DNA from: Marinitoga sp. 38H-ov
Lineage (GTDB): Bacteria; Thermotogota; Thermotogae; Petrotogales; Petrotogaceae
Direction: 5' to 3'
DNA: 64,000 nucleotides
NCBI RefSeq assembly: GCF_011057715.1
Contig: NZ_LNGH01000002.1
Coordinates: forward strand, 1 to 64,000
The translations under genes and the position numbers were made by a program. The notes beneath the pieces are model-generated. The model was not told the origin of the DNA, ran no database searches, and saw only the letters and a list, made by a program, of their open reading frames with translations. Shown here piece by piece: positions 1 to 64,000 of the stretch (within the stretch, counting starts at the first letter, position 1; every line of letters begins with the position of its first letter).

Positions 1-719
1 AAAACTTAGTAGAAAAATATGGGATAACAAGAGAAGAACAAGATGAATTTGCATTGATTAGCCAACAAAGAGCAGAAAAAGCAATAAAAGAAGGGAAATT
101 CAAAGAAGAAATAGTACCAATAGAAATAAAAACAAAAAAAGAAACAAAAATATTTGACACAGATGAATATCCAAGATTTGGAACAACAAAAGAAACATTA
201 GCAAAATTAAGACCAGCATTCAAAAAAGATGGAACAGTAACAGCAGGTAACTCATCAGGAATAAATGACGGAGCAAGTGCAATGATAATAGCATCAGAAA
301 GTGCTGTAAAAAAATATGGATTAAAACCATTAGCAGAAATAGTAGCGTATGAACAAGGTGGAGTAGATCCAAGTATAATGGGAATAGGGCCAGTAGCAGC
401 AATAACAAATATAATAGAAAAGAAAGGGATAAAACTTGAAGAAATGGAATTACTAGAATTAAACGAAGCATTTGCAGCACAATCATTAGCAGTAATAAAA
501 GAATTAAGTGAAAAATATGGATTAAGCAAAGAATGGTTTATGGAAAGAACAAATGTAAATGGAGGAGCAATAGCGTTAGGGCATCCAATAGGTGCATCAG
601 GAAATAGAATAGTAATAACATTATTATATGAAATGAAAAAGAGAAATTTAGAATATGGATTAGCGTCATTATGTATTGGTGGGGGTATGGGTACTGCTAT
701 TGTTATTAAAAATTTATGA
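1..719 (+). CDS. Acetyl-CoA C-acetyltransferase (thiolase), 3' part
   Basis: This is the C-terminal ~239 residues of a thiolase. The frame is open through the left edge of the window, so the start lies outside. Thiolases condense two acetyl-CoA to acetoacetyl-CoA or cleave 3-ketoacyl-CoA in the cytosol. The C-terminal catalytic motifs are visible: the His of [15 protein letters not shown] and the Cys of CIGGGMG near the end. The nucleophilic N-terminal Cys is not in the window. A KAS III-like enzyme and a CoA-transferase follow directly, which suggests one short acyl-CoA operon. Codon choice is odd: nearly all third positions are A until about base 670, where T-ending codons take over. Confidence 0.95.
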
Positions 720-734
720 TTTGAAGGTGAAAAA

Positions 735-1748
735 ATGAATGTTGGAATAATGGGAATTGGAACATATATACCAAATAATTATATGACGGCTGAGGAAATA
801 TCTAAAAAAAGTGGAATACCTACTGATGTTATTAAAGAAAAATTTGGAGTATTAAAAAAACCTATTCCCGGACCTAAAGATACAACTAGTTATATGGGAA
901 TAGAAGCTGCAAAAAACGCTATTGAAAATGCTAAAATAACTCCTGAAGAAATTGATTTAGTAATATGGAATGGAGGGCAACATAAAGATTATCCAAGCTG
1001 GTTAGCGGGTTTAAAAGTAGCAGATACTTTAGGAGCAAAAAACGCTTGGTCATTTGATATGGAATCCATGTGTGGCTCAATGATGTCTGGTATGGAAGTT
1101 GCTCGTTCAATGATGATTGCTAATGAAGATATTAATACTGTATTATTAGTAAGCGGTTATAGAAATGGAGATTTAATTAATTATAATGTAAAAGAAACGT
1201 CATTTATGTTTGATATAGGCGCTGGTGGTGCAGCAATTGTATTAAGAAAAAACTTTAATAGAAATGTTATATTAGGCACTGCATTTAAGGGAGATGGTTC
1301 TTTTTCTGAGGATTGTGTAGTTGAAGTTGGTGGGACAAAAAAATGGCCTATGGAAGAAAAAGATGTAAAGAGCATGCATTTTGTAGTAAGAGATGTTGAA
1401 AATTTTAAAGAAAAACTTAAAGAAAAAACAATGCCAAATTTTTATTATGTAATTGATAAATCTTTAGAAAAATCAAAATTAACTAGAAAAGATATAAATT
1501 ATTTAGCTATTTTACATTTCAAACGTTCTGCGCATTATGCTGTATTAGATGAATTAGGATTAAATAAACATCAATCTACTTACCTTGAAAATTTTGGTCA
1601 TATAGGGCAAAATGATCAAATATTATCTATAGAATTAGGTCTAAAATCTGGAAAAATTAAAGATGGTGACAATATAGTAATGGTTGGTGCAGGATTAGGA
1701 TTTGTTTGGGCATCTGCGGTAGTTAAATGGGGAGAATTTAAGGGGTGA
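735..1748 (+). CDS. KAS III (FabH)-like condensing enzyme
   Basis: This 337-residue protein belongs to the thiolase superfamily, beta-ketoacyl synthase III-like branch. The nucleophile is probably Cys113 in DMESMCGSMMSG. His261 in LAILHF sits where FabH has its catalytic His. The position of the FabH Asn (YGNTS) appears to be His289 in NFGHIGQND, giving a C-H-H set instead of C-H-N. The ATG follows GAAGGTGA with good spacing. It lies between a thiolase and a CoA-transferase, so a role in short-chain acyl-CoA chemistry is as likely as fatty-acid initiation. The substrate cannot be read from the sequence. Confidence 0.85.
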   Translation: MNVGIMGIGTYIPNNYMTAEEISKKSGIPTDVIKEKFGVLKKPIPGPKDTTSYMGIEAAKNAIENAKITPEEIDLVIWNGGQHKDYPSWLAGLKVADTLGAKNAWSFDMESMCGSMMSGMEVARSMMIANEDINTVLLVSGYRNGDLINYNVKETSFMFDIGAGGAAIVLRKNFNRNVILGTAFKGDGSFSEDCVVEVGGTKKWPMEEKDVKSMHFVVRDVENFKEKLKEKTMPNFYYVIDKSLEKSKLTRKDINYLAILHFKRSAHYAVLDELGLNKHQSTYLENFGHIGQNDQILSIELGLKSGKIKDGDNIVMVGAGLGFVWASAVVKWGEFKG

Positions 1749-1752
1749 TAAT

Positions 1753-3066
1753 ATGTGGAAAGATATGTATAAAAATAAGCTAAAATCTATTGAAGAGGTT
1801 ATTTTATCTTTACCGAAAAAAGCTACTATAATAACTGGTTTAGCTTCTGCAGAAGCACAAGGGTTATTAGAAAATTTGCACAAATATAAAAATCATTTTG
1901 ATAAATTAAAAGTTGTTACATGTTTAAATATGAAAGAATATGACTTTTTTATGGATAAAGAATATGAAAATACGTATGAAAATAATTCTTGGTTTTTAAG
2001 CCCACCTACAAGAAAAGCACAAAAAATAGGATTAAACACAGTTGATTTTATACCTAATAATTTACACATGGCAGGGACAGATAAATTAATGAATGAAAGA
2101 GAAGAAGGAAATACAATAGTTTTTTGGGGAACAGTTACTCCAATGCATGAAAAAACTGGGTATTTAAATTTAGGAATTTCAAATGTATATGAACTTGATG
2201 TTTTAGAAAATGCTGATATGGTTATTTTAGAAGTAAATAATAAATTTATTTGGACACACGGTGAAACACAAGTTCACATATCTCAAGCAAATTACATTGT
2301 TGAGAACTCATGGGATATACCTGAATTACCTATTGTTGAACCAACAGAAACTGAGAAAGTGATTGCTCAATATATTTCAGAATTAGTTAATGATGGTTCT
2401 ACATTACAGATTGGTATAGGGGGTATTCCAAATGCTGTAGCAAAATTATTAAATCATAAAAAGGATTTGGGAATTCATACTGAAATGTTTACCGAATCAA
2501 TGATAGATCTTTTTGAAGCTGGAGCTATAACTAATATGAAAAAAACATTGTGGAAAGGAAAATTTGTTTGTACATTTGCTTTAGGAACAAAAAGAATGTA
2601 TGAATGGTTGAATAATAACCCTGGAGTTTGGATAATGAGAGGAAGATACGTTAATGATCCATATATAATAGCAAAAAATGATAATATGGTAAGCATTAAT
2701 ACTGCAATTACTGTAGACTTAAGTGGCCAAGTATGTTCAGAATCATTAGGGAATAGACAATATTCTGGTACTGGTGGTCAATTAGATACTCATAGAGGAG
2801 CTGTTATGAGCAAAAATGGAAAAGGGATAATTGCTTTAAGATCTACAGCAAAAAATGGATCAATATCTACTATTATACCAATGTTACCTCAAGGATCATA
2901 TGTAACTGTACCTAGACAAGATTTAGATTTTGTAGTTACTGAATATGGTGTTGCACATTTAAGAGGAAAAAGTTTTAGAGAGAGAGTTAAAGCTATGATA
3001 AATATCTCTCATCCAGATTTTAGAGATGATTTAAAAAAAGAAGCCAAAAAATTAGGCTATTTATAA
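1753..3066 (+). CDS. Acetyl-CoA hydrolase/transferase family CoA-transferase
   Basis: This 437-residue protein resembles 4-hydroxybutyrate or butyryl-CoA:acetate CoA-transferases, which move CoA between carboxylates through a glutamyl-CoA intermediate. The glycine-rich motif GIGGIPNAV is at about residues 221-229 and the likely catalytic Glu244 lies in IHTEMFTES. The C-terminal EYGVAHLRGKS motif is also typical. The ribosome binding site AGGGGTGA overlaps the stop of the upstream gene, so the two are probably translationally coupled. With the thiolase and KAS III-like enzyme it would handle acyl-CoA end products. The acceptor acid is not determined. Confidence 0.9.
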   Translation: MWKDMYKNKLKSIEEVILSLPKKATIITGLASAEAQGLLENLHKYKNHFDKLKVVTCLNMKEYDFFMDKEYENTYENNSWFLSPPTRKAQKIGLNTVDFIPNNLHMAGTDKLMNEREEGNTIVFWGTVTPMHEKTGYLNLGISNVYELDVLENADMVILEVNNKFIWTHGETQVHISQANYIVENSWDIPELPIVEPTETEKVIAQYISELVNDGSTLQIGIGGIPNAVAKLLNHKKDLGIHTEMFTESMIDLFEAGAITNMKKTLWKGKFVCTFALGTKRMYEWLNNNPGVWIMRGRYVNDPYIIAKNDNMVSINTAITVDLSGQVCSESLGNRQYSGTGGQLDTHRGAVMSKNGKGIIALRSTAKNGSISTIIPMLPQGSYVTVPRQDLDFVVTEYGVAHLRGKSFRERVKAMINISHPDFRDDLKKEAKKLGYL

Positions 3067-3078
3067 GGGGGTATTAAA

Positions 3079-4251
3079 ATGAAAAAAGTAGTTTTAGTAG
3101 TTTTAAGTGTTATTATGATGTTTGGATTTGTTTTTGCAAAAGATGGAGTTACAGACACAGAAATAAAGATAGGAACATTCCAAGCAATGTCAGGACCTGT
3201 TGCAGTCATTGGACAAAGTGTCGCAAATGGTATGAATGCATATTTTAATTACGTCAATGAAAATGGCGGAGTTTACGGAAGAAAAATAAATTTAATAGTT
3301 GCTGATGACCAATTTAACCCTGCAAAAACAACAGTTGAAGTAAAAAGAATGATAGAAAACGATAAGGTATTTGCATTAGTAGGTGGTTTGGGAACTCCAG
3401 GAAATTTAGCTGTCATGGATTATGTTAATGAAAAGAGAGTGCCATATGTATATCAAGCAAGTGGTTCATCATTATTAGCAATTCCACCTAAAAAATATAT
3501 TTTCCCTGTACAACCTAACTACACATTAGAAGGAAATATTGTTATGAATTATTTAGTAAAAACAAAAAGAGCTAAAAAAATTGCTATTGTATATAGAAAT
3601 GATGATGCCGGTAAAGAATTTTTAAATTCCGCATTAGAAACTCTAAAAGATAAATATAATATGAAACCTGTAGAAACTATTGCTATTAATCCGACTGCAA
3701 ATGATTTTTCAACAGAACTTACAAAATTAATTACAAAACAACCAGACGCTATTGCTGTTATGTTATTTGTTCCCCAATCTGTTAACTTTGTAAAACAAGC
3801 TAAACAATATGGATTACAAAAGCAAAAATATGTTTTAACTTATTCAAATTCAGATATTTCATATATTCTTTTAGGCAAAAAAGATGTTGAGGGCGTAGAG
3901 GCAATGGCATGGGTAAATGTGGATTTTTCAAAACCTGAATTAAAACCATTTCAAATTTATCAAAAATATTATAATCAAATGCCAAATGCATATGCAATAG
4001 CAGGTATGATTGCAGCAGAGGTTTTTGTAGAAGGATTACAAAGAGCTGGAAAAGATTTAACAAGAGAAGGTTTAGTTAAAGCTTTAGAAAGTATGAATAA
4101 ATGGTCTGGAATGTTGGCTCATGAAATTACATATAAACCATATGATACAAATGATAATACATGTAGATTAGGAAAACAATCTATGTATGTTTTAAGAGTT
4201 CGAAACGGAGTTTGGTCACAAATGACAAATTGGATTTATTATGAAAAATAA
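3079..4251 (+). CDS. livK: Branched-chain amino acid-type ABC substrate-binding protein
   Basis: This is a secreted 390-residue periplasmic binding protein of the LivJ/LivK family. A signal peptide ends near FVFAKDG, and the mature part begins with the family-typical TDTEIKIGTFQAMSGP. It would deliver a ligand, probably branched-chain amino acids or another small carboxylate, to the LivHM permease encoded downstream. The start follows AAGGGGGT. The hairpin after the gene separates it from the ATPase and permease genes and may allow higher expression of the binding protein. Linkage to CoA enzymes leaves open that the ligand is a short acid; specificity is inferred from family only. Confidence 0.93.
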   Translation: MKKVVLVVLSVIMMFGFVFAKDGVTDTEIKIGTFQAMSGPVAVIGQSVANGMNAYFNYVNENGGVYGRKINLIVADDQFNPAKTTVEVKRMIENDKVFALVGGLGTPGNLAVMDYVNEKRVPYVYQASGSSLLAIPPKKYIFPVQPNYTLEGNIVMNYLVKTKRAKKIAIVYRNDDAGKEFLNSALETLKDKYNMKPVETIAINPTANDFSTELTKLITKQPDAIAVMLFVPQSVNFVKQAKQYGLQKQKYVLTYSNSDISYILLGKKDVEGVEAMAWVNVDFSKPELKPFQIYQKYYNQMPNAYAIAGMIAAEVFVEGLQRAGKDLTREGLVKALESMNKWSGMLAHEITYKPYDTNDNTCRLGKQSMYVLRVRNGVWSQMTNWIYYEK

Positions 4252-4275
4252 TTTTAATTTTTAGAATTATTTTTT

Positions 4276-4294
4276 AGCGGGGAATTTCCCCGCT
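4276..4294 (+). terminator. Intercistronic GC hairpin after livK
   Basis: The arms AGCGGGG and CCCCGCT enclose a 5-nt AATTT loop. Only a weak T-rich stretch follows, and the next gene begins 21 nt later. This fits a partial terminator or an mRNA-stabilising hairpin that raises binding-protein expression over the membrane components. Confidence 0.6.
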
Positions 4295-4315
4295 ATATTT
4301 TAAAGAGGTGAAATA

Positions 4316-5074
4316 ATGCTTGAAATAAAAAATGTGACAGTAAAATTTGGTGGATTAACGGCAGTTAAAAATATGAGTATGGAAATAGAAAAAGGGAAAA
4401 TACATTCCTTGATTGGACCAAATGGTGCTGGAAAAACAACATTATTTAATGTAATAACAGGAGTTGTAAAACCAATTAAAGGGGAAGTGATTTATAAAGA
4501 AAAAAATATATTGAAATATAATTCAGAAGAAATTATATACAACGGGATAACAAGAACATTTCAAAACTTGCAATTATTTAATTTTTTAAATGTATACGAA
4601 AATATTTATTCTGGAATTGTACATAAATTCAATGGAAATATTTTTCAATTGATAAATGGAAAATCAAAAAAATTTGAAAAAGAAATTAGAATAAAGATAC
4701 TAGAAGTTGCTGAATTATTAGGAATAAAAAATAGATTATCATCTTATCCTACTCAACTTTCATATGGAATTTTAAAAAGAATTGAAATAGCTAGAGCTAT
4801 TGTATCAGAACCTCAACTTATATTATTTGATGAACCAGCTGCTGGATTGAATACTGAGGAAACAAATGAAATCGAAGACATTTTTAGATTAATTAATAAA
4901 GAAAAAAATATAACAATATTATTAGTTGAGCACGATATGAATCTTGTAATGAATATTTCAGATAAAATAACTGTTATGAGTTTTGGAGAAAAAATAGCTG
5001 AAGGAACGCCTAATGAGATAGTTAATAATGAAGAAGTAATAAAAGTATATTTGGGGGAGAATGAAAATGCTTGA
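4316..5074 (+). CDS. livG: Branched-chain amino acid-type ABC transporter ATPase LivG
   Basis: This 252-residue cytoplasmic ATPase of the LivG type has Walker A GPNGAGKTT near residue 33, a signature of the LivG form LSYG followed by EIARAI, Walker B LILFDEPAAGLN and a switch His in LLVEHDM. It would energise the LivHM pore together with LivF. The start follows AGAGGTGA. It overlaps livF by a few bases, which indicates coupled translation. Confidence 0.94.
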   Translation: MLEIKNVTVKFGGLTAVKNMSMEIEKGKIHSLIGPNGAGKTTLFNVITGVVKPIKGEVIYKEKNILKYNSEEIIYNGITRTFQNLQLFNFLNVYENIYSGIVHKFNGNIFQLINGKSKKFEKEIRIKILEVAELLGIKNRLSSYPTQLSYGILKRIEIARAIVSEPQLILFDEPAAGLNTEETNEIEDIFRLINKEKNITILLVEHDMNLVMNISDKITVMSFGEKIAEGTPNEIVNNEEVIKVYLGENENA

Positions 5075-5759
5075 AATAAATAATTTAATTGTCAATTATG
5101 GTCATGTAAATGCTGTTAAAAATATATCTTTTAAGATAAATAAGGGTGAAATAGTTTCAATTTTAGGCGCAAACGGCGCAGGAAAATCTTCAACATTATT
5201 TGGTATTTTAAAATTAGTAAAATGTAAAAGAGAATTAATTTTTAACAAAGAAAATATTTCAAAAGAAAATACTCAAAAATTAGTAAAGAGAGGAATAATT
5301 CTTTGTCCGGAAAACAGAAGAGTTTTCCCCGGTTTAAATGTTGAAGAAAATTTAAAAATGGGAAGTTTCATTCGTGGAAATGAAAAAAATAATTTGGAAA
5401 AAGTATATAATCTTTTTCCAATTTTAAAGGATAGAAGAAAACAATTTGCCGGATCTTTATCTGGAGGAGAACAACAAATGCTTGCTGTAGGAAGAGCTTT
5501 AATGAGTAATCCGGAAATTTTAATGCTTGATGAACCATCTTTAGGACTTGCACCAATAATTGTTGATGAAATATTTAATGTATTAATTCAACTAAAAAAA
5601 GAAGGTATATCTATATTATTAGTAGAACAAAATGCTATGAAAGCTTTAAAAATAAGTGATAGAGCATATATTTTAGAAACAGGGAAAATAGTTCATTCAG
5701 ATAATGCAAAGGATATGTTAAATGATGAAAAAATAAAAAAAGCTTATCTTGGTAGGTGA
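5067..5759 (+). CDS. livF: Branched-chain amino acid-type ABC transporter ATPase LivF
   Basis: This 230-residue LivF-type ATPase carries Walker A GANGAGKSS, signature LSGGEQQMLAVGRAL, Walker B ILMLDEPSLGLAP and LLVEQN at the switch. An ATG six bases upstream (5061) is only 2 nt from the GGGGGA motif at 5053-5058, whereas the ATG at 5067 has an 8-nt spacer and gives the family-typical N-terminus MLEINNL. I therefore chose 5067. The gene overlaps the end of livG and its stop region contains the livH ribosome binding site. Confidence 0.93.
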   Translation: MLEINNLIVNYGHVNAVKNISFKINKGEIVSILGANGAGKSSTLFGILKLVKCKRELIFNKENISKENTQKLVKRGIILCPENRRVFPGLNVEENLKMGSFIRGNEKNNLEKVYNLFPILKDRRKQFAGSLSGGEQQMLAVGRALMSNPEILMLDEPSLGLAPIIVDEIFNVLIQLKKEGISILLVEQNAMKALKISDRAYILETGKIVHSDNAKDMLNDEKIKKAYLGR

Positions 5760-5763
5760 GATT

Positions 5764-6642
5764 ATGTTAATATTACAAAGTATTATTTTAGGAATTCCTC
5801 AAGGTGCATTGTACGGATTAATGGCTTTTGGAATAGCATTGATATTCAGAAGTGTTGGTGTTATGAATTTTGCTCATGGTCACGCTGGAATGATTTCAAC
5901 ATTTTTTGCATTTACTATTTATTCAATTACTAACAATTTGATTATTTCAATAATTTCTGCTTTAATCTTTGGATTTATATTAGGATATGTTATTGATAAA
6001 ATTTTAAAACCCATAAAACATATATCTCATGGTGGCATGTTAATTGTAACTTTGGGATTATTAATGATATTTGAAGGGTTAAGCGTTTTAATATGGGGAA
6101 CAGAATATCAATCTTTTCCAGTATTATTTTCTGGACCTCCATTAATATTTAATTTAGGTGAAAATATTTTAGTTATGCCTATAAATGATTTATGGATAAC
6201 AATAATTTCTCTTTCAGTAGCTATAATAATTGCGCTATTTTTAAAGTTTACTAAATTGGGTACAGCAATAAGAGCTAGATCTCAAGACGAAATAGGTGCT
6301 GGTGTTGTTGGAATTAATATTGATAAAATAGATTCAATAGTTTGGGGAATAGGAATTATGTTATCTGCATTAGTAGGTGTTTTAATTGCCCCAAAAGAAT
6401 ATATACATCCTAATATGATGGTTAATATGCAATTATACGGTTTTACAGCAGGAGTTTTAGGTGGATTTTCTAGTTTATTTGGAGCAATATTTGGAGGTTT
6501 ACTATTAGGTATAATTGAAAAAATTGTTGGTATGTATATTTCTCCTGATTTTCAATTATCAATTGTATTAGCTTTAATTATCATAATGTTAGTTGTAAAA
6601 CCTTCAGGGATATTTTCTAAAGGTTTCGAAGGGAGAGTTTAA
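5764..6642 (+). CDS. livH: Branched-chain amino acid-type ABC permease LivH
   Basis: This integral membrane permease of about 292 residues, with roughly eight hydrophobic segments, starts MLILQSIILGIPQGALYG as is usual for LivH. The conserved MNFAHGHAGM motif lies near residue 37. An in-frame TTG at 5749 exists, but the AGGTGA at 5754-5759 points to the ATG at 5764. It pairs with the LivM permease downstream to form the translocation pore. Confidence 0.93.
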   Translation: MLILQSIILGIPQGALYGLMAFGIALIFRSVGVMNFAHGHAGMISTFFAFTIYSITNNLIISIISALIFGFILGYVIDKILKPIKHISHGGMLIVTLGLLMIFEGLSVLIWGTEYQSFPVLFSGPPLIFNLGENILVMPINDLWITIISLSVAIIIALFLKFTKLGTAIRARSQDEIGAGVVGINIDKIDSIVWGIGIMLSALVGVLIAPKEYIHPNMMVNMQLYGFTAGVLGGFSSLFGAIFGGLLLGIIEKIVGMYISPDFQLSIVLALIIIMLVVKPSGIFSKGFEGRV

Positions 6643-6643
6643 A

Positions 6644-8344
6644 ATGAAACAATCATTATATATACTATTAATTGGCTTATTAATTGGTATTTTATTTATA
6701 TCTAAACCATTTATATTACTTATTTTTTCTAGCATTTTAATTTTTTCAATATCAGCATTGGGATTAAATATAATCTCGGGTTATGCAGGACAAATCTCAA
6801 TTGGACATGGCGCGTTTATGGCGATAGGCGCTTATACAACAGCTTATTTATCTTTAAATTTCAATATTCCTTTTTTAATTAATCTATTAATAGCCATATT
6901 ACTTTCAGCAATTCTAGGATTATTAATAGGACTACCTGCTTTAAGATTAAAGGGTTTTTATTTAGCCATTGCTACAATGGCATTTGGTATTGCAATTGAA
7001 CAATTAATAGGAGCTATAGAACCACTTGGAGGACATATAGGTATAAGAAATATTCAACCATTAATAAAAAATGATTTTGGAATGTATATTATAAACTTAT
7101 TATTTTATGTAATTTTAACATATTTTATTTCAAAAATAGTTAATTCTCCAATAGGACTAAAATATAAGATGGTCAGGGAAAGCGAAGTTGCATCTAAAGC
7201 ATATGGAGTAAATATATCATATATTAAATTACATGCATTTGTTATTAGCGCAGTATTAGGAGGTATATCTGGAACATTATATGCACATACATTAGGATAT
7301 ATATCTCCTACTGATTTTGGATTAGCTACTTCTTTAAACTTATTAGCTATGATAATAATTGGCGGTATGTCAACCATTCATGGAGGATTAATTGGTGCAT
7401 TTATTATTACAGGATTACCTTTTATATTCTCTAGGTCTTCAATTCCAATGTCTTTAATTTTTGGTACATTATTAATAATTTTTGTATTATTCTTTCCAAG
7501 AGGAATTATTTATGGATTAATAGTAGGATTTTATAAGTATTTTGAACTGCCATATGTAAAATTTAAAAAATTATATTGGAGGCGAAAAAGAATGAATGAA
7601 AAATATATTGAAATTAACAATAAGAAAATTTGTTATTATGAAAATGGTAATGGAAAACCTGTTATAATGATACATGGAAATTTTGCATCTGCTAGATGGT
7701 ATCAAAAGGTAATGGATATAGAAGGATTTCATACTTATGCTATAGACTTGCCAAATTTTGGTAGAAGTGATAGAATTGAAAAGTGTGATATTGATATTTA
7801 TGCTGATTATGTAAAAATGTTTATGGATAAATTAAATATAGAAAAAGCTATTATTGTAGGGCACTCCTTGGGTGGTGCAGTTGTTCAATCTTTAAGCTAT
7901 AGATATCCTGAAAAATCAGAAAAAATGATTTTAATTGATTCTGCACCTATAGATGGTTTGAAAACGCCAGAAGAATATTATCCTATATTGGATATGTATA
8001 AAGGCAATAAAACACTATTAAGAGAAGCATTAAAAGGTATTATGCCAGAAAATAAAGATGATAGATTGCTTGATGAATTGACTAATGAAGCACTTTTAAT
8101 GAAAGAAGAATGTTTTACTGGAAATGCTCGTGCTTTAGAAAGAATAAACTATATAGAATTAGCAAAAAATTATAAAAATAAAGTTTTGTTTATTGTTGGT
8201 AAAAAAGATTTATTAATAACTGAAGAAATGGCTAAAAAAACAATCAAATACCTAAATGGTGAAATAAAAGTATTTGATCATATTGGACATTCTATTATTG
8301 TAGAAGATCCTGAATTATTTAAAGAGGTGTTTGTTAATTTTTAA
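6644..8344 (+). CDS. livM: LivM permease continuous in frame with an alpha/beta hydrolase
   Basis: The first ~316 residues are a LivM-type permease: multiple membrane helices, the GLNIISGYAGQISIGHGAF motif near residue 40, and a C-terminal FFPRGIIYG segment after which LivM proteins normally end. No stop codon follows. The frame runs through a basic tail (KKLYWRRKR) into a complete 250-residue alpha/beta hydrolase starting at residue 317. The start of the 566-residue frame is two bases after the livH stop. Either a fused membrane-tethered hydrolase is made, or the two products arise by internal initiation at 7592 (annotated separately), or both. A sequencing error that removed a stop cannot be excluded. 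Confidence 0.85.
   Translation: MKQSLYILLIGLLIGILFISKPFILLIFSSILIFSISALGLNIISGYAGQISIGHGAFMAIGAYTTAYLSLNFNIPFLINLLIAILLSAILGLLIGLPALRLKGFYLAIATMAFGIAIEQLIGAIEPLGGHIGIRNIQPLIKNDFGMYIINLLFYVILTYFISKIVNSPIGLKYKMVRESEVASKAYGVNISYIKLHAFVISAVLGGISGTLYAHTLGYISPTDFGLATSLNLLAMIIIGGMSTIHGGLIGAFIITGLPFIFSRSSIPMSLIFGTLLIIFVLFFPRGIIYGLIVGFYKYFELPYVKFKKLYWRRKRMNEKYIEINNKKICYYENGNGKPVIMIHGNFASARWYQKVMDIEGFHTYAIDLPNFGRSDRIEKCDIDIYADYVKMFMDKLNIEKAIIVGHSLGGAVVQSLSYRYPEKSEKMILIDSAPIDGLKTPEEYYPILDMYKGNKTLLREALKGIMPENKDDRLLDELTNEALLMKEECFTGNARALERINYIELAKNYKNKVLFIVGKKDLLITEEMAKKTIKYLNGEIKVFDHIGHSIIVEDPELFKEVFVNF
7578..7584 (+). promoter_or_regulatory. Internal Shine-Dalgarno for the hydrolase part
   Basis: GGAGGCG lies 7 nt before an in-frame ATG at 7592, inside the continuous LivM-hydrolase frame. 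This is as strong as the ribosome binding sites of ordinary genes in this window and predicts an independent start for the hydrolase. Confidence 0.75.
7592..8344 (+). CDS. Alpha/beta hydrolase (internal start within the LivM frame)
   Basis: This 250-residue alpha/beta-hydrolase fold has a complete predicted triad: Ser92 in the nucleophile elbow VGHSLGGA, Asp206 in VGKKDLL and His233 in DHIGHSI. The oxyanion motif is MIHGNFAS. The domain is full length for single-domain esterases or C-C hydrolases and needs nothing from LivM. The strong internal ribosome binding site supports separate synthesis. Substrate is unknown. Its place in a transporter operon suggests it may act on an ester or thioester derived from the imported ligand, but that is only inference. 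Confidence 0.85.
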   Translation: MNEKYIEINNKKICYYENGNGKPVIMIHGNFASARWYQKVMDIEGFHTYAIDLPNFGRSDRIEKCDIDIYADYVKMFMDKLNIEKAIIVGHSLGGAVVQSLSYRYPEKSEKMILIDSAPIDGLKTPEEYYPILDMYKGNKTLLREALKGIMPENKDDRLLDELTNEALLMKEECFTGNARALERINYIELAKNYKNKVLFIVGKKDLLITEEMAKKTIKYLNGEIKVFDHIGHSIIVEDPELFKEVFVNF

Positions 8345-8365
8345 TATTCTATTGGAGATGGTCGT

Positions 8366-9472
8366 ATGAAAAAAAATGTAAAAGAAAAACTAATTGATTC
8401 AGCAATTGAATTATTTTCTAAACGATGGTATGAGACAGTATCAATAGCCGAAATATGTAGAAATGCAGGTTTATCAAACGGAGTATTTTATAATTATTTT
8501 AAAAATAAACAAGAATTATTTGAATATCTATTAGAAAATTTATTAAAAATTTTTAAAAAAGAATTCTATAATTATAATGGCTCAAATAAAAAAGAGAAAT
8601 TAATATCATTTTTTGAAATTGTTTTTGAAGCTGCTAAAAAATATAAACCACTTGTTACTATATTCAGAGAAGGTCAATATAGATTTCCAAAATATGAAAA
8701 AGAATTAAGAGAAATATATATTGATATACTAGAAAAAATTCTTGAAAAAGAAGTTGATGAAGTTGATTATATTTATATTATAGGAAGTTTAAGATTTTTA
8801 GGAATTATGTCTTCATATGATTGGGTAAATTTAGATAAATATACATTTTATGATTTAATGTTTAATGGAATATTCTATAATAATATTAATCATGATTTAT
8901 TTAATTTAAATATTGAAGAATGTTTAGAACAGCAAATAAATACAAAACAATTATTAATTAATGCTGGTATAGAACTTTTTAGCCAAAAAGGATATCATAA
9001 GGTTAAGATTTTTGAAATAACAAATTATGTTGGATTAGCAGTAGGAACTTTTTATATTTATTTCTCTAGCAAAGAAGATTTTTTAAAAGAAATTGTTAGA
9101 CAGATAAGTTATAAAACAAGATTATTTATTTCTAAAAATATTCCTAAACATTTAAACAGATTAGAAAAGGAAATTGTTGGAATCTATCTATTTTTAGAAT
9201 TTTTTTCAAAAAATAGAAATTATTATGAAATTATTAGAGAATCTGAGTTTGTAGTAAAAGATGAAGTAAAAAAATATTATGAAGCATTTTTAAATGGATA
9301 TTTAAATAATTTAAATGATATAAAAAATGATAACAAAAAAATTGTCTCAATGTTTTTAATGGGAATCTCACATTATACAGGTATAGAGTATTTATTTGAA
9401 AATACTTTTAAAGATAAAAAAGCGTTTTTATTGTCTCTTTCTAATTATTTAAAAGACGGAATAAATTTATAA
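8366..9472 (+). CDS. Tandem TetR-family regulator (two TetR units)
   Basis: This 368-residue protein contains two TetR/AcrR units in one chain. The first helix-turn-helix spans about residues 5-50 (AEICRNAGLSNGVFYNYF) and the second about residues 193-240 (EITNYVGLAVGTFYIYF). Each is followed by ~130 residues like a ligand-binding half. TetR proteins are normally ~190-residue homodimers, so this looks like a covalent pseudo-dimer or a four-headed dimer. It follows the transporter-hydrolase genes by 21 nt with a GGAG site, so it probably controls that operon. The two halves have diverged, which points to an old duplication. Confidence 0.9.
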   Translation: MKKNVKEKLIDSAIELFSKRWYETVSIAEICRNAGLSNGVFYNYFKNKQELFEYLLENLLKIFKKEFYNYNGSNKKEKLISFFEIVFEAAKKYKPLVTIFREGQYRFPKYEKELREIYIDILEKILEKEVDEVDYIYIIGSLRFLGIMSSYDWVNLDKYTFYDLMFNGIFYNNINHDLFNLNIEECLEQQINTKQLLINAGIELFSQKGYHKVKIFEITNYVGLAVGTFYIYFSSKEDFLKEIVRQISYKTRLFISKNIPKHLNRLEKEIVGIYLFLEFFSKNRNYYEIIRESEFVVKDEVKKYYEAFLNGYLNNLNDIKNDNKKIVSMFLMGISHYTGIEYLFENTFKDKKAFLLSLSNYLKDGINL

Positions 9473-9490
9473 TATTATGGATGTGAGAAA

Positions 9491-10081
9491 ATGAATTGGA
9501 TTGCTTTTTTGTCATTGGTTGTAATTGCTTCTTGGACACCAGGGCCAAATAATATATTATCTATGGCATATTCAGGAAAACATGGTTATAAAAAAACAAT
9601 ACCTTTTTTAATTGGTGTCGGAACAGGATTTTTTATTATTTTAGTTTTAAGTGGCATTTTCAACTATTGGTTATATAAAATAATACCTAAAATAAAAATA
9701 ATTATTAGCGCTATAGGATTTTTGTATTTAATATATTTAGCTTATATGATTTTAAAAAATAGCTCTCATGATATTTCTGAAAAAGAAACTTCTTTTTTAA
9801 CATATAAAACTGGTGTTTTAATGCAGTTTATTAATCCTAAAGCTATTTTTTTTGCTATTACACTTACTGGCACATTTATTATTCCTGCATATAATTCGAT
9901 TTTTGCACTTATATCGATATCTATATTATTAGGCATTATTGCATTTTTAGCTACTTCTACTTGGGCTATAATAGGAACTTTACTTAATAGTTTTTTATCA
10001 AAATATGAAAAAATATTTAATTTTGCTATGTCAATATTACTTATATATTCTGCATTTTCAATTTTAGGCATTTTCAATTAA
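9491..10081 (+). CDS. LysE/RhtB-family amino acid exporter
   Basis: This 196-residue membrane protein with about six helices shows the family N-terminal motif TPGPNNILSMAYSGKHG near residue 17. LysE/RhtB proteins export amino acids and analogues. It follows the tandem TetR gene by 18 nt and is likely in the same operon, so the locus combines import and export. A putative terminator arm (AAAAATCCCC) lies just after the stop and is now separated from its partner by insertion sequences. Confidence 0.9.
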   Translation: MNWIAFLSLVVIASWTPGPNNILSMAYSGKHGYKKTIPFLIGVGTGFFIILVLSGIFNYWLYKIIPKIKIIISAIGFLYLIYLAYMILKNSSHDISEKETSFLTYKTGVLMQFINPKAIFFAITLTGTFIIPAYNSIFALISISILLGIIAFLATSTWAIIGTLLNSFLSKYEKIFNFAMSILLIYSAFSILGIFN

Positions 10082-10083
10082 CT

Positions 10084-10093
10084 AAAAATCCCC
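10084..10093 (+). terminator. Left arm of a terminator split by insertion sequences
   Basis: AAAAATCCCC at 10084-10093 is exactly complementary to GGGGATTTTT at 12695-12704. The two arms flank the insertion-sequence region and would form a bidirectional terminator between convergent lysE and corA if joined. This pairing is inferred. Confidence 0.4.
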
Positions 10094-10101
10094 TTAAATG
10101 A

Positions 10102-10120
10102 TGTGCCCCCCGAAAGTGGT
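10102..10120. repeat. IS-A left inverted repeat
   Basis: This end contains six C followed by GAAAGTG. It matches, in reverse complement, the right end at 12642-12656, which has five C, so the repeats are imperfect. Confidence 0.7.
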
Positions 10121-10149
10121 ACAATTAAAAAAAGCATAAAATAATGGGT

Positions 10150-10759
10150 TTATCCAACATGGCTCCAGTACTCTACTGGGGCCATATTATTTAATCTTGA
10201 TTGAAACCTCTCATTATTATAGAAATTTATGTAGTCTTCTATAACATCAATATATTCATTTCTTGTTTTTTGTTCTTGAATATAAACATTTCAAATGACC
10301 AAAGAAACTTTCAATTGGTGCATTATCAATAGGAATTTTGACATACTTTGAATTATCCCATGATTTTTTAATAAGTTTATAACATATGGATGAGTATATT
10401 GAAAACCTCTATCAGTATTAAAAATAGCATTTTTTCATTTGATTCTACCATTTTTTCAAAGTGTTTACGCATCATATCATTTGTAACGCTTAAACTTACT
10501 ATTTCATTATTATATAAATCTTGTATTACAGATAAGAATAATTTCCCATCTTTTGCTTTTATTTCTGTTATATCTGAAACAAATTTTGTTCTTGGTTCTT
10601 TGGTTTTAAAATTCCTTTTAAGAATATTATTCTTAATTTCAATATTGTTATAACTTATTATTCTTTGTTTATTTGTTTTTCTTATTTTAGCTTTTAATCA
10701 TTATTCTATACACTCTTTTATGGTTGATTATTTTTTGCGAATATATGTCTTCTATATCC
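10150..10759 (-). pseudogene. IS-A transposase orfB, C-terminal remnant
   Basis: Read on the - strand, this fragment encodes the DDE integrase core of an IS3-type OrfB in broken frames. Visible pieces are SDITEIKAKDGKLF around the first Asp, NTDRGFQYTHPYV around the second Asp, PIESFFGHLK with the Glu, and a C-terminus NNERFQSRLNN then APVEYW. Several stops and frameshifts interrupt it. It is contiguous with the N-terminal remnant beyond 12192 once the nested element is removed. Confidence 0.8.
10757..10759. repeat. Target-site duplication TCC, left copy
   Basis: TCC here and at 12192-12194 flank IS-B. Keeping one copy restores GGA-AGA-TAT-GGA-TAT-AGA-AGA (GRYGYRR) on the - strand. Confidence 0.6.
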
Positions 10760-10840
10760 TCGTAATCACCCCATGGAATATTTAAAGAAAAAATAAGAAA
10801 ATGTTATCATTAAACTAAAGAAATGAAAGGGGTGTTTGGT

Positions 10841-11295
10841 ATGAAAAATAGAAATAAGTATTCTCGGTTACTTCAAGTTGTTAAAGAATACCTTAATTCT
10901 GATAAGTCTTTATCCGATATTGCTATATGATTCCTTCATCTCACACTTTACATAAATGGGTTAAAAAATATGAGGAATCCGGTTATGATGATAATGTATT
11001 TAATTCTAAGAAAGGAAGGCCTAAGTCCATTATTTCTGATATTTCTAAGGTTCCGCTATATGAGTCTGCTGGTATTGTTAGAAACAACTCTAATAATTCT
11101 GATGATTCTGCTGTTATGAAGAAAAAAATTGAATATTATGAACGTCTTCTTATTGAAAAGGAATTGCTTATTAAAATGCAAGAAGATGAGATTAACTTTT
11201 TAACACAACTGGAAAAAGTAACTTTTATTGGTGTTTTTTTGATTATTTTTAAATATAGAGATTTTTTCTACTTCTTTTTTACTCAATCGTTATAA
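10841..11295 (+). pseudogene. IS-B orfA remnant (helix-turn-helix)
   Basis: The frame starts MKNRNKYSRLLQVVKEYL with a good GGGGTG site and stops at TGA near 10928 after SDIAI. The continuation is in another frame as IPSSHTLHKWVKKYEESG, a typical IS3/IS150 OrfA helix-turn-helix, followed by NSKKGRPK and a coiled C-terminal region. A small deletion at about 10927 accounts for the break. Not functional as read. Confidence 0.75.
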
Positions 11296-11326
11296 CATTA
11301 GTTCCAGTTCAATAACAGGTTGTTTT

Positions 11327-12110
11327 TTGTTAACCAGAAAGTCTTATTTTAAAGGTCATTCCTATACTGCTGACGGTAAAAAAGTTTCTGATGATTATAT
11401 TAAACAATTGCTTGTTGATTTGTTATCTATTGATGACACTTTGAATCCTGAGTTCTTTTACAAAACTCTTGGTTCTAAGAAGTTAGCTGCTATTTTTAGA
11501 CACAAGTATAAATTAATCACAAAAAGATTCATAGATTAAGAAAAGAATTAAATCTTATTAGAAATTATCGTCATCATCCAAAACATCCTAAAAGAAGACC
11601 TAAAAATCACGACATTACCAGACCTAATCAATACTGGGAATCAGATATTAAATTTATCCCCACTAAATATGATGGTTATATCGCAATACTTACTATAATC
11701 GATAGTTTTGATAGGGCTGTTGTTGGTGTTTATATTGGTAATTTGCTAAAGACTTTATTTCAACTTTAAGAAAAGCTATTAAGAGGTGCTACTCCTGATA
11801 ATCTCATTATTAGGTCAGATAATGTCCATTTGCTAAAATTACTGCTGCTTTTATGGATGAATTAAACATTATTCATGAATTTGGTTACAAGAATAATCCT
11901 AACTCTCAAGCTTATGTCGAGTCATTTCATTCTAGCGTTCAACGTGAATTTGTTGAATCTATTGAATTTAACTATATTGATGATGTTTATAATTACTATA
12001 TTTCATACATTTATTTTTACAACAGACCTCATGGTTCTTTATATTATTTTACTCCAGATTTCGTTTTTAATCTTTTTTCTGATCAATATAATAATTCTGA
12101 CTTAGAAGAA
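11327..12110 (+). pseudogene. IS-B transposase orfB remnant (DDE)
   Basis: Broken frames encode an IS3-type OrfB. A piece with KLAAIFRHKYKLITKRF is followed by NQYWESDIKFIPTKYDGY (first Asp), a damaged IIRSDN (second Asp) and AYVESFHSSVQREFVES (Glu), ending with YFYNRPHGSL. At least three frame changes occur between 11530 and 11860. The element cannot make an intact transposase. Confidence 0.8.
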
Positions 12111-12191
12111 TTTAAATCAATTAAGTTTAATGATTTTATTGTTTGTAAATGTTTTCCTTATTTCTTCTCCAATAGCCAGGGGGCAGACCGA

Positions 12192-12613
12192 TCCATATCT
12201 TCCTTTAAATTTAAAATATACTTCAATCTCTTAATTCTGTATCTCTTTTTATTCCTCTTTTGTATCTATAATAACTATTCCTTGATATCCCTGCTATCTT
12301 ACATAATAATGTTATTGGATAGTTCTCTTTTAATCTATCTATTATTCTTATTTTTTTTAGGGTCATTTTCCATTTCTTCATAATCTCAAATATGCATTTT
12401 CTGCTTTTAATCACATCATTTCTTCCTCTATGCTTTCTTTTTTAGGTCTTCCACGTTTTTTGCTTGATGTTCCTTCTATTTTTGCGTTTTTTATTCTCTT
12501 GTTTTAACTATTTAGTACATTTTTGCTATTGTTTGATACGGTAATTTTTCAATTACTACTTCTTCTTTAAACTCTTACGAGTACTCCCTAAACTTCTGTC
12601 CTTTCTTTGCCAT
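12192..12613 (-). pseudogene. IS-A orfA and N-terminal orfB remnant
   Basis: The - strand frame begins MAKKGQKFREYS at 12613 after a GGGGTG-type site and shows in-frame stops. Downstream, the region around 12414-12223 encodes an OrfB N-terminus with CKIAGISRNSYYRYKRG, typical of IS3 elements. It continues after a frameshift to FKGRYG, where IS-B interrupts it. Confidence 0.75.
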
Positions 12614-12641
12614 TAAAAAACACCCCCTACTTTTATTTTAT

Positions 12642-12656
12642 CACTTTCGGGGGTGT
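12642..12656. repeat. IS-A right inverted repeat
   Basis: CACTTTCGGGGGTG here pairs with the left end at 10102-10120. The outermost bases have diverged, so the exact element boundary and any target duplication cannot be fixed. Confidence 0.65.
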
Positions 12657-12694
12657 TTTTTTTATTGTTTCATTTTTTGGGTTCAGATCAAAAC

Positions 12695-12704
12695 GGGGAT
12701 TTTT
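12695..12704 (-). terminator. Right arm of the IS-split terminator
   Basis: GGGGATTTTT immediately follows the corA stop and complements the arm after lysE at 10084-10093. See that entry; the original hairpin is inferred. Confidence 0.4.
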
Positions 12705-13630
12705 TATAACCATTTTTTACCTTTAAACCATAAAAAAGTCATAATCATTATTATTATGGATGATATTATTATATTTATATATGTTAAAGGATTTTCCTGA
12801 AATGGAAGTTTTACATTCATCCCATAAAAGCTAGTTAATATTGTTGGTACTTGAAGTAATATAGTAACAACTGTTAATATTTTCATTACTATATTCAAAT
12901 TATTTGATATAACAGACGCATAAGCATCCATCATACCTGATAAAATATTACTATAAATATTTGTAACTTCAATAGCTTGTCTATTTTCAATCAAAGTATC
13001 TTCTAACAATTCCTCATCATCTTCGTATAACTCAAGTATTTTACCTTTTAATAGTTTTTCCATCATAATTTCATTTGATCTAAGTGAAGTAGTGAAGTAC
13101 ACTAAACTTTTCTCAAGATACATCAATGTTTCTAGTTCATAATTTTTCATAGATCTATGCAATTCTTCCTCAACCCTATCAATAGTTTTATTTATTTCTT
13201 TTAAATAATCTAAAAATAATTTTGCATTTTTGAAAAATATTTGAAATATCATTTTACTCTTTTTATGAGGATTGAGCAAACTAGCTTCTATCATTTTTTC
13301 AATAAAATCAATTTCTTGTCTCATTGAAAGTAATATATAATTTTTCCCAATTATAATACCTAATGAAACAGTTTTATAGGGTATCTTTTCATCTTCTTGA
13401 TTTCTCATTGGAACCTTTAAAATTAATAATATAGTATCTTCATCAATTTCAATACGTGCCCTCTCATCTTCATCTAAGGAATCATTAATAAAATCTGGGT
13501 CAAAATTCAATAAACTTGATAACATATGTATCTCATCTTGAGATGGATTAACAACTTTTATTAATGCATCTTGGGAAAAGCTTTTTGCCTCCACTAACTT
13601 ATGCTCTATTCTACTATAAAATTTTACCAT
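12704..13630 (-). CDS. corA: CorA-family divalent cation transporter
   Basis: This 308-residue protein has a long cytoplasmic N-terminal domain and two C-terminal membrane helices. The signature YGMN is at the end of the first helix (SFYGMNVKLPF). CorA channels pass Mg2+ or, in Thermotoga-type homologues, also Co2+ and related ions. The start has a strong AGGAGGAGA site. A GC-richer leader with a possible 15-codon ORF lies just upstream and may regulate it. The gene is convergent with lysE across the insertion-sequence region. Confidence 0.95.
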   Translation of the reverse strand: MVKFYSRIEHKLVEAKSFSQDALIKVVNPSQDEIHMLSSLLNFDPDFINDSLDEDERARIEIDEDTILLILKVPMRNQEDEKIPYKTVSLGIIIGKNYILLSMRQEIDFIEKMIEASLLNPHKKSKMIFQIFFKNAKLFLDYLKEINKTIDRVEEELHRSMKNYELETLMYLEKSLVYFTTSLRSNEIMMEKLLKGKILELYEDDEELLEDTLIENRQAIEVTNIYSNILSGMMDAYASVISNNLNIVMKILTVVTILLQVPTILTSFYGMNVKLPFQENPLTYINIIISSIIIMIMTFLWFKGKKWL

Positions 13631-13650
13631 CTTATCTCCTCCTTTTTTTG

Positions 13651-13698
13651 CTATGGCGGTCTAGACAACGGATCTTCACTACAACTAAAATAATCCAC
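13651..13698 (-). CDS. Candidate leader peptide upstream of corA
   Basis: A 15-codon ORF starts GTG five bases after GAGGTGA (13704-13710), encodes VDYFSCSEDPLSRPP and stops at TAG just before the corA ribosome binding site. It sits in a block noticeably richer in G and C than the surrounding spacer. Ending in two prolines directly before a stop is a context known to slow termination, and acidic/proline-rich leader peptides control Mg2+ transporter genes such as Salmonella mgtA. A second reading is possible: a TTG one base upstream, in another frame, gives a hydrophobic then basic 22-residue peptide ending next to the corA start. Function is inferred. Confidence 0.4.
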   Translation of the reverse strand: MDYFSCSEDPLSRPP

Positions 13699-13777
13699 AA
13701 AATTCACCTCGCTTTATTTGATTTATATAATTATATCATATTATTTGTTATTTTTCTTAAATATAACTAAATTTACG

Positions 13778-14599
13778 TCATTTTTTTACAAATGCTATAT
13801 TTTTTATATAATTTGCAATATATGACAATAAAAATAAAGCAAACAAAATTACAACAATAGATGGACCAGGCGGTAAATCAATATAATAAGCGATAACAAT
13901 GCCAAAAAAACCAGAAAAAACCCCAACAACACTAGAAATTAATATCATTTGATTTAAAGTTTTAGCAAACATCTTAGCAATAACACCCGGGGTTATTAAT
14001 AATGAAGTAACTAATATTATTCCTATTATTTTTACAGAAGTAACAACTACTATAGACACTATTACTAAAAAAAGATAATTAATAAAATTTATTGGTATCC
14101 CAAAAATTTTTGCCATTCGTGAATTAAATGCATAATATTTTAATTCCTTATTAAAAATAATTATTAAAAATAAAATAATTATAGATACTATTGATAAAAT
14201 TTTTACATCTTGATAATTTACTAATAAGATATCTCCAAATAAATAACTAGAAATTTCAGGAGTATAACCCGGTTTTAAATATAAAAAAATCACGCCTAAA
14301 GCCATTGAAAATGATAATAACATTCCAATAATACTGTTTTCATTTATTTTTTCTTTTTTACTAATAAGATATATAATTGTACCAAATAAAATAGCTGTTA
14401 AAACACTTGCTATATCAACATTAAAATCAAATAAAATGGCTAATGCTATACCTCCAAAAGCTGTATGAGCAGCTCCCTCTCCTATAAATTCCATTTTTTT
14501 CAATACTATATAATTAGATAATAACGAGGCACTAAAACTAGCCAATATTGAAGATAGTATTGCATACATCATAAAATCATATGATAATAATTCAATCAT
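13778..14599 (-). CDS. znuB: Zinc/manganese-type ABC permease (ZnuB/TroC family)
   Basis: This 273-residue membrane protein of the ABC-3 family has about eight helices and the family features GAAHTAFGGIALA and ITPGVIAKM. It forms the channel of the metal importer whose binding protein and ATPase are encoded upstream. A GTG at 14605 is in frame, but it lies inside the GGTGAG site that serves the ATG at 14599, so I chose 14599. The start overlaps the end of znuC by 8 bases. Confidence 0.93.
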   Translation of the reverse strand: MIELLSYDFMMYAILSSILASFSASLLSNYIVLKKMEFIGEGAAHTAFGGIALAILFDFNVDIASVLTAILFGTIIYLISKKEKINENSIIGMLLSFSMALGVIFLYLKPGYTPEISSYLFGDILLVNYQDVKILSIVSIIILFLIIIFNKELKYYAFNSRMAKIFGIPINFINYLFLVIVSIVVVTSVKIIGIILVTSLLITPGVIAKMFAKTLNQMILISSVVGVFSGFFGIVIAYYIDLPPGPSIVVILFALFLLSYIANYIKNIAFVKK

Positions 14600-15332
14600 T
14601 TTCACTCACCACTTTTAAAGGTTTTTCTATATGGATAAGAAATTCTAACTCTTCTGAATATATCTTTTTCAAATCATCAGAATTCATATCAACCACATTT
14701 TTATGACAATGTAACGTTTTATTTAAACACATTATTGTATTAACTTTTTTTACAATCATAGATATATCATGACTTACTAAAATAATTGTCATACCACTTT
14801 TGTTTAATTTCTCTAACACTTTATAGATTTTTGATTGAGCTTTACTATCTACTCCTGCTTCTGGTTCATCCAATATTAAAATATCCGGATCACTTACTAG
14901 TGCTCTAGCTAAGCTTAATCTTTGATATTCTCCTCCAGATAAATCGCCTACTTTCCTATCATATAAATATTCGATATCTAATTTTTTCATTATTTCTTTA
15001 ACTTTTTCATAATGCTTTTTTTTAAAATTTTTAAATAACCCTATTTCATTATACATTCCCATTAATATAACTTCATAAGCTTTAATAGGGAATGATTTAT
15101 CAAATTCATCTTTTTGAGGAACATAACCTATTTTCCCATTTATTTTAATTTTTCCTGTATAACCATCTATTTCACCTATTAATATTTTAATAAGTGTAGA
15201 CTTCCCTGCACCATTTGGCCCTATTATTCCAACAAAATCATTTTCATATATATCAAAAGTAATATATTTTAGTATTTCATTATTTTCAACTTTATAATTT
15301 ATGTTTTCTACAGATATAATTTTTTTACGCAT
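14592..15332 (-). CDS. znuC: Zinc/manganese-type ABC ATPase (ZnuC/TroB family)
   Basis: This 246-residue ATPase has Walker A GPNGAGKST, a Q-loop IGYVPQKDEFD, signature LSGGEYQRLSLARAL, Walker B DILILDEPEAGVD and VSHDISM. The frame is open further upstream, but the ATG at 15332 has AGAGGGG at good spacing and gives the family N-terminus. It overlaps the end of the Fur-family gene by 8 bases, so the operon is tightly coupled. Confidence 0.93.
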   Translation of the reverse strand: MRKKIISVENINYKVENNEILKYITFDIYENDFVGIIGPNGAGKSTLIKILIGEIDGYTGKIKINGKIGYVPQKDEFDKSFPIKAYEVILMGMYNEIGLFKNFKKKHYEKVKEIMKKLDIEYLYDRKVGDLSGGEYQRLSLARALVSDPDILILDEPEAGVDSKAQSKIYKVLEKLNKSGMTIILVSHDISMIVKKVNTIMCLNKTLHCHKNVVDMNSDDLKKIYSEELEFLIHIEKPLKVVSEND

Positions 15333-15708
15333 TTTTATTCCCCTCTTTTTGGCAATTACTGCAAATACCTTCAAAATATAGGATATGATCTGTAATTTTA
15401 AATTTGATTGTATCTTCAATATATTTTTTAAATTGATTTTCAAAACAAATATCTAATTTCTCAAATTTCTTACATTTAATACAATAAATATAATGAAAAT
15501 GTCCATCAGATTTATAATAATAAGTTATTTTATCAGAAAAAACAATTGATTTTAAAATATTTTCTTTTTCAAAAAAATTTAAATTTCTATATATAGTTGA
15601 TAAATCATACTCATTATTCAAAAGATTGTATATTTCTTCAGCGTTTAATGGATGATCAATTTTTTCATACAAGGATAAAATATCCCTACGTGTTTTGGTT
15701 AACTTCAT
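15325..15708 (-). CDS. zur: Fur-family metalloregulator, probably Zur
   Basis: This 127-residue protein has a winged helix (NAEEIYNLL then DLSTIYRNLNFFE) and metal-binding features: HFHYIYCIKC in the hinge region and a C-terminal CSNC pair, the two CxxC motifs of a structural zinc site. It is encoded inside a zinc-type ABC operon between znuA and znuC, and a 7-1-7 palindrome lies at the operon promoter. An autoregulated zinc repressor is the simplest reading. Mn or Fe sensing cannot be excluded from sequence alone. Confidence 0.88.
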   Translation of the reverse strand: MKLTKTRRDILSLYEKIDHPLNAEEIYNLLNNEYDLSTIYRNLNFFEKENILKSIVFSDKITYYYKSDGHFHYIYCIKCKKFEKLDICFENQFKKYIEDTIKFKITDHILYFEGICSNCQKEGNKNA

Positions 15709-15712
15709 ATTA

Positions 15713-16555
15713 TCACCTTACAGCATTTAAAATATTTATAAAATTAAATAAATATAATTCATCTATAGAATTATATGCATTTCCCAATGGATCTATTATT
15801 CCTAAATTTATTTTTAAAGACTTCGCAAGTTTTTCAGCTATTTTCTGATTCATTTGAGGTTCAGAAAATATCGCTTTAACCTTATTTATTTTTGATAAAT
15901 CTGAAATTCTTTTCATTTCAGAAATAGATGGTTCAACTCCTGGAGATTCTTCAATTACTCCCGCAATATTAATATTATACCTTTTGGCAAAATATTTAAA
16001 TGAGTCATGATAAGTAATTATACTTCCATTAATTTCCATTGCTTTTAATAACAAATATGAATCTAAATTTTTTAGTTTTTCTATTAAAATTTTAGCATTA
16101 TTAATATAAATTTCTTTTTTATTAGGATTTATATCTACTAATTTTTCAACTATAGATGGAATAACGTACTTATATATTATATAAGGATTTAACCATATAT
16201 GAGGATTATAATAATTTCCCTCTTCATCTTCTAAGATCAGCTCGTCTTTAGGGATCAAATCTGAAACAAATATTATTTCTTTATTTTTTAAATTTGAAAT
16301 TAAATTATCTAAAAATATCTCCGAATTTAATCCATTAAATATCGCTAAATCACTGTTATAAATTTTAACAAGATCCTTTGATGAAACAGAATATGTATGA
16401 GGACTTTTCCCAACCGGAACAATAATGTTTATAGTATCACTTTCATCAACAATATCTTTTAAAATTAAATAATATGGATGTATAGATACAGAAATATTCA
16501 TAGTATAACCTATAATATTCACTAATAAAAAAAGAAGTATATATACTTTTTTCAT
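15713..16555 (-). CDS. znuA: Zinc-type ABC substrate-binding protein (ZnuA family)
   Basis: This 280-residue exported cluster A-I metal-binding protein has a signal peptide at residues 1-20. Likely metal ligands are the His of SIHPYYLILK, GKSPHTYSV, NPHIWLNP and the later YHDSFKYFAKRY region. The His-rich loop of some ZnuA proteins is absent. The ATG at 16555 follows GGAGGTG, so the upstream in-frame codons back to 16603, which cross the operator, are not translated. It leads the operon znuA-zur-znuC-znuB. Confidence 0.92.
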   Translation of the reverse strand: MKKVYILLFLLVNIIGYTMNISVSIHPYYLILKDIVDESDTINIIVPVGKSPHTYSVSSKDLVKIYNSDLAIFNGLNSEIFLDNLISNLKNKEIIFVSDLIPKDELILEDEEGNYYNPHIWLNPYIIYKYVIPSIVEKLVDINPNKKEIYINNAKILIEKLKNLDSYLLLKAMEINGSIITYHDSFKYFAKRYNINIAGVIEESPGVEPSISEMKRISDLSKINKVKAIFSEPQMNQKIAEKLAKSLKINLGIIDPLGNAYNSIDELYLFNFINILNAVR

Positions 16556-16580
16556 TAAAACACCTCCAAATAAAAATAAT

Positions 16581-16603
16581 TTGCAAATGCAAATCATTTG
16601 CAA
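16581..16603. promoter_or_regulatory. Zur-type operator (7-1-7 palindrome)
   Basis: TGCAAAT-C-ATTTGCA (16588-16602) is a perfect 7-1-7 palindrome, the architecture bound by Fur-family repressors. A further half site TTGCAAAT extends it to 16581. It lies directly downstream of, and touches, the -10 of the znuA promoter, ideal for repression. Confidence 0.75.
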
Positions 16604-16608
16604 TTATA
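16603..16608 (-). promoter_or_regulatory. -10 element of the znuA operon
   Basis: On the - strand this reads TATAAT, an exact consensus -10, 47 bases before the znuA ATG. No strong -35 is evident. Confidence 0.55.
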
Positions 16609-16643
16609 TTCTCTTAATCTTAAATATATATGAATAAAATAAA

Positions 16644-16665
16644 AAAGGAGCATTAAAGCTCCTTT
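16644..16665 (-). terminator. Terminator of the folate operon
   Basis: On the - strand, arms AAAGGAGC and GCTCCTTT with a 6-nt loop are followed by a U-rich tract. The hairpin begins within the folK stop codon. Confidence 0.8.
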
Positions 16666-17134
16666 AAATGATTTTTATTTTACTTTTATCTATTTCATTA
16701 TATCTTTCTCTTACAGTCTTTTTATAAATGGGATGTTTCCAATTGGGAGATATATCATTTAATGGTACAACAACAAAATCTCTTTCAAACATATACTTAT
16801 GTGGAATATTTAAATATTCTTTTTCTATTATTAATTCTCCATAATATAATATATCTAAATCTATTTCGCGTGGTCCCCATTTAAACCTTTTTTGCCTTTT
16901 AAGTTCTAATTCAATTTTTTTACATATTTCTAATAACTCTTCTGCTTTTTTTTCCGTATTAATAAGTACGCATGCATTCAAAAATGAGTCTTGTTCTGTA
17001 TATCCCCAAGGCTCTGTTTCATATATGTTAGAAACTTTTATTATTTCTACATTTTCTGACAATAAATCTATAGCTTTCTTAATATTATCAATTCTATTTC
17101 CAACATTTGAACCTAATGCGATTGCGCTTAAAAT
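16664..17134 (-). CDS. folK: HPPK (FolK), apparent AUU start
   Basis: FolK transfers pyrophosphate from ATP to 6-hydroxymethyl-dihydropterin. Conserved motifs are ALGSNVGNR near the N-terminus, YETEPWGYTEQDSFLNAC, RFKWGPREIDLDIL with the Mg-binding Asp pair, and PHKYMFERDFVVVPL. The first ATG (17062) would delete the nucleotide- and pterin-binding N-terminus. Upstream in frame there is no ATG, GTG or TTG before a stop. The frame ILSAIALGSNVG can begin only at ATT (17134), 8 nt after AAGGGGG. This gives 156 residues, normal for FolK, and overlaps folP by 7 bases. An AUU start as in infC is therefore inferred. Confidence 0.85.
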   Translation of the reverse strand: MLSAIALGSNVGNRIDNIKKAIDLLSENVEIIKVSNIYETEPWGYTEQDSFLNACVLINTEKKAEELLEICKKIELELKRQKRFKWGPREIDLDILYYGELIIEKEYLNIPHKYMFERDFVVVPLNDISPNWKHPIYKKTVRERYNEIDKSKIKII

Positions 17135-18324
17135 TTTTTATACCCCCTTAAAGCTTCTATCATTTTTATGGTTCTATAATTTTCTTTTACATCATGAACT
17201 CTGATTATCTCAATACCTTTTAATGCATAGTAAGATGTTAAAGCTAAAGTTCCTTCTAATCTATCATTTGTATTATCTATATTTAAAATATTTCCTATAG
17301 TGCTTTTTCTTGAATGCCCCATTAAAATAGGATATCCTAACACTCTAAACTCTTCAATATTATAACTAAGATTTAAATTATCTTGAACTCTTTTCCCAAA
17401 ACCAAAACCCGGATCTATAATTATTTGTTCTACCCCATTTTTTTGTGCAAAAAGTATTCTTTCTTCAAAATAATCTAATAATTCACTTATACAATTTTCA
17501 TAATACGGATTCTTTTGCATATCTTTTGGAGTCCCTTTTATATGCATTATAACAATTGGCAATTTAGATTCAGCAACCACATGTACCATATCCTTATCAA
17601 ATTGCATTCCAGATATATCATTAATTATGTCCACACCATTTTCAATAGCTTTTTTAGCTACTTCCGATTTATATGTATCAATACTTAAAATTATATTCGG
17701 AAATTCCTCTCTTAATGTTTTAATAACAGGGATTACTCTATCTATTTCTTCTTTTAACTCAACACTTTCCGATCCAGGTCTTGTTGATTCTGCGCCAATA
17801 TCTAAAATTTCTGCCCCTTCGCCTATCATTCTTTTTGCATTTTCTACAGCCTGATCTACACTACGTATCCTACTAGGTGCATGAAAAGAATCTGGGGTTA
17901 CATTTAATATGCCCATAATTTTTGAATTATTACCAAGAATTATTTTTTTATTATTATTTAAACTATATTCCCAATATCGTCTATTAATATTTTTAAATAT
18001 TTTTTCTAAAGCTTCTCTTACTTTTGGAATATCCCAATAATTCATAATTTTTAACTTTTGAATTAATAAGTTATATTGTTTTTTTGTACCTATTAACAAT
18101 ACATTAGTTTTATCAATCTTATGATTTATAGCATATTTATGTATAGCAGCATCTCCGCCTCTTGATAACATTTCTTGTTTTACTATGTTAGCACTTGTTA
18201 CATCAATATTTTCTATTAGTATATTATAATTATACATTTTAGATTTAAAAATAGGAATGCTTGCTGGATCTACTTTTATTTCTTTTTCTAAATCTATATC
18301 TTCTAGCATTCTAACCCTTACCAT
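17128..18324 (-). CDS. folP: Dihydropteroate synthase with N-terminal extension
   Basis: This 398-residue protein joins hydroxymethyl-dihydropterin pyrophosphate to p-aminobenzoate. The DHPS barrel starts near residue 135 with KIMGILNVTPDSF. Other motifs are ILDIGAESTRPGS, SIDTYKSEVA, INDISG, IIIDPGFGFGK and GHSRKS. The ~130-residue N-terminal extension is not part of the catalytic barrel; its role is unknown to me, though similar long forms occur in other bacteria. The gene overlaps folE2 at its start and folK at its end. Confidence 0.94.
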   Translation of the reverse strand: MVRVRMLEDIDLEKEIKVDPASIPIFKSKMYNYNILIENIDVTSANIVKQEMLSRGGDAAIHKYAINHKIDKTNVLLIGTKKQYNLLIQKLKIMNYWDIPKVREALEKIFKNINRRYWEYSLNNNKKIILGNNSKIMGILNVTPDSFHAPSRIRSVDQAVENAKRMIGEGAEILDIGAESTRPGSESVELKEEIDRVIPVIKTLREEFPNIILSIDTYKSEVAKKAIENGVDIINDISGMQFDKDMVHVVAESKLPIVIMHIKGTPKDMQKNPYYENCISELLDYFEERILFAQKNGVEQIIIDPGFGFGKRVQDNLNLSYNIEEFRVLGYPILMGHSRKSTIGNILNIDNTNDRLEGTLALTSYYALKGIEIIRVHDVKENYRTIKMIEALRGYKKF

Positions 18325-19064
18325 GACTTACCCTCTCTTTCAGAAAAGGCATTATGGCTGTGTATACTTTCATAACTTATCACCTTTATTTTATATCCAT
18401 CTATTCTACTATCATTTTCTAAAAATATACTTAGATCTCTAACTACATCTTCTACAAAATGAGGATTATCATACATATGTTCTGTTACATATTTTTCATC
18501 TTCTCTTTTTAATAGCGAAAAAACCATTCCACTGGAAGATCTTTCAACATATTTTGCAATATCTTCAATATGAATATCATGATTTAATTTTAATCCAATT
18601 TCAACTAATGCTCGCTGATTATGAGCACCATAATTTGAAATAGCTTTTGAACATGGACATAAGGTAATAATTGGTATAGCTAAATATAATCTAACCTCTT
18701 CATTCATTATTTCATAAGTAATATCGCATTTAGTATAACTTTCCATTTTAGTAATTGGTGCTTTTCTTAAAGAAAAATATGGAAATGATACTTTAATGTA
18801 TGATTTTTTTGCATCTAAAACTTTTCTTAATTCTTTACTCATTTCTATTAATCTCTTTTCCGAAAGATTGTTATGATATTTATTAAGAACTTCCACAAAA
18901 CGGCTCATATGAGTTCCTCTTACATTTTCATCTAAATCGACTAATAATGTAAAATTCCCTATTGTATGATTCCCATTAAATATAATTGGATATTCTAAGT
19001 CTGAAACACCAACTCCATGCAAATATATGCCTCTATTATCTAATTCTGCTTGCACATCTTTCAA
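18318..19064 (-). CDS. folE2: GTP cyclohydrolase FolE2
   Basis: This 248-residue type IB GTP cyclohydrolase makes dihydroneopterin triphosphate, the first step of folate synthesis. The metal/substrate motif CPCSKAISNYGAHNQRA is clear. A GTG at 19073 is possible, but the TTG at 19064 has GGGGTGA at good spacing and gives the family-typical beginning MKDVQAELDNRGI, so I chose it. FolE2 is the enzyme of organisms that cannot rely on the zinc enzyme FolE, which fits the neighbouring zinc-uptake operon. Confidence 0.93.
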   Translation of the reverse strand: MKDVQAELDNRGIYLHGVGVSDLEYPIIFNGNHTIGNFTLLVDLDENVRGTHMSRFVEVLNKYHNNLSEKRLIEMSKELRKVLDAKKSYIKVSFPYFSLRKAPITKMESYTKCDITYEIMNEEVRLYLAIPIITLCPCSKAISNYGAHNQRALVEIGLKLNHDIHIEDIAKYVERSSSGMVFSLLKREDEKYVTEHMYDNPHFVEDVVRDLSIFLENDSRIDGYKIKVISYESIHSHNAFSEREGKSW

Positions 19065-19065
19065 T

Positions 19066-19422
19066 TTATTCACCCCTATAATATACTACATTATTTTCTG
19101 TCTCATATAATGCCACTTCGTATAACTTACAATTATCCATTTTTAATTTATTCTTTAATTTATTCCATATCCAAATAGAAATATTTTCGGCAGTTGGTTG
19201 TTCAATTATTTCATTAATATATGAATGATCTAAAATATTAAGAACTTCTTCTCTTACTATCTTTTTTAATTCAAGAAAATCTATAACCATTCCTTCCTCA
19301 TCAGGAGTACCTTCTACTGTAATTTCTAGTCTATAATTATGTCCATGTAATGTTTCACATTTTCCATGATATTTAATTAAATTATGTGCTGCTGCAAAAT
19401 TGAATATTCTTTTTACTAACAT
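19066..19422 (-). CDS. PTPS-family protein, probable PTPS-III replacing FolB
   Basis: This 118-residue 6-pyruvoyl-tetrahydropterin synthase/QueD fold has zinc ligands His13 (FAAAHN), His26 and His28 (LHGHNY). The active site reads KCETLHGH: Glu23 accompanies the catalytic Cys22. Bacterial PTPS paralogues with Glu in place of, or next to, the Cys are reported to form 6-hydroxymethyl-dihydropterin and to complement folB loss. Here the gene leads folE2-folP-folK and no folB is present in the operon, so a folate role is more likely than queuosine. Confidence 0.85.
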   Translation of the reverse strand: MLVKRIFNFAAAHNLIKYHGKCETLHGHNYRLEITVEGTPDEEGMVIDFLELKKIVREEVLNILDHSYINEIIEQPTAENISIWIWNKLKNKLKMDNCKLYEVALYETENNVVYYRGE

Positions 19423-19508
19423 ATTACACCTCTTTCAATTAAGTTCAAAATTATTATATCACAATAGCACAATATTACCTTTTCAAAAATATTTCAATAT
19501 ATATAACT

Positions 19509-21467
19509 TTAATTCTCCGAATTAGTAAGAGAAATTATTTTACCGTTTTCATATATGTATTCAAGGAAATCTTTAAATAATTGATGATTATTAATAGTTT
19601 TTTTATCTCCAATTATTATTAATTTTTTCTTAGCTCTTGTAATAGCTACGTTTAATCTTCTTTCATCGGTTAAAAATCCGATTAATCCTTCTTCGTTGCT
19701 CCTTGTTAAAGAAAAAATTATTACATCATTTTCTTTTCCTTGAAAACCATCTACAGTATTTATTATGCCATCTATTTTATCTTTTAAAAATTTCACTTGA
19801 TCTTTATACGGAGAAATAATACCAAAATCCACATTATTTTCGTTTAAAATTCGAGTTATCTTAAAAATTATTTTTGCTTCAAAGGGATTATATTTTGAAA
19901 ATGATCCCTTTTTTACAACCTCAAATTTTTCTGGAATTAAAGAAGTGTCAACAAATATTATTGGAGATTCATCTAAAATTTTATTATATGGAAATTCCAG
20001 ATCTTTAATGCTTATTTTTAATGTTTGATTCTTAACTCTTTTATCACTTTTTAATATACCGCCATAAAATTTGTTATTGGAAAATTGCATTATTTTATCA
20101 TTCATTCTATATTGTATGGTTAAAATAGAGGAATTTTCTTTATAAACATTTATCATTTTTTCAAACAAAGTTTTTGACAATATATTTTTTGCTTTATCAT
20201 TTAATATTGTAGGGGGCAACTGTTTATGATCACCCCCCATAATAATTTTTTTTCCATGCACAATAGGAATGTAACATGATGGTTCTGTAGCTTGCGATCC
20301 TTCGTCTATTATTACAGTATCAAATATTATATTTTCCATTTCTTCAATACCTGATGAACTATTTGTACTTACTACTACATTACTATTTAATATTATTTTT
20401 CTAATTAAATTATTTTCTAATTCTTTTGCTTGTTCGTATAATTTTTGAATTTCATTATTTAAATTTATCCAAGAACTCATAGATTTCATGTCATTTGGAA
20501 ATATTCCTCTTGTGCCACGCCCTTTTAATGCATACTTATTAATTTGTTCATCAGTTAATCCTCTTCTAAATTGTGGAGTTGGTTTAATATATTTATCTCT
20601 TTCTTCTGCTAATTTAGATGCTTTTTCCCTTAAATCTTCAACTTTTTTATAATCTTCATGGTTTTCTACTATATAATATAATGAATGTTCTTTTAATTCT
20701 TCATCAATTCTTGTTGGATGTCCCAACCTACAAACTTTTATGTTTTCGTATTTTATTAAATTAAAAAGCAAATTATCAGTTGCAGTGTTTGAATCAGCAG
20801 TTGCCAAAACCCTTTTACCTAACTTTACTTCTTGAAGGATAATTTCAGTTAATGTTCTTGTTTTTCCTGTCCCGGGGGGGCCATGTATTAAAAATACATC
20901 TTCGCTGCCAATAGCTTTTTCTACAGCTTCTTTTTGAGATTTATTCAAATTCATATCAAAAAAATTCAATTTAACTTTTTTGGGTAATTTTGGTTTTTTG
21001 TTTCCAAGTATTATAGATTTTAATATGTTTAATTTACCTTCTGCATAATGAAGCTTTAATATTGACTCTTGCATTCTTTTAAATGTTACTTCATTTAAAT
21101 ATAAATCAATTCTTATATTTTTTGATTTTTGCACCCAAAATGGTGGTTTGTTTGAAAATGCCACTATAACATATTTATTTCCAACTTCGGTAACAGAACC
21201 TATCAAATCACTTTTTAATGGATTTCCTTTACTAATTAAAACTACATCTCCAACAGATATATCTGTTTTAAAAGACTCTTTTCTTCCAAATTTAATTAAA
21301 TATAAGTTTCCCATTTCTTTTCCAATAAACTTACCATTTAAATTATTTATGGCATGGCCAATTTTTTCTCTATTTTTTCCATATTCTTTTATCTCATTGA
21401 GCATAGATTTTATTTCAGCTTCTTTTTCTAATTCTACTGCTTCATATAAATCTTCCAAATATCCCAT
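19509..21467 (-). CDS. SF1B DNA/RNA helicase, IGHMBP2/Upf1-like
   Basis: This 652-residue superfamily I helicase has an N-terminal beta-barrel-like domain before the motor. Motifs in order: HGPPGTGKTRTL (I), ATADSNTATDNLL (Ia), IIDEGSQATEPS (II), GGDHKQLPPT (III), IQYRMNDKIMQFSN (IV), VDGFQGKENDVIIFSLTRS (V) and RRLNVAITRAKKKLIIIGD (VI). Motif II is DEGS in place of DEAS. It resembles the bacterial relatives of the TIGR00376 helicase family. A RecB-like Fe-S nuclease lies nearby in divergent orientation. Confidence 0.9.
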   Translation of the reverse strand: MGYLEDLYEAVELEKEAEIKSMLNEIKEYGKNREKIGHAINNLNGKFIGKEMGNLYLIKFGRKESFKTDISVGDVVLISKGNPLKSDLIGSVTEVGNKYVIVAFSNKPPFWVQKSKNIRIDLYLNEVTFKRMQESILKLHYAEGKLNILKSIILGNKKPKLPKKVKLNFFDMNLNKSQKEAVEKAIGSEDVFLIHGPPGTGKTRTLTEIILQEVKLGKRVLATADSNTATDNLLFNLIKYENIKVCRLGHPTRIDEELKEHSLYYIVENHEDYKKVEDLREKASKLAEERDKYIKPTPQFRRGLTDEQINKYALKGRGTRGIFPNDMKSMSSWINLNNEIQKLYEQAKELENNLIRKIILNSNVVVSTNSSSGIEEMENIIFDTVIIDEGSQATEPSCYIPIVHGKKIIMGGDHKQLPPTILNDKAKNILSKTLFEKMINVYKENSSILTIQYRMNDKIMQFSNNKFYGGILKSDKRVKNQTLKISIKDLEFPYNKILDESPIIFVDTSLIPEKFEVVKKGSFSKYNPFEAKIIFKITRILNENNVDFGIISPYKDQVKFLKDKIDGIINTVDGFQGKENDVIIFSLTRSNEEGLIGFLTDERRLNVAITRAKKKLIIIGDKKTINNHQLFKDFLEYIYENGKIISLTNSEN

Positions 21468-21486
21468 TTCATCACCTATTTTTGTT

Positions 21487-22209
21487 TTATAAATTGCTTA
21501 AAAAAGATAAAATTTCTTTTAAAATTATTTTTTGTTGTTTTTCTTTTGTGATAGTTGATTTATTATCCCCTTTTTGAAATCCGTAATATCCAAAATTTGA
21601 ATGGTTTCCTCCATTAATCATTATATATTTTGTATTTTTTGGTAATAATAATTTATATTTTTCGATTTTTTCTTTAGTTGCTAAACCATCTAATTCTCCA
21701 TATATAGATAAAACTTTAATATTATAATTTGATAAATTATTTGTTTCAGCTGGATATGAAGCTAATAATATTAATCCAGATATTAAATCTGGATTATCAT
21801 ATATAAATTTCGATGCCATTGCTCCTCCTAAAGAATGACCAATTATTAGCCAATTTTTATAATTAACTTTATCTATAATTTTTTTAGCTGCATTGATATT
21901 AAAAACTGCTAAATTCAACGGCATTTTTATTAAAAATACATCATATCCTTCTTTGGATAAATTAAAGCATAATGGCGCATAAGCTTCTGGAGAAACTAAT
22001 CCGCCAGGATAAAATATAATTCCAATTTCTTTTTTAATTTTAGGTTGAAAATTGATAATATTATCTTTTATTATTACATTAATTTTTTCATTGGAAACTA
22101 AAAAATTTTGCACAATATTTTCTGATTCATAATTAACATAATTGAATAATGCTATTGAAGATGCTCCTAGTATAGATATAATAATTAAAACAATAAACCA
22201 TTTATTCAT
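21487..22209 (-). CDS. Membrane-anchored alpha/beta hydrolase
   Basis: This 240-residue protein has one N-terminal hydrophobic segment (residues 5-25), suggesting membrane anchoring or export. The hydrolase part shows FYPGGLVSPEAYAPL near the oxyanion site, the nucleophile elbow IGHSLGGAMAS, an Asp in YGELDGLA and a His in NGGNHSNFG. It is of the dienelactone hydrolase-like type. It precedes the helicase gene by 19 nt, so the two may be co-transcribed, but no functional link is evident. Confidence 0.85.
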   Translation of the reverse strand: MNKWFIVLIIISILGASSIALFNYVNYESENIVQNFLVSNEKINVIIKDNIINFQPKIKKEIGIIFYPGGLVSPEAYAPLCFNLSKEGYDVFLIKMPLNLAVFNINAAKKIIDKVNYKNWLIIGHSLGGAMASKFIYDNPDLISGLILLASYPAETNNLSNYNIKVLSIYGELDGLATKEKIEKYKLLLPKNTKYIMINGGNHSNFGYYGFQKGDNKSTITKEKQQKIILKEILSFLSNL

Positions 22210-22309
22210 AAAATTCCTCCTTATTATTTTTTAATATATTATACTATATAATTGATTTATTTAAATTATAATTGTATAATAATTATGTATCTTATTTAGA
22301 GGTGATATA

Positions 22310-23251
22310 ATGACAGAATATCCTGAAAAATCTTGGTCTTTTTCAAAAGATAAATTATTATCTTCTTGTCCTAAAGCATATTATTTTTCAAAATTTTTGA
22401 TGTGGGGCGGCTGGTTTTTTGACGCCCCAGAAAGAAAAAGAAAAGCTTATTTATTAACAAAATTAACTACTATAGAACAATTTTTAGGATCATTAATTCA
22501 TGATTATATTGCGAATAATATATCTTCTTTAAAAACTAAAGATTTAAATTCTGCTATATTTTATATAGGAAATAAATTTAATAATGCTATATATTCGTCA
22601 TATAATCTAAAAAAAGAATGGGAAATGAATCCCAAGAATTTTATTATGTTTCATTCAATTTATTATAATACAAGAAATGTTTTTAAAAATAATTTAGGTT
22701 ATGAAATAAAAACTAAAACTCAAAATATCTTAAAAAACTATTTTAATTCTAAAACACTGAAAGATGTGGAACAAGGTGTTAGAATAATAGAAATTGACAA
22801 AGAACAAAATTATACTAATTTTTATGTAAAAAATTACAAAATTTATTCTATAGTAGATTTTATGTATGAGAAGGATAATATTATTTATATAGTTGACTGG
22901 AAAACAGGAAAAAAGTCAAAGGATGATGAATTTCAGTTAAAATTATATGCTTTATACGCTTATAAGAATTATAATATTGATTTAGAAAACACTATTTTAG
23001 TAAATGAATACTTGTTAAACGGGAAAAGAGAAGAAAGAACATTTCCTAAAGAAAGTATTTTAGAAGTTGAAAAATATATATGTAATAGAATAGATATAAT
23101 GGAACATTATTTATTGGATAAAGAAAAAAATATTCCTAAAAATGAGAAATATTTTCTAGCCAAACCTTCAAATTATAATTGCAAGTGGTGTAATTTTAAA
23201 GAAATTTGTGAGGCATATAAGGAAAACTTTTTATGTAAATCAAGGGAATAA
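22310..23251 (+). CDS. PD-(D/E)XK nuclease with Fe-S cysteines (RecB/Cas4-like)
   Basis: This 313-residue protein has the RecB-type nuclease core: motif I His in LGSLIHDYI, then the acidic residues of IYSIVDFMY and IVDWKTGKK, and a QLKLYALYAY helix. Four cysteines are arranged as Cys20 (SSCPKAYYF) and Cys291-x2-Cys294-x5-Cys300, the exact 4Fe-4S pattern of Cas4, AddB and Dna2 nucleases. It is not next to cas genes. Its end overlaps that of the convergent aroH-like gene by 12 bases. Likely a single-strand DNA nuclease in repair. Confidence 0.88.
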   Translation: MTEYPEKSWSFSKDKLLSSCPKAYYFSKFLMWGGWFFDAPERKRKAYLLTKLTTIEQFLGSLIHDYIANNISSLKTKDLNSAIFYIGNKFNNAIYSSYNLKKEWEMNPKNFIMFHSIYYNTRNVFKNNLGYEIKTKTQNILKNYFNSKTLKDVEQGVRIIEIDKEQNYTNFYVKNYKIYSIVDFMYEKDNIIYIVDWKTGKKSKDDEFQLKLYALYAYKNYNIDLENTILVNEYLLNGKREERTFPKESILEVEKYICNRIDIMEHYLLDKEKNIPKNEKYFLAKPSNYNCKWCNFKEICEAYKENFLCKSRE

Positions 23252-23581
23252 ATCTTCCCTTAATTTTTTAGCTTTATGCAAAAACACAAAATTTTTAGTT
23301 TCACTCTCACATAAAATTAATAATCTTATTATACCCTCATGAGACTCTTCAAACATTGCTTCTTGCAATGTCATTAATGGAATATCTTTTAAATCAAATT
23401 CTTCTCTTATTGCCGTAATTGGATTATATGCTGTAATATCAGGAGTTACGGAAGCTAATATTGCAATAATATCTTTTATATGATTATTTTTTATAATTTC
23501 ATTGTATAATTCTGTAGAACGTTTTATTATATGACTTTTTTCATTTTTTTCTATTGATGTTGCTCCTCTTATTCCAACCAT
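23240..23581 (-). CDS. aroH: Chorismate mutase, AroH type
   Basis: This 113-residue protein matches the trimeric AroH fold. It starts VGIRGATSIEKN, with the conserved catalytic Arg of the family, and continues with SVTPDITAYNPITAIRE and IRLLILCE. It converts chorismate to prephenate for tyrosine and phenylalanine. It is transcribed alone and convergent with the nuclease gene. Confidence 0.9.
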   Translation of the reverse strand: MVGIRGATSIEKNEKSHIIKRSTELYNEIIKNNHIKDIIAILASVTPDITAYNPITAIREEFDLKDIPLMTLQEAMFEESHEGIIRLLILCESETKNFVFLHKAKKLREDLFP

Positions 23582-23679
23582 ATTACACCTCTATAAATAT
23601 TATTATTAATTATATTGATGTATATTATTATATCATAATATTTCATGTTTAATAAATATTTTTAAATATATATACTTAA

Positions 23680-24426
23680 TCAAAATTCTGTAAGATACTT
23701 CCAATAGCGCTTAGGCATATATTGCCTTTGCAATTTAGGATTTAATCTTTCATGTATTTCAGAACTAATAAAATAATTTTTCCAAAAAATTTGATATTCA
23801 TTTTCTAAATATGATAGATTTTCATCTTTTAAATAAAAATTTTGTTCATTGTTTGCTACTTCAAATAACTCTGTACATTCATTTTTATACACAAGTGCCA
23901 AATTGCGTTTCAAATCATGAATTACCCAATTTTCGTTTTTTAATCTATCTTTAAAATAAGAAGATAATAATGTTATTATATTATGAGCTGGTTCAAATGG
24001 CGCATATAGAGTATTATCTTTTAATTCTCTAAATCTTAATAATCCTTTAAATCTATGTGTTTCATTAATGACTTTTTGAATAGAATCTTTTAACTTTAAA
24101 ACATAATTTTTATCTATATAAAATTCTGCATTCCAGCCTATTTTAATTGATAAATTAAAGTATTTTATAATATCAACCTCTATATTTTCAATTTCAGATA
24201 AATATGATAAATAAATATTTCTTAATACATCTTTATCTAAATTTTTTAAAATAAAAACTATAACAATTCTAGCTTTTTCATAGTCTGTTTTTATATTTTC
24301 TATTAAATTAAAAATAGTAGGATTATAATTTCTAAAAACTATATCAGGTATTTTTCTTGTATTATAACAATGATAAATTAAACTTAAAAAACCCGGAAAC
24401 GTGCCATCATATGTATAAATATTCAT
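23680..24426 (-). CDS. DUF4130/TIGR03915-like putative DNA repair partner
   Basis: This 248-residue protein begins MNIYTYDGTFPGFLSLIYHCY, the recognisable start of the TIGR03915 family, whose genes sit beside TIGR03916 radical SAM genes. A later segment FKGLLRFRELKDNTLYAPFEPAHN is also typical. No catalytic motif is obvious. It starts two bases after the radical SAM gene stop, so the two are surely co-translated. Biochemical role is unknown; a role in modifying or repairing nucleic acids is proposed for the pair by family naming only. Confidence 0.85.
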   Translation of the reverse strand: MNIYTYDGTFPGFLSLIYHCYNTRKIPDIVFRNYNPTIFNLIENIKTDYEKARIVIVFILKNLDKDVLRNIYLSYLSEIENIEVDIIKYFNLSIKIGWNAEFYIDKNYVLKLKDSIQKVINETHRFKGLLRFRELKDNTLYAPFEPAHNIITLLSSYFKDRLKNENWVIHDLKRNLALVYKNECTELFEVANNEQNFYLKDENLSYLENEYQIFWKNYFISSEIHERLNPKLQRQYMPKRYWKYLTEF

Positions 24427-24428
24427 AT

Positions 24429-25676
24429 TTACACCACCTTCTTAATATCAGTTAATGGAAATATTGGAATTAATTTTTTTTCACTTTTTATTAATTCTTC
24501 TTTTATTATTTCTGGATTTAAAAGGACATTTGAATAATATTTCCCGCTACAAGTTATAAAATATTTAGCCCGTTTTAAAACAACGCCAATTTTTTTTAAT
24601 TGATCAAAAGTAATAGGAACATATTTCCTAATTTTTAAAATAGTTAAGGCAGATTTTATACCTATTCCAGGTACTCTTAATAGCATTTCATATGATGCTT
24701 TATTAATTTCGACAGGAAAGTAGTTAAAGTTTCTTAAAGCCCATGATGTTTTAGGATCAATATCTTCATCTAGAAACGGATTTTTCTCATCAAGAATCTC
24801 ATTTGCAGAAAATTTATAAAATCTTAATAACCAATCTGCTTGGTACAATCTATTTTCTCTTCTTAATGGAGGTTTTATATTTGGTAGTTTAGGATCATCT
24901 GTGACCTTAATAAATGCAGAATAATATACTCTTTTAATATTAAATTTTTTATACATACCTTCAGCTAGTTTTAAAATCCGAAAATCATTTTCTGGTGATG
25001 CACCAACAATTAATTGTGTTGTGTGACCACCGGGAACAAATAACGGAACTTTTTTATATTTTTTTCTTTCTTCCAAATTAGCTAATGTATTTTGTCCCAA
25101 AAAACTCATTGGTTTTATTATATTTTCTTTTTTCTTTTGAGGAGCTAATAATTTTAAACTTTTCTCACTAGGTAATTCGATATTTACACTCAAACGATCT
25201 GCATGGAATCCGGCTTCATGAATTAATTTTAAATCAGCACCAGGTATTACTTTTAAATGAATATATCCATTGAAATTTTCATCTAATCTAAGTTTTTTTA
25301 CAACTTTCAGCATTTGTTCCATTGTATAATCTGAATTTTTAATAATCGCGGAACTTAAAAACAAACCTTCAATATAATTTCTCTTATAAAAATTTATAGT
25401 TATATTAACTATTTCATCAACAGTAAAAGTTGCACGTTTAATATTATTACTTGATCTATTAATACAATATGCACAGTCATATATACAAGCATTAGAAAGT
25501 AGAATTTTAAGTAAAGAGATACAACGACCATCATTCGTCCAACTATGGCATACACCGCTACTAATGGTTTTTCCTAACCCTTTTTTGGAATTTGCTCGCT
25601 CACTTCCACTTGAAGAACATGAAACATCATATTTAGCAGATGCCGATAATATTTTTAATTTTTCATTTACATCCAT
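24429..25676 (-). CDS. Radical SAM protein with HhH (TIGR03916-like)
   Basis: This 415-residue protein has the radical SAM cluster motif CIYDCAYC near residue 80 and a C-terminal helix-hairpin-helix, LLRVPGIGIKSALTILKIRK, that usually binds DNA backbones. It belongs to the putative DNA modification/repair radical SAM family TIGR03916. Upstream in-frame codons to 25751 lack a ribosome binding site; the ATG at 25676 follows GGGTGAT. The partner gene follows immediately. The reaction is unknown. The combination of radical chemistry with a DNA-binding motif recalls spore photoproduct lyase only in outline. Confidence 0.88.
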   Translation of the reverse strand: MDVNEKLKILSASAKYDVSCSSSGSERANSKKGLGKTISSGVCHSWTNDGRCISLLKILLSNACIYDCAYCINRSSNNIKRATFTVDEIVNITINFYKRNYIEGLFLSSAIIKNSDYTMEQMLKVVKKLRLDENFNGYIHLKVIPGADLKLIHEAGFHADRLSVNIELPSEKSLKLLAPQKKKENIIKPMSFLGQNTLANLEERKKYKKVPLFVPGGHTTQLIVGASPENDFRILKLAEGMYKKFNIKRVYYSAFIKVTDDPKLPNIKPPLRRENRLYQADWLLRFYKFSANEILDEKNPFLDEDIDPKTSWALRNFNYFPVEINKASYEMLLRVPGIGIKSALTILKIRKYVPITFDQLKKIGVVLKRAKYFITCSGKYYSNVLLNPEIIKEELIKSEKKLIPIFPLTDIKKVV

Positions 25677-25789
25677 AATATCACCCAGTTTATGTATAAT
25701 TTTATTATTTATAACTACATTAATTATACTACATTTAAGTATGAAATTCAAGAGGTATATGCAAAAACTATGTTATAGGAGGTATATGT

Positions 25790-26926
25790 ATGAAGAAGTT
25801 TCAAGCATTGTTATTGTTTCTAACATTTATAATATCGTCATTTGCTATTTCTGAAGGAGAATGGATAGTATCATCAAAAAAATCTGATTTACCAGGAGTA
25901 TATTTTGATGGAAAAGAATATTTTTGGAGAGCAGATTATCATCTTGAAGACTTAAAAGATGCAACTAGTATTAATTTGGAAATTCATCATATTACAGATG
26001 ATTCTACGGTATTATTTTTTGATGAAGGTAATCGTGAAAAAGCTAATTGGAAATATATAAAATCATTACTGGATAGAGCAAAAAAGTTTGTGTGGATGGC
26101 AATTTATGATGTTAATTATTATCCTTTTATAAACGAATTAAAAGAGTTAAAAAAGAAAGGTATAGATGTAAGATTAGTTTATGAAACTGATAATATAAAT
26201 TCATATATAAATGAATTAAGTAAAATTGGAATAAAAACAAAACACGACAAAAATTATAAATTAATGCATAATAAATTTTTGATTATTGATGGATATTGTG
26301 TAATAACTGGTAGTACAAACTTTACAAATAATGGATTTGGATATAATTCCAATAATTCCATTGTTATATTTTCAAATGAGTTAGCAGAAGATTATATGAA
26401 TGAATTTAATGAAATGTTCGAATATGAATATTACGGGAAACAATCGTTGGATAATAAACCATATAAAAAAGTAGAATTTGATAGCGGTCTTATAAAACCA
26501 TACTTTACACCAGAAGATGATTTAACAGATAGAATTATAGAATTAATAAACAATGCCAAAAATTCTATACATGTTATGATGTTTACATTTAGCAAAAAAG
26601 AAATAGCCGATGCTTTAATAAGAGCTAAAAACAATGGTATTGATGTTAAAGTTATAGCTGAAGAATATCAATCAAATTATAAATGGGCACAAATTAATTA
26701 TTTAAAAGAAAATGGAGTTAACGTAATTTTAGATAAAAACAATAAAACATTTCATTATAAAACCATGATAATAGATGGAAAGATAACTTTAACAGGATCT
26801 TTTAATTTTACTAATTCAGCACAATACAACAATGATGAAAATTCTCTCATTATATATAGTGAATATATATCCAAAGAATACGAAAATGAATTTGATAAAT
26901 TATGGAATAAATATACTATTTATTAA
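25790..26926 (+). CDS. Secreted phospholipase D-like protein
   Basis: This 378-residue protein has a signal peptide (residues 1-19) and two HKD motifs: MHNKFLIIDG followed by GSTNFTNN, and FHYKTMIIDG followed by GSFNFTNS. Two motifs make a complete PLD active site in one chain. Such proteins are nucleases, phospholipases or transphosphatidylases; secreted bacterial forms of this size are often nuclease-like. It is transcribed alone, divergent from the radical SAM gene. A second exported PLD-like protein is encoded at 60372-61280. Confidence 0.9.
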   Translation: MKKFQALLLFLTFIISSFAISEGEWIVSSKKSDLPGVYFDGKEYFWRADYHLEDLKDATSINLEIHHITDDSTVLFFDEGNREKANWKYIKSLLDRAKKFVWMAIYDVNYYPFINELKELKKKGIDVRLVYETDNINSYINELSKIGIKTKHDKNYKLMHNKFLIIDGYCVITGSTNFTNNGFGYNSNNSIVIFSNELAEDYMNEFNEMFEYEYYGKQSLDNKPYKKVEFDSGLIKPYFTPEDDLTDRIIELINNAKNSIHVMMFTFSKKEIADALIRAKNNGIDVKVIAEEYQSNYKWAQINYLKENGVNVILDKNNKTFHYKTMIIDGKITLTGSFNFTNSAQYNNDENSLIIYSEYISKEYENEFDKLWNKYTIY

Positions 26927-27013
26927 AAATAAAAAATCTTGTTAATTTTTTATTCAATATTAAATTATTTACTTAATATTGTTCTAAAATTAATAATATT
27001 TATAATTTTAATA

Positions 27014-27042
27014 TTGACAAATTGTCACTAGTGATATATAAT
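27014..27042 (+). promoter_or_regulatory. Consensus promoter of the PadR-NifX operon
   Basis: TTGACA (27014-27019) and TATAAT (27037-27042) are separated by exactly 17 bp, a perfect sigma-70-type consensus. A palindrome fills the spacer, so tight repression is likely. Confidence 0.88.
27025..27034. promoter_or_regulatory. Operator-like palindrome in the promoter spacer
   Basis: TCACTAGTGA is a perfect 10-bp palindrome centred between the -35 and -10 elements. The adjacent PadR regulator is the obvious candidate to bind it. Confidence 0.55.
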
Positions 27043-27061
27043 TAATAGTAGGAGGTATAAT

Positions 27062-27430
27062 ATGAAAAGAAAATGTCAAAAATTTAAAGGAACAATGTTA
27101 TTTGAAGCATATATATTACTTTTTTTAAAAGAAAAACCTAATCACGGATATAATTTAATATCAAAACTAAAAGAAATAGGATTTCAAATAAATGAACCTA
27201 CTATAATATACAGAAAACTAAAGCAAATGGAAAAAATGGGATATATATTTTCAAATATACAAGTAAGCGAAGAAGGTCCACCAAAAAAAGTTTTCTATAT
27301 TACAAAATTAGGTGAAATATATTTAAATGAATTATCTAATGAAATAAAAGAAAGAATAAATATATTAAATAAATTTTTAGAAGAATATGAAAGGAGTGGT
27401 AAAGATGAAAATAGCAATTCCGTTAATTGA
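27062..27430 (+). CDS. PadR-family transcriptional regulator
   Basis: This 122-residue winged-helix protein has the PadR core KPNHGYNLISKLKEIG, then TIIYRKLKQMEKMGYI, then PPKKVFYITKLGEIYL and a C-terminal helix for dimerisation. The N-terminus has a Cys-containing KRKCQKFKGT segment. The gene overlaps the following nifX-like gene by 26 bases. It probably represses its own promoter, which is a perfect consensus with a palindrome in the spacer. The ligand or signal is unknown. Confidence 0.9.
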   Translation: MKRKCQKFKGTMLFEAYILLFLKEKPNHGYNLISKLKEIGFQINEPTIIYRKLKQMEKMGYIFSNIQVSEEGPPKKVFYITKLGEIYLNELSNEIKERINILNKFLEEYERSGKDENSNSVN

Positions 27431-27806
27431 AAATTTAGGTAAAGAATCAAGAATAAGTGATCACTTTGGTAGAGCTCCATATTTTGGATTAATTGAATAT
27501 AATGGAAATTATGAATTAGAAATAATTGAAAATCCTTTAGTTGTTCATAAACCTGGAGAAGTCCCAACATTTATGAAAGAAAATGGTATAAATTTAGTGA
27601 TTGCAAAAGGTATGGGTGAAAGAGGATACTTGATTTTAAAAAAATTTGGCATAGAGGTTATTAGAGGAGCTAATGGCACTATTGATGAAATAATGACTTT
27701 ATTTAAAGAAAATAAACTAAAAGATATAGAATTTCATAATCACCATGAACATCACAACCATGAACATCATCATGGTCATAATCACGAACATCCCCAACAT
27801 AAATAA
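27405..27806 (+). CDS. NifX/NifB-domain protein with His-rich tail
   Basis: This 133-residue protein is of the dinitrogenase iron-molybdenum cofactor family (NifX/NifB C-terminal type): IAIPLIENLGKESRISDHFGRAPYF, then NGINLVIAKGMGERGYLILKKFGIEV. The last ~23 residues are almost half His (pattern HNHHEHHNHEHHHGHNHEH), a likely metal-binding tail. The ATG at 27405 follows AGGAGTGG; the earlier in-frame ATG (27387) lacks a site. No nitrogenase genes are visible. Stand-alone members bind Fe-S or Fe-Mo-S clusters; here, next to PadR, a metal storage or delivery role is possible. Confidence 0.88.
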   Translation: MKIAIPLIENLGKESRISDHFGRAPYFGLIEYNGNYELEIIENPLVVHKPGEVPTFMKENGINLVIAKGMGERGYLILKKFGIEVIRGANGTIDEIMTLFKENKLKDIEFHNHHEHHNHEHHHGHNHEHPQHK

Positions 27807-27836
27807 TTAAACCCCCACCAATTTGGTGGGGTTTAA
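27807..27836. terminator. Bidirectional terminator
   Basis: The arms TTAAACCCCCACCA and TGGTGGGGTTTAA pair with one bulged C and a 3-nt loop. A-rich and T-rich flanks suit both the + strand operon and the convergent aldo/keto reductase gene, whose stop codon lies in the right arm. Confidence 0.7.
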
Positions 27837-28735
27837 GGAACATTATATCCTAGAGATGCTGTGTAAATAGCATACCATTGTTCTTTATTTAGTTTCACAT
27901 CTAAAGCTTTTACAGCGTTTTTTAATCTGTTTATCTTACCGCTTCCAGAAATTGGGAATATGCCCAATGGGTGACTTAACAACCATGAAAAAATTATGAT
28001 ATCTAATTCATCTATATTAATATCTTTAGCTACCATTTTTAATGCTTTATTTATTCTTTCCGATTTATCATCATCAGGATTTAATAATTTTCCTCCTGCT
28101 AATGGAGACCATGCCATAGGGTTAATTTGTTCTTCCATTAAAAAATAAACATTTTCATTATAGAAATGTTCTAAAGAATATGGTGATATTTCTATTTGAT
28201 TTGTTATCAATTTTATGTTTAATCTTGATTGTAAAGTTTTAAATTGCTGTGGAGTGAAATTGGACACTCCAAAATATAGCACTTTACCTGATTTATGTAA
28301 TTCATAAAAAGCTTCAGCAATTTCATCTGGATTCATTAAAAGATCTGGCCTATGTATTAAAAATAAATCAATATAATCTGTATTTAAACTTTTTAAAGAT
28401 TTTTCGACAGTGTTTATAATATATTCTTTACTAGTATCGTAATATTTTCTCACCAAAGCGTTACTATTATGATTATATCTAATATCACATTTTGTTATTA
28501 TTTGAATTTTGTTTCTTATATATTTATTTTTTTTCAAAACCTCGCCAAATATTGACTCACAAAGATGATTCCCTCCATATATATCTGCATGATCAAATGA
28601 TGTAACTCCTAAATCAATAGTTTCTAAAATAAAGTTTTCCAACTCATCTATATTCATTCCCCAATTATTTAATCTCATCATACCCTGAACAATTCTTGAC
28701 ATTTTGAAATCGCTATTTGAAACAGTAGTTAACAT
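27833..28735 (-). CDS. Aldo/keto reductase
   Basis: This ~300-residue (alpha/beta)8 NADP(H)-dependent reductase has the catalytic tetrad visible as Asp and Tyr in FDHADIYGG, Lys in IITKCDIR and His in LFLIHRPD. The nucleotide-binding end is FPISGSGKINRLKNAV. It resembles the YdhF subgroup. The ATG at 28735 follows GAGGGGG. It is the last gene of an operon with a 2-hydroxyacid dehydrogenase, a DNA glycosylase and an SRAP protein. Substrate unknown. Confidence 0.92.
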   Translation of the reverse strand: MLTTVSNSDFKMSRIVQGMMRLNNWGMNIDELENFILETIDLGVTSFDHADIYGGNHLCESIFGEVLKKNKYIRNKIQIITKCDIRYNHNSNALVRKYYDTSKEYIINTVEKSLKSLNTDYIDLFLIHRPDLLMNPDEIAEAFYELHKSGKVLYFGVSNFTPQQFKTLQSRLNIKLITNQIEISPYSLEHFYNENVYFLMEEQINPMAWSPLAGGKLLNPDDDKSERINKALKMVAKDINIDELDIIIFSWLLSHPLGIFPISGSGKINRLKNAVKALDVKLNKEQWYAIYTASLGYNVP

Positions 28736-28748
28736 TTTCCCCCTCCAA

Positions 28749-29423
28749 TCATTCAAATAATTTATAATCATTTTTAAATGGAAGAATGGTTTCCACGGAG
28801 TTAAACACAGTATTACCTACATTTCTATTAACCTCATAAAATTCTAAATTATTTACTGGTTTTAATATATTCAATAAAATATCATCATTATTTTCATCTA
28901 ACCATATTTTAGCATGATTATAATCTAAAATAGCAGGAATCCTGTCATGAATATTTTTTATTTTATCGTTTGATTCTACCGTAATAATAGAACATGTAGG
29001 AAATCCGTCTTCTCTAATTTTATATATACCAGCAAAGTAAATTATTTTGTTGTTATTAAATTTAAAGTAATAAGGTGTTTTCTTACTTCCTTCTATTCTC
29101 CATTCATAAAATCCAGAAGCTAAAATTACACACCTAAAATTCTTAAAAGAATCATAATATATGTCTAAAAGACTTTCTTTCCTTGAATTAATAATAAAAT
29201 ATTTTGAACTACTTTTATTAAAATTATTATTAAAATTGTTTTTATTTGGTAGCATCCCCCAAATAAACTTTTGTAAGTAATAGTTATTTCCTTTCTTAAT
29301 AATACCCCTTATTTCTCTTCCAGGAGAGATATTATAATCTTCTTTAAAATCAAAAGAGTTTATATTTTTAATTTTAAATTCAATATTTTCTTTTTTTGCA
29401 AAAAAAGTGTATCTACCGCACAT
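28749..29423 (-). CDS. SRAP (HMCES/YedK) abasic-site shield protein
   Basis: This 224-residue protein starts MCGRYTFF: after Met removal Cys2 is the residue that forms the thiazolidine crosslink to abasic DNA. The other active-site residues are present: Asn79 in FIINSRKES, Glu107 in GFYEWR and His159 in NIHDRIPAIL. SRAP proteins protect abasic sites in single-stranded DNA. The ATG at 29423, with GGAG upstream, is required to expose Cys2. The gene overlaps the upstream HhH-GPD glycosylase gene by 11 bases, which fits an abasic-site pathway. Confidence 0.93.
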   Translation of the reverse strand: MCGRYTFFAKKENIEFKIKNINSFDFKEDYNISPGREIRGIIKKGNNYYLQKFIWGMLPNKNNFNNNFNKSSSKYFIINSRKESLLDIYYDSFKNFRCVILASGFYEWRIEGSKKTPYYFKFNNNKIIYFAGIYKIREDGFPTCSIITVESNDKIKNIHDRIPAILDYNHAKIWLDENNDDILLNILKPVNNLEFYEVNRNVGNTVFNSVETILPFKNDYKLFE

Positions 29424-30066
29424 ATTTTTCTCCAAACAAGCATAAATTCTTTAAAAAACAATTTTTACATAACGGCTTTTTTTTACAATATTTTTTTGAA
29501 TGTTCCACAATTAATCCATGATAATTTTTGTATAATATAATATTTTTTGGTAATTTATTTTCAAAAAAAATTTTGTAAGTATCATAATCTTTTTTTATAT
29601 TTAATCCTATTCTTGAAAACATTCTTATAGTATATGAATCTATAACAAAAGATAATTTGTTAAATGCATATAATAAAATTGAATCCGCGGTTTCTTTACC
29701 AATCCCTTTAATATTTAATAGTTCATTTCTCAATTCATCTTTTTCTTTGTTATTAAGCTCATCAAACGAAAAATCATATTTTTTAAACCATTCTAATAAA
29801 TTTTTTAAATATTTAGCTTTTACTCCATAAAATCCTGAAGGTTTAATAAGTTCTTCTAATTCTTCAATAGGTAAATCATATAATGAAATAGGAGTTAATA
29901 AATTTTTTAAATTGTGTAGTGATTTTTCAACATTATTCCAATTCGTATTTTGAGTCAGCAATGCACCTACCATTATTTCAAAATTACTATCTCCCGGCCA
30001 CCATCCATCAGGAATATTATATACAGAATATAATTTCTGATAAATATCTATTAAATCAATAAACAT
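29413..30066 (-). CDS. HhH-GPD DNA glycosylase with Fe-S cluster (EndoIII/MagIII-like)
   Basis: This ~217-residue base-excision glycosylase has a helix-hairpin-helix LLNIKGIGKETADSILLYA followed by the catalytic Asp region FVIDSYTIRMFSRIG. The catalytic Lys of bifunctional EndoIII (LPGVGRKTA) is replaced by Glu in GIGKETA, as in monofunctional 3-methyladenine glycosylase III. Four cysteines near the C-terminus (C-x6-C-x2-C-x5-C) bind a 4Fe-4S cluster. An ATG at 30081 is also possible, but the one at 30066 is better spaced from GGGGATG. It would make the abasic sites that the SRAP protein binds. Confidence 0.88.
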   Translation of the reverse strand: MFIDLIDIYQKLYSVYNIPDGWWPGDSNFEIMVGALLTQNTNWNNVEKSLHNLKNLLTPISLYDLPIEELEELIKPSGFYGVKAKYLKNLLEWFKKYDFSFDELNNKEKDELRNELLNIKGIGKETADSILLYAFNKLSFVIDSYTIRMFSRIGLNIKKDYDTYKIFFENKLPKNIILYKNYHGLIVEHSKKYCKKKPLCKNCFLKNLCLFGEKYVR

Positions 30067-31018
30067 TATTTGGTGGCACATCCCCTTTCAATGCAACAAT
30101 AACATTTTCAGCAACCATTTCAGCCATTTTGTCTCTTGTTTCATATGTAGCACTACCAGTATGAGGAGTCAATACAACATTGTCTAGTTCTAGTAATTCT
30201 TGAGGTATTTTAGGTTCTTCTTCATAAACATCTAAACCAGCACCAGCTATTTTTTTCTCTTTTAAATATTTGATTAATACTTTTTCATTTATTACAGGTC
30301 CTCTAGCTGTGTTAATAATAATTGCATTAGGTTTCATTAAGGAAAATTCTTTTTCATCTAATAAATGATATGTTTCATTTGTTAATGGAGTATGCAAAGA
30401 AATATAATCAGAATTTTTAACTATTTCTTCTATTGTCGCATACTTTATACCTAGTTCTTTTTCTTCTAACTCTGACAATCTATTTCTTTTATAATACAAT
30501 ACATTCATATCAAATCCCAATGCTCTTTTAGCCATTTCTCTTCCAATTCTTCCCATTCCTATAATGCCTAAAGTTTTACCTTTTATATCATAACCTAAAA
30601 ATAATTTTGGTCTCCAACCTACAAATTTTCCTTCTCTAACAAATTTATCACTTTCTACAATTTTTCTAGCAACAGCAAATAGCAATGCCCAAGCTAAATC
30701 TGCAGTAGCATCACTCAATACACCAGGAGTATTAGTAACAAATATCCCTGCATCTTTTGCAGCATCAACATCTATATTATTATATCCAACTGCGTAATTA
30801 GATATAACTTTCAAATTACCTTTTCCTGCTTCAATAACTTCTTTGTCAATTTTATCACTTAACAAAGTTATTAAAGCATCATTTGATTTAGCTAATTCTA
30901 ATATTTCTTCGTGACTTAATGTTCTATCTTCTTTATTTATCCAAATATCAAATCCAGCTTCCCTTAATTTTTTTTCAGCTATTTCAGGAATTTCATATGT
31001 AAAAGCAACTTTTGGCAT
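30056..31018 (-). CDS. D-2-hydroxyacid dehydrogenase (glyoxylate/hydroxypyruvate reductase type)
   Basis: This 320-residue NAD(P)-dependent dehydrogenase has the Rossmann motif TLGIIGMGRIGREMAKR and the catalytic set Arg (NTARGPVIN), Glu (YEEEPKIP) and His (LTPHTGSAT). It reduces a 2-keto acid to a D-2-hydroxy acid, probably glyoxylate or hydroxypyruvate judging by the N-terminal PKVAFTYEIPEIAEKKL. It heads a four-gene operon with DNA repair genes; no metabolic link to them is evident. Confidence 0.93.
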   Translation of the reverse strand: MPKVAFTYEIPEIAEKKLREAGFDIWINKEDRTLSHEEILELAKSNDALITLLSDKIDKEVIEAGKGNLKVISNYAVGYNNIDVDAAKDAGIFVTNTPGVLSDATADLAWALLFAVARKIVESDKFVREGKFVGWRPKLFLGYDIKGKTLGIIGMGRIGREMAKRALGFDMNVLYYKRNRLSELEEKELGIKYATIEEIVKNSDYISLHTPLTNETYHLLDEKEFSLMKPNAIIINTARGPVINEKVLIKYLKEKKIAGAGLDVYEEEPKIPQELLELDNVVLTPHTGSATYETRDKMAEMVAENVIVALKGDVPPNNVY

Positions 31019-31093
31019 AATACACCCCCAAATTAAGATATCAGATATATTTATATTATAACAAAAATAAACATTATTAACAAGAATTAATAT

Positions 31094-31119
31094 AAAAAAA
31101 AGACCAGCTAACGCTGGTC
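31094..31119 (-). terminator. Terminator of tRNA-Leu
   Basis: On the - strand, GACCAGC and GCTGGTC enclose a 4-nt loop and are followed by eight U. It starts three bases after the tRNA CCA. Confidence 0.88.
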
Positions 31120-31121
31120 AA

Positions 31122-31210
31122 TGGTGCCGAGGGCGGGACTTGAACCCGCACGAGGTTTCACCCTCAGTGGATTTTGAGTCCACCGCGTCTGCCAATTCCA
31201 CCACCTCGGC
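31122..31210 (-). tRNA. tRNA-Leu (anticodon CAA), CCA encoded
   Basis: On the - strand the acceptor stem GCCGAGG pairs with CCTCGGC. The anticodon arm GTGGA-CTCAAAA-TCCAC gives anticodon CAA, reading UUG. A long variable arm makes it class II, and the T-arm is GCGGG-TTCGAGT-CCCGC. The terminal CCA is encoded at 31122-31124. Length with CCA is 89 nt. Confidence 0.96.
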
Positions 31211-31266
31211 AAAACCAAAAATATTATACCATTAAAAGCCTTGTTAGTCAAGTATTATTGTTTAAA

Positions 31267-31647
31267 TTATTCTATATATATTTTTACAATATCTCCATCT
31301 TCAGAATTAACATCAATTATAGTTTCTCCTTCATATTCGTCAAAGTTAATATTTTCAATTGTTTCAATAATTTGATCAATTTGTTCTTTACTCATATTTG
31401 TTCCCTGTTGCGATAAACTTAAAGGTATCATAGCTTTAGCCATTTTTATTAATCCAAGCGGAATTTTTACATTTACCTTATCTCCATTTGCCGAATCAAC
31501 TTTAATAACTAACTTTCTTTTTGAATTTCCCTTTTTAACCTCTTTACTGTTTGTATAGAAGAATGCTTCTATTAAATCAGCTGCCTCTTCTACCTCGATT
31601 TTATTATCCTTAACCATATTTAATACTCTTACCAACTCTTCCCTCAT
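31267..31647 (-). CDS. SHOCT-like/YvlB-like cytoplasmic protein of a DUF2089 cluster
   Basis: This 126-residue soluble protein begins MREELVRVLNMVKDNKIEVEEAADLIEAF, a short N-terminal module common beside DUF2089 genes. Next come a charged linker and a domain with VNVKIPLGLIKMAKAMIP, ending TIIDVNSEDGDIVKIYIE. The last two elements recur in the membrane-anchored gene at 32052-32563, so the two are paralogous. Its ATG overlaps the stop of the DUF2089 gene as ATGA. Function unknown; an accessory of a regulatory module is likely. Confidence 0.8.
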   Translation of the reverse strand: MREELVRVLNMVKDNKIEVEEAADLIEAFFYTNSKEVKKGNSKRKLVIKVDSANGDKVNVKIPLGLIKMAKAMIPLSLSQQGTNMSKEQIDQIIETIENINFDEYEGETIIDVNSEDGDIVKIYIE

Positions 31648-32039
31648 AATTTTTCCCCCTTTAAAGTTTTTAATTTATTAATAGCCTCTTTAGGATCTAT
31701 TAATCCCTTTTCTAAGTCATCAATAATCTTTTTCTTTTCAATAACAGTTTTTTCTGTATTTTTAGATATATCATTTACATCATAACCTAAATCAGATAAT
31801 AATTTATTAAACTTGTTTAATACTGTAGGATAAGATAACTTTAATAATTCAGAAACTTTTGATAAGTTTCCTCTATTCAGCAAATATAACCGTAAAAATT
31901 CTATATTTTCATTACTCAATGTAGCGAATTCATTTAATTCAAAGTTCCCTTCTAATTTTGAATGGCAATTTAAACATCTTAATACTTCAATATGCATTTT
32001 TTTATTACATACTGGGCAAATAACAGGCGCTTTGTACAT
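31644..32039 (-). CDS. DUF2089-family protein (Zn ribbon plus helix-turn-helix)
   Basis: This 131-residue protein has a zinc-ribbon-like start (CPVCNKK and CLNCHSK) and a helix-turn-helix region LSKVSELLKLSYPTVLNKFNKLLSDLGYD, as in DUF2089. It probably binds DNA and controls its own operon. The C-terminal part EKGLIDPKEAINKLKTLKG resembles the short SHOCT-like helix pair of the next gene. Signal and targets are unknown. Confidence 0.85.
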   Translation of the reverse strand: MYKAPVICPVCNKKMHIEVLRCLNCHSKLEGNFELNEFATLSNENIEFLRLYLLNRGNLSKVSELLKLSYPTVLNKFNKLLSDLGYDVNDISKNTEKTVIEKKKIIDDLEKGLIDPKEAINKLKTLKGEKL

Positions 32040-32051
32040 CTTCCCATCTCC

Positions 32052-32563
32052 TTAAGCAACAAATATTTTTACTTTAGTTTTACCATTATCTGTTTCTACG
32101 TCAACAAAATCTCCGTAAAATTCTGAAAGAAAATCTAATGATTCAATTAAATTATCTATAACTTCGTCATTTATTTCTTGTTTAGATAATTTTGACATTA
32201 TTGATTTTTTTAAAAATGGTTTTAATGAATATAATAATGGTTTGGTTAAGGTAAGAATACCTAATGGGAAAACTAAATTAACTTTTGTGTCTTCAGATAC
32301 TACGTTAATAACGATTTTTGTTCCAACTGGAAAATCGATTTTTTTAGATATTATATTTGCTGCAGTATCTGGATCATTTTCTTTAATAATTTTTACAATC
32401 GAATTTTTTAAAAGTTTTTTTTGTTCTCTTTTTCTTTTGAAAGATGAATAATAAGTATAAATTATATATAATCCTAACAGTATAAAGAATGATGCCAAAA
32501 AAATTTTGATCCTAAAAATATTAATATTAAACCTAAAATAATTAATATTGATGCTCCAACCAA
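32052..32563 (-). CDS. Membrane-anchored paralogue, apparent frameshift at T7 tract
   Basis: A TTG start (32563) five bases after GGGGGTGA opens a frame encoding a clear membrane helix (VGASILIILGLILIFLGS) that ends at a stop about 30 codons on. The second part lies in another frame: a second hydrophobic stretch (FFILLGLYIIYTYY), a basic KRKREQKK, then a domain like that of the gene at 31267 (VNLVFPLGILTLTKP and VDVETDNGKTKVKIFVA). Adding one T to the T7 run (- strand, 32497-32503) joins both into one ~170-residue membrane protein. Without it, the second frame has no plausible start. Either assembly error, mutation or slippage. Confidence 0.65.
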
Positions 32564-32655
32564 AATAATCACCCCCTACATATAAAATTATAAACCATTT
32601 TTTATAATTTGTCAAGTTTAATTTTATAATTTTATATACTTATTTTAAATATTAT

Positions 32656-32680
32656 AAAAAAATGAGGCGAAAGCCTCATT
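32656..32680 (-). terminator. Terminator of the MBL-fold gene
   Basis: On the - strand, AATGAGGC and GCCTCATT enclose a tetraloop and are followed by a run of U. The stop codon of the gene lies inside the hairpin. Confidence 0.88.
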
Positions 32681-33377
32681 GAATTTCTATTTTTGATCCA
32701 ACACCAAATTTTATTATTCTATCTTTAAATTCAACATTCATTACATTTATTGATTCAATTCCAGTACAATGAGATGGCAATATGTAATCAACACCTATTT
32801 TTTTAATTCTATCTAATCTTACATATAATTTTTCCTCATATAATTTATAAAAATGGAATCCACCTATTGCTGCATAAATCTTATCATTAAAATATTCCTT
32901 TGAAAATTCAAGGATACTTTCAATTTTCGGGTGGGCGCATCCTGTAATTACTATTAAACCATTATTAGTTTTTAAAACTAGGGAATGTTCTGATACGTTT
33001 TCATCAAAAGTACCAGTAGAATAAATGTTTTTTTTAATTTCAACTACTTTTTCACACATATTTACTTTAGTCTTTTTTTCTAATTTGTTTATTAAGTCAT
33101 TTGAAAAATTTGAAGGAATATAAGCTTTTTTGACATTAAATTTATCTAAAACAAAATCTAAACCACCAGTATGATCATCATGGTCATGACTTAAAAAAAG
33201 CGCATCAATATATTCTAAATCTAAACCTAAATGTTTAATATTGTGTTCCAATATTCTATAATCAGCTCCAGTATCAAAAAGAATTTTTTTTTCACTTTCT
33301 ATAAGAATAGATATTCCCCAATCTCTTTTCAACAGAGGATGGATTTTAAAATTATCTACAATACTCGTTATTTTCAC
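32676..33377 (-). CDS. Metallo-beta-lactamase-fold hydrolase
   Basis: This 233-residue protein has the metal motif LSHDHDDHTGG (HxHxDH), an upstream LFDTGAD and later His in GCAHPKIES and PSHCTG. It resembles the group annotated as 7,8-dihydropterin-6-methyl-4-(beta-D-ribofuranosyl)-aminobenzene-5'-phosphate synthase-like, for which bacterial function is unclear. The start is GTG with AGGAGAT upstream. It is transcribed alone. Confidence 0.88.
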   Translation of the reverse strand: MKITSIVDNFKIHPLLKRDWGISILIESEKKILFDTGADYRILEHNIKHLGLDLEYIDALFLSHDHDDHTGGLDFVLDKFNVKKAYIPSNFSNDLINKLEKKTKVNMCEKVVEIKKNIYSTGTFDENVSEHSLVLKTNNGLIVITGCAHPKIESILEFSKEYFNDKIYAAIGGFHFYKLYEEKLYVRLDRIKKIGVDYILPSHCTGIESINVMNVEFKDRIIKFGVGSKIEIQ

Positions 33378-33462
33378 TATATCATCTCCTTAGATAGAAA
33401 AATTTTTTTAATTTATGTTGAAACATATATAATTAATAATTTTGTTTTTAAAAAATTTATGT

Positions 33463-33468
33463 TATAAT
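33463..33468 (+). promoter_or_regulatory. -10 element before the ZnuA-like gene
   Basis: TATAAT lies 33 bases before the start codon; a weak T-rich -35 about 16 bp upstream is plausible. Confidence 0.45.
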
Positions 33469-33500
33469 AATTCAGTCAAAAAAATTACTGGAGGTAAAAG

Positions 33501-34193
33501 ATGAAAAAATATATTCTATTAATCTTTTTAATTTTTCTCTATTTGAATTTATTTTCAATAAACATCGTTACTTCTGTTAAACCATTAGAATTGGTTACAA
33601 AAGAATTAGTATCAAATGCAAATATTATAACTGTTTATAAAAATAGTGATTTTAACGTAGAAGATTTTAAAAATATTGATTTATTTATTGTTTTGGATAA
33701 TGAAATAGATTTAAATGAAAAACAAAATTTTGTTAAATTATCAGAAGGAGTATTATATTATCCTTATAATGAAAATCCTTTTTTATGGGCTGATCCATTA
33801 TATACAGTAGTAATTGCATATAAAATAGAAAAAAAATTAGAAAGCATTTATCCTGAAAAAGCCTATGAGTTTAGAAATAATTTATTATCTTTTACACAAA
33901 AACTAGTGGATTTATCTGATGAATTTTCAAAAGTTATTAAAGATAAAAAAATAAATATTTTAGATGTGAATAATACTTTTGTTCATTTTTATAAAAGATA
34001 TAATATTAATTACTCTACTTTAAATGAAGACGAATTGATTACTCAAGAAAAAATAATAATTTCTAATGTTAATTATGACAATTCTATCTTAAATAATCTA
34101 AAAAATAAAAAAATTATAGTTGATATATTTGCATCTCAGTATAATAATATCATAAAATTTTATAAAGATATAATTGATAATTTAGTTAATTAA
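33501..34193 (+). CDS. Degenerate ZnuA-like exported protein
   Basis: This 230-residue protein has a signal peptide (residues 1-20) and the outline of a cluster A-I metal-binding protein: VTSVKPLELVTKELV, NPFLWADPLYTVVIAYKI (compare NPHIWLNP in the real ZnuA) and LDVNNTFVHFYKRYNI (compare YHDSFKYFAKRYNI). At both places the metal-binding His is missing, and the usual C-terminal part is shortened. It stands alone with its own promoter region and terminator. It may have lost metal transport and gained another role. Alternatively it is a relic kept by chance; the frame is intact. Confidence 0.75.
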   Translation: MKKYILLIFLIFLYLNLFSINIVTSVKPLELVTKELVSNANIITVYKNSDFNVEDFKNIDLFIVLDNEIDLNEKQNFVKLSEGVLYYPYNENPFLWADPLYTVVIAYKIEKKLESIYPEKAYEFRNNLLSFTQKLVDLSDEFSKVIKDKKINILDVNNTFVHFYKRYNINYSTLNEDELITQEKIIISNVNYDNSILNNLKNKKIIVDIFASQYNNIIKFYKDIIDNLVN

Positions 34194-34217
34194 AAGACAG
34201 TTTTTGCTGTCTTTTTT
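34193..34217 (+). terminator. Terminator after the ZnuA-like gene
   Basis: AAAGACAG and CTGTCTTT enclose a 6-nt loop, followed by a T run. The stop codon touches the left arm. Confidence 0.85.
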
Positions 34218-34232
34218 CTTTTGGAGGTAAAT

Positions 34233-35420
34233 ATGGAATTTGATGTAATAATAATAGGAGCAGGTCCAGCAGGATTGTTCTGCTCTTATAAAATAAAAAA
34301 TAAGAAAGTATTAATATTAGAAAAAAATGAAAAACCTGGAAAAAAGCTTTTAATTACAGGTGGAGGTAAATGTAATTTTACAAATATTGATGATATCAAA
34401 GAATTATATACTCATTATGGTGAGAAAAAAAACTTTGTTAAAAGAGCATTATATAATTATTCTAACAAAGATTTATTAAATGAAGTTGATTTTGAATATA
34501 TAATTACAGACGACGGAAAAGCATTTCCAAAAAGCATGGAATCAAAAACTGTTTTGAATTGGTTGTTAGAAAAAAATAATAAAAAGAATGTAGAAATTAA
34601 ATATAATATAGAGATTCATAACATTGATAAAACAGAAAAGTTTATGGTAAATACTAATAAAGGAAAATATACTTCAAAGTTTTTAATATTAGCAACAGGC
34701 GGTAAATCCTATCCAGTGTTAGGTTCAAATGGGGATGGATATAAATTTGCAAAAAACTTTGGTCATAATATTGTTAAACCAAAACCTGCTTTAACCCCTA
34801 TTATAATTAAAGATTTTCCTTTTAAAGATTTATCAGGGAATTCAATGAATGTTATAATAAGAAAAGAGAAAAAAATCTTTAAAGGGAATTTATTATTTAC
34901 TCACAAAGGATTCTCTGGACCAGTGATATTAAATTCGTCTAGATATTTTAATGATGGCGATAATATAACAGTTTCCTTTGTAAATATTGACAACGAAGAG
35001 AAATTTAAAAGTGATTTTTTAGAATTATTAAATAAAAATAAGAATGAATTTCTATTTGATGCTTTAAAAAGATATAATTTAACAAAAAGATTTATAGCAA
35101 TAATGTTTAAAAGACTTGATTTAAAAAGAAATAAAAAATGTAATAATGTAAGTAAAGAAGAAAGAAGTAAAATAATCAACTATTTATTCAAACAAAGTTT
35201 TGTTATTGAAAGAGTTGGAGACTTTAACATTGCAATAGTTACTTTAGGTGGCGTGGATACAAAAGAAATCGATTCCAAAACTATGGAATCGAAATTAGTT
35301 GAAAATTTATATTTTATAGGCGAAGTATTAGATGTAGACGGGGACACCGGAGGATATAATATTCAATGGGCTTTTTCTTCAGCTAAAGCCGCTAGCGATA
35401 ATATAAACAAGATAATATAA
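34233..35420 (+). CDS. BaiN/HI0933-family flavoprotein
   Basis: This 395-residue FAD-dependent oxidoreductase has the dinucleotide motif IIIGAGPAGLFCSYK at the N-terminus, then KPGKKLLITGGGKCNFTN, LATGGKSYPVLGSNGDGY and a C-terminal FAD-binding GEVLDVDGDTGGYNIQWAFSSA. The family (YhiN/HI0933/BaiN) has few characterised members, one being the bile acid reductase BaiN; most are of unknown substrate. The ATG at 34233 follows GGAGGTA. Confidence 0.9.
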   Translation: MEFDVIIIGAGPAGLFCSYKIKNKKVLILEKNEKPGKKLLITGGGKCNFTNIDDIKELYTHYGEKKNFVKRALYNYSNKDLLNEVDFEYIITDDGKAFPKSMESKTVLNWLLEKNNKKNVEIKYNIEIHNIDKTEKFMVNTNKGKYTSKFLILATGGKSYPVLGSNGDGYKFAKNFGHNIVKPKPALTPIIIKDFPFKDLSGNSMNVIIRKEKKIFKGNLLFTHKGFSGPVILNSSRYFNDGDNITVSFVNIDNEEKFKSDFLELLNKNKNEFLFDALKRYNLTKRFIAIMFKRLDLKRNKKCNNVSKEERSKIINYLFKQSFVIERVGDFNIAIVTLGGVDTKEIDSKTMESKLVENLYFIGEVLDVDGDTGGYNIQWAFSSAKAASDNINKII

Positions 35421-35444
35421 ATAAAATTAATTAAAATATATAGA

Positions 35445-35834
35445 CTAGTTTAATGGTAAATTATATGAATTCCAACTTAATATTCCACCTGAGATATTAT
35501 ATACATTTTTAAATCCAAGTTCTTTCATAATATCTAATGTTTTCCCGCTTCTATTGCCTGATCTGCAATAGATAATATATGTTTTGTTTTTGTCTAATTT
35601 AGAGAGTTCAGACTTAAAAGAAGAATTATAATAATCAATATTAATGGCATTTACTATATGTCCTGAATTAAACTCTCCAGGTGTTCTTACATCTAAAATA
35701 ATTACATCTTCTTTTAGAATCAAATCATAAGCTTCTTTAGGAGATATGTTTTGAAATTCTTGTTTTGGAATAAAAAAATTAATCACTAAAACAACTATAA
35801 TAACACTAAAAATAATAAAAAATACTTTTTTCAC
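35445..35834 (-). CDS. Membrane-anchored rhodanese-like protein
   Basis: This 129-residue protein has an N-terminal hydrophobic segment (residues 4-22) and a single rhodanese domain: VIILDVRTPGEFNSGHIVNAINI and the active-site loop YCRSGNRS with catalytic Cys. It probably acts outside the membrane in sulfur transfer. Transcribed alone, divergent from the DMT permease gene. Confidence 0.9.
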   Translation of the reverse strand: MKKVFFIIFSVIIVVLVINFFIPKQEFQNISPKEAYDLILKEDVIILDVRTPGEFNSGHIVNAINIDYYNSSFKSELSKLDKNKTYIIYCRSGNRSGKTLDIMKELGFKNVYNISGGILSWNSYNLPLN

Positions 35835-35861
35835 TTTATCACCCTTTCATAGGAGGTATTT

Positions 35862-36659
35862 ATGATTAATTTAATTTTAGCTATAATATGCAGTTCTCTT
35901 ATCGCTTTAATATTTAAATATTCACAAAAATTCAAACCAAATATTTTTTTAGTAACTTCAGCTAATTATTTTATAGCATCAATGATTAGTTTTTTTTTAA
36001 TAGATAAAAATTTTACAAATTTTCCAATTCTACTTGGTATTCCAACAGGATTAATATTTTTTCTTTCATTCTTATTTTACCAAAAAAGCATTAAAAATAA
36101 TGGAGCAACACTTTCTGGAGCTTTTGCTAAATTAGGTATTTTATATCCAGTTTTTTTATCAATGGTAATATGGAAAGAAATACCTAAAATTATTAACTTA
36201 GCGGGAATATTTTTAGCGATATTAGGAATAATAATCATTTATTTTCCTGCTAAAGGGATAAAAATAAATTCCGATTTAATATTATTATCTTTATTTGGAG
36301 GAATATCCGAATTTACTAACAAAATTTTTCAGAAATACGGTATGATTGAACAAAAAGATATATTCTTATTTTTTGTATTTTTATCAGCTATGATATTTAG
36401 TTTATTTAAAGTAAAAAAACTATCAAAAAAAGATATTATTATAGGCTTTTTAGTGGGAATACCAAATTTGTTTTCTTCATATTTCTTAATATTGGCATTA
36501 GATAATATATCAGCTCCAATTGTATTTATTTCCTATTCTACAGGAAGTATATTATTAATTACATTAGTTAGTTATTTCTATTTCAAAGAAAAAATTAGTA
36601 TCAATCAAAAAGTTGGCCTTTTTACAATTTTAATTTCTTTGATATTATTAAATTTATAA
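35862..36659 (+). CDS. EamA/DMT-family permease
   Basis: This 265-residue protein has about ten hydrophobic helices in two EamA-like halves, with a WKEIP motif at the end of the first half and FKEKIS at the equivalent place in the second. Substrate unknown; the superfamily exports metabolites or drugs. Its end overlaps the convergent sbcC by six bases. Confidence 0.85.
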   Translation: MINLILAIICSSLIALIFKYSQKFKPNIFLVTSANYFIASMISFFLIDKNFTNFPILLGIPTGLIFFLSFLFYQKSIKNNGATLSGAFAKLGILYPVFLSMVIWKEIPKIINLAGIFLAILGIIIIYFPAKGIKINSDLILLSLFGGISEFTNKIFQKYGMIEQKDIFLFFVFLSAMIFSLFKVKKLSKKDIIIGFLVGIPNLFSSYFLILALDNISAPIVFISYSTGSILLITLVSYFYFKEKISINQKVGLFTILISLILLNL

Positions 36660-39452
36660 CTCAATAATATTTTCTGCCATTTCAGAAAAAGTTCCATCAT
36701 GAGTTACTATAAAAGCTTGTTCAATTTCGTTCAGCATATTTTTAAGGTTTTCAGCTAACATATTTCTTCTTTCTTCATCAAGATTTATAGTAGGTTCGTC
36801 TAATATATATAAATTAGCTTTTGATAATAAATTTGCTAAAGCTGTTCTGAGTGATATAGCAACACTTACTTGTTCACCGCCAGATAAAATTGAAAATTCT
36901 CTTTTACCTTTTGATGGATCTTCAAGTATTACTAAATAATCTTTTTCAGAATCCCAAATAATAGTTTCATTTTTTCCAGTCATCTTTCTATAATTTTCTG
37001 TAGCTAATGATGATATGAATTTTGTAAATTCGGAACTAACATATTTTCCCATAGATTTTATGTTATTTCTAAAATCTTTTGTTAGGGTTAATTTTAATTC
37101 GTATTTTTTTAAACTTAATTCATATTTATTTTTTTGTTTTTCAATTTCCATTTTTTCTTGTAATTTTATATTTAGATTTTTTAATTCATTTTTATATTCG
37201 CTTAGCTTAGATGAAATTTCAGTGCTTTTTTTGTGTAAATCGCTAATTTTTGATTCGATTTTAGATAATTCGTTGTTTAATACCTCTATATTATCATATT
37301 CATTTACTTTCTTATTGAGATTTAGTATGTTATTTGATATATGAGATATTTCATTATTTATTTTTTCTAAGTCTAAATTGAATTTTTCTAATTTCTCAGC
37401 TAAATCTTTATTTTTTATATAATCTTCGTATTTTTCTTTTAATAATAATTTTTTCTTTTCTTTTTCTCTAATATTGTTTTCAATGCTTTCTACTTCTACT
37501 AATATTTTTGATAATTCTTTTTCTTTTAAAGTTAAAGTATGTATACCACTATTTAATTCCTTTATTTCCAATAAATGTGATTCTTTGTTTTTATTCAAAT
37601 CATCAATATTATTTTTTAATTTGTTTATTTCCACATTATTTTTATCTATATTTTCCTTTAGATTTTTTAATTCATTTTCCAATTTGCTTTTTTTAAAAAT
37701 AATATTATTTTTCTTATTTTCAAAATCATTTTTTTTCTCATATAGATTTTCGTATATTTTTTCTATATTATTTTTTTCAATAATTTTTTCCTCTTTTTGA
37801 TTTTTAATTTTTTCTATATCTAACAACTTATTTTTTATAGTTTCAATATGTACTTTGACATCATTAATTTTATTTTCCAATGTGCCCTTTTTATTTTCTA
37901 AATCTACTAAAGATATTAATTTTTCATTAATAAATTCTATTTCTTTTTCTAAATTTATAATATTTAAATCAAAGTAATTAGTACTCCCGCCTTTTTTTTC
38001 TAAGTTAATACATTTTTCATTTAAAATGGGGCAAATACCATCTTGTAGTTGTTCTTTAGATTTTTTTATATTTTCTAATTTTAAAATCACTTCTTTTTGC
38101 TTAAACTCAAATTCTTTTTTTTCATATAATTTCAAAATTATATCATCTAAAGAATTTTGAAAAATATTCAATTCATCCTCTTTCTCCTTTAAAATTTTTC
38201 TTAAATATTCCTCTTCTGAAATTTTATTGTTAATGTCATTTATACTTCTTTCTAATTCTTTATACTTTTCATAATCTCTTTTAAATAACTCAAAATCTTC
38301 TAATAATTTTTTTTCAGTATTAATAATATTATTCAATTCATTTGTTTTCTCTATTAAATTATTGTTTAGTTTTAAGTTTTCGCTTAATAATTCATTTATA
38401 GAATTTTCACTTTCTTCTATTTTCTCATTAATATTTTTTATTTCAACTTCTAAGACGTTAATATTATTTAATTTTTTATTTATATCCTCTTGTATTTTTT
38501 TAAGTTCTTTTTCTTTATTTCTCAACTCTCTTTCTTTCATATACAAATTATTTAATTCATGCTCTATTTCAATATATTCATTATATCCACTTTCAGTATT
38601 ATTAACTATTTCTGTAGCTTTTTGAGATTCAATTATTTGTTTTTCAATAGTATTTTTATTCTTTTCTAAAATTTTCTTCTTTTCTTTTTCGTTATATAAA
38701 GTATTATTTAATGTTTTTAGATCATCAAGTTTTTTTTGAATGGCTTTTCTTTCATTTTCTAAATTAGAAAATATTTCTTCTAACTCATTTTTTTCTTTTT
38801 CAATATTAAAAATATTATTTTTAATATCTTTAATGTTGTCTTCAATATTTTCATAATTCTTCAATTGTTCAGATAATATATTAATTTTTTCATTATCTGC
38901 TAATATTTTTTTACTGTATTCATTTTCAACACTTAAAAGCGAAGAAAATATTTTTTCATAAATTTCTGTATCAAATATTTTATTAAACAATTCTTTTCTT
39001 AAAGCAGGGGTTAGATTAAAAATATTTACTAAATCATTTTGATATGCACTAATTATATTTTTAAAAATATCTTTAGTATTTTTACCATTTATACCAGCTA
39101 ATTCACCAATTTTTTCTAAAACAATATTTTTTCTTTCAGATATAATATTTCCATTTATATCCCTTAAAACATATTTGCTTTGACTGCCTATTTTTCTCTC
39201 TACAATATAATCAACAAAATCATTTCCAGTAAATTCAACAATTATTGTTGCTGTTTTTTCTTCTTTGCTTACAGCGTTTTTTAAGTTGTTATCTCTTGGT
39301 TCAACATCGAAAAGAACTATGCCTAAAGCTTCAAAAATGGAGCTTTTCCCTGCACCGTTTTTACCTAATAATAAATTTATTCCAGATTTAAATTCAAGTG
39401 TAGTATCTCTATGATTTCTATAGTTTCTTAATTGAATTTTATTAATTTTCAT
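36654..39452 (-). CDS. sbcC: SbcC/Rad50-like ATPase
   Basis: This ~932-residue SMC-like protein has N-terminal Walker A LLLGKNGAGKSS, long coiled coils, and C-terminal signature ILSGGEQVSVAISLRTAL plus Walker B LYILDEPTINLDEERR. It works with SbcD on DNA double-strand ends and hairpins. The hook at mid-chain reads GICPILNEKC (Cys474 and Cys481), that is C-x6-C instead of the canonical zinc hook CxxC. The ATG at 39452 is preferred over a GTG at 39461 lying within the ribosome binding site. Overlaps sbcD by 11 bases. Confidence 0.92.
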   Translation of the reverse strand: MKINKIQLRNYRNHRDTTLEFKSGINLLLGKNGAGKSSIFEALGIVLFDVEPRDNNLKNAVSKEEKTATIIVEFTGNDFVDYIVERKIGSQSKYVLRDINGNIISERKNIVLEKIGELAGINGKNTKDIFKNIISAYQNDLVNIFNLTPALRKELFNKIFDTEIYEKIFSSLLSVENEYSKKILADNEKINILSEQLKNYENIEDNIKDIKNNIFNIEKEKNELEEIFSNLENERKAIQKKLDDLKTLNNTLYNEKEKKKILEKNKNTIEKQIIESQKATEIVNNTESGYNEYIEIEHELNNLYMKERELRNKEKELKKIQEDINKKLNNINVLEVEIKNINEKIEESENSINELLSENLKLNNNLIEKTNELNNIINTEKKLLEDFELFKRDYEKYKELERSINDINNKISEEEYLRKILKEKEDELNIFQNSLDDIILKLYEKKEFEFKQKEVILKLENIKKSKEQLQDGICPILNEKCINLEKKGGSTNYFDLNIINLEKEIEFINEKLISLVDLENKKGTLENKINDVKVHIETIKNKLLDIEKIKNQKEEKIIEKNNIEKIYENLYEKKNDFENKKNNIIFKKSKLENELKNLKENIDKNNVEINKLKNNIDDLNKNKESHLLEIKELNSGIHTLTLKEKELSKILVEVESIENNIREKEKKKLLLKEKYEDYIKNKDLAEKLEKFNLDLEKINNEISHISNNILNLNKKVNEYDNIEVLNNELSKIESKISDLHKKSTEISSKLSEYKNELKNLNIKLQEKMEIEKQKNKYELSLKKYELKLTLTKDFRNNIKSMGKYVSSEFTKFISSLATENYRKMTGKNETIIWDSEKDYLVILEDPSKGKREFSILSGGEQVSVAISLRTALANLLSKANLYILDEPTINLDEERRNMLAENLKNMLNEIEQAFIVTHDGTFSEMAENIIEL

Positions 39453-40584
39453 TTTCTTCACCTTCTAAAATCACATCTAAAAAATGATCAAATGAATCAA
39501 AGATTTCTTGTGAATTATCATATACCTTATTTTTTAATGTTTCCAAATATTCAATAGTTTTTTTACTATTTGCAGAATAAATATTATCCCATGTTTTTAT
39601 AATATTTTCTTCTATAACTTTTTTATCTATGTTTTCTATATCATAACTTTCTGATATATTAGAATAATTTATATTAAATATCACCTTTAGCGCACCTTTT
39701 TCTAATAATATTTTTTCATAATTATCGATATTATCAATACTGTTTTTTGAATTAATATTTATTTTAATTATTTCACCTTTTTCAATATCTAAATTTTTTA
39801 TTTCAAAAAAATTTGAATCAAAATTGTATGTAGATATTTTTCTTTTTTTTGATTCAAAAAATTCATATTTATTTGTCTCGGTATCATATATAATATAACT
39901 TTTATTACCTTTTTCATTTAAATCCCAGTATTCTGGACATCCTGGTACGAAAAAATATGGATTTTCTTTAGGATAATATTTATATGTATGCAAATGACCT
40001 CCAGCTATATATAAAACTTTACCTTTAAAAAGGTCAATAATTTCACTTTTTGTGCATCCAGGAATAAAATTTCCTCCAATACCGGTATGAACAATAACAA
40101 TATTTTTATTATTTTCATCAATATTTTTTGATAATTCAATCAAAACTTCATCAATTATTACTCCCTGATACGGCACTCCATAGAAATAAATATTATCTTT
40201 GATATATGGTTCAAAAATAAAATTATCATTAATTTTTTTAGTTTTTGGCATTATAACTAAATTCCTATTTTCTAAATACTTTATCCATGAATCGTCATGA
40301 GTATATATCTTATCGTGATTACCTTCAATTAATAACACATCTATATTATTTTCTTTTAATTTATTTAATATTTTTTCAGTTCTAAATAATATATCAGGTA
40401 ATAATGAACTTCTATCAAATAAATCTCCTGCGATTATAAATACGTCTACTTTATTTTTGATAGCTTCATTAACTATATATTCAGCCGCATTAAAATAATC
40501 TTCATATCTTGTTTTAGAATATTCACCAATACCACCAACAGGGCGCCTTCCTAAATGCCAATCAGATGTATGCAATATCTTCAT
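39442..40584 (-). CDS. sbcD: SbcD/Mre11-like nuclease
   Basis: This 380-residue metallophosphoesterase has the five Mre11 motifs: HTSDWHLGR, AGDLFDRS, EGNHDKI, IVHTGIGG and AGGHLHTYKY. It is the nuclease partner of SbcC. The C-terminal ~100 residues would bind the SbcC coiled coil. Third gene of the addB-addA-sbcD-sbcC operon. Confidence 0.95.
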   Translation of the reverse strand: MKILHTSDWHLGRRPVGGIGEYSKTRYEDYFNAAEYIVNEAIKNKVDVFIIAGDLFDRSSLLPDILFRTEKILNKLKENNIDVLLIEGNHDKIYTHDDSWIKYLENRNLVIMPKTKKINDNFIFEPYIKDNIYFYGVPYQGVIIDEVLIELSKNIDENNKNIVIVHTGIGGNFIPGCTKSEIIDLFKGKVLYIAGGHLHTYKYYPKENPYFFVPGCPEYWDLNEKGNKSYIIYDTETNKYEFFESKKRKISTYNFDSNFFEIKNLDIEKGEIIKININSKNSIDNIDNYEKILLEKGALKVIFNINYSNISESYDIENIDKKVIEENIIKTWDNIYSANSKKTIEYLETLKNKVYDNSQEIFDSFDHFLDVILEGEENEN

Positions 40585-40598
40585 TTTTTCACCTACAA

Positions 40599-43500
40599 TT
40601 ATAATTTAATTATTTTCTCTTCTAATAGCTTTTCAAATTTTTCATTTGGTTCTACTTCTATTATTTTCCCATTTTTCAAACTAATAACATAACCTTTTTT
40701 AGGGAATCCAAAATCTTTTAAAAGATACATATAAAACTGTAATTGGAATTTGTAATCATTAATTTTTTCAGGATTATTTAAATCAGAATATTTATAATCC
40801 AATATTTCAATATTATTATTTTCAAAGACGACCCTATCAGGAACCCCAAAAATCATATATTCTTTATTATTTATTATTTTTCTTTTTACTAATCGCCATT
40901 CTGTTTTATAATTTTCATATGAAAATAATCTTTTTATCAAATTATTATCTAATTCTTTTGGAAGTATATCTAATTTAATTAGATTCTTTATTTGGCTAAA
41001 ACTATTTATACTTTCCATTAAAGAATGTAATTCAGTGCCCTTAAAAATATATTCCTGTTCAGAAAAGAAATCATTTAAATCCACTTTTATATAATTTTCA
41101 TCTGTTAAATCTTCGCTGGTTTCCTCTCTTTTTAATTCATTTATGATATATGTAGGTGCAATATATTTCTTATACGCAAAATAATTTAAATCTTTTAAGT
41201 TTTTTTCATTAATATCAGCCGTCATATTATTATTAATATTTTCTTTAGGTTTAATTTCGTATTTTATATCATTTGAAGAAATGATATCTATTTTTTCATA
41301 TTTAACTTTTTTAAATAATTCAGATAAAGTATTGGATTTTTTATTTTCAACAATAATAGGAATCAACATTTCCTTAGGTCTTGTTATAGCTACATATAGC
41401 AATCTTAATTCTTCGGTATCTTCTAAAAATTTATTAATATCAAACATTTTTAAATATTTTTCACCAAGTTCTATTTTTATCTTATCCTGCATAGACAGTG
41501 AAGATATATCCATACTTTTTATCTTTTTTAAAAATAATTTTTTTAATATGAAATATCTTATATTATTATCCGGAAGAGAAAATTCAACATTTTCTTTAGA
41601 TATTTTCATATCTTCATCACTTTTTTCTTCACTATTAATTTGTGATTTTTTATCTAATCCACTTAAAATCACAATTGGAAATTCTAAACCTTTTGATTTA
41701 TGTATAGTTAAAACCCTTACAACATTTTGTTTTTCATCTTCTATAGCTGCTTCACTTTCTGTAAGTTCAGATGTTTTTCTAAGTAATCTAATTAATTCTG
41801 AAAACGAAACCGCTAATGTATTATATTGTTCTGCTTCGTTTATAAGTTTTTTCACATTAGCTATTGCATAATGAGAATCAGGTAGTATAGTTAATTTGGA
41901 TAAATAATTATTTTCTGTAATTAACCCTTTTAAGATAATAGTGGGCTTTAAATAATATTTTAATTCTACATACTTTTTTAAAACTTCAAATCCTTTTTTT
42001 TCAGAATCAGATAATATATTTTCTTTTTCAACTGTTTCATATAATGATTCATATTTTTTTTCTTTTTTAATTTTTACTAATTTATTTAATTTTTCAAAAT
42101 TCATTCCAACCATTAAAGACATCATATAGCTTATAAAATTAAAATCATTATGTGGGTTTTGTACAGCGTTTAATGCTAGTAATACAGTCTGAACCTCGTT
42201 TTTGTTATAGAATGATTTACTACCTAAAATATAAAAAGGAATATTATACTTTTTAAAAGCAATTCTAATAGGTTCTTCTGAATTTTTTAATTCTCTAACC
42301 AAAACAGCTATATCATTATATTTAATTTCTCTTTCTTCAAAAACTATTTTTCCATTTTCTCTTTTTCTAAATTTCATTTTTTTCCCAATTAAAGAATTAA
42401 TAGTTTTAGCAATTGTTTCATATTCCACATAATTCTTGTTATCTTTAGAAACAAACACATATTTTATTCTATGTATATCATTATTCCCAATAGTTGGAAT
42501 AACGTCATCTTTGGTTTCTTTTTCATATTCTGATTTATCCTTATCTTCACTATATAATAAGCTATTAAAAACGTCTATGTATTCTTCTTTGGAATAATTT
42601 TCTAAAAACTCTTTATTAAACAAAACATCTTTTGAGAAAGCATTTGCAAATTCTACAATTGAAGCATTTGAACGTCTGTTTATGTTTAATTGAAATCTGC
42701 TATTTTCATCAAACTCTTTCTCTGTAACAGCAAAAACAGATACATCAGCACCTCTAAATCTATAAATTGATTGCTTTCTATCTCCAACATAGAATATATA
42801 ATTATTTTTATTATGAATCTTATCAAATAACGCTTTTTGAAGAAAATTTGTATCTTGATACTCATCAACTATAATATATTTAAATTTTCTTTGGTATTTT
42901 TCTTTTATTCTTTCTTCATCTAAAGTTTCCAGTGTTTTATCAAGTACTCCTTTAAAATCAAATTGATATTGATCATTTGTATATGAATAATATATTTCTT
43001 GAGCAATTAATACAGATATTTTAAATAACCATAATACATCATTAAAATCTTTATTGATTAAATCTAATTCTGGAACAGAACTTAATTTCATTTCTGTTCT
43101 CCAATTTTTTAATGTATCAGACAATACATTTTTAAATGTATCTAATTTCAATTCTTTAAGTATATATTTTAAAGATTTTTCAAATATTTCTTTATTCTCT
43201 AATATTTCTTTTAAATATTTATTGACTGTGTATTTTCTATCGTTTAAAAAATTAGTTAATTCATTTAAGTCATATTCTGTATTTTCGTATAATTGAAATA
43301 ATATTTTCAAAGTATTATATATAGCTTTTTCTATTTCCAACTCCATTCTTAATTCATTAATAATGGTAAAATTAGGATCAACACCAATAATAATATTATT
43401 ATCTCTTAATATTTTAGAGCAAAAACTATCTATAGTCATTATCCATGATCTATTTAAATTAGTTTTTACTTGTCTCCAATATTTATAATTTTTCCCTTTT

Positions 43501-43742
43501 TCTAATTTTTTATCTACTTCTTCTAAAATTCTTTCTTTCATTTCACCCGCAGCTTTATTAGTAAATGTAACTGCTAATATATTTTGAACAATATCGGGAT
43601 TATTTTCCTTTTCGTATTTTTCTAATATTGCTAAATAGTATTGTGTTATAGTATATGTTTTTCCTGTGCCAGCTGAAGCAGATATAAAATAGTTTTTATC
43701 TAAGTTTTTTTTCATTTCTTCAATATTTAATACATTAGGCAT
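40599..43742 (-). CDS. addA: AddA-like helicase-nuclease
   Basis: This 1,047-residue protein combines an SF1A helicase and a RecB-type nuclease. Motifs: ISASAGTGKTYTI (I), FKYIIVDEYQDTNFLQ (II), GDRKQSIYRFRGAD (III), RVLTIHKSKGLEFPIVI (V), LLYVAITRPKEML (VI), and C-terminal DRVVFENNNIEILDYKYSD with the nuclease Asp and Lys, then QLQFYMYLL. With AddB it resects DNA ends for recombination. The ATG at 43742 has GAGGTGA six bases upstream, better than 43751. Confidence 0.94.
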   Translation of the reverse strand: MPNVLNIEEMKKNLDKNYFISASAGTGKTYTITQYYLAILEKYEKENNPDIVQNILAVTFTNKAAGEMKERILEEVDKKLEKGKNYKYWRQVKTNLNRSWIMTIDSFCSKILRDNNIIIGVDPNFTIINELRMELEIEKAIYNTLKILFQLYENTEYDLNELTNFLNDRKYTVNKYLKEILENKEIFEKSLKYILKELKLDTFKNVLSDTLKNWRTEMKLSSVPELDLINKDFNDVLWLFKISVLIAQEIYYSYTNDQYQFDFKGVLDKTLETLDEERIKEKYQRKFKYIIVDEYQDTNFLQKALFDKIHNKNNYIFYVGDRKQSIYRFRGADVSVFAVTEKEFDENSRFQLNINRRSNASIVEFANAFSKDVLFNKEFLENYSKEEYIDVFNSLLYSEDKDKSEYEKETKDDVIPTIGNNDIHRIKYVFVSKDNKNYVEYETIAKTINSLIGKKMKFRKRENGKIVFEEREIKYNDIAVLVRELKNSEEPIRIAFKKYNIPFYILGSKSFYNKNEVQTVLLALNAVQNPHNDFNFISYMMSLMVGMNFEKLNKLVKIKKEKKYESLYETVEKENILSDSEKKGFEVLKKYVELKYYLKPTIILKGLITENNYLSKLTILPDSHYAIANVKKLINEAEQYNTLAVSFSELIRLLRKTSELTESEAAIEDEKQNVVRVLTIHKSKGLEFPIVILSGLDKKSQINSEEKSDEDMKISKENVEFSLPDNNIRYFILKKLFLKKIKSMDISSLSMQDKIKIELGEKYLKMFDINKFLEDTEELRLLYVAITRPKEMLIPIIVENKKSNTLSELFKKVKYEKIDIISSNDIKYEIKPKENINNNMTADINEKNLKDLNYFAYKKYIAPTYIINELKREETSEDLTDENYIKVDLNDFFSEQEYIFKGTELHSLMESINSFSQIKNLIKLDILPKELDNNLIKRLFSYENYKTEWRLVKRKIINNKEYMIFGVPDRVVFENNNIEILDYKYSDLNNPEKINDYKFQLQFYMYLLKDFGFPKKGYVISLKNGKIIEVEPNEKFEKLLEEKIIKL

Positions 43743-46700
43743 TATTTTCACCTCTTGTAATATGACTTCTATTTTTTAGTGTATAATCACCGGTCCATAA
43801 TAATAGACTACATAATTTTTGGTATTCGCAATAATCCCCATTCCCTATTATGCAAGAATAATATTTTTCATTAGAATTTTGTACATTATAACCTTTATCT
43901 TTTAAATAATCTAAAAATCTAAGCTTTAAATTGTTATTCTCATTAATAAAAGCAGGGAAAAATTCTGCATTTTTAATGGAATTAATAATATCATTAAACC
44001 AGTTTTCAAATTCTCTTAAGCTAACTTGTTCATATGATGTGGAATTTCCTGGATATTTAATATATATACTCTCATTTTCTATTTTTATCCATTGTAATGA
44101 TTTGTATTTTCCATTTATTTCACTCATTGGTAAAAAACTAAGAAAAGTTGATTTGTCTTTTATTAGTCTTTTCCATTCATCATTGTTTAATAGAAGTAAA
44201 TAATAAAAAAATAGTTGTTCTGATTGAAAACTATTTTTATTCTTATAATCAATAATAGAATATGTTTGTTCTTCATTTTTTTTATTTGGTTTTAATTCAT
44301 TTTTTTTGTATTCAAAAATTAAGTCTTCATTTAGCTCATCTATCCTATCAATTCTTGAAAATAAAGAATAGTTATTATAATCTCCTTTAATAGAATATTC
44401 GCTTTTTAATACCTTGTTATATAATATAGTTTTTTCTTCTTTATTTTTTGATCTTGCAGAACCAAAATAAATATAAGAGGTTATTAATTTTTCAATTACA
44501 TTCACTAATTCTACAGAAGTTTCTTCTATTTCAATTTCTTTTACTATATTATATGTTTTTAATTCTTCAACGCCGGAATTATCCCAAACATCATACGCAA
44601 TACTTTTTATTTCCTTATATAGTTCATCTGTATTTTGTAATTTGGTTTTTATATTATTATAACTGGGATATTTATCAAATAATTCTTTCATTATCTTATG
44701 TTTCAAATTACCTTTATAAAATATGGAAAAATCCTTATTTGTTTTTATTTTTGCTATATAATTTAAATAATATTTAAAAGGGCAGTCCACATATGTAGAT
44801 ATTTTATTGTGACTAATCTCTCCAATATCAAATTCTTCATTTAAAATCCAATTATTTTTTATATTGCTTAATTCATTTACTTCATCAATAATTTTATTAA
44901 TTTCATCTATATTAGAATTTAAATTATTATATGAAAAATACAATGCAGCTTGATTAAACGAATAAATTTCATTTGTATTTCCAGGAATGATTTCTTCACT
45001 TTTTGAAAGGAAATTATATTCTTGTATTTTAAATATTTTTTCAAAATCCTTTTCATATGGAGAAGATAATATTTCTTCTCCAGAAAGAGTAGCTTTTGGA
45101 TATGTGAAAATAATATTATCAGCAAAAATCATTGAAATATATAAATTTTCTCTAAATTGTAGTTCAGAAATTTTAGAATAATTATTATTTTCTGTAATAT
45201 ATGAAAGAAGTGGATTGATGCCTATAGATGGATAATTATTATCAGTAAAAGATACAAAAATCTTATATTTTTTGTATACAAATCTTGAATCATTTAAAGT
45301 AAAAATTTCCACAGTATTTGAGTAGCGTTCTGAAATTCTATATTTTTCCGTCTCTATTAAACTAGATAAAATATTATAGAATTTTGAAAGTTTGATATTA
45401 CCTGTAAGTAGTTTTTCTAAGTTTTTTTCTGTTTTTAATAATAATTCTTGAAACTTATATAACGCATTTAGTTCGCTTTCTACCTTTTCTAAGTTTTTAA
45501 AATTAATTATTCCAGCGTTTATCCAATTATTTAATAGTTTTCTATAATATGAAAGTTCAAAATCATTTTTATCTATTTCTTCTAAAAGATTAAATAGAGA
45601 TCCAAATAAAGAATATACTTCTTTTATTTCTTCCAACTGTTTTTCAAGTCTTTCTTTTTCATCTGAAAAATTAATTTCATCCTCTATTTCATTTATTCTT
45701 TTTTGCATTGTGTTCAACCATTTATTTTTTCTATTTTTTAATGAAGATTTTGGGAAATCATAGAATAAATTTAAATTTTTTAATATGTTTTCTATTTCAT
45801 CTATCGATAATGTTCTTTCTCCTCCATATCCTGTTTCTACTAATGCGATTAAATCATTTATCTCATATCCGGAATATTTCGTTTTTAAAGGTAATAATAA
45901 TTTTGAAACAACTAAGCTTTCTGAAAGTGGAATATCATTTTTTAATCTATATGGAACTTTTAACTCTTCAAAAAACTCTGCAAATGCATTTGCAGTTTGA
46001 CTATCAGGAACAATTATTCCGAAATCTTGAGGCTCAAAATTTTCATATAATATTTTTCTTTTTATTTCCTTTGCAATATTTTCTATTTCCAAAACATTAT
46101 TTTTAAATTTTGCTTTATAAAATTTGGTATTAGAAAAAATATTTTTCAAATCATTTATTTTATTATTAATAATAAAACCATTTTCTTCTAAAAACAATTG
46201 TATTCTATTTAAACTATCAAATGATTCTTCATTTACTGAATTCCAAGCAAGAAAATATACATTATCAAACATATTAAATAATACATTTAATACTTTCAGT
46301 AAAATAGGTTGTAAGTCGAAAAAACCACCAATTACCAAAGTATTTCCTAGCTTTTTTTTAACTTTTGAAAAATCTTCATAAAACCACTTAAATACGCTAA
46401 TTTGATCGTAGTTTTTATTTTCTGTCCTTGAATTATCAAACTTTTCATTTAATATATTTTCTAATTTTTCCTCTAAATGTTTATATAATTTTAATAATCT
46501 GTCATCACTTTCAATATCTTTATCTATTTCAGAATATAACTTATTTTTTTCAATAATATCTTTTTCTGATATTCTATTAATTTCCCATTTTCTTTCAAAA
46601 ATTTCTAATAAATATTCAATTGACTGTTTTGATTTAGATAAAGTTTTTATATAATTTTTAAATTCGATATTATTTTTTTCTATTTCTATTAAGTCCTCTA

Positions 46701-46986
46701 ACTCTTTTGCTATATAGGCTTTTAAAAATTCTCTATCAATAAAAAGCGAAGATGGTTCATATTTTTTAAATAATTCAACAATATATTGATTTATAACCCT
46801 AAATGCATCTCTATTTAATGTTTTATTTATTTTTTTTGCTACATTTTCTGCTACTTGTTTTACATAATCGCCTGAAGGCCCAAGAAATACAAAATTTAAT
46901 GGATCTGATTCATATATTGGGATCAAAAAATTTGAAATATTCTCAAAATGTTTTTTATTTAAATCAATAATAATAGCTTTTTTCAT
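43735..46986 (-). CDS. addB: AddB-like nuclease subunit
   Basis: This 1,083-residue protein is co-encoded with addA. The N-terminal Walker A position reads FVFLGPSGDYVKQ and lacks the GKT/S, so ATP binding there is doubtful. The C-terminal nuclease has YSIIDYKNKNS with Asp and Lys. Fe-S cysteines appear as one in YVDCPFKYYLNY and three in SCIIGNGDYC then EYQKLC, giving C-x7-C-x5-C in place of the usual C-x2-C-x5-C. It is therefore a divergent AddB with structural and nuclease roles. It is the first gene of the operon and overlaps addA. Confidence 0.88.
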   Translation of the reverse strand: MKKAIIIDLNKKHFENISNFLIPIYESDPLNFVFLGPSGDYVKQVAENVAKKINKTLNRDAFRVINQYIVELFKKYEPSSLFIDREFLKAYIAKELEDLIEIEKNNIEFKNYIKTLSKSKQSIEYLLEIFERKWEINRISEKDIIEKNKLYSEIDKDIESDDRLLKLYKHLEEKLENILNEKFDNSRTENKNYDQISVFKWFYEDFSKVKKKLGNTLVIGGFFDLQPILLKVLNVLFNMFDNVYFLAWNSVNEESFDSLNRIQLFLEENGFIINNKINDLKNIFSNTKFYKAKFKNNVLEIENIAKEIKRKILYENFEPQDFGIIVPDSQTANAFAEFFEELKVPYRLKNDIPLSESLVVSKLLLPLKTKYSGYEINDLIALVETGYGGERTLSIDEIENILKNLNLFYDFPKSSLKNRKNKWLNTMQKRINEIEDEINFSDEKERLEKQLEEIKEVYSLFGSLFNLLEEIDKNDFELSYYRKLLNNWINAGIINFKNLEKVESELNALYKFQELLLKTEKNLEKLLTGNIKLSKFYNILSSLIETEKYRISERYSNTVEIFTLNDSRFVYKKYKIFVSFTDNNYPSIGINPLLSYITENNNYSKISELQFRENLYISMIFADNIIFTYPKATLSGEEILSSPYEKDFEKIFKIQEYNFLSKSEEIIPGNTNEIYSFNQAALYFSYNNLNSNIDEINKIIDEVNELSNIKNNWILNEEFDIGEISHNKISTYVDCPFKYYLNYIAKIKTNKDFSIFYKGNLKHKIMKELFDKYPSYNNIKTKLQNTDELYKEIKSIAYDVWDNSGVEELKTYNIVKEIEIEETSVELVNVIEKLITSYIYFGSARSKNKEEKTILYNKVLKSEYSIKGDYNNYSLFSRIDRIDELNEDLIFEYKKNELKPNKKNEEQTYSIIDYKNKNSFQSEQLFFYYLLLLNNDEWKRLIKDKSTFLSFLPMSEINGKYKSLQWIKIENESIYIKYPGNSTSYEQVSLREFENWFNDIINSIKNAEFFPAFINENNNLKLRFLDYLKDKGYNVQNSNEKYYSCIIGNGDYCEYQKLCSLLLWTGDYTLKNRSHITRGENNA

Positions 46987-47095
46987 AAAATCCCTCCAAA
47001 ATCATTATTTATAAAATTATATCATAATTACATAAAACATTAAAAAAAATTATATATATGATATAATTAAAAAAAAATATATTTAGGTGATAAAA

Positions 47096-49312
47096 ATGTT
47101 TTTAGATTTTCTTTATAATTATAATTTAACTAAAGATCAAAAATATGTAGCTATAGAATTAGATAAATTTATTTATAACTCTTTAGATTTTTTAATTATT
47201 CAAGGTAGTGCTGGTACTGGTAAAACATTTTTAATTTCTCAGTTTGTAAAATATCTACATAGAAAAAATTTAAACTTTATGATTTTAGCTCCCACAGGAA
47301 GAGCGGCTAAAATCATTTATATGAAGTCAAATTTTAAAGCTAAAACTATCCATAGCGAAATTTATAGCTTATTTCATAAAGAGATAAATTTAAATAATGA
47401 TGAAATTAAAATTTATTTTAAATTAAAAGACACAATTTATAATAACACAATTTTTATATTAGACGAAAGCTCTATGATATCAGACACACATCAATTAGAT
47501 GATAATTTGATATTTGGTAGTGGAAAAATCTTATCTGATCTTATAAATTATATAAAAATGGGGAAATCTAATAAAATAATATTTTTAGGAGATGAATATC
47601 AACTTCCTCCAATAAACTCAAGATATTCTCCAGCTCTAAATATTGAATATATTGAAAAAAATTTTAATATAAAAGGAGAAAAACTATTTCTAAATGAGGT
47701 TATTAGACAAAAAAGTGAAAGTTATATTTTAAAAAACGCTAATAAAATTAAAGAAAATATTAATAATAATACTTTTATTAATCTAAAACTTGAATACAAT
47801 AATAATTTTATCAAGACTGATTTATTCACAAACAAATATAATTATAAAGAACTTGGAAAAGATATAATAATAACCTCAACAAATGAAAAAGCTATAGAAT
47901 ATAATTTAAAAATTAGAAATAAATTAGGATTTAAAAATAAAATTGAAATAGGCGATATATTATTAAATACAAAAAATACCTATTTTAATGAAAAAACTAT
48001 ATTTAATGGAGAATTTTTTAAAGTCATTGATATATTAAACCATGAAAAAAAAGATGCTTTTGTCGGAAAGAATGAACATATAATTTTAGATTTTTATGAT
48101 TTGGCTTTAAAAAATGTATTTTCAGATGAAATTATAAAATTTAAAATAATATCAAATTCATTATTTTCAAAAAATACAGATATAGATATTAATTTAAAAA
48201 AAGCTATCTATAGTTTTTGTATAAATAACTTATCTCAAGAAACAAAATTACCATTAGATTTTATTATAAGAATTATGGAAAATGATCCATACTTTAATGC
48301 TTTACATGTGAAATATGGTTATGCTATAACAGCACATAAAGCACAAGGCGGTGAATGGGATAAAGTATTTATTGATCCATATTATTATAATTCACCAAAA
48401 ACAAAAGAATATTATCAATGGCTATATACAACTATAACAAGGGCAAAGAAGTGTGTATATATTAAAGAATTACCTATAAGAACATTTCCATATAACAAAT
48501 TGAAATTAAAGAATGATTTTTATATAAAGAAAAATATAAATATTTCTTATAATTTAAATTTTTCAAATTCTCATTTAAAAGAATTATATCTTGCTTTTAG
48601 AGATATAATTTCAGATAAATATTTTGAAATAATCGGTGTTGAACATTTTAAATATCAAGAAATATATTATATAAAAAAGAACAATGAATATTTAAAAGTT
48701 CAATTATATTATAATAAAAATTTCGAACCTACACGGTTAAAGGTAATGGAATCAACAGATGAAAAAACAGCTTTTGAATTTTTAAATATATTTGATTTAG
48801 AAAAACAAAATAATATGGAAGAATTACAGAAAAATGATATAGAAAAAAATAATTATATAGAAAACGAAAAATGTATAAAAATTTATATAGATGGCAGTTA
48901 TGATCATAATATTAGAAAATTTGGAGCGGGATTTGTAGTTTTAAAAGATACTATTGAGAAATATTGGAAAGGATATATAAAAGAAGAGTATATAAAACAT
49001 AGGAACGTGGCTGGAGAAATATTTGCAGCATTACTTGCATTTGAATATGCAAAAAATGAAAATTTAAAATGTATTGAAATAAATTATGATTATGAAGGTA
49101 TAGAAAAATGGGCTTTAGGTCTATGGAAAACAAATGCGGATTTAACAAAAATATATAAAGAAAAATATAACTATTATTGTAATTTCTTTAAAATAAGATT
49201 CAAAAAGATAAAATCACATTCTGGAGAAAAATATAATGAAATATCTGATGAACTAGCAAAAAAAGCAGTTTATGAAGAAAATTATAATGTAAAATACGAT
49301 ATTGATATATAG
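47096..49312 (+). CDS. RecD-like SF1B helicase fused to RNase HI
   Basis: This 738-residue protein has an N-terminal helicase: QGSAGTGKT at 36-44, ILDESSMIS (II), FLGDEYQLPP (III) and HKAQGGEWDKVFIDP before YTTITRAKKC (V-VI), as in RecD/TraA proteins. The C-terminus is an RNase HI domain with the full DEDD set: Asp599 in IYIDGSY, Glu641 in AGEIFA, Asp665 in NYDYEG, Asp718 in ISDELA, and His708 in KSHSGE. A helicase able to expose RNA-DNA hybrids joined to an RNase H suggests R-loop or primer removal. The ATG at 47096 follows AGGTGA. Divergent from the addB operon. Confidence 0.92.
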   Translation: MFLDFLYNYNLTKDQKYVAIELDKFIYNSLDFLIIQGSAGTGKTFLISQFVKYLHRKNLNFMILAPTGRAAKIIYMKSNFKAKTIHSEIYSLFHKEINLNNDEIKIYFKLKDTIYNNTIFILDESSMISDTHQLDDNLIFGSGKILSDLINYIKMGKSNKIIFLGDEYQLPPINSRYSPALNIEYIEKNFNIKGEKLFLNEVIRQKSESYILKNANKIKENINNNTFINLKLEYNNNFIKTDLFTNKYNYKELGKDIIITSTNEKAIEYNLKIRNKLGFKNKIEIGDILLNTKNTYFNEKTIFNGEFFKVIDILNHEKKDAFVGKNEHIILDFYDLALKNVFSDEIIKFKIISNSLFSKNTDIDINLKKAIYSFCINNLSQETKLPLDFIIRIMENDPYFNALHVKYGYAITAHKAQGGEWDKVFIDPYYYNSPKTKEYYQWLYTTITRAKKCVYIKELPIRTFPYNKLKLKNDFYIKKNINISYNLNFSNSHLKELYLAFRDIISDKYFEIIGVEHFKYQEIYYIKKNNEYLKVQLYYNKNFEPTRLKVMESTDEKTAFEFLNIFDLEKQNNMEELQKNDIEKNNYIENEKCIKIYIDGSYDHNIRKFGAGFVVLKDTIEKYWKGYIKEEYIKHRNVAGEIFAALLAFEYAKNENLKCIEINYDYEGIEKWALGLWKTNADLTKIYKEKYNYYCNFFKIRFKKIKSHSGEKYNEISDELAKKAVYEENYNVKYDIDI

Positions 49313-49322
49313 GAGGTATAAA

Positions 49323-49880
49323 ATGAATATATTAGAATTAGCAAAAAACAGAAAAACAGTCAGAAAGTTTTCTAAGGATATTCCACCAATAGAAGATATA
49401 AAATATGCTATAAATATTGCAAAAGAAGCCCCATCTGGAAAAAATGATCAACCTTGGTTATTTATTTTAATAACAAACAAAGAAGAAAAAGTAAAAATTA
49501 GAGAAATTTGTGAAAAAGGAGAAAAAGCTTTTTATAAAAATTCTAAAGGCAGATTAAAAGAATGGTTGGATAAAATGAGCTTTTCTTGGGAAAAAGATTT
49601 TTTATCAGAAGCCCCATATTTATTATTTGTATTTTCAAATTCAAAATCACCATTCTCAAAAGAATCTGTATGGATATCAATTGGTTACTTACTTTTAGCG
49701 TTGGAAGAAAAAGGATTATCAACAGTTACATATACGCCTTCTAATTATAATGAAATATCAAGATTTATAAATCCACCAGAAAATTACAAACTTGAAGTAA
49801 TACTTCCAATTGGATACTCAATAGATAATAAACATAAATACGCAAGAAAAGATTTAGAAGATATTCTCATAATAAGATAA
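49323..49880 (+). CDS. Nitroreductase-family flavoprotein
   Basis: This 185-residue FMN-dependent oxidoreductase starts MNILELAKNRKTVRKFSKD, with the FMN-phosphate Arg motif, and continues with EAPSGKNDQPWLF. It follows the RecD-RNase H gene by 10 bases with AGGAGGT, so it is co-transcribed. Substrate unknown. Its stop lies in a long hairpin shared with mog. Confidence 0.9.
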   Translation: MNILELAKNRKTVRKFSKDIPPIEDIKYAINIAKEAPSGKNDQPWLFILITNKEEKVKIREICEKGEKAFYKNSKGRLKEWLDKMSFSWEKDFLSEAPYLLFVFSNSKSPFSKESVWISIGYLLLALEEKGLSTVTYTPSNYNEISRFINPPENYKLEVILPIGYSIDNKHKYARKDLEDILIIR

Positions 49881-49905
49881 ATGACACTATAATGTCATTT
49901 ATCTT
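49874..49905. terminator. Long hairpin covering both convergent stop codons
   Basis: AAGATAAATGACA and TGTCATTTATCTT form a perfect 13-bp stem with a 6-nt loop. The nitroreductase stop lies in the left arm and the mog stop in the right arm. It probably terminates both transcripts. Confidence 0.7.
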
Positions 49906-50381
49906 GCACAATCACCGCCAATATTATTAATTTTTTTTACTGCATGAGGGATTGCAGGTAATAGTACATTTAAATTTTTCTTTACAGCTTTTGGGCTTCC
50001 AGGTAAGTTTATAATAATAGTATTTTTTGCTACACCAACAATAGCTCTTGATAACATCCCATGAGGAGTATGTTTTAATGCTTCAACTATCATAGCAATT
50101 TCCATTCCATAAATTCTTCTTTCAATAACCTCCAAAGTAGCTTCTGGTGTAACATCTCTAGGTGTTAATCCTGTGCCACCTGTAGTTAAAATAATGTCTA
50201 TATCTTTATTTATTAATTCTTTTAATTCTTTAGTTATTAAATCTTTTTCATCCGGTAAAATTTTATATCCAACTAATTCTCCATTTATAGAATTCATAAT
50301 TTCTTGTATTACTTTTCCACTTATATCCTCTCTTTCACCTTTTGAACCTTTATCACTTAAGGTTAATACATAATATTTCAT
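49899..50381 (-). CDS. mog: MogA/MoaB-family molybdopterin adenylyltransferase
   Basis: This ~160-residue protein has the motif LTTGGTGLTPRDVTPEAT and a C-terminal NTIIINLPGSPKAVKKNL. It adenylates molybdopterin before metal insertion by MoeA. MoaB and MogA cannot be separated here; the lineage's use of tungsten suggests a MoaB-like role. Last gene of the tungsten/molybdenum operon; its start abuts the moaC stop. Confidence 0.92.
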   Translation of the reverse strand: MKYYVLTLSDKGSKGEREDISGKVIQEIMNSINGELVGYKILPDEKDLITKELKELINKDIDIILTTGGTGLTPRDVTPEATLEVIERRIYGMEIAMIVEALKHTPHGMLSRAIVGVAKNTIIINLPGSPKAVKKNLNVLLPAIPHAVKKINNIGGDCAR

Positions 50382-50854
50382 CAATTATCACCTCTTTTAA
50401 AATGTCCGCTTTTTCCTCCATCTTTTTCTAAAAGATATATTTCAGTGATTTCCATTTCTTTGTCAATTGCTTTACACATATCATATATTGTTAAAGCTGC
50501 TATGCTAACGGCAGTTAACGCTTCCATTTCTATCCCAGTTTTTGATTCTGTTTTTGCTAAAGAAAAAATCTCTATATTATCTTCATTTATTTTAAACTCT
50601 ATCTCTATTTTAGAAATAAAAATATTATGACACATAGGTATCAATTCAGAGGTTTTTTTAGCCCCCATAATTCCTGCAATTTTGGCTGTTGTTAAAACAT
50701 TCCCTTTAAAAATATCGCCATTTAATATAGCTTTCAATGTTTCTTTTTTCATTATAATTTTGCCATGTGCTTTAGCTATTCTAGAAGTAATTTCCTTATT
50801 TGAAACATCAACCATTTTCACATTTCCATTTTCATCTAAATGAGTAAAATTCAT
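50381..50854 (-). CDS. moaC: Cyclic pyranopterin monophosphate synthase MoaC
   Basis: This 157-residue protein converts the MoaA product to cyclic pyranopterin monophosphate. Conserved segments are LIPMCHNIFISKIEIEF, TGIEMEALTAVSIAALTIYDMCKA and the catalytic Lys loop EKDGGKSGHF. Two bases separate it from moaA. Confidence 0.95.
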   Translation of the reverse strand: MNFTHLDENGNVKMVDVSNKEITSRIAKAHGKIIMKKETLKAILNGDIFKGNVLTTAKIAGIMGAKKTSELIPMCHNIFISKIEIEFKINEDNIEIFSLAKTESKTGIEMEALTAVSIAALTIYDMCKAIDKEMEITEIYLLEKDGGKSGHFKRGDN

Positions 50855-50855
50855 A

Positions 50856-51797
50856 TTATCCTCCCATCTTATGCATAGGTGTAATTTTTTTAATTTCGTT
50901 TAAATAATGTTTTTGAGGTTTTTCTAAAACTGCCATTTGTATTCTTTTTTCTAAAGATTTTTCATTATAAAAATAATTTTTAAGTGAAACATGATAATCA
51001 AAGGCAAGACAAGGATAAATATCTCCTTTAGCAGAGATTCTAATTTTATTGCATAATGAACAAAAATTATGTGTAATAGCAGATATAAACCCAATGTAAG
51101 AATTTAATTCTTTTACAATATAATATTTTGAAGGACCAATTCCAATATTTTTGTTATATGGAATTAATGTATATTTTTCTTCAATTTTTGCTTTAAGAAT
51201 ATCCTCGCTTATAAAATCATCATCGTTATAATTATTTCCAATAGGCATTAATTCTATAAACCTAATAGGTATTTTGTGATTAGCAGCAAAAGCTATTAAA
51301 TCAAAAACTTCACTTAAATTCGTTTTTTGAATTACTGTATTTATTTTTACATTTAAACCTATTTCTAAAGATTTTTCTAGTCCTAAAAGAACATTATTTA
51401 GGTCATCTCTTTTTGTGATTTTTTTAAACGTATATCTGTTTAATGAATCGAGACTAAAATTTACATTTTCCAAACCATTCTTTTTTAAGTCTTTGGCAAG
51501 AATATTCATTAAAGATCCATTAGTAGTAATACTAAATTTACCAAATGTTTCTTGAATTATTTTCGATATATCAATAATATCTTTCCTGAGAGTTGGTTCT
51601 CCCCCAGTTAGCCTTATATTTTTGAATTCTAAATTCTTTAATGTACGTACTAAAATTCTAATTTCATCTAAAGAAAGTAATTCTTCTTCTTTCATAAATT
51701 TAGCGTTTTCATCCATACAATAATTGCATCTGAAATTACATTTATCAGTAATAGATAATCTGACATAATCAATTTCTCTATTATATTTATCAATCAT
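50856..51797 (-). CDS. moaA: GTP 3',8-cyclase MoaA
   Basis: This 313-residue radical SAM enzyme has N-terminal CNFRCNYC, GGEPTLRKD, a C-terminal second cluster motif FCSLCNKIRISAKGDIYPC and the essential terminal Gly-Gly (KMGG). It starts pterin cofactor synthesis from GTP. The ATG at 51797 follows GAGGTAA; upstream in-frame codons overlap wtpB and lack a site. Confidence 0.95.
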   Translation of the reverse strand: MIDKYNREIDYVRLSITDKCNFRCNYCMDENAKFMKEEELLSLDEIRILVRTLKNLEFKNIRLTGGEPTLRKDIIDISKIIQETFGKFSITTNGSLMNILAKDLKKNGLENVNFSLDSLNRYTFKKITKRDDLNNVLLGLEKSLEIGLNVKINTVIQKTNLSEVFDLIAFAANHKIPIRFIELMPIGNNYNDDDFISEDILKAKIEEKYTLIPYNKNIGIGPSKYYIVKELNSYIGFISAITHNFCSLCNKIRISAKGDIYPCLAFDYHVSLKNYFYNEKSLEKRIQMAVLEKPQKHYLNEIKKITPMHKMGG

Positions 51798-51802
51798 ACG
51801 AA

Positions 51803-52579
51803 TTACCTCGATTCTGTATATTTCCATATATTTTGAATTATCCTTATAACAATAAAAATAATCATCGACATAATAAATATTAAAGCCGTAATAGCCAAGG
51901 CTTGTTTAAGACCATAACCTTGGAATTTGTCATAAGTTAGTACAGATAATGTCATTGGATAATAAGCTAATATAGCTACAGCACCAAATTCTGAAATCCC
52001 TCTAGCCCACATTAACAATGCACCAGTGAGTATGTCGTGTTTTATTAAAGGTAGAGATACATAAAAAAATGCTTTAAAAGGTGTTGCTCCTAAAGAGCGA
52101 GCTACTTTTTCATAACGAATATCTACTTTTTTAAACCCTTCCTTCACTGAGTTAACTAATATACTAAAACTTAAAAATCCCATAGCAGCAACTACACCCC
52201 AAAATGTTTGTACAAAAGAAATACCTATTATTGATGCGCCTTTTCCTAAAACAGATGAACGTCCTAATGTCATTAATAATGCTATACCAGCTGCTGTATG
52301 CGGAATTGTTTGCGGAATATCTATTATCGCCTCAAAAAGACTTTTTAATGGAAAATTATACCTTGTTATAGCATATGCAAAGGGTATTCCAAATATTATA
52401 GCAAATATAGTTGCAACTAATGCAGCTAAAAATGTAGTTTTAACAGCGTTTAAAAATTCAGGTGTTTTGAAAATTTCAAATAATAATTTATAATCTACAT
52501 TTAAAAAAACAGTTATAAAAGGTAAAATGATGAAAATAATAAATAATAAACTAATAGTTATAATTATATTCTTGAACAT
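51803..52579 (-). CDS. wtpB: Tungstate/molybdate-type ABC permease
   Basis: This 258-residue permease has about six helices and the ABC contact motif ARSLGATPFKAFFYVSLPLIK. DIPQTIPHTAAGIALLMTLG is typical of ModB/WtpB/TupB. The ATG at 52579 follows GGAGGAAC located inside the end of wtpC, a 29-base overlap. Transport of W or Mo oxyanion is inferred from the neighbours. Confidence 0.92.
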   Translation of the reverse strand: MFKNIIITISLLFIIFIILPFITVFLNVDYKLLFEIFKTPEFLNAVKTTFLAALVATIFAIIFGIPFAYAITRYNFPLKSLFEAIIDIPQTIPHTAAGIALLMTLGRSSVLGKGASIIGISFVQTFWGVVAAMGFLSFSILVNSVKEGFKKVDIRYEKVARSLGATPFKAFFYVSLPLIKHDILTGALLMWARGISEFGAVAILAYYPMTLSVLTYDKFQGYGLKQALAITALIFIMSMIIFIVIRIIQNIWKYTESR

Positions 52580-53210
52580 TTTGTTCCTCCGATAAAATTC
52601 CATTATTTATTTTAAATACTCTACAATCATTTATTATTTCATTCCTATCATGTGTAACATGTATAGTTGTTAATTTATATTCTAAATTTAATTCGTGTAA
52701 TAATTTTAAAATATCTTTTTTAGTATCTTGATCTAGCGCGGACAAAGGTTCATCTAAAAGAAGTATTTTGGGTTTTATTACCAATGCTCTTGCTAATGCA
52801 ACACGTTGTTTTTCCCCTCCAGATAAATTTTGTATATTTCTGTTTAGTAATTTTCCTATACTTAACTTAGATACTATATAATTTAAAAAATTTTTATCAT
52901 AATTTTTTTTCATTTTCAATCCGAACTCGATATTTTTTTTTACATTCAAATGTGGAAATAAGTGATAATTTTGATACATAAATCCAACATTCCTTTTTTC
53001 TGGAGGTAATGAAATTACATTTTTATTATCAAAAAAAATTTCACCAGATTTAGGAATAATAAAACCAGCTATACTTTCTAATAATAAAGTCTTGCCTGAA
53101 CCAGTAGGTCCAATAATATAAATATATTCACCAGATTTTATTTTTAAATTATCAATTTTTAATTCAAATTTATCTAATTTGATAAATATATTTTTAATAT
53201 ATAAATTCAT
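52551..53210 (-). CDS. wtpC: Tungstate/molybdate-type ABC ATPase
   Basis: This 219-residue ATPase has IIGPTGSGKTLLL, LSGGEKQRVALARAL, LLLDEPLSALD and IHVTHDRNE. It is short: the C-terminal MOP/TOBE regulatory part found in ModC is missing. Its start touches the stop of wtpA. Confidence 0.92.
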   Translation of the reverse strand: MNLYIKNIFIKLDKFELKIDNLKIKSGEYIYIIGPTGSGKTLLLESIAGFIIPKSGEIFFDNKNVISLPPEKRNVGFMYQNYHLFPHLNVKKNIEFGLKMKKNYDKNFLNYIVSKLSIGKLLNRNIQNLSGGEKQRVALARALVIKPKILLLDEPLSALDQDTKKDILKLLHELNLEYKLTTIHVTHDRNEIINDCRVFKINNGILSEEQNVQEYNYNY

Positions 53211-54155
53211 TTAATACCCCCACATGTTTTTTAATTCATCAGGTAGATTATTTGGATTATCAACATCTACAAATAAATTCATAAATTTATCTTCAAAAAT
53301 TTTTTTGCCTAATTCTGAATATATGAATTTTATAAATTCTATAGCATCTTTTTTATTATTTGCATTTTCTAATATTGTAAAACTATAATTAATTGCTTTT
53401 CCGTAAATTTTTGTTTTTTCACCATCTCTCGGGACTTCAACAAACACGTTTTTATAAATTTCATCAAATTTATTTGAAGATAAATTAATTTCATTTGGAA
53501 GATCAATATATTTCAAGTTACTTTGAATAGCATTTGATTTATATAAAAACGCATAATCAATTTCGTTTGCTTCTAAATAAGCGATGATATCTACAGATTT
53601 TTTTAATATCATTCTATTTTTAGAATTTATAAAGTTGTTATACAAACCGTTTAAATTATAATATTTTTCGGCTAATTGCAATGTCATTAATGTTCTATAT
53701 CCGCAAGGATCTAAATTAGGATTTGAATGTGAATAAATAACTCCCTTTTTAAAAATAATATTATACCAATTATCTTTGGTAATAATATCATTATATTTTG
53801 ATTTATCAGTATATGCTAAGACTATACTATTATTAGAAAAAATAATATTATATTTCGCATATTTAGGATATAAAAATTTAGGTATTAAAGAATAATCAGC
53901 AACAAAGGCTAGATCAGCATTTTGATTTAATTCAGAAATTTTCCTTACTAAAACAAGACTTCCTGAACTTACTAATCTAACATTAGTTTCAGGATGTATT
54001 TTTTCAAAATTATTTTTTAATTCATTTAATATGTTTGTTAATGACCCAGCATGAAAAATAACTAAATTATCCGAAAAAGAAATTATAGACAACATCAATA
54101 ATATTATGATAAATATTTTTTTATGAATATAATTTTTATGAATATTTCTTTCCAT
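53211..54155 (-). CDS. wtpA: WtpA-like tungstate/molybdate-binding protein
   Basis: This 314-residue exported protein has a membrane-spanning signal near residues 12-28. The mature part has VIFHAGSLTNILNEL, RLVSSGSLVLVRKISE, and SNPNLDPCGYRTLMTLQLAEKYY, the DPCGYR segment being characteristic of the WtpA branch studied in archaea rather than of ModA. This supports tungstate as preferred ligand, though molybdate also binds WtpA. Confidence 0.92.
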   Translation of the reverse strand: MERNIHKNYIHKKIFIIILLMLSIISFSDNLVIFHAGSLTNILNELKNNFEKIHPETNVRLVSSGSLVLVRKISELNQNADLAFVADYSLIPKFLYPKYAKYNIIFSNNSIVLAYTDKSKYNDIITKDNWYNIIFKKGVIYSHSNPNLDPCGYRTLMTLQLAEKYYNLNGLYNNFINSKNRMILKKSVDIIAYLEANEIDYAFLYKSNAIQSNLKYIDLPNEINLSSNKFDEIYKNVFVEVPRDGEKTKIYGKAINYSFTILENANNKKDAIEFIKFIYSELGKKIFEDKFMNLFVDVDNPNNLPDELKNMWGY

Positions 54156-54164
54156 TTTTCCTCC

Positions 54165-54617
54165 TTATACATTAAGTTTTTCGTTTATAAAAAATATTAC
54201 TTCATCACCAACTTTTATTTCTCCACCTTTTAATACTTTTAAAAATATACCTTCTAATGGCATAACGCACTTACCTATAGTTTGTGAAATTGCACATGAC
54301 GTATGGCATTCTTTTCCAATTTGCGTTATTTCTAATAATGTATCACCAATTTTTACCTTTGTGCCTATTGGAAGTTTATATATATCACCATTTTTTATAG
54401 TTATATTCTCAGCAAAATCACCATAATTTAATTCATAACCATATTTTCGCATTTTATCAATACTTTCTTCTGAAAGCATTGAAATTTGACGATGCCAATT
54501 ACCGGCATGGGCATCTCCCTCAATTCCCCAATTTTCTTTTAAAATAGCAAAATCAACATGCTCTTTAGTAACTCCTTTTTTCCTTGAAATATTTATTGAT
54601 ACTACATATGAATTCAT
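54165..54617 (-). CDS. MOSC-domain protein
   Basis: This 150-residue single MOSC domain has GIEGDAHAG, SEESIDKMRK, NYGDFAENITI, IGDTLLEITQIGKECHTSCAI and PLEGIFLKVLKGG. The conserved Cys in GKECHTSC is the likely sulfur-carrying residue. MOSC proteins handle sulfur for, or carry, pterin-metal cofactors. It heads the tungsten/molybdenum operon behind a good promoter. Adjacent ATGs at 54620 and 54617 are both possible; GGGGGG spacing favours 54617. Confidence 0.9.
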   Translation of the reverse strand: MNSYVVSINISRKKGVTKEHVDFAILKENWGIEGDAHAGNWHRQISMLSEESIDKMRKYGYELNYGDFAENITIKNGDIYKLPIGTKVKIGDTLLEITQIGKECHTSCAISQTIGKCVMPLEGIFLKVLKGGEIKVGDEVIFFINEKLNV

Positions 54618-54643
54618 CATAATTCCCCCCTTATAAATAAAAC

Positions 54644-54672
54644 TTTATATTTTACTGAAAAGAAATTTTCAA
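54644..54672 (-). promoter_or_regulatory. Promoter of the MOSC-wtp-moa operon
   Basis: On the - strand, TTGAAA (54667-54672) and TATAAA (54644-54649) are separated by 17 bp, about 25 bases before the MOSC start. Confidence 0.6.
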
Positions 54673-54770
54673 GAAAATTATATCACTTTTCATTTTTTTT
54701 ACAAAACCCGGAATTTTTATTTCTCATAGATTAAATTAATAATAATCTTCATTTTTTTGTTATTTTATTG

Positions 54771-54776
54771 TATAAT
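54771..54776 (+). promoter_or_regulatory. -10 element of the moeA operon
   Basis: TATAAT lies 30 bases before the TTG start of the MoeA-PBP gene. The -35 (TTCATT, 17 bp upstream) is weak. Confidence 0.45.
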
Positions 54777-54805
54777 TTAAATAAAATAAAATAGGGGGGA
54801 TTTTT

Positions 54806-56722
54806 TTGAAAAGGAGATTTTATCTTAATAAAAAAGATTTAGAAGAATCTATTTCAGTATATTTTAAAGAGCTAAAAGATTATTTTTCTAAAGATGAATT
54901 AGAATATATAAATACAAGAGAAGGGATGAATAGAATTACAGCGTTACCTATATTTGCAAATGAAAATGTTCCTTCGTATAATAGTAGTGCTATGGATGGA
55001 ATAGCTGTTGTAAGCAAAAAAACATATGGAACTAATGAATCAAACCCTATTATTTTAGAAAAAGAAAAAGATTTTAAGTATATAAACACTGGGTACCCCA
55101 TTAATAATCCATATGACAGTGTTATTATGATTGAAAATATAGAGATAATTGATGATGAGCATGTTCAAATAAGAAATAGCGTTTATCCGTATAAAGATGT
55201 GAGAAAAGTCGGGGAAGATATTTGTAAAGGTGAAATGCTGTTTCCAAGATACCATACATTAACAGCTGCTGATATCTCATTTTTAATGATGGCTAAGGTT
55301 TTTGAAATTCCAGTAATAAAAAAAATGAAAATATTATTAATACCAACTGGTAATGAAATAGTTAAACCCGAAGAATTAACGGAAGGTTTCCAAATACCAG
55401 AAACAAATTCCTTAATGATAAAAAACTATTTAGAACAGCTTAATGCAATTGTTGATGTAAATGAAATACTTTCTGATGATTTAGAAATAATAAAAAGTAC
55501 AATTTTTGAAAAAATAAAAGAATATGATTTAATTCTTTTAAATGCTGGATCTTCAGCAGGTTCAAAGGATTTTACATATCATGCAATAAATGATCTTGGA
55601 AAGGTTATCATTCATGGGATTAACATAAAACCAGGAAAACCAGCTGTATTAGGTATAGTAAATGAAAAACCTGTTATAGGATTACCAGGTTTTCCTGTAT
55701 CTTGTAATATTATTATGGAAGATATAGTAAAACCATTACTATTAAATAAAACAAAATATGAAATATATTATGATAATGAAAAAATTGAAGGAATTTCTGC
55801 TAAAAGAATACATTCTTCGATAACTGAAAAAGAATATTTAAGAGTTGGTGTTGGAAAAGTAGAGAATAATTATATAGCAATACCTTTAAAAAGAGGTGCC
55901 GCTAACATTTCTTCAATTTCTAATCAAGATGGTATTGTTTTTATTGATAAAGGTGTAGAGGTTGTTGAAGATGGGGATGAACTATTTATTCATTTAAGAA
56001 GAAGCAAAAGCATAATAGATAATAATATATTAATTACAGGTAGTCATGATTTGTTATTAGATTTATTAGCAGATTTTATAAAAAAGTATGATAAGGATAT
56101 AAATATTGTATCTGCGAATGTAGGAAGTTTAGGAGGTATTTTATCAATTGCTAAGGGATATGCACATATGGCAGGTATGCATTTGCTTGATCCAGAAACT
56201 GGGGAATACAACATTTCTTATATAAAAGAATATATGGATAATTTTAAATTAATGAATTTATCATATAGAGAACAAGGGTTTATAATTCAAAAAGGGAACC
56301 CAAAAAATATTAAAGACTTTGAAGATTTAACTAAAGACGGGGTAAGGTATATTAATAGACAAAAAACTGCAGGAACAAGAATATTATTAGATTATTACCT
56401 TGATAAAAAAGATATTTCTCCTAAAAAAATACATGGTTATTCAGATGAAGAATATTCACATGTAAATCTAGCTTTGAAAATAAAAAAAGATATGGCAGAT
56501 GTGGGTTTAGGTATTAAGGCAGCTGCAAATATATATGATCTTGATTTTGTACCAATAGCATTAGAACGATATGATTTACTAATTCATGAGAGCTTTATAA
56601 ATGATAAAAGATTTGAATTAATTATGAATATAATTACTTCTAAGGAATTTAAAGAAGAAGCATATAATCTTGGTGGATATATATTAAAAGATACAGGGAA
56701 AATATGGGAGGTAGTATTATGA
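54806..56722 (+). CDS. moeA: MoeA fused to a periplasmic-binding-protein-like domain
   Basis: This 638-residue protein starts with TTG after GGGGGGA; no ATG is near. Residues 1-~400 are MoeA: NSSAMDGIAV, LIPTGNEIV, LLNAGSSAGSKDFT and NIKPGKPAVLGIVN then VIGLPGFPVSCNI. Residues ~410-638 form a PBP-like domain: ILITGSHDLLLDLL, AGMHLLDPETGEYN and RQKTAGTRILLDYYL, as in the MoeA/LysR-substrate-domain fusions of archaea and anaerobes. The second domain may sense or hold oxyanion or cofactor for insertion. Followed by a separate moeA. Confidence 0.93.
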   Translation: MKRRFYLNKKDLEESISVYFKELKDYFSKDELEYINTREGMNRITALPIFANENVPSYNSSAMDGIAVVSKKTYGTNESNPIILEKEKDFKYINTGYPINNPYDSVIMIENIEIIDDEHVQIRNSVYPYKDVRKVGEDICKGEMLFPRYHTLTAADISFLMMAKVFEIPVIKKMKILLIPTGNEIVKPEELTEGFQIPETNSLMIKNYLEQLNAIVDVNEILSDDLEIIKSTIFEKIKEYDLILLNAGSSAGSKDFTYHAINDLGKVIIHGINIKPGKPAVLGIVNEKPVIGLPGFPVSCNIIMEDIVKPLLLNKTKYEIYYDNEKIEGISAKRIHSSITEKEYLRVGVGKVENNYIAIPLKRGAANISSISNQDGIVFIDKGVEVVEDGDELFIHLRRSKSIIDNNILITGSHDLLLDLLADFIKKYDKDINIVSANVGSLGGILSIAKGYAHMAGMHLLDPETGEYNISYIKEYMDNFKLMNLSYREQGFIIQKGNPKNIKDFEDLTKDGVRYINRQKTAGTRILLDYYLDKKDISPKKIHGYSDEEYSHVNLALKIKKDMADVGLGIKAAANIYDLDFVPIALERYDLLIHESFINDKRFELIMNIITSKEFKEEAYNLGGYILKDTGKIWEVVL

Positions 56723-57948
56723 AAAAAAGATTTCAAGTGTTTGTACCTAGATACGAGGTTTATAATAATTTTATTAATAATTTAGATATAAGAACTAAAG
56801 TAATTGAAATAAATACTGAAGACGCATTAGGGTATGCAAGTGCAGAAAATATATATTCACCTGAAAATTTGCCTGGTTTTGATAAATCTACAGTTGATGG
56901 ATATGCGGTATTTGCAGAAGATACCTTTGGATCTAGAGACGGTAATCCAGCATTTTTAAAAATTGCCGGAGAAGTACTAATGGGTGAAAATTATTTTGGT
57001 GAAATAAAATCTGGAGAGTGTGTAAAAATACCAACTGGTGGAATGTTACCGAAAGGTGCAAATGCTGTTGTTATGGTTGAAAATACAAAGGAATTTGGAA
57101 AACGAGTGGAAATATATAAATCTGTAGCTCCAGGAGAAAACGTATTATCAAAAGATGAAGATGTAAAAAAAGATGCTATAGTATTAAACAAAGGAGAAAA
57201 AATAAATATTGGTCATATACATAATTTAATGAGCTTAGGCATAACAAAGATAAAAGTATATAAAAAACCAACAGTTTGTATTGTTCCCACAGGAGATGAA
57301 GTAGTAGAACCAACTAAAAAAAGAGTTAAAACACAAATTAGGGATGGGAATTCATATACTTTAATGTCATGGTTAAAGAGTTTTGGATTTGAAGTTAAAA
57401 GATATGGGTTGATAAAAGATGACCCTGATGAATTTAAAGAAGGTGTAAATTGGGGATTAGAAAATGGAGATGTAGTAGTTATATCTGGAGGAAGTTCACT
57501 AGGAGCAAGAGATTATTCTTTATCTACAATAGAGCATTTTGGAGAAGTTTTGTATAATGGAGTTCAGGTTAAACCAGGGAAACCAGTTATTTTCGGAAAA
57601 ACAAATGAAAAAGTGATATTAGGGTTACCTGGTAATCCGACCTCTTTTATTGTAAGTTCATTTTTGTTTTTATTTCCTACACTAAAGAAAATCTCTGGGC
57701 ATAATGTCTTTATTCCAGAACCAGACTTTTTTGTTAAAATTACAACAAATGTTCCAACTGCACAAGGTAGAGAAAGGTTCATATTTGTAAAATTAGAAAA
57801 AAAAGGCAATGAAGTTTTAGCTCATCCTATTTTAGGAGAATCTGGAATAGCATCCCCGTTTAGAATGGCAGATGGAATTGTGAGAATTCCGTTAGGAAAA
57901 GAAGGATTATATAAAGATGAACTATGTGAATTTTATTCATGGAGATGA
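56719..57948 (+). CDS. moeA: Molybdopterin molybdenumtransferase MoeA
   Basis: This 409-residue stand-alone MoeA has DKSTVDGYAV, IPTGGMLPKGANAVVMVE, CIVPTGDEVVEP, VVISGGSSLGARDYS and VQVKPGKPVIFGK then VILGLPGNPTSF. The start at 56719 has GGGAGGT upstream and lies just before the end of the fused moeA. Two MoeA types in one operon may split tungsten and molybdenum insertion, an inference. Confidence 0.94.
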   Translation: MKKRFQVFVPRYEVYNNFINNLDIRTKVIEINTEDALGYASAENIYSPENLPGFDKSTVDGYAVFAEDTFGSRDGNPAFLKIAGEVLMGENYFGEIKSGECVKIPTGGMLPKGANAVVMVENTKEFGKRVEIYKSVAPGENVLSKDEDVKKDAIVLNKGEKINIGHIHNLMSLGITKIKVYKKPTVCIVPTGDEVVEPTKKRVKTQIRDGNSYTLMSWLKSFGFEVKRYGLIKDDPDEFKEGVNWGLENGDVVVISGGSSLGARDYSLSTIEHFGEVLYNGVQVKPGKPVIFGKTNEKVILGLPGNPTSFIVSSFLFLFPTLKKISGHNVFIPEPDFFVKITTNVPTAQGRERFIFVKLEKKGNEVLAHPILGESGIASPFRMADGIVRIPLGKEGLYKDELCEFYSWR

Positions 57949-57952
57949 TAAA

Positions 57953-59029
57953 ATGAAAGAATATAATTTTATTATGAAATCAGGAGAATTAATATTAAGA
58001 CCAAAAAACGATTTAAAAAAAGTATATATCGAATTATCTTCTAGATGTAATCTTGACTGTCCGATGTGTTTTAAAAATACATTTACCGATGAAGAAGGAT
58101 TTATGTCAAAAAAAACCTTTGATAAAATATTGTTTGATTTAAAAGAATTTCCAGAAGTAGAACATATTATTTTTGGAGGAATTGGAGAATGTTCAATGAA
58201 TCCGCATTTTTGGGATATGATAAAAAAAGTTAAAGATGATGGATACATGATTACTATAACCTCAAATGGATATTTGTTGAATATAGAAAATATAATTGAT
58301 TTAAAAGTAGATGAGTTAGTTATTTCTGTAGAGACAGGTGATGTTGGTCATCCAAGTTTTAAATATGTAGAAAAATTATTAAAGGAAATATCTGAGTTAA
58401 AAAATAAAAGAAATACAGGGAAACCAGCTATATCCATAGAAACCGTTTTAACTAAAGAAAATTATGAAGATTTTGGGAAAATAGTTAAATCTTTACTTCC
58501 GTATGGAGTTAGAAAAGTAGTTATATCTAATCTTTTGCCAGTATATGAAAATTTTGTTGGTCTTGAACTATATAATGACGATAATAAAGAAAAAGATATA
58601 AAAATAAGAAAATTAATATCAAATGCAGTTACTGCAAAAGTTAGTGCAGTAATTCCAAATTTTAAATTAAAAACTGAGAGAAATTGTAATTTCATAGAAA
58701 AAAATGCGACAGTAATTAGATGGGATGGGGAAATTGTTCCATGCTATAGATTTTTGCATGATGGGGGGGAATATGTATATGGACAGAAGAAAGAAATAAA
58801 ATACTATTCATTTGGAAATGTAAATAAGGAGTCTTTATCTGAAATATGGACTTCAAAGGATTATACATGGTTTAGATATAAAGTGAAGAATTCTTTATAC
58901 CCATCATGTACAGATTGTGATTTGAAAGACGGATGTCAATTTATTGAAACTACTGAGAGAGATTGTTGGGGAAATGAACCATCATGTTCAGATTGCTTGT
59001 GGTGGAGGAATATTATAATGTGTCCATGA
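57953..59029 (+). CDS. Tungsten-oxidoreductase radical SAM maturase (Cmo-like)
   Basis: This 358-residue radical SAM/SPASM protein has CNLDCPMC near residue 35, IIFGGIGECSMNPHFWDMIKK and a cysteine-rich C-terminus (CTDCDLKDGC, ERDCWGNEPSCSDCLWW). It resembles the maturase found beside aldehyde:ferredoxin oxidoreductases (TIGR04317, cmo). The ATG at 57953 follows GGAGATG; upstream in-frame codons overlap moeA. No AOR gene is in the window, so its substrate enzyme must be elsewhere. Confidence 0.88.
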   Translation: MKEYNFIMKSGELILRPKNDLKKVYIELSSRCNLDCPMCFKNTFTDEEGFMSKKTFDKILFDLKEFPEVEHIIFGGIGECSMNPHFWDMIKKVKDDGYMITITSNGYLLNIENIIDLKVDELVISVETGDVGHPSFKYVEKLLKEISELKNKRNTGKPAISIETVLTKENYEDFGKIVKSLLPYGVRKVVISNLLPVYENFVGLELYNDDNKEKDIKIRKLISNAVTAKVSAVIPNFKLKTERNCNFIEKNATVIRWDGEIVPCYRFLHDGGEYVYGQKKEIKYYSFGNVNKESLSEIWTSKDYTWFRYKVKNSLYPSCTDCDLKDGCQFIETTERDCWGNEPSCSDCLWWRNIIMCP

Positions 59030-60367
59030 TTAATGTTTATTTTTTCTTTTGTTTTGATACATTATTTTATCTGCCTTAGATATTAATGAATCAATAGTTT
59101 CATTTTCATTGTATTCAATAAAACCAATGCTAACATTAATTGGAAGATTTTCGCTTTTACTTATATTTGCCAATTCAAATTTAATATTTTTTTCTATTCT
59201 TTTTGCGCTTTCTATATTACAATCATATAAACCAACAAAAAATTCATCACCACCATAACGGGCTAAAATATCTGATTTTCTAATATTTTTTTTAATTATT
59301 TTAGAAACAGTAATAATTATCTTATCCCCAATAGAATGTCCAAAATTATCATTTATATATTTTAAATTATCTATATCAATAAAACCTATAATAAGAGGTT
59401 TATTTTTTCTTTGTGATAAAAAAATTAAATGATTTAATAGTTCAAACCCCATCCTTCTATTATATACTTTTGTTAAAGAATCTAATGAAGCTAATCTTTT
59501 TAATTCAATATTTTTTAATTGCAGCTCTTTTGTTTTTTGATTTATTATTTTTTTCATAATGATTACAATAATAATTAAAAATAGAAAAACTATAGTAGAT
59601 ATAATTAAAAACGCATATATCCAATCGTTTGAATTTTCTTTTAAATATTTTTTGGTAATTAAATAGTAAACAGAATTTTCATTATTTTTTAATTCTCTCA
59701 AATTTTTATCGATTTTTTCTATTATATTTTTCAAATTCTTATTATGATAAATAATGTACAAATCTATAATATAGAATTCTAGGGGAGTTTCTTTGATCCC
59801 TTTTTTTTCATAAAAGTAATTTCCAATATAATAATCAAAAACACCTGCCGAAATTTCTTTTGTTAATATCGCTTTGAAGATATCAGAATAATTATCATAT
59901 TCAACAAATTCAATATTTAATCCCATAGTTTTAGCTATATTTTTTAAACCATTTGGACCTTCATAATATATATCTTTTTTAAGTACCCCCACCTTTTTAT
60001 TATTTATATCTAAAAATGAAAATATTTTTGAATCTTCTAATACAAAAACTCCGCCTCTTGAATTTATAAACGGTATTTTGTTATATTCAAATTTTTCATC
60101 TCTTTCTTTAGTATAACCAACACCTAACATTATATCGATATCTTCATTTTTTAATAATTCAAAACATTTTTCAAAAGTTGTATATTTATATTCTAAATGA
60201 ATATCTTCTTTTTTAGCTATAAAATTTAGTATTTCTGGTAATACTCCTTTAATTTCATTTTTTTCATTAATAATAATTGGTGGATATTCATATATACCAA
60301 CTCTCAGAGTAACACTAAATGATAGTGTAACAATTAAAGTGAAAATCAACATAAATATTCTTGTCAT
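59030..60367 (-). CDS. Periplasmic sensor diguanylate cyclase (SBP_bac_3-GGDEF)
   Basis: This ~445-residue protein has a signal or first helix at residues 1-20, a periplasmic solute-binding-like sensor (RVGIYEYPPIIINEKNEIKG to about residue 240), one membrane helix (ALLIISTIVFLFLII region), a short coiled linker and a GGDEF domain. The active site ARYGGDEFF is intact and an inhibitory I-site RKSD lies five residues before it. It should make c-di-GMP in response to an extracellular small molecule. The ATG at 60367 follows GGAGTG. Co-transcribed after a PLD-like gene. Confidence 0.92.
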   Translation of the reverse strand: MTRIFMLIFTLIVTLSFSVTLRVGIYEYPPIIINEKNEIKGVLPEILNFIAKKEDIHLEYKYTTFEKCFELLKNEDIDIMLGVGYTKERDEKFEYNKIPFINSRGGVFVLEDSKIFSFLDINNKKVGVLKKDIYYEGPNGLKNIAKTMGLNIEFVEYDNYSDIFKAILTKEISAGVFDYYIGNYFYEKKGIKETPLEFYIIDLYIIYHNKNLKNIIEKIDKNLRELKNNENSVYYLITKKYLKENSNDWIYAFLIISTIVFLFLIIIVIIMKKIINQKTKELQLKNIELKRLASLDSLTKVYNRRMGFELLNHLIFLSQRKNKPLIIGFIDIDNLKYINDNFGHSIGDKIIITVSKIIKKNIRKSDILARYGGDEFFVGLYDCNIESAKRIEKNIKFELANISKSENLPINVSIGFIEYNENETIDSLISKADKIMYQNKRKNKH

Positions 60368-60371
60368 AATA

Positions 60372-61280
60372 TCACTCCATATAGTTTTCATTCCATAATA
60401 AATTAAATAAATCATATAATTTTCTATTTAATAAATTATTTGTTGAAATAAAAATATATTCATCATTTTTTTCTCTAGCCCTATAAGTTAAATTATAACT
60501 ACCAATTAATATTCCTTTTTCATTTAATAAAATTTTTAAATGCATATTTCCATTAAGTTTTAATATTTTATATTCTATCCCTTTTAAAAACTTTATATTC
60601 GAAAAATTGTTAAAATTCCATTTATCTGCTATAATTTTCACTTCAATATTTTTAGATGACAATTTTTCCAAATCATACAATATTCTTCCATCGGTAAAAG
60701 AAAAGGTAAAAACATATAAATATTTTTTTGTAGTGTTTATAAAATTTTCCATTTCATAATATATATTTTTTGATGGACCAGTAATAAATTTAATTTTTCC
60801 TAAATCATCTGATTTTACATTTTTACTTATAATTCTTTTTTTATTACCAAAGTATCCAGCCTCAAAGTTTTGAAATTCTTTTAAAAACAAATTAACAATA
60901 TTTATATCTTCTGAGTATATAAAAATATTTATATCTTCAAAAATACTACCTGTTGTAAAATTTCCTGTACCAAATAAAACACTTTTATTATTAAAAATAA
61001 TAAATTTTTCATGTAAGTATCCTTCAAAATTTTTATCAGGTAGTATAAAATCACTTTTAAAATTCATCATTTCATATTCAACAAAACCATGAGTTTTATT
61101 ATTGTCTAATACATCAATAAAAGGTTTATTAATACTTAAAGAAACAAATTTTATATCATCTGATATAAGACTTTTTTCTTTTATAAATTCGTATAATTCA
61201 TATGATGGAGTAACAAAAAACTTATATGAAAAAGTTAAACTAAAGATTAATAAATAAATTATAATAATTAAAATTCTCAT
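60372..61280 (-). CDS. Exported PLD-like protein
   Basis: This 302-residue protein has an N-terminal signal (residues 1-18) and two PLD motifs: YLHEKFIIFNN followed by GTGNFTTGS, and NMHLKILLNEK followed by GSYNLTYR. Both have His and Lys; the Asp of HKD is not kept in the usual place. Probably a secreted or membrane-attached phosphodiesterase. Four bases separate it from the cyclase gene start. Confidence 0.85.
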   Translation of the reverse strand: MRILIIIIYLLIFSLTFSYKFFVTPSYELYEFIKEKSLISDDIKFVSLSINKPFIDVLDNNKTHGFVEYEMMNFKSDFILPDKNFEGYLHEKFIIFNNKSVLFGTGNFTTGSIFEDINIFIYSEDINIVNLFLKEFQNFEAGYFGNKKRIISKNVKSDDLGKIKFITGPSKNIYYEMENFINTTKKYLYVFTFSFTDGRILYDLEKLSSKNIEVKIIADKWNFNNFSNIKFLKGIEYKILKLNGNMHLKILLNEKGILIGSYNLTYRAREKNDEYIFISTNNLLNRKLYDLFNLLWNENYME

Positions 61281-61370
61281 AATATCACCCGAAACTATTT
61301 AAATTATATCAGAAAAAACATTGATATAATTATATGTAATTTTAGAATATATATAAAGTATTTTAAAGAA

Positions 61371-61400
61371 AAAAACATCCAAAACAAAATAGATGTTTTT
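61371..61400 (-). terminator. Terminator after the hemolysin III gene
   Basis: AAAAACATC and GATGTTTTT pair across a 12-nt A-rich loop, with U-rich sequence following on the - strand. Confidence 0.6.
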
Positions 61401-61407
61401 TTCTTTA

Positions 61408-62073
61408 TTAATTAAGAACATAAAAAAATACTGCTATAAAATGTGAAATGCTACCACCTAAAACAAACAAATGCCATATCATGTGGCCGTATGGTAATTT
61501 TCTCCATACATAAAATATTGCTCCTATAGTATACAATAATCCTCCTATAATTAACCATAAAATCCCACCAAAAGGTAATAATGATACTAAAGGCTTAATA
61601 GCAAATATTATTATCCATCCCATTGCAATATATAAAAGTGTTGATAATATTCTAAATCTTTTAACAAAAAAAGGTTTTAGAGAAATACCTATAATTGCAA
61701 GTACCCATACAGTAATAAAAATAGTCCAACCAATTTTTCCATTTAAGGTTACAAGAGTAAAAGGAGTATATGTACCAGCAATTAATAAGTATATAGCAGA
61801 GTGATCTATTATTTCGAGTATGTGCTTAATTTTTTTATTTTGAATACTATGATATAATGTTGATGCTAAATACAAAAGAAATAAACTAATTCCATATATA
61901 GTCACACTAAAAGTTTGTAAGGAATTTCCTTTTAAAACAGAAAATATTATCAATATTATTAAACCAACAAAGCTTAATATTGCACCAATACCATGAGTGA
62001 TAGAGTTAGCAACTTCTTCACCTAACGTATATTTTTCATTATTATCAAGATCTCTTATTTTCTTCACCTTCAA
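61408..62073 (-). CDS. Hemolysin III/PAQR-family membrane protein
   Basis: This 221-residue protein with seven hydrophobic helices has the family motifs NSITHGIGA, STLYHS, DHSAIYLLIAGTYTPF and GHMIWHLFVLGGSISHF. The His and Asp residues form a predicted zinc site inside the membrane, as in PAQR receptors and alkaline ceramidase-like enzymes. Function in bacteria is uncertain. It follows mgsA directly. Confidence 0.92.
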   Translation of the reverse strand: MKVKKIRDLDNNEKYTLGEEVANSITHGIGAILSFVGLIILIIFSVLKGNSLQTFSVTIYGISLFLLYLASTLYHSIQNKKIKHILEIIDHSAIYLLIAGTYTPFTLVTLNGKIGWTIFITVWVLAIIGISLKPFFVKRFRILSTLLYIAMGWIIIFAIKPLVSLLPFGGILWLIIGGLLYTIGAIFYVWRKLPYGHMIWHLFVLGGSISHFIAVFFYVLN

Positions 62074-62451
62074 TCATTTAATTTTTTTTTCAATTTCTAA
62101 TACTAATCCTTCAGCTGTTGCTAAATTTGTTGCAAGAGGAATATTATGCACATCACAAACTCTCATTAAAGCTGAAACATCTGGTTCATGTGGTTGAGCC
62201 GTAAGTGGATCCCTTAAAAAAATAACAAAATCCATATTTCCAGAAGTAATAAGAGCTCCTATTTGTAAATCTCCACCATATGGGCCTGAAGCAAATTTCG
62301 TAACTTTTAGACCTACTTTTTCTTCTATCAAAGCTCCTGTTGAACTTGTAGCGTACAAATTACATTCCATAAAAACATGTTTCCATTCTTTAACAAACAT
62401 TACTAAATCTAATTTCTTTTTATCATGCGCAATTAGAGCAACATTAATCAT
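62074..62451 (-). CDS. mgsA: Methylglyoxal synthase
   Basis: This 125-residue enzyme converts dihydroxyacetone phosphate to methylglyoxal and phosphate. Key motifs are [33 protein letters not shown] and [14 protein letters not shown], which contain the catalytic Asp and His residues. It lies upstream of the hemolysin III gene with no gap. Confidence 0.95.
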
Positions 62452-62516
62452 ATTTTTACCTCCATATTTAAATAATTATTGTTTAAATTATATCATATTT
62501 TAGAAAAAAATAGTTT

Positions 62517-62546
62517 ATTTTATGACTAAATATTATGACATAAAAT
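62517..62546. repeat. Inverted repeat in the mgsA/ferritin-like intergenic region
   Basis: ATTTTATG and CATAAAAT flank a 14-nt spacer. In this AT-rich spacer it may be chance, but it lies between divergent genes where an operator could be. I see nothing else definite in 62452-62640. Confidence 0.25.
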
Positions 62547-62647
62547 TCCATTAAAATCATAAATATTTTTTATTCAAATCATATTTTAGATTATTAATAA
62601 AATAAAATCTTATTTATTGTTTAATTTTGTTATTATTTTAATTTTGA

Positions 62648-62653
62648 TATAAT
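62648..62653 (+). promoter_or_regulatory. -10 element before the ferritin-like gene
   Basis: TATAAT occurs 71 bases before the start; a T-rich -35 (TTTTGT) is 17 bp upstream. The leader is long and AT-rich without obvious structure. Confidence 0.4.
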
Positions 62654-62723
62654 ATAAAAATATGATAAAATTGTTTTGTAGCATTAAAAAAAATTTAAAT
62701 AAAAAGTTCAAGGGGGGAATTAT

Positions 62724-63224
62724 ATGAAAAAAGGAATTATTGGAATTCTTAATTATGCGTTAGCAAAAGAAATTGAAGGTAGAGAATTTTATAAAATGAA
62801 AATGGAAAGTTTGTCTAATCAAGAATTAAAACAGATTTTCCACTCTTTAGCAAACATGGAACAAGGTCATGTGGAGTACATTAAAAGATTGATAGAAAGA
62901 TATGAAAATGACGAATCTTTAATTGTTGAGTTTGAAGAATCAGAGGAAAATATATTTGAAAAAAGGGAATTAGAAGAAATTACAGGTGGAACTGTAAGTA
63001 ATATGACTTTAGATTTAACAGTTTTGAAAATGGGATATATGATAGAAGATGATTTCATGAAATTCTATTTAAAAGCTGCAGAAAGTGTTGATAATAAAGA
63101 GGCTAAAGAATTATTCTTGAAATTAGCAAAATGGGAAGAACATCATAGAGATACATTGTATGATTATTACAAAATATTATCTGATGAATATTGGACAAAT
63201 ATGAATTTTACACCATTGTATTAA
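62724..63224 (+). CDS. Ferritin-like diiron protein (rubrerythrin family)
   Basis: This 166-residue four-helix protein has EIEGREFY, LANMEQGHVEY (ExxH), a second pair of helices with MIEDDFMKFY, and KWEEHHRD (E and H), the pattern of a diiron rubrerythrin-like domain. The rubredoxin domain is absent. It likely reduces peroxide or handles iron in this anaerobe. It precedes the iorA-like gene and is probably co-transcribed. Confidence 0.9.
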   Translation: MKKGIIGILNYALAKEIEGREFYKMKMESLSNQELKQIFHSLANMEQGHVEYIKRLIERYENDESLIVEFEESEENIFEKRELEEITGGTVSNMTLDLTVLKMGYMIEDDFMKFYLKAAESVDNKEAKELFLKLAKWEEHHRDTLYDYYKILSDEYWTNMNFTPLY

Positions 63225-63239
63225 TAAAGGAGTGGTAAA

Positions 63240-64000
63240 GTGAAAACTTTAGGTGAAATTTTAATTTCAAAAGAGCCAATTACTGAAATATTAATGGGCA
63301 ATCATGCGTTAGTTAGAGCAATGTTAGAATCTGGAGTAAAAGTAGTTACTTCTTATCCAGGATCACCAACTCCAGAAATAGCTGAAGGAATTAAAAGTAT
63401 TCCTCAAGATAAAAATCCAATGTATTTTGAATTTTCTGTCAATGAAAAAGTAGCTACAGAAGTAGCTTTTGGTGCAGCGATGAATGGGCATTTATCTACA
63501 GTGTTTTTTAAAAGTGTAGGTATAAATGTGGCTGCAGATTCTTTTGTTCAGTTGGGATTATTTGATTTACAAGGTGGTATGGTTATTGTTTTAGGTGATG
63601 ATCCAGGTGCTAATTCTTCACAAAACGAACAAGATAATAGACATTTTTCAAAGCTTTCATATATTCCTATGTTTGAACCTAATTCACCCAAAGAAGTGTA
63701 TAAAATGTTTAAAGAGGCTGCAAAACTTGCAAAAGACATGCATATGCCTGTTATTTTAAGGCTAACTACCCATGTTTGTCATGCTAAAGAAAAAATAACC
63801 TTTGATAAATTGGAAATAGAGGAATACGATTTTACTCCTAAATTTGATCACATAAATGCACCCCATATTCCAATTGCTGCTAGGGCATTGAATATGAAAA
63901 AGATGGCTTTAGAAAGATTAGAAAGATTTAAAGAAATATCAAATAATTCTAATTTTAATGAATTTATTTGCAATGGTAACAAAAAAAGAGGAATTATAGT
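63240..64000 (+). CDS. iorA: Indolepyruvate:ferredoxin oxidoreductase alpha subunit, 5' part
   Basis: A GTG at 63240 after AAAGGAGTGG opens a frame that runs off the right edge. The ~253 residues seen begin VKTLGEILISKEPITEILMG and contain MLESGVKVVTSYPGSPTPEI, EFSVNEKVATEVAFGAAM and LGDDPGANSSQNEQDNR, typical of the IorA pyrimidine-binding domain. The enzyme oxidises aryl pyruvates from aromatic amino acid fermentation to aryl-acetyl-CoA with reduction of ferredoxin. The thiamine-binding and ferredoxin parts lie outside the window. Confidence 0.93.
   Translation, partial: MKTLGEILISKEPITEILMGNHALVRAMLESGVKVVTSYPGSPTPEIAEGIKSIPQDKNPMYFEFSVNEKVATEVAFGAAMNGHLSTVFFKSVGINVAADSFVQLGLFDLQGGMVIVLGDDPGANSSQNEQDNRHFSKLSYIPMFEPNSPKEVYKMFKEAAKLAKDMHMPVILRLTTHVCHAKEKITFDKLEIEEYDFTPKFDHINAPHIPIAARALNMKKMALERLERFKEISNNSNFNEFICNGNKKRGII

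Follow-up and report, generated by a model that had tools for sequence, protein, structure and literature searches.

A TOTE-related helicase joined through a TBP-like repeat to RNase HI in Marinitoga sp. 38H-ov

Results

We analyzed a 64,000-nucleotide stretch of Marinitoga sp. 38H-ov DNA, hereafter the window. On its forward strand lies a gene for a 738-aa protein (47096-49312, with ATG at 47096 and the stop at 49312), whose reading frame is backed by orthologues; a GTG at 47087 could serve as the start instead. Pfam searches with the protein matched SF1 helicase families over residues 11-456 (AAA_30 at 4e-16, AAA_19, UvrD_C_2, and PIF1), TBP-TOTE (PF22721) at residues 494-557 (9e-13, 48 bits against a cut-off of 27), and RNase_H (PF00075) at residues 594-725 (38.5 bits against a cut-off of 25.8). 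The AlphaFold2 (AF2) model has an overall pLDDT of 88 and consists of three ordered regions plus one disordered linker. From these data we delimited, all on the plus strand, an SF1B helicase of the Dda/RecD2 type (residues 1-470, 47096-48505), a single TBP-like repeat (residues about 491-570, 48566-48805), a variable linker (residues 571-592, 48806-48871), in which residues 572-590 have a pLDDT below 50, and an RNase HI domain (residues 593-728, 48872-49279). An earlier note on this DNA had described a helicase fused to RNase HI in one open reading frame. Both halves were found at that place, but the third domain between them, the TBP-TOTE repeat, had been overlooked. At the level of the sequence, the fusion of an intact SF1B helicase to an RNase HI with a complete set of catalytic residues in one polypeptide is confirmed.

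Upstream, a divergent intergenic region (46987-47095) separates the fusion gene from an addB-like gene, the nearest member of an AddBA-SbcDC cluster on the minus strand (36654-46986). Within this region, TTAAAA-16-TATAAT at 47040-47067 matches a promoter-like consensus, although such matches are not above the chance number there. Downstream, a nitroreductase-family gene (49302-49880, plus strand) overlaps the stop of the fusion gene and adjoins it in five of the seven genomes of the genus. The previously noted position opposite AddBA-SbcDC is real in the window, but among the other genomes of the genus it recurs in G001 only; a purD-like gene lies upstream in G003, G004, and G005, and the upstream genes differ again in G002 and G006. 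Since the upstream genes vary in most of the genus, a general coupling to AddBA-SbcDC is ruled out, and the arrangement is weak evidence for function. The neighbors of the fusion are mostly housekeeping genes.

Helicase motifs I, Ia, II, III, IV, V, and VI are all intact, as the earlier note had stated, and include GSAGTGKT (residues 37-44), DESS (123-126), GDxxQLPP (165-172), RQ (204-205), HKAQGGEW (414-421), and TITRAK (446-451). A Foldseek search placed T4 Dda first (3upu, E 7e-26), followed by DSH9 and RecD2 (3gpl, E 2e-17), and the PDB sequence match was to a Dda-type helicase (9kwf, 1.5e-14). Scores for the RecD and RecD2 equivalogs were far below the curated NCBIfam cut-offs (RecD2, 113 of 500 bits; RecD, 66 of 310). 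The label "RecD-like" thus needs correction: Dda is nearer in fold than RecD2, both equivalog cut-offs are missed, and the nearest sequences are TOTE/PDC-M16A helicases and a stand-alone RecD/Dda-like helicase of Bacteroidota (about 475 aa). The latter is about 35% identical over the helicase but, unlike the fusion, has neither TBP nor RNase H.

The TBP repeat was modeled with a pLDDT of 92 and has the order helix-four strands-helix. PDB fold matches to this model were weak; the best plausible one was RnlA (prob 0.9, E 0.25), and RNase HIII was absent from the best 50. RnlA/RNase LS is an HBD-RNase H protein with further domains, yet it differs from the fusion in being a HEPN RNase toxin that is paired with the antitoxin RnlB and lacks a helicase. 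The RNase H part matched an RNase H-related protein in the PDB (2kq2, E 6e-14). It has the RNase H fold with the D-E-D-D set and a catalytic histidine that define RNase HI, and all five residues claimed in the earlier note, D599, E641, D665, D718, and the assisting H708, could be found and are invariant in fifteen TBP-RNase HI sequences. RNase HIII likewise carries a single TBP-like repeat directly N-terminal to an RNase H (PMC4132731). However, its catalytic domain is of the RNase HII type and it has no helicase, whereas the catalytic domain of the fusion belongs to PF00075, type 1; the likeness of the two TBP domains is one of architecture.

All seven genomes of the genus have the fusion gene, the proteins of the six relatives being 52-72% identical to the one in the window, and the gene also occurs in three genomes from another family of the class (G075, G083, and G088), each of a different genus. 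Within the genus it is intact in six of the seven. In the remaining one (G003, 87% complete; L005/L140), the frame changes within the linker, near an A6 run, so that helicase-TBP and RNase HI lie in different frames, both halves being otherwise open. We considered a programmed -1 frameshift and rejected it; the A6 run is out of register for a classical X_XXY_YYZ slippery site, which makes an ordinary indel or an assembly error likelier.

Across the nine intact fusions, K43, D123, E124, and the GDxxQ, RQ, HxxQG, and TR residues of the helicase are invariant, as are D599, E641, D665, H708, and D718 of the RNase H domain. Differences from the two nearest species amount to 19-21%, 10-11%, and 36-37% at codon positions 1, 2, and 3, respectively. 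The conservation of the whole frame in other species, with changes mostly at the third position, implies that the reading frame is not a chance one. The linker is the only part that changes freely (7-27% identity among orthologues). Judged from sequence comparison, the pattern is consistent with purifying selection acting on each of the three domains. In a non-exhaustive search outside the phylum, the triple fusion was not found in 297 genomes of the Bacteroidota-side phylum; no phage or plasmid record covered TBP plus RNase H, and the reading frames read on viral contigs held no TBP-RNase H.

The PADLOC models for PDC-M16A, which is the helicase component of the TOTE conflict systems, a family predicted to act in phage defense, matched the helicase-TBP half at 1e-127. 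As a control, Bacteroidota helicases without TBP scored about 380 bits against the same models, hence the match reflects helicase kinship rather than function and is ruled out as proof of a defense role. Relatives on plasmids of Sulfurospirillum, Klebsiella, and Acinetobacter are DUF4145-helicase-TBP-TBP proteins of 907-979 aa with a downstream DUF7017-S1/CSD partner that often has TPR matches (PDC-M16B). The fusion is collinear with these proteins through helicase and TBP-TOTE repeat, but it lacks DUF4145 and has RNase HI in the position of their second repeat. A TBP profile that we built found exactly one repeat in every fusion, followed by RNase HI, and two repeats in most PDC-M16A comparators (one only in G082). 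TOTE systems pair such a helicase and TBP-TOTE domain with a TPR plus OB/S1-CSD protein. The fusion has a PDC-M16A-type helicase, a non-specific trait, and the TBP-TOTE domain in one copy; no genome with a fusion gave a DUF7017 match, although the same search recovered the canonical pair in G046, and the genes beside the fusion are of other kinds. The fusion is thus kin to TOTE helicases but lacks the partner that a TOTE system has.

A search of the fusion's own genome (99.96% complete) with PF00075 recovered no other protein, and RNase HII is encoded separately. The same is true of PF00075 in six of the seven genomes of the genus. The exception is G004, where PF00075 matched twice more, once in an RnlA-like HBD-RNase H protein. 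HBD-RNase HI is the form that other genera of the family encode, and HBD was not found in six of the seven genomes of the genus (again except G004), which suggests that the TBP repeat occupies the place normally taken by HBD. Both kinds are RNase HI with a small N-terminal domain, but the fusion has a TBP repeat plus helicase instead of the HBD/viroplasmin domain, and in a tree of RNase H domains TBP-RNase HI stood apart from HBD-RNase HI (99/97). Outside the genus the situation differs: in G075, G083, and G088 further RNase HI genes accompany the fusion, which is patchy there. In those lineages the fusion is thus accessory, and its function may differ.

One family of the class has short, helicase-less TBP-RNase HI proteins (246-277 aa), which in G084, G085, and G087 are the only RNase HI. 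Except for a weak match in G086, the short-form genomes gave no relative of the fused helicase, so TBP-RNase HI is a working unit by itself. The short form of G087 (L134:3129-3962) nested among the fusions in the RNase H tree (87/94), and its RNase H is 76% identical to that of the window's fusion; it lies in the same locus as the much more distant short forms of its congeners, which looks like in-place allele replacement. A single clade of all short forms was weakly rejected (AU p 0.04). Taken together with the nesting, this suggests that the helicase was lost, or the allele replaced, probably at least once, and that TBP-RNase HI is the constant unit.

Discussion

As a rule, RNase H and the helicases that act on R-loops are different proteins. 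On balance, we lean toward the view that the fusion serves the cell as its main RNase HI, and here as its only one, with a TOTE/PDC-M16A-type motor, one TBP repeat, and RNase HI in one chain. Since the genome encodes no other RNase HI, RNA is probably removed from DNA here by a motor-driven enzyme. A motor-assisted RNase HI is the economical reading of the integrity of the domains, their conservation, the status as sole enzyme, and the lack of a TOTE partner gene. The likeliest history is that a helicase once of the conflict type was taken over as the genus's RNase HI, with R-loops or primers as its inferred substrates.

The 5' to 3' polarity of Dda, RecD2, and Pif1 is known, and the motor of the fusion would load next to a hybrid, on single-stranded DNA, and travel in that direction. 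R-loops are a substrate of PIF1-family helicases (PMC10641170). The TBP repeat could grip the RNA/DNA hybrid by analogy with the TBP-like N-domain of RNase HIII, which binds only RNA/DNA hybrid and is HBD-like in function (PMC4132731); in RNase LS, too, a fused TBP-like domain has been interpreted as hybrid targeting (PMC3710099). The tethered RNase HI would then cleave the RNA strand and the motor would displace the pieces, so that R-loops or primers would be cleared. In this scheme the motor would descend from a conflict-system helicase. The fullest version, in which a helicase of conflict origin was recruited as the genus's only RNase HI, TBP replaced the hybrid-binding domain, and cleavage is coupled to ATP-driven translocation, we put forward only tentatively; it would add another way of recognizing hybrids. 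Several observations run against the main reading: the fusion is accessory in three genomes and broken in a fourth, the fold matches of the TBP repeat are weak, and, as the short forms indicate, RNase H function needs no motor.

One alternative is that the gene is a one-gene, TOTE-like anti-phage effector, in which helicase and TBP would recognize hybrids of phage replication or transcription and RNase H would destroy primers or transcripts. The strong PDC-M16A match, the relatives on plasmids, the patchy presence beside other RNase HI genes in G075, G083, and G088, and the report that RNase H domains are frequent in TOTE systems (PMC12458937) all point that way. We nevertheless consider it unlikely, given that the TPR/S1-CSD partner was not found, that the fusion is present throughout the genus (seven of seven genomes), usually as the only RNase HI and among housekeeping neighbors, and that stand-alone helicases without TBP match the PDC-M16A models too. 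Because TALON-type relatives of TOTE contain inactivated RNase H folds (PMC12458937), the RNase H domain might be inactive and only recognize hybrids or RNA. With its four acidic residues and histidine invariant in 15 sequences, and no other RNase HI in the genome, this is very improbable.

The main reading must also be weighed against the idea that helicase and RNase HI have separate jobs and merely share a chain, with no mechanical coupling. In favor of this idea, the linker is flexible and changes fast, the frame break in G003 falls in that linker and leaves both halves otherwise open, and helicase-less TBP-RNase HI exists, in one case nested among the fusions. Yet the join has been kept across at least four genera, and the TBP repeat accompanies RNase H without a helicase as well as the helicase in PDC-M16A, which suggests that it links both. 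We therefore regard independent halves as a rather doubtful explanation, and retain the motor-assisted enzyme as the preferred one.

In the literature searched, we found no publication on the triple fusion or on PDC-M16, and the view of the earlier note that no characterized protein of this architecture is known stood within that scope; the literature covered did not extend to the primary TOTE review (Aravind and others 2022), where such fusions may already be mentioned. RNase H domains in TOTE systems have already been reported, and the triple helicase-TBP-RNase HI architecture is a variant on that theme. With motor, putative hybrid grip, and nuclease in a single enzyme, coupling between translocation and cleavage in R-loop removal would become directly testable. 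If the proposed function is true, the fusion would clearly exemplify how core genome maintenance can acquire a helicase from a conflict system. Should the host be thermophilic, as its probable placement suggests, the protein could also be a thermostable tool for hybrid removal.

Other RNase H arrangements were seen during the analysis. Several genomes of the Bacteroidota-side phylum (L164:3802-4509, L166:3841-4530, L167:3593-4300, and L168:3839-4546) encode, directly 3' of a coaBC/dfp-like gene, an RNase HI of 229-235 aa with an unassigned N-domain of about 95 aa. This N-domain may be another hybrid-binding module; profile comparison with TBP gave an E of 0.19, and we do not count such proteins as TBP-RNase HI. 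The RnlA-like protein of G004 (L172:2020-3875) is full-length, with 493 aa comprising an HBD-RNase HI that retains its catalytic residues and then a region resembling RNase LS, and the next gene encodes a possible RnlB antitoxin of 123 aa. For RNase LS of E. coli, an interrupted RNase H part has been reported (PMC3710099). Lastly, a 600-aa open reading frame on a viral contig (L152:3782-5584) combines HBD-RNase H with a long C-terminal part and may encode a virus-carried protein of the RnlA type.
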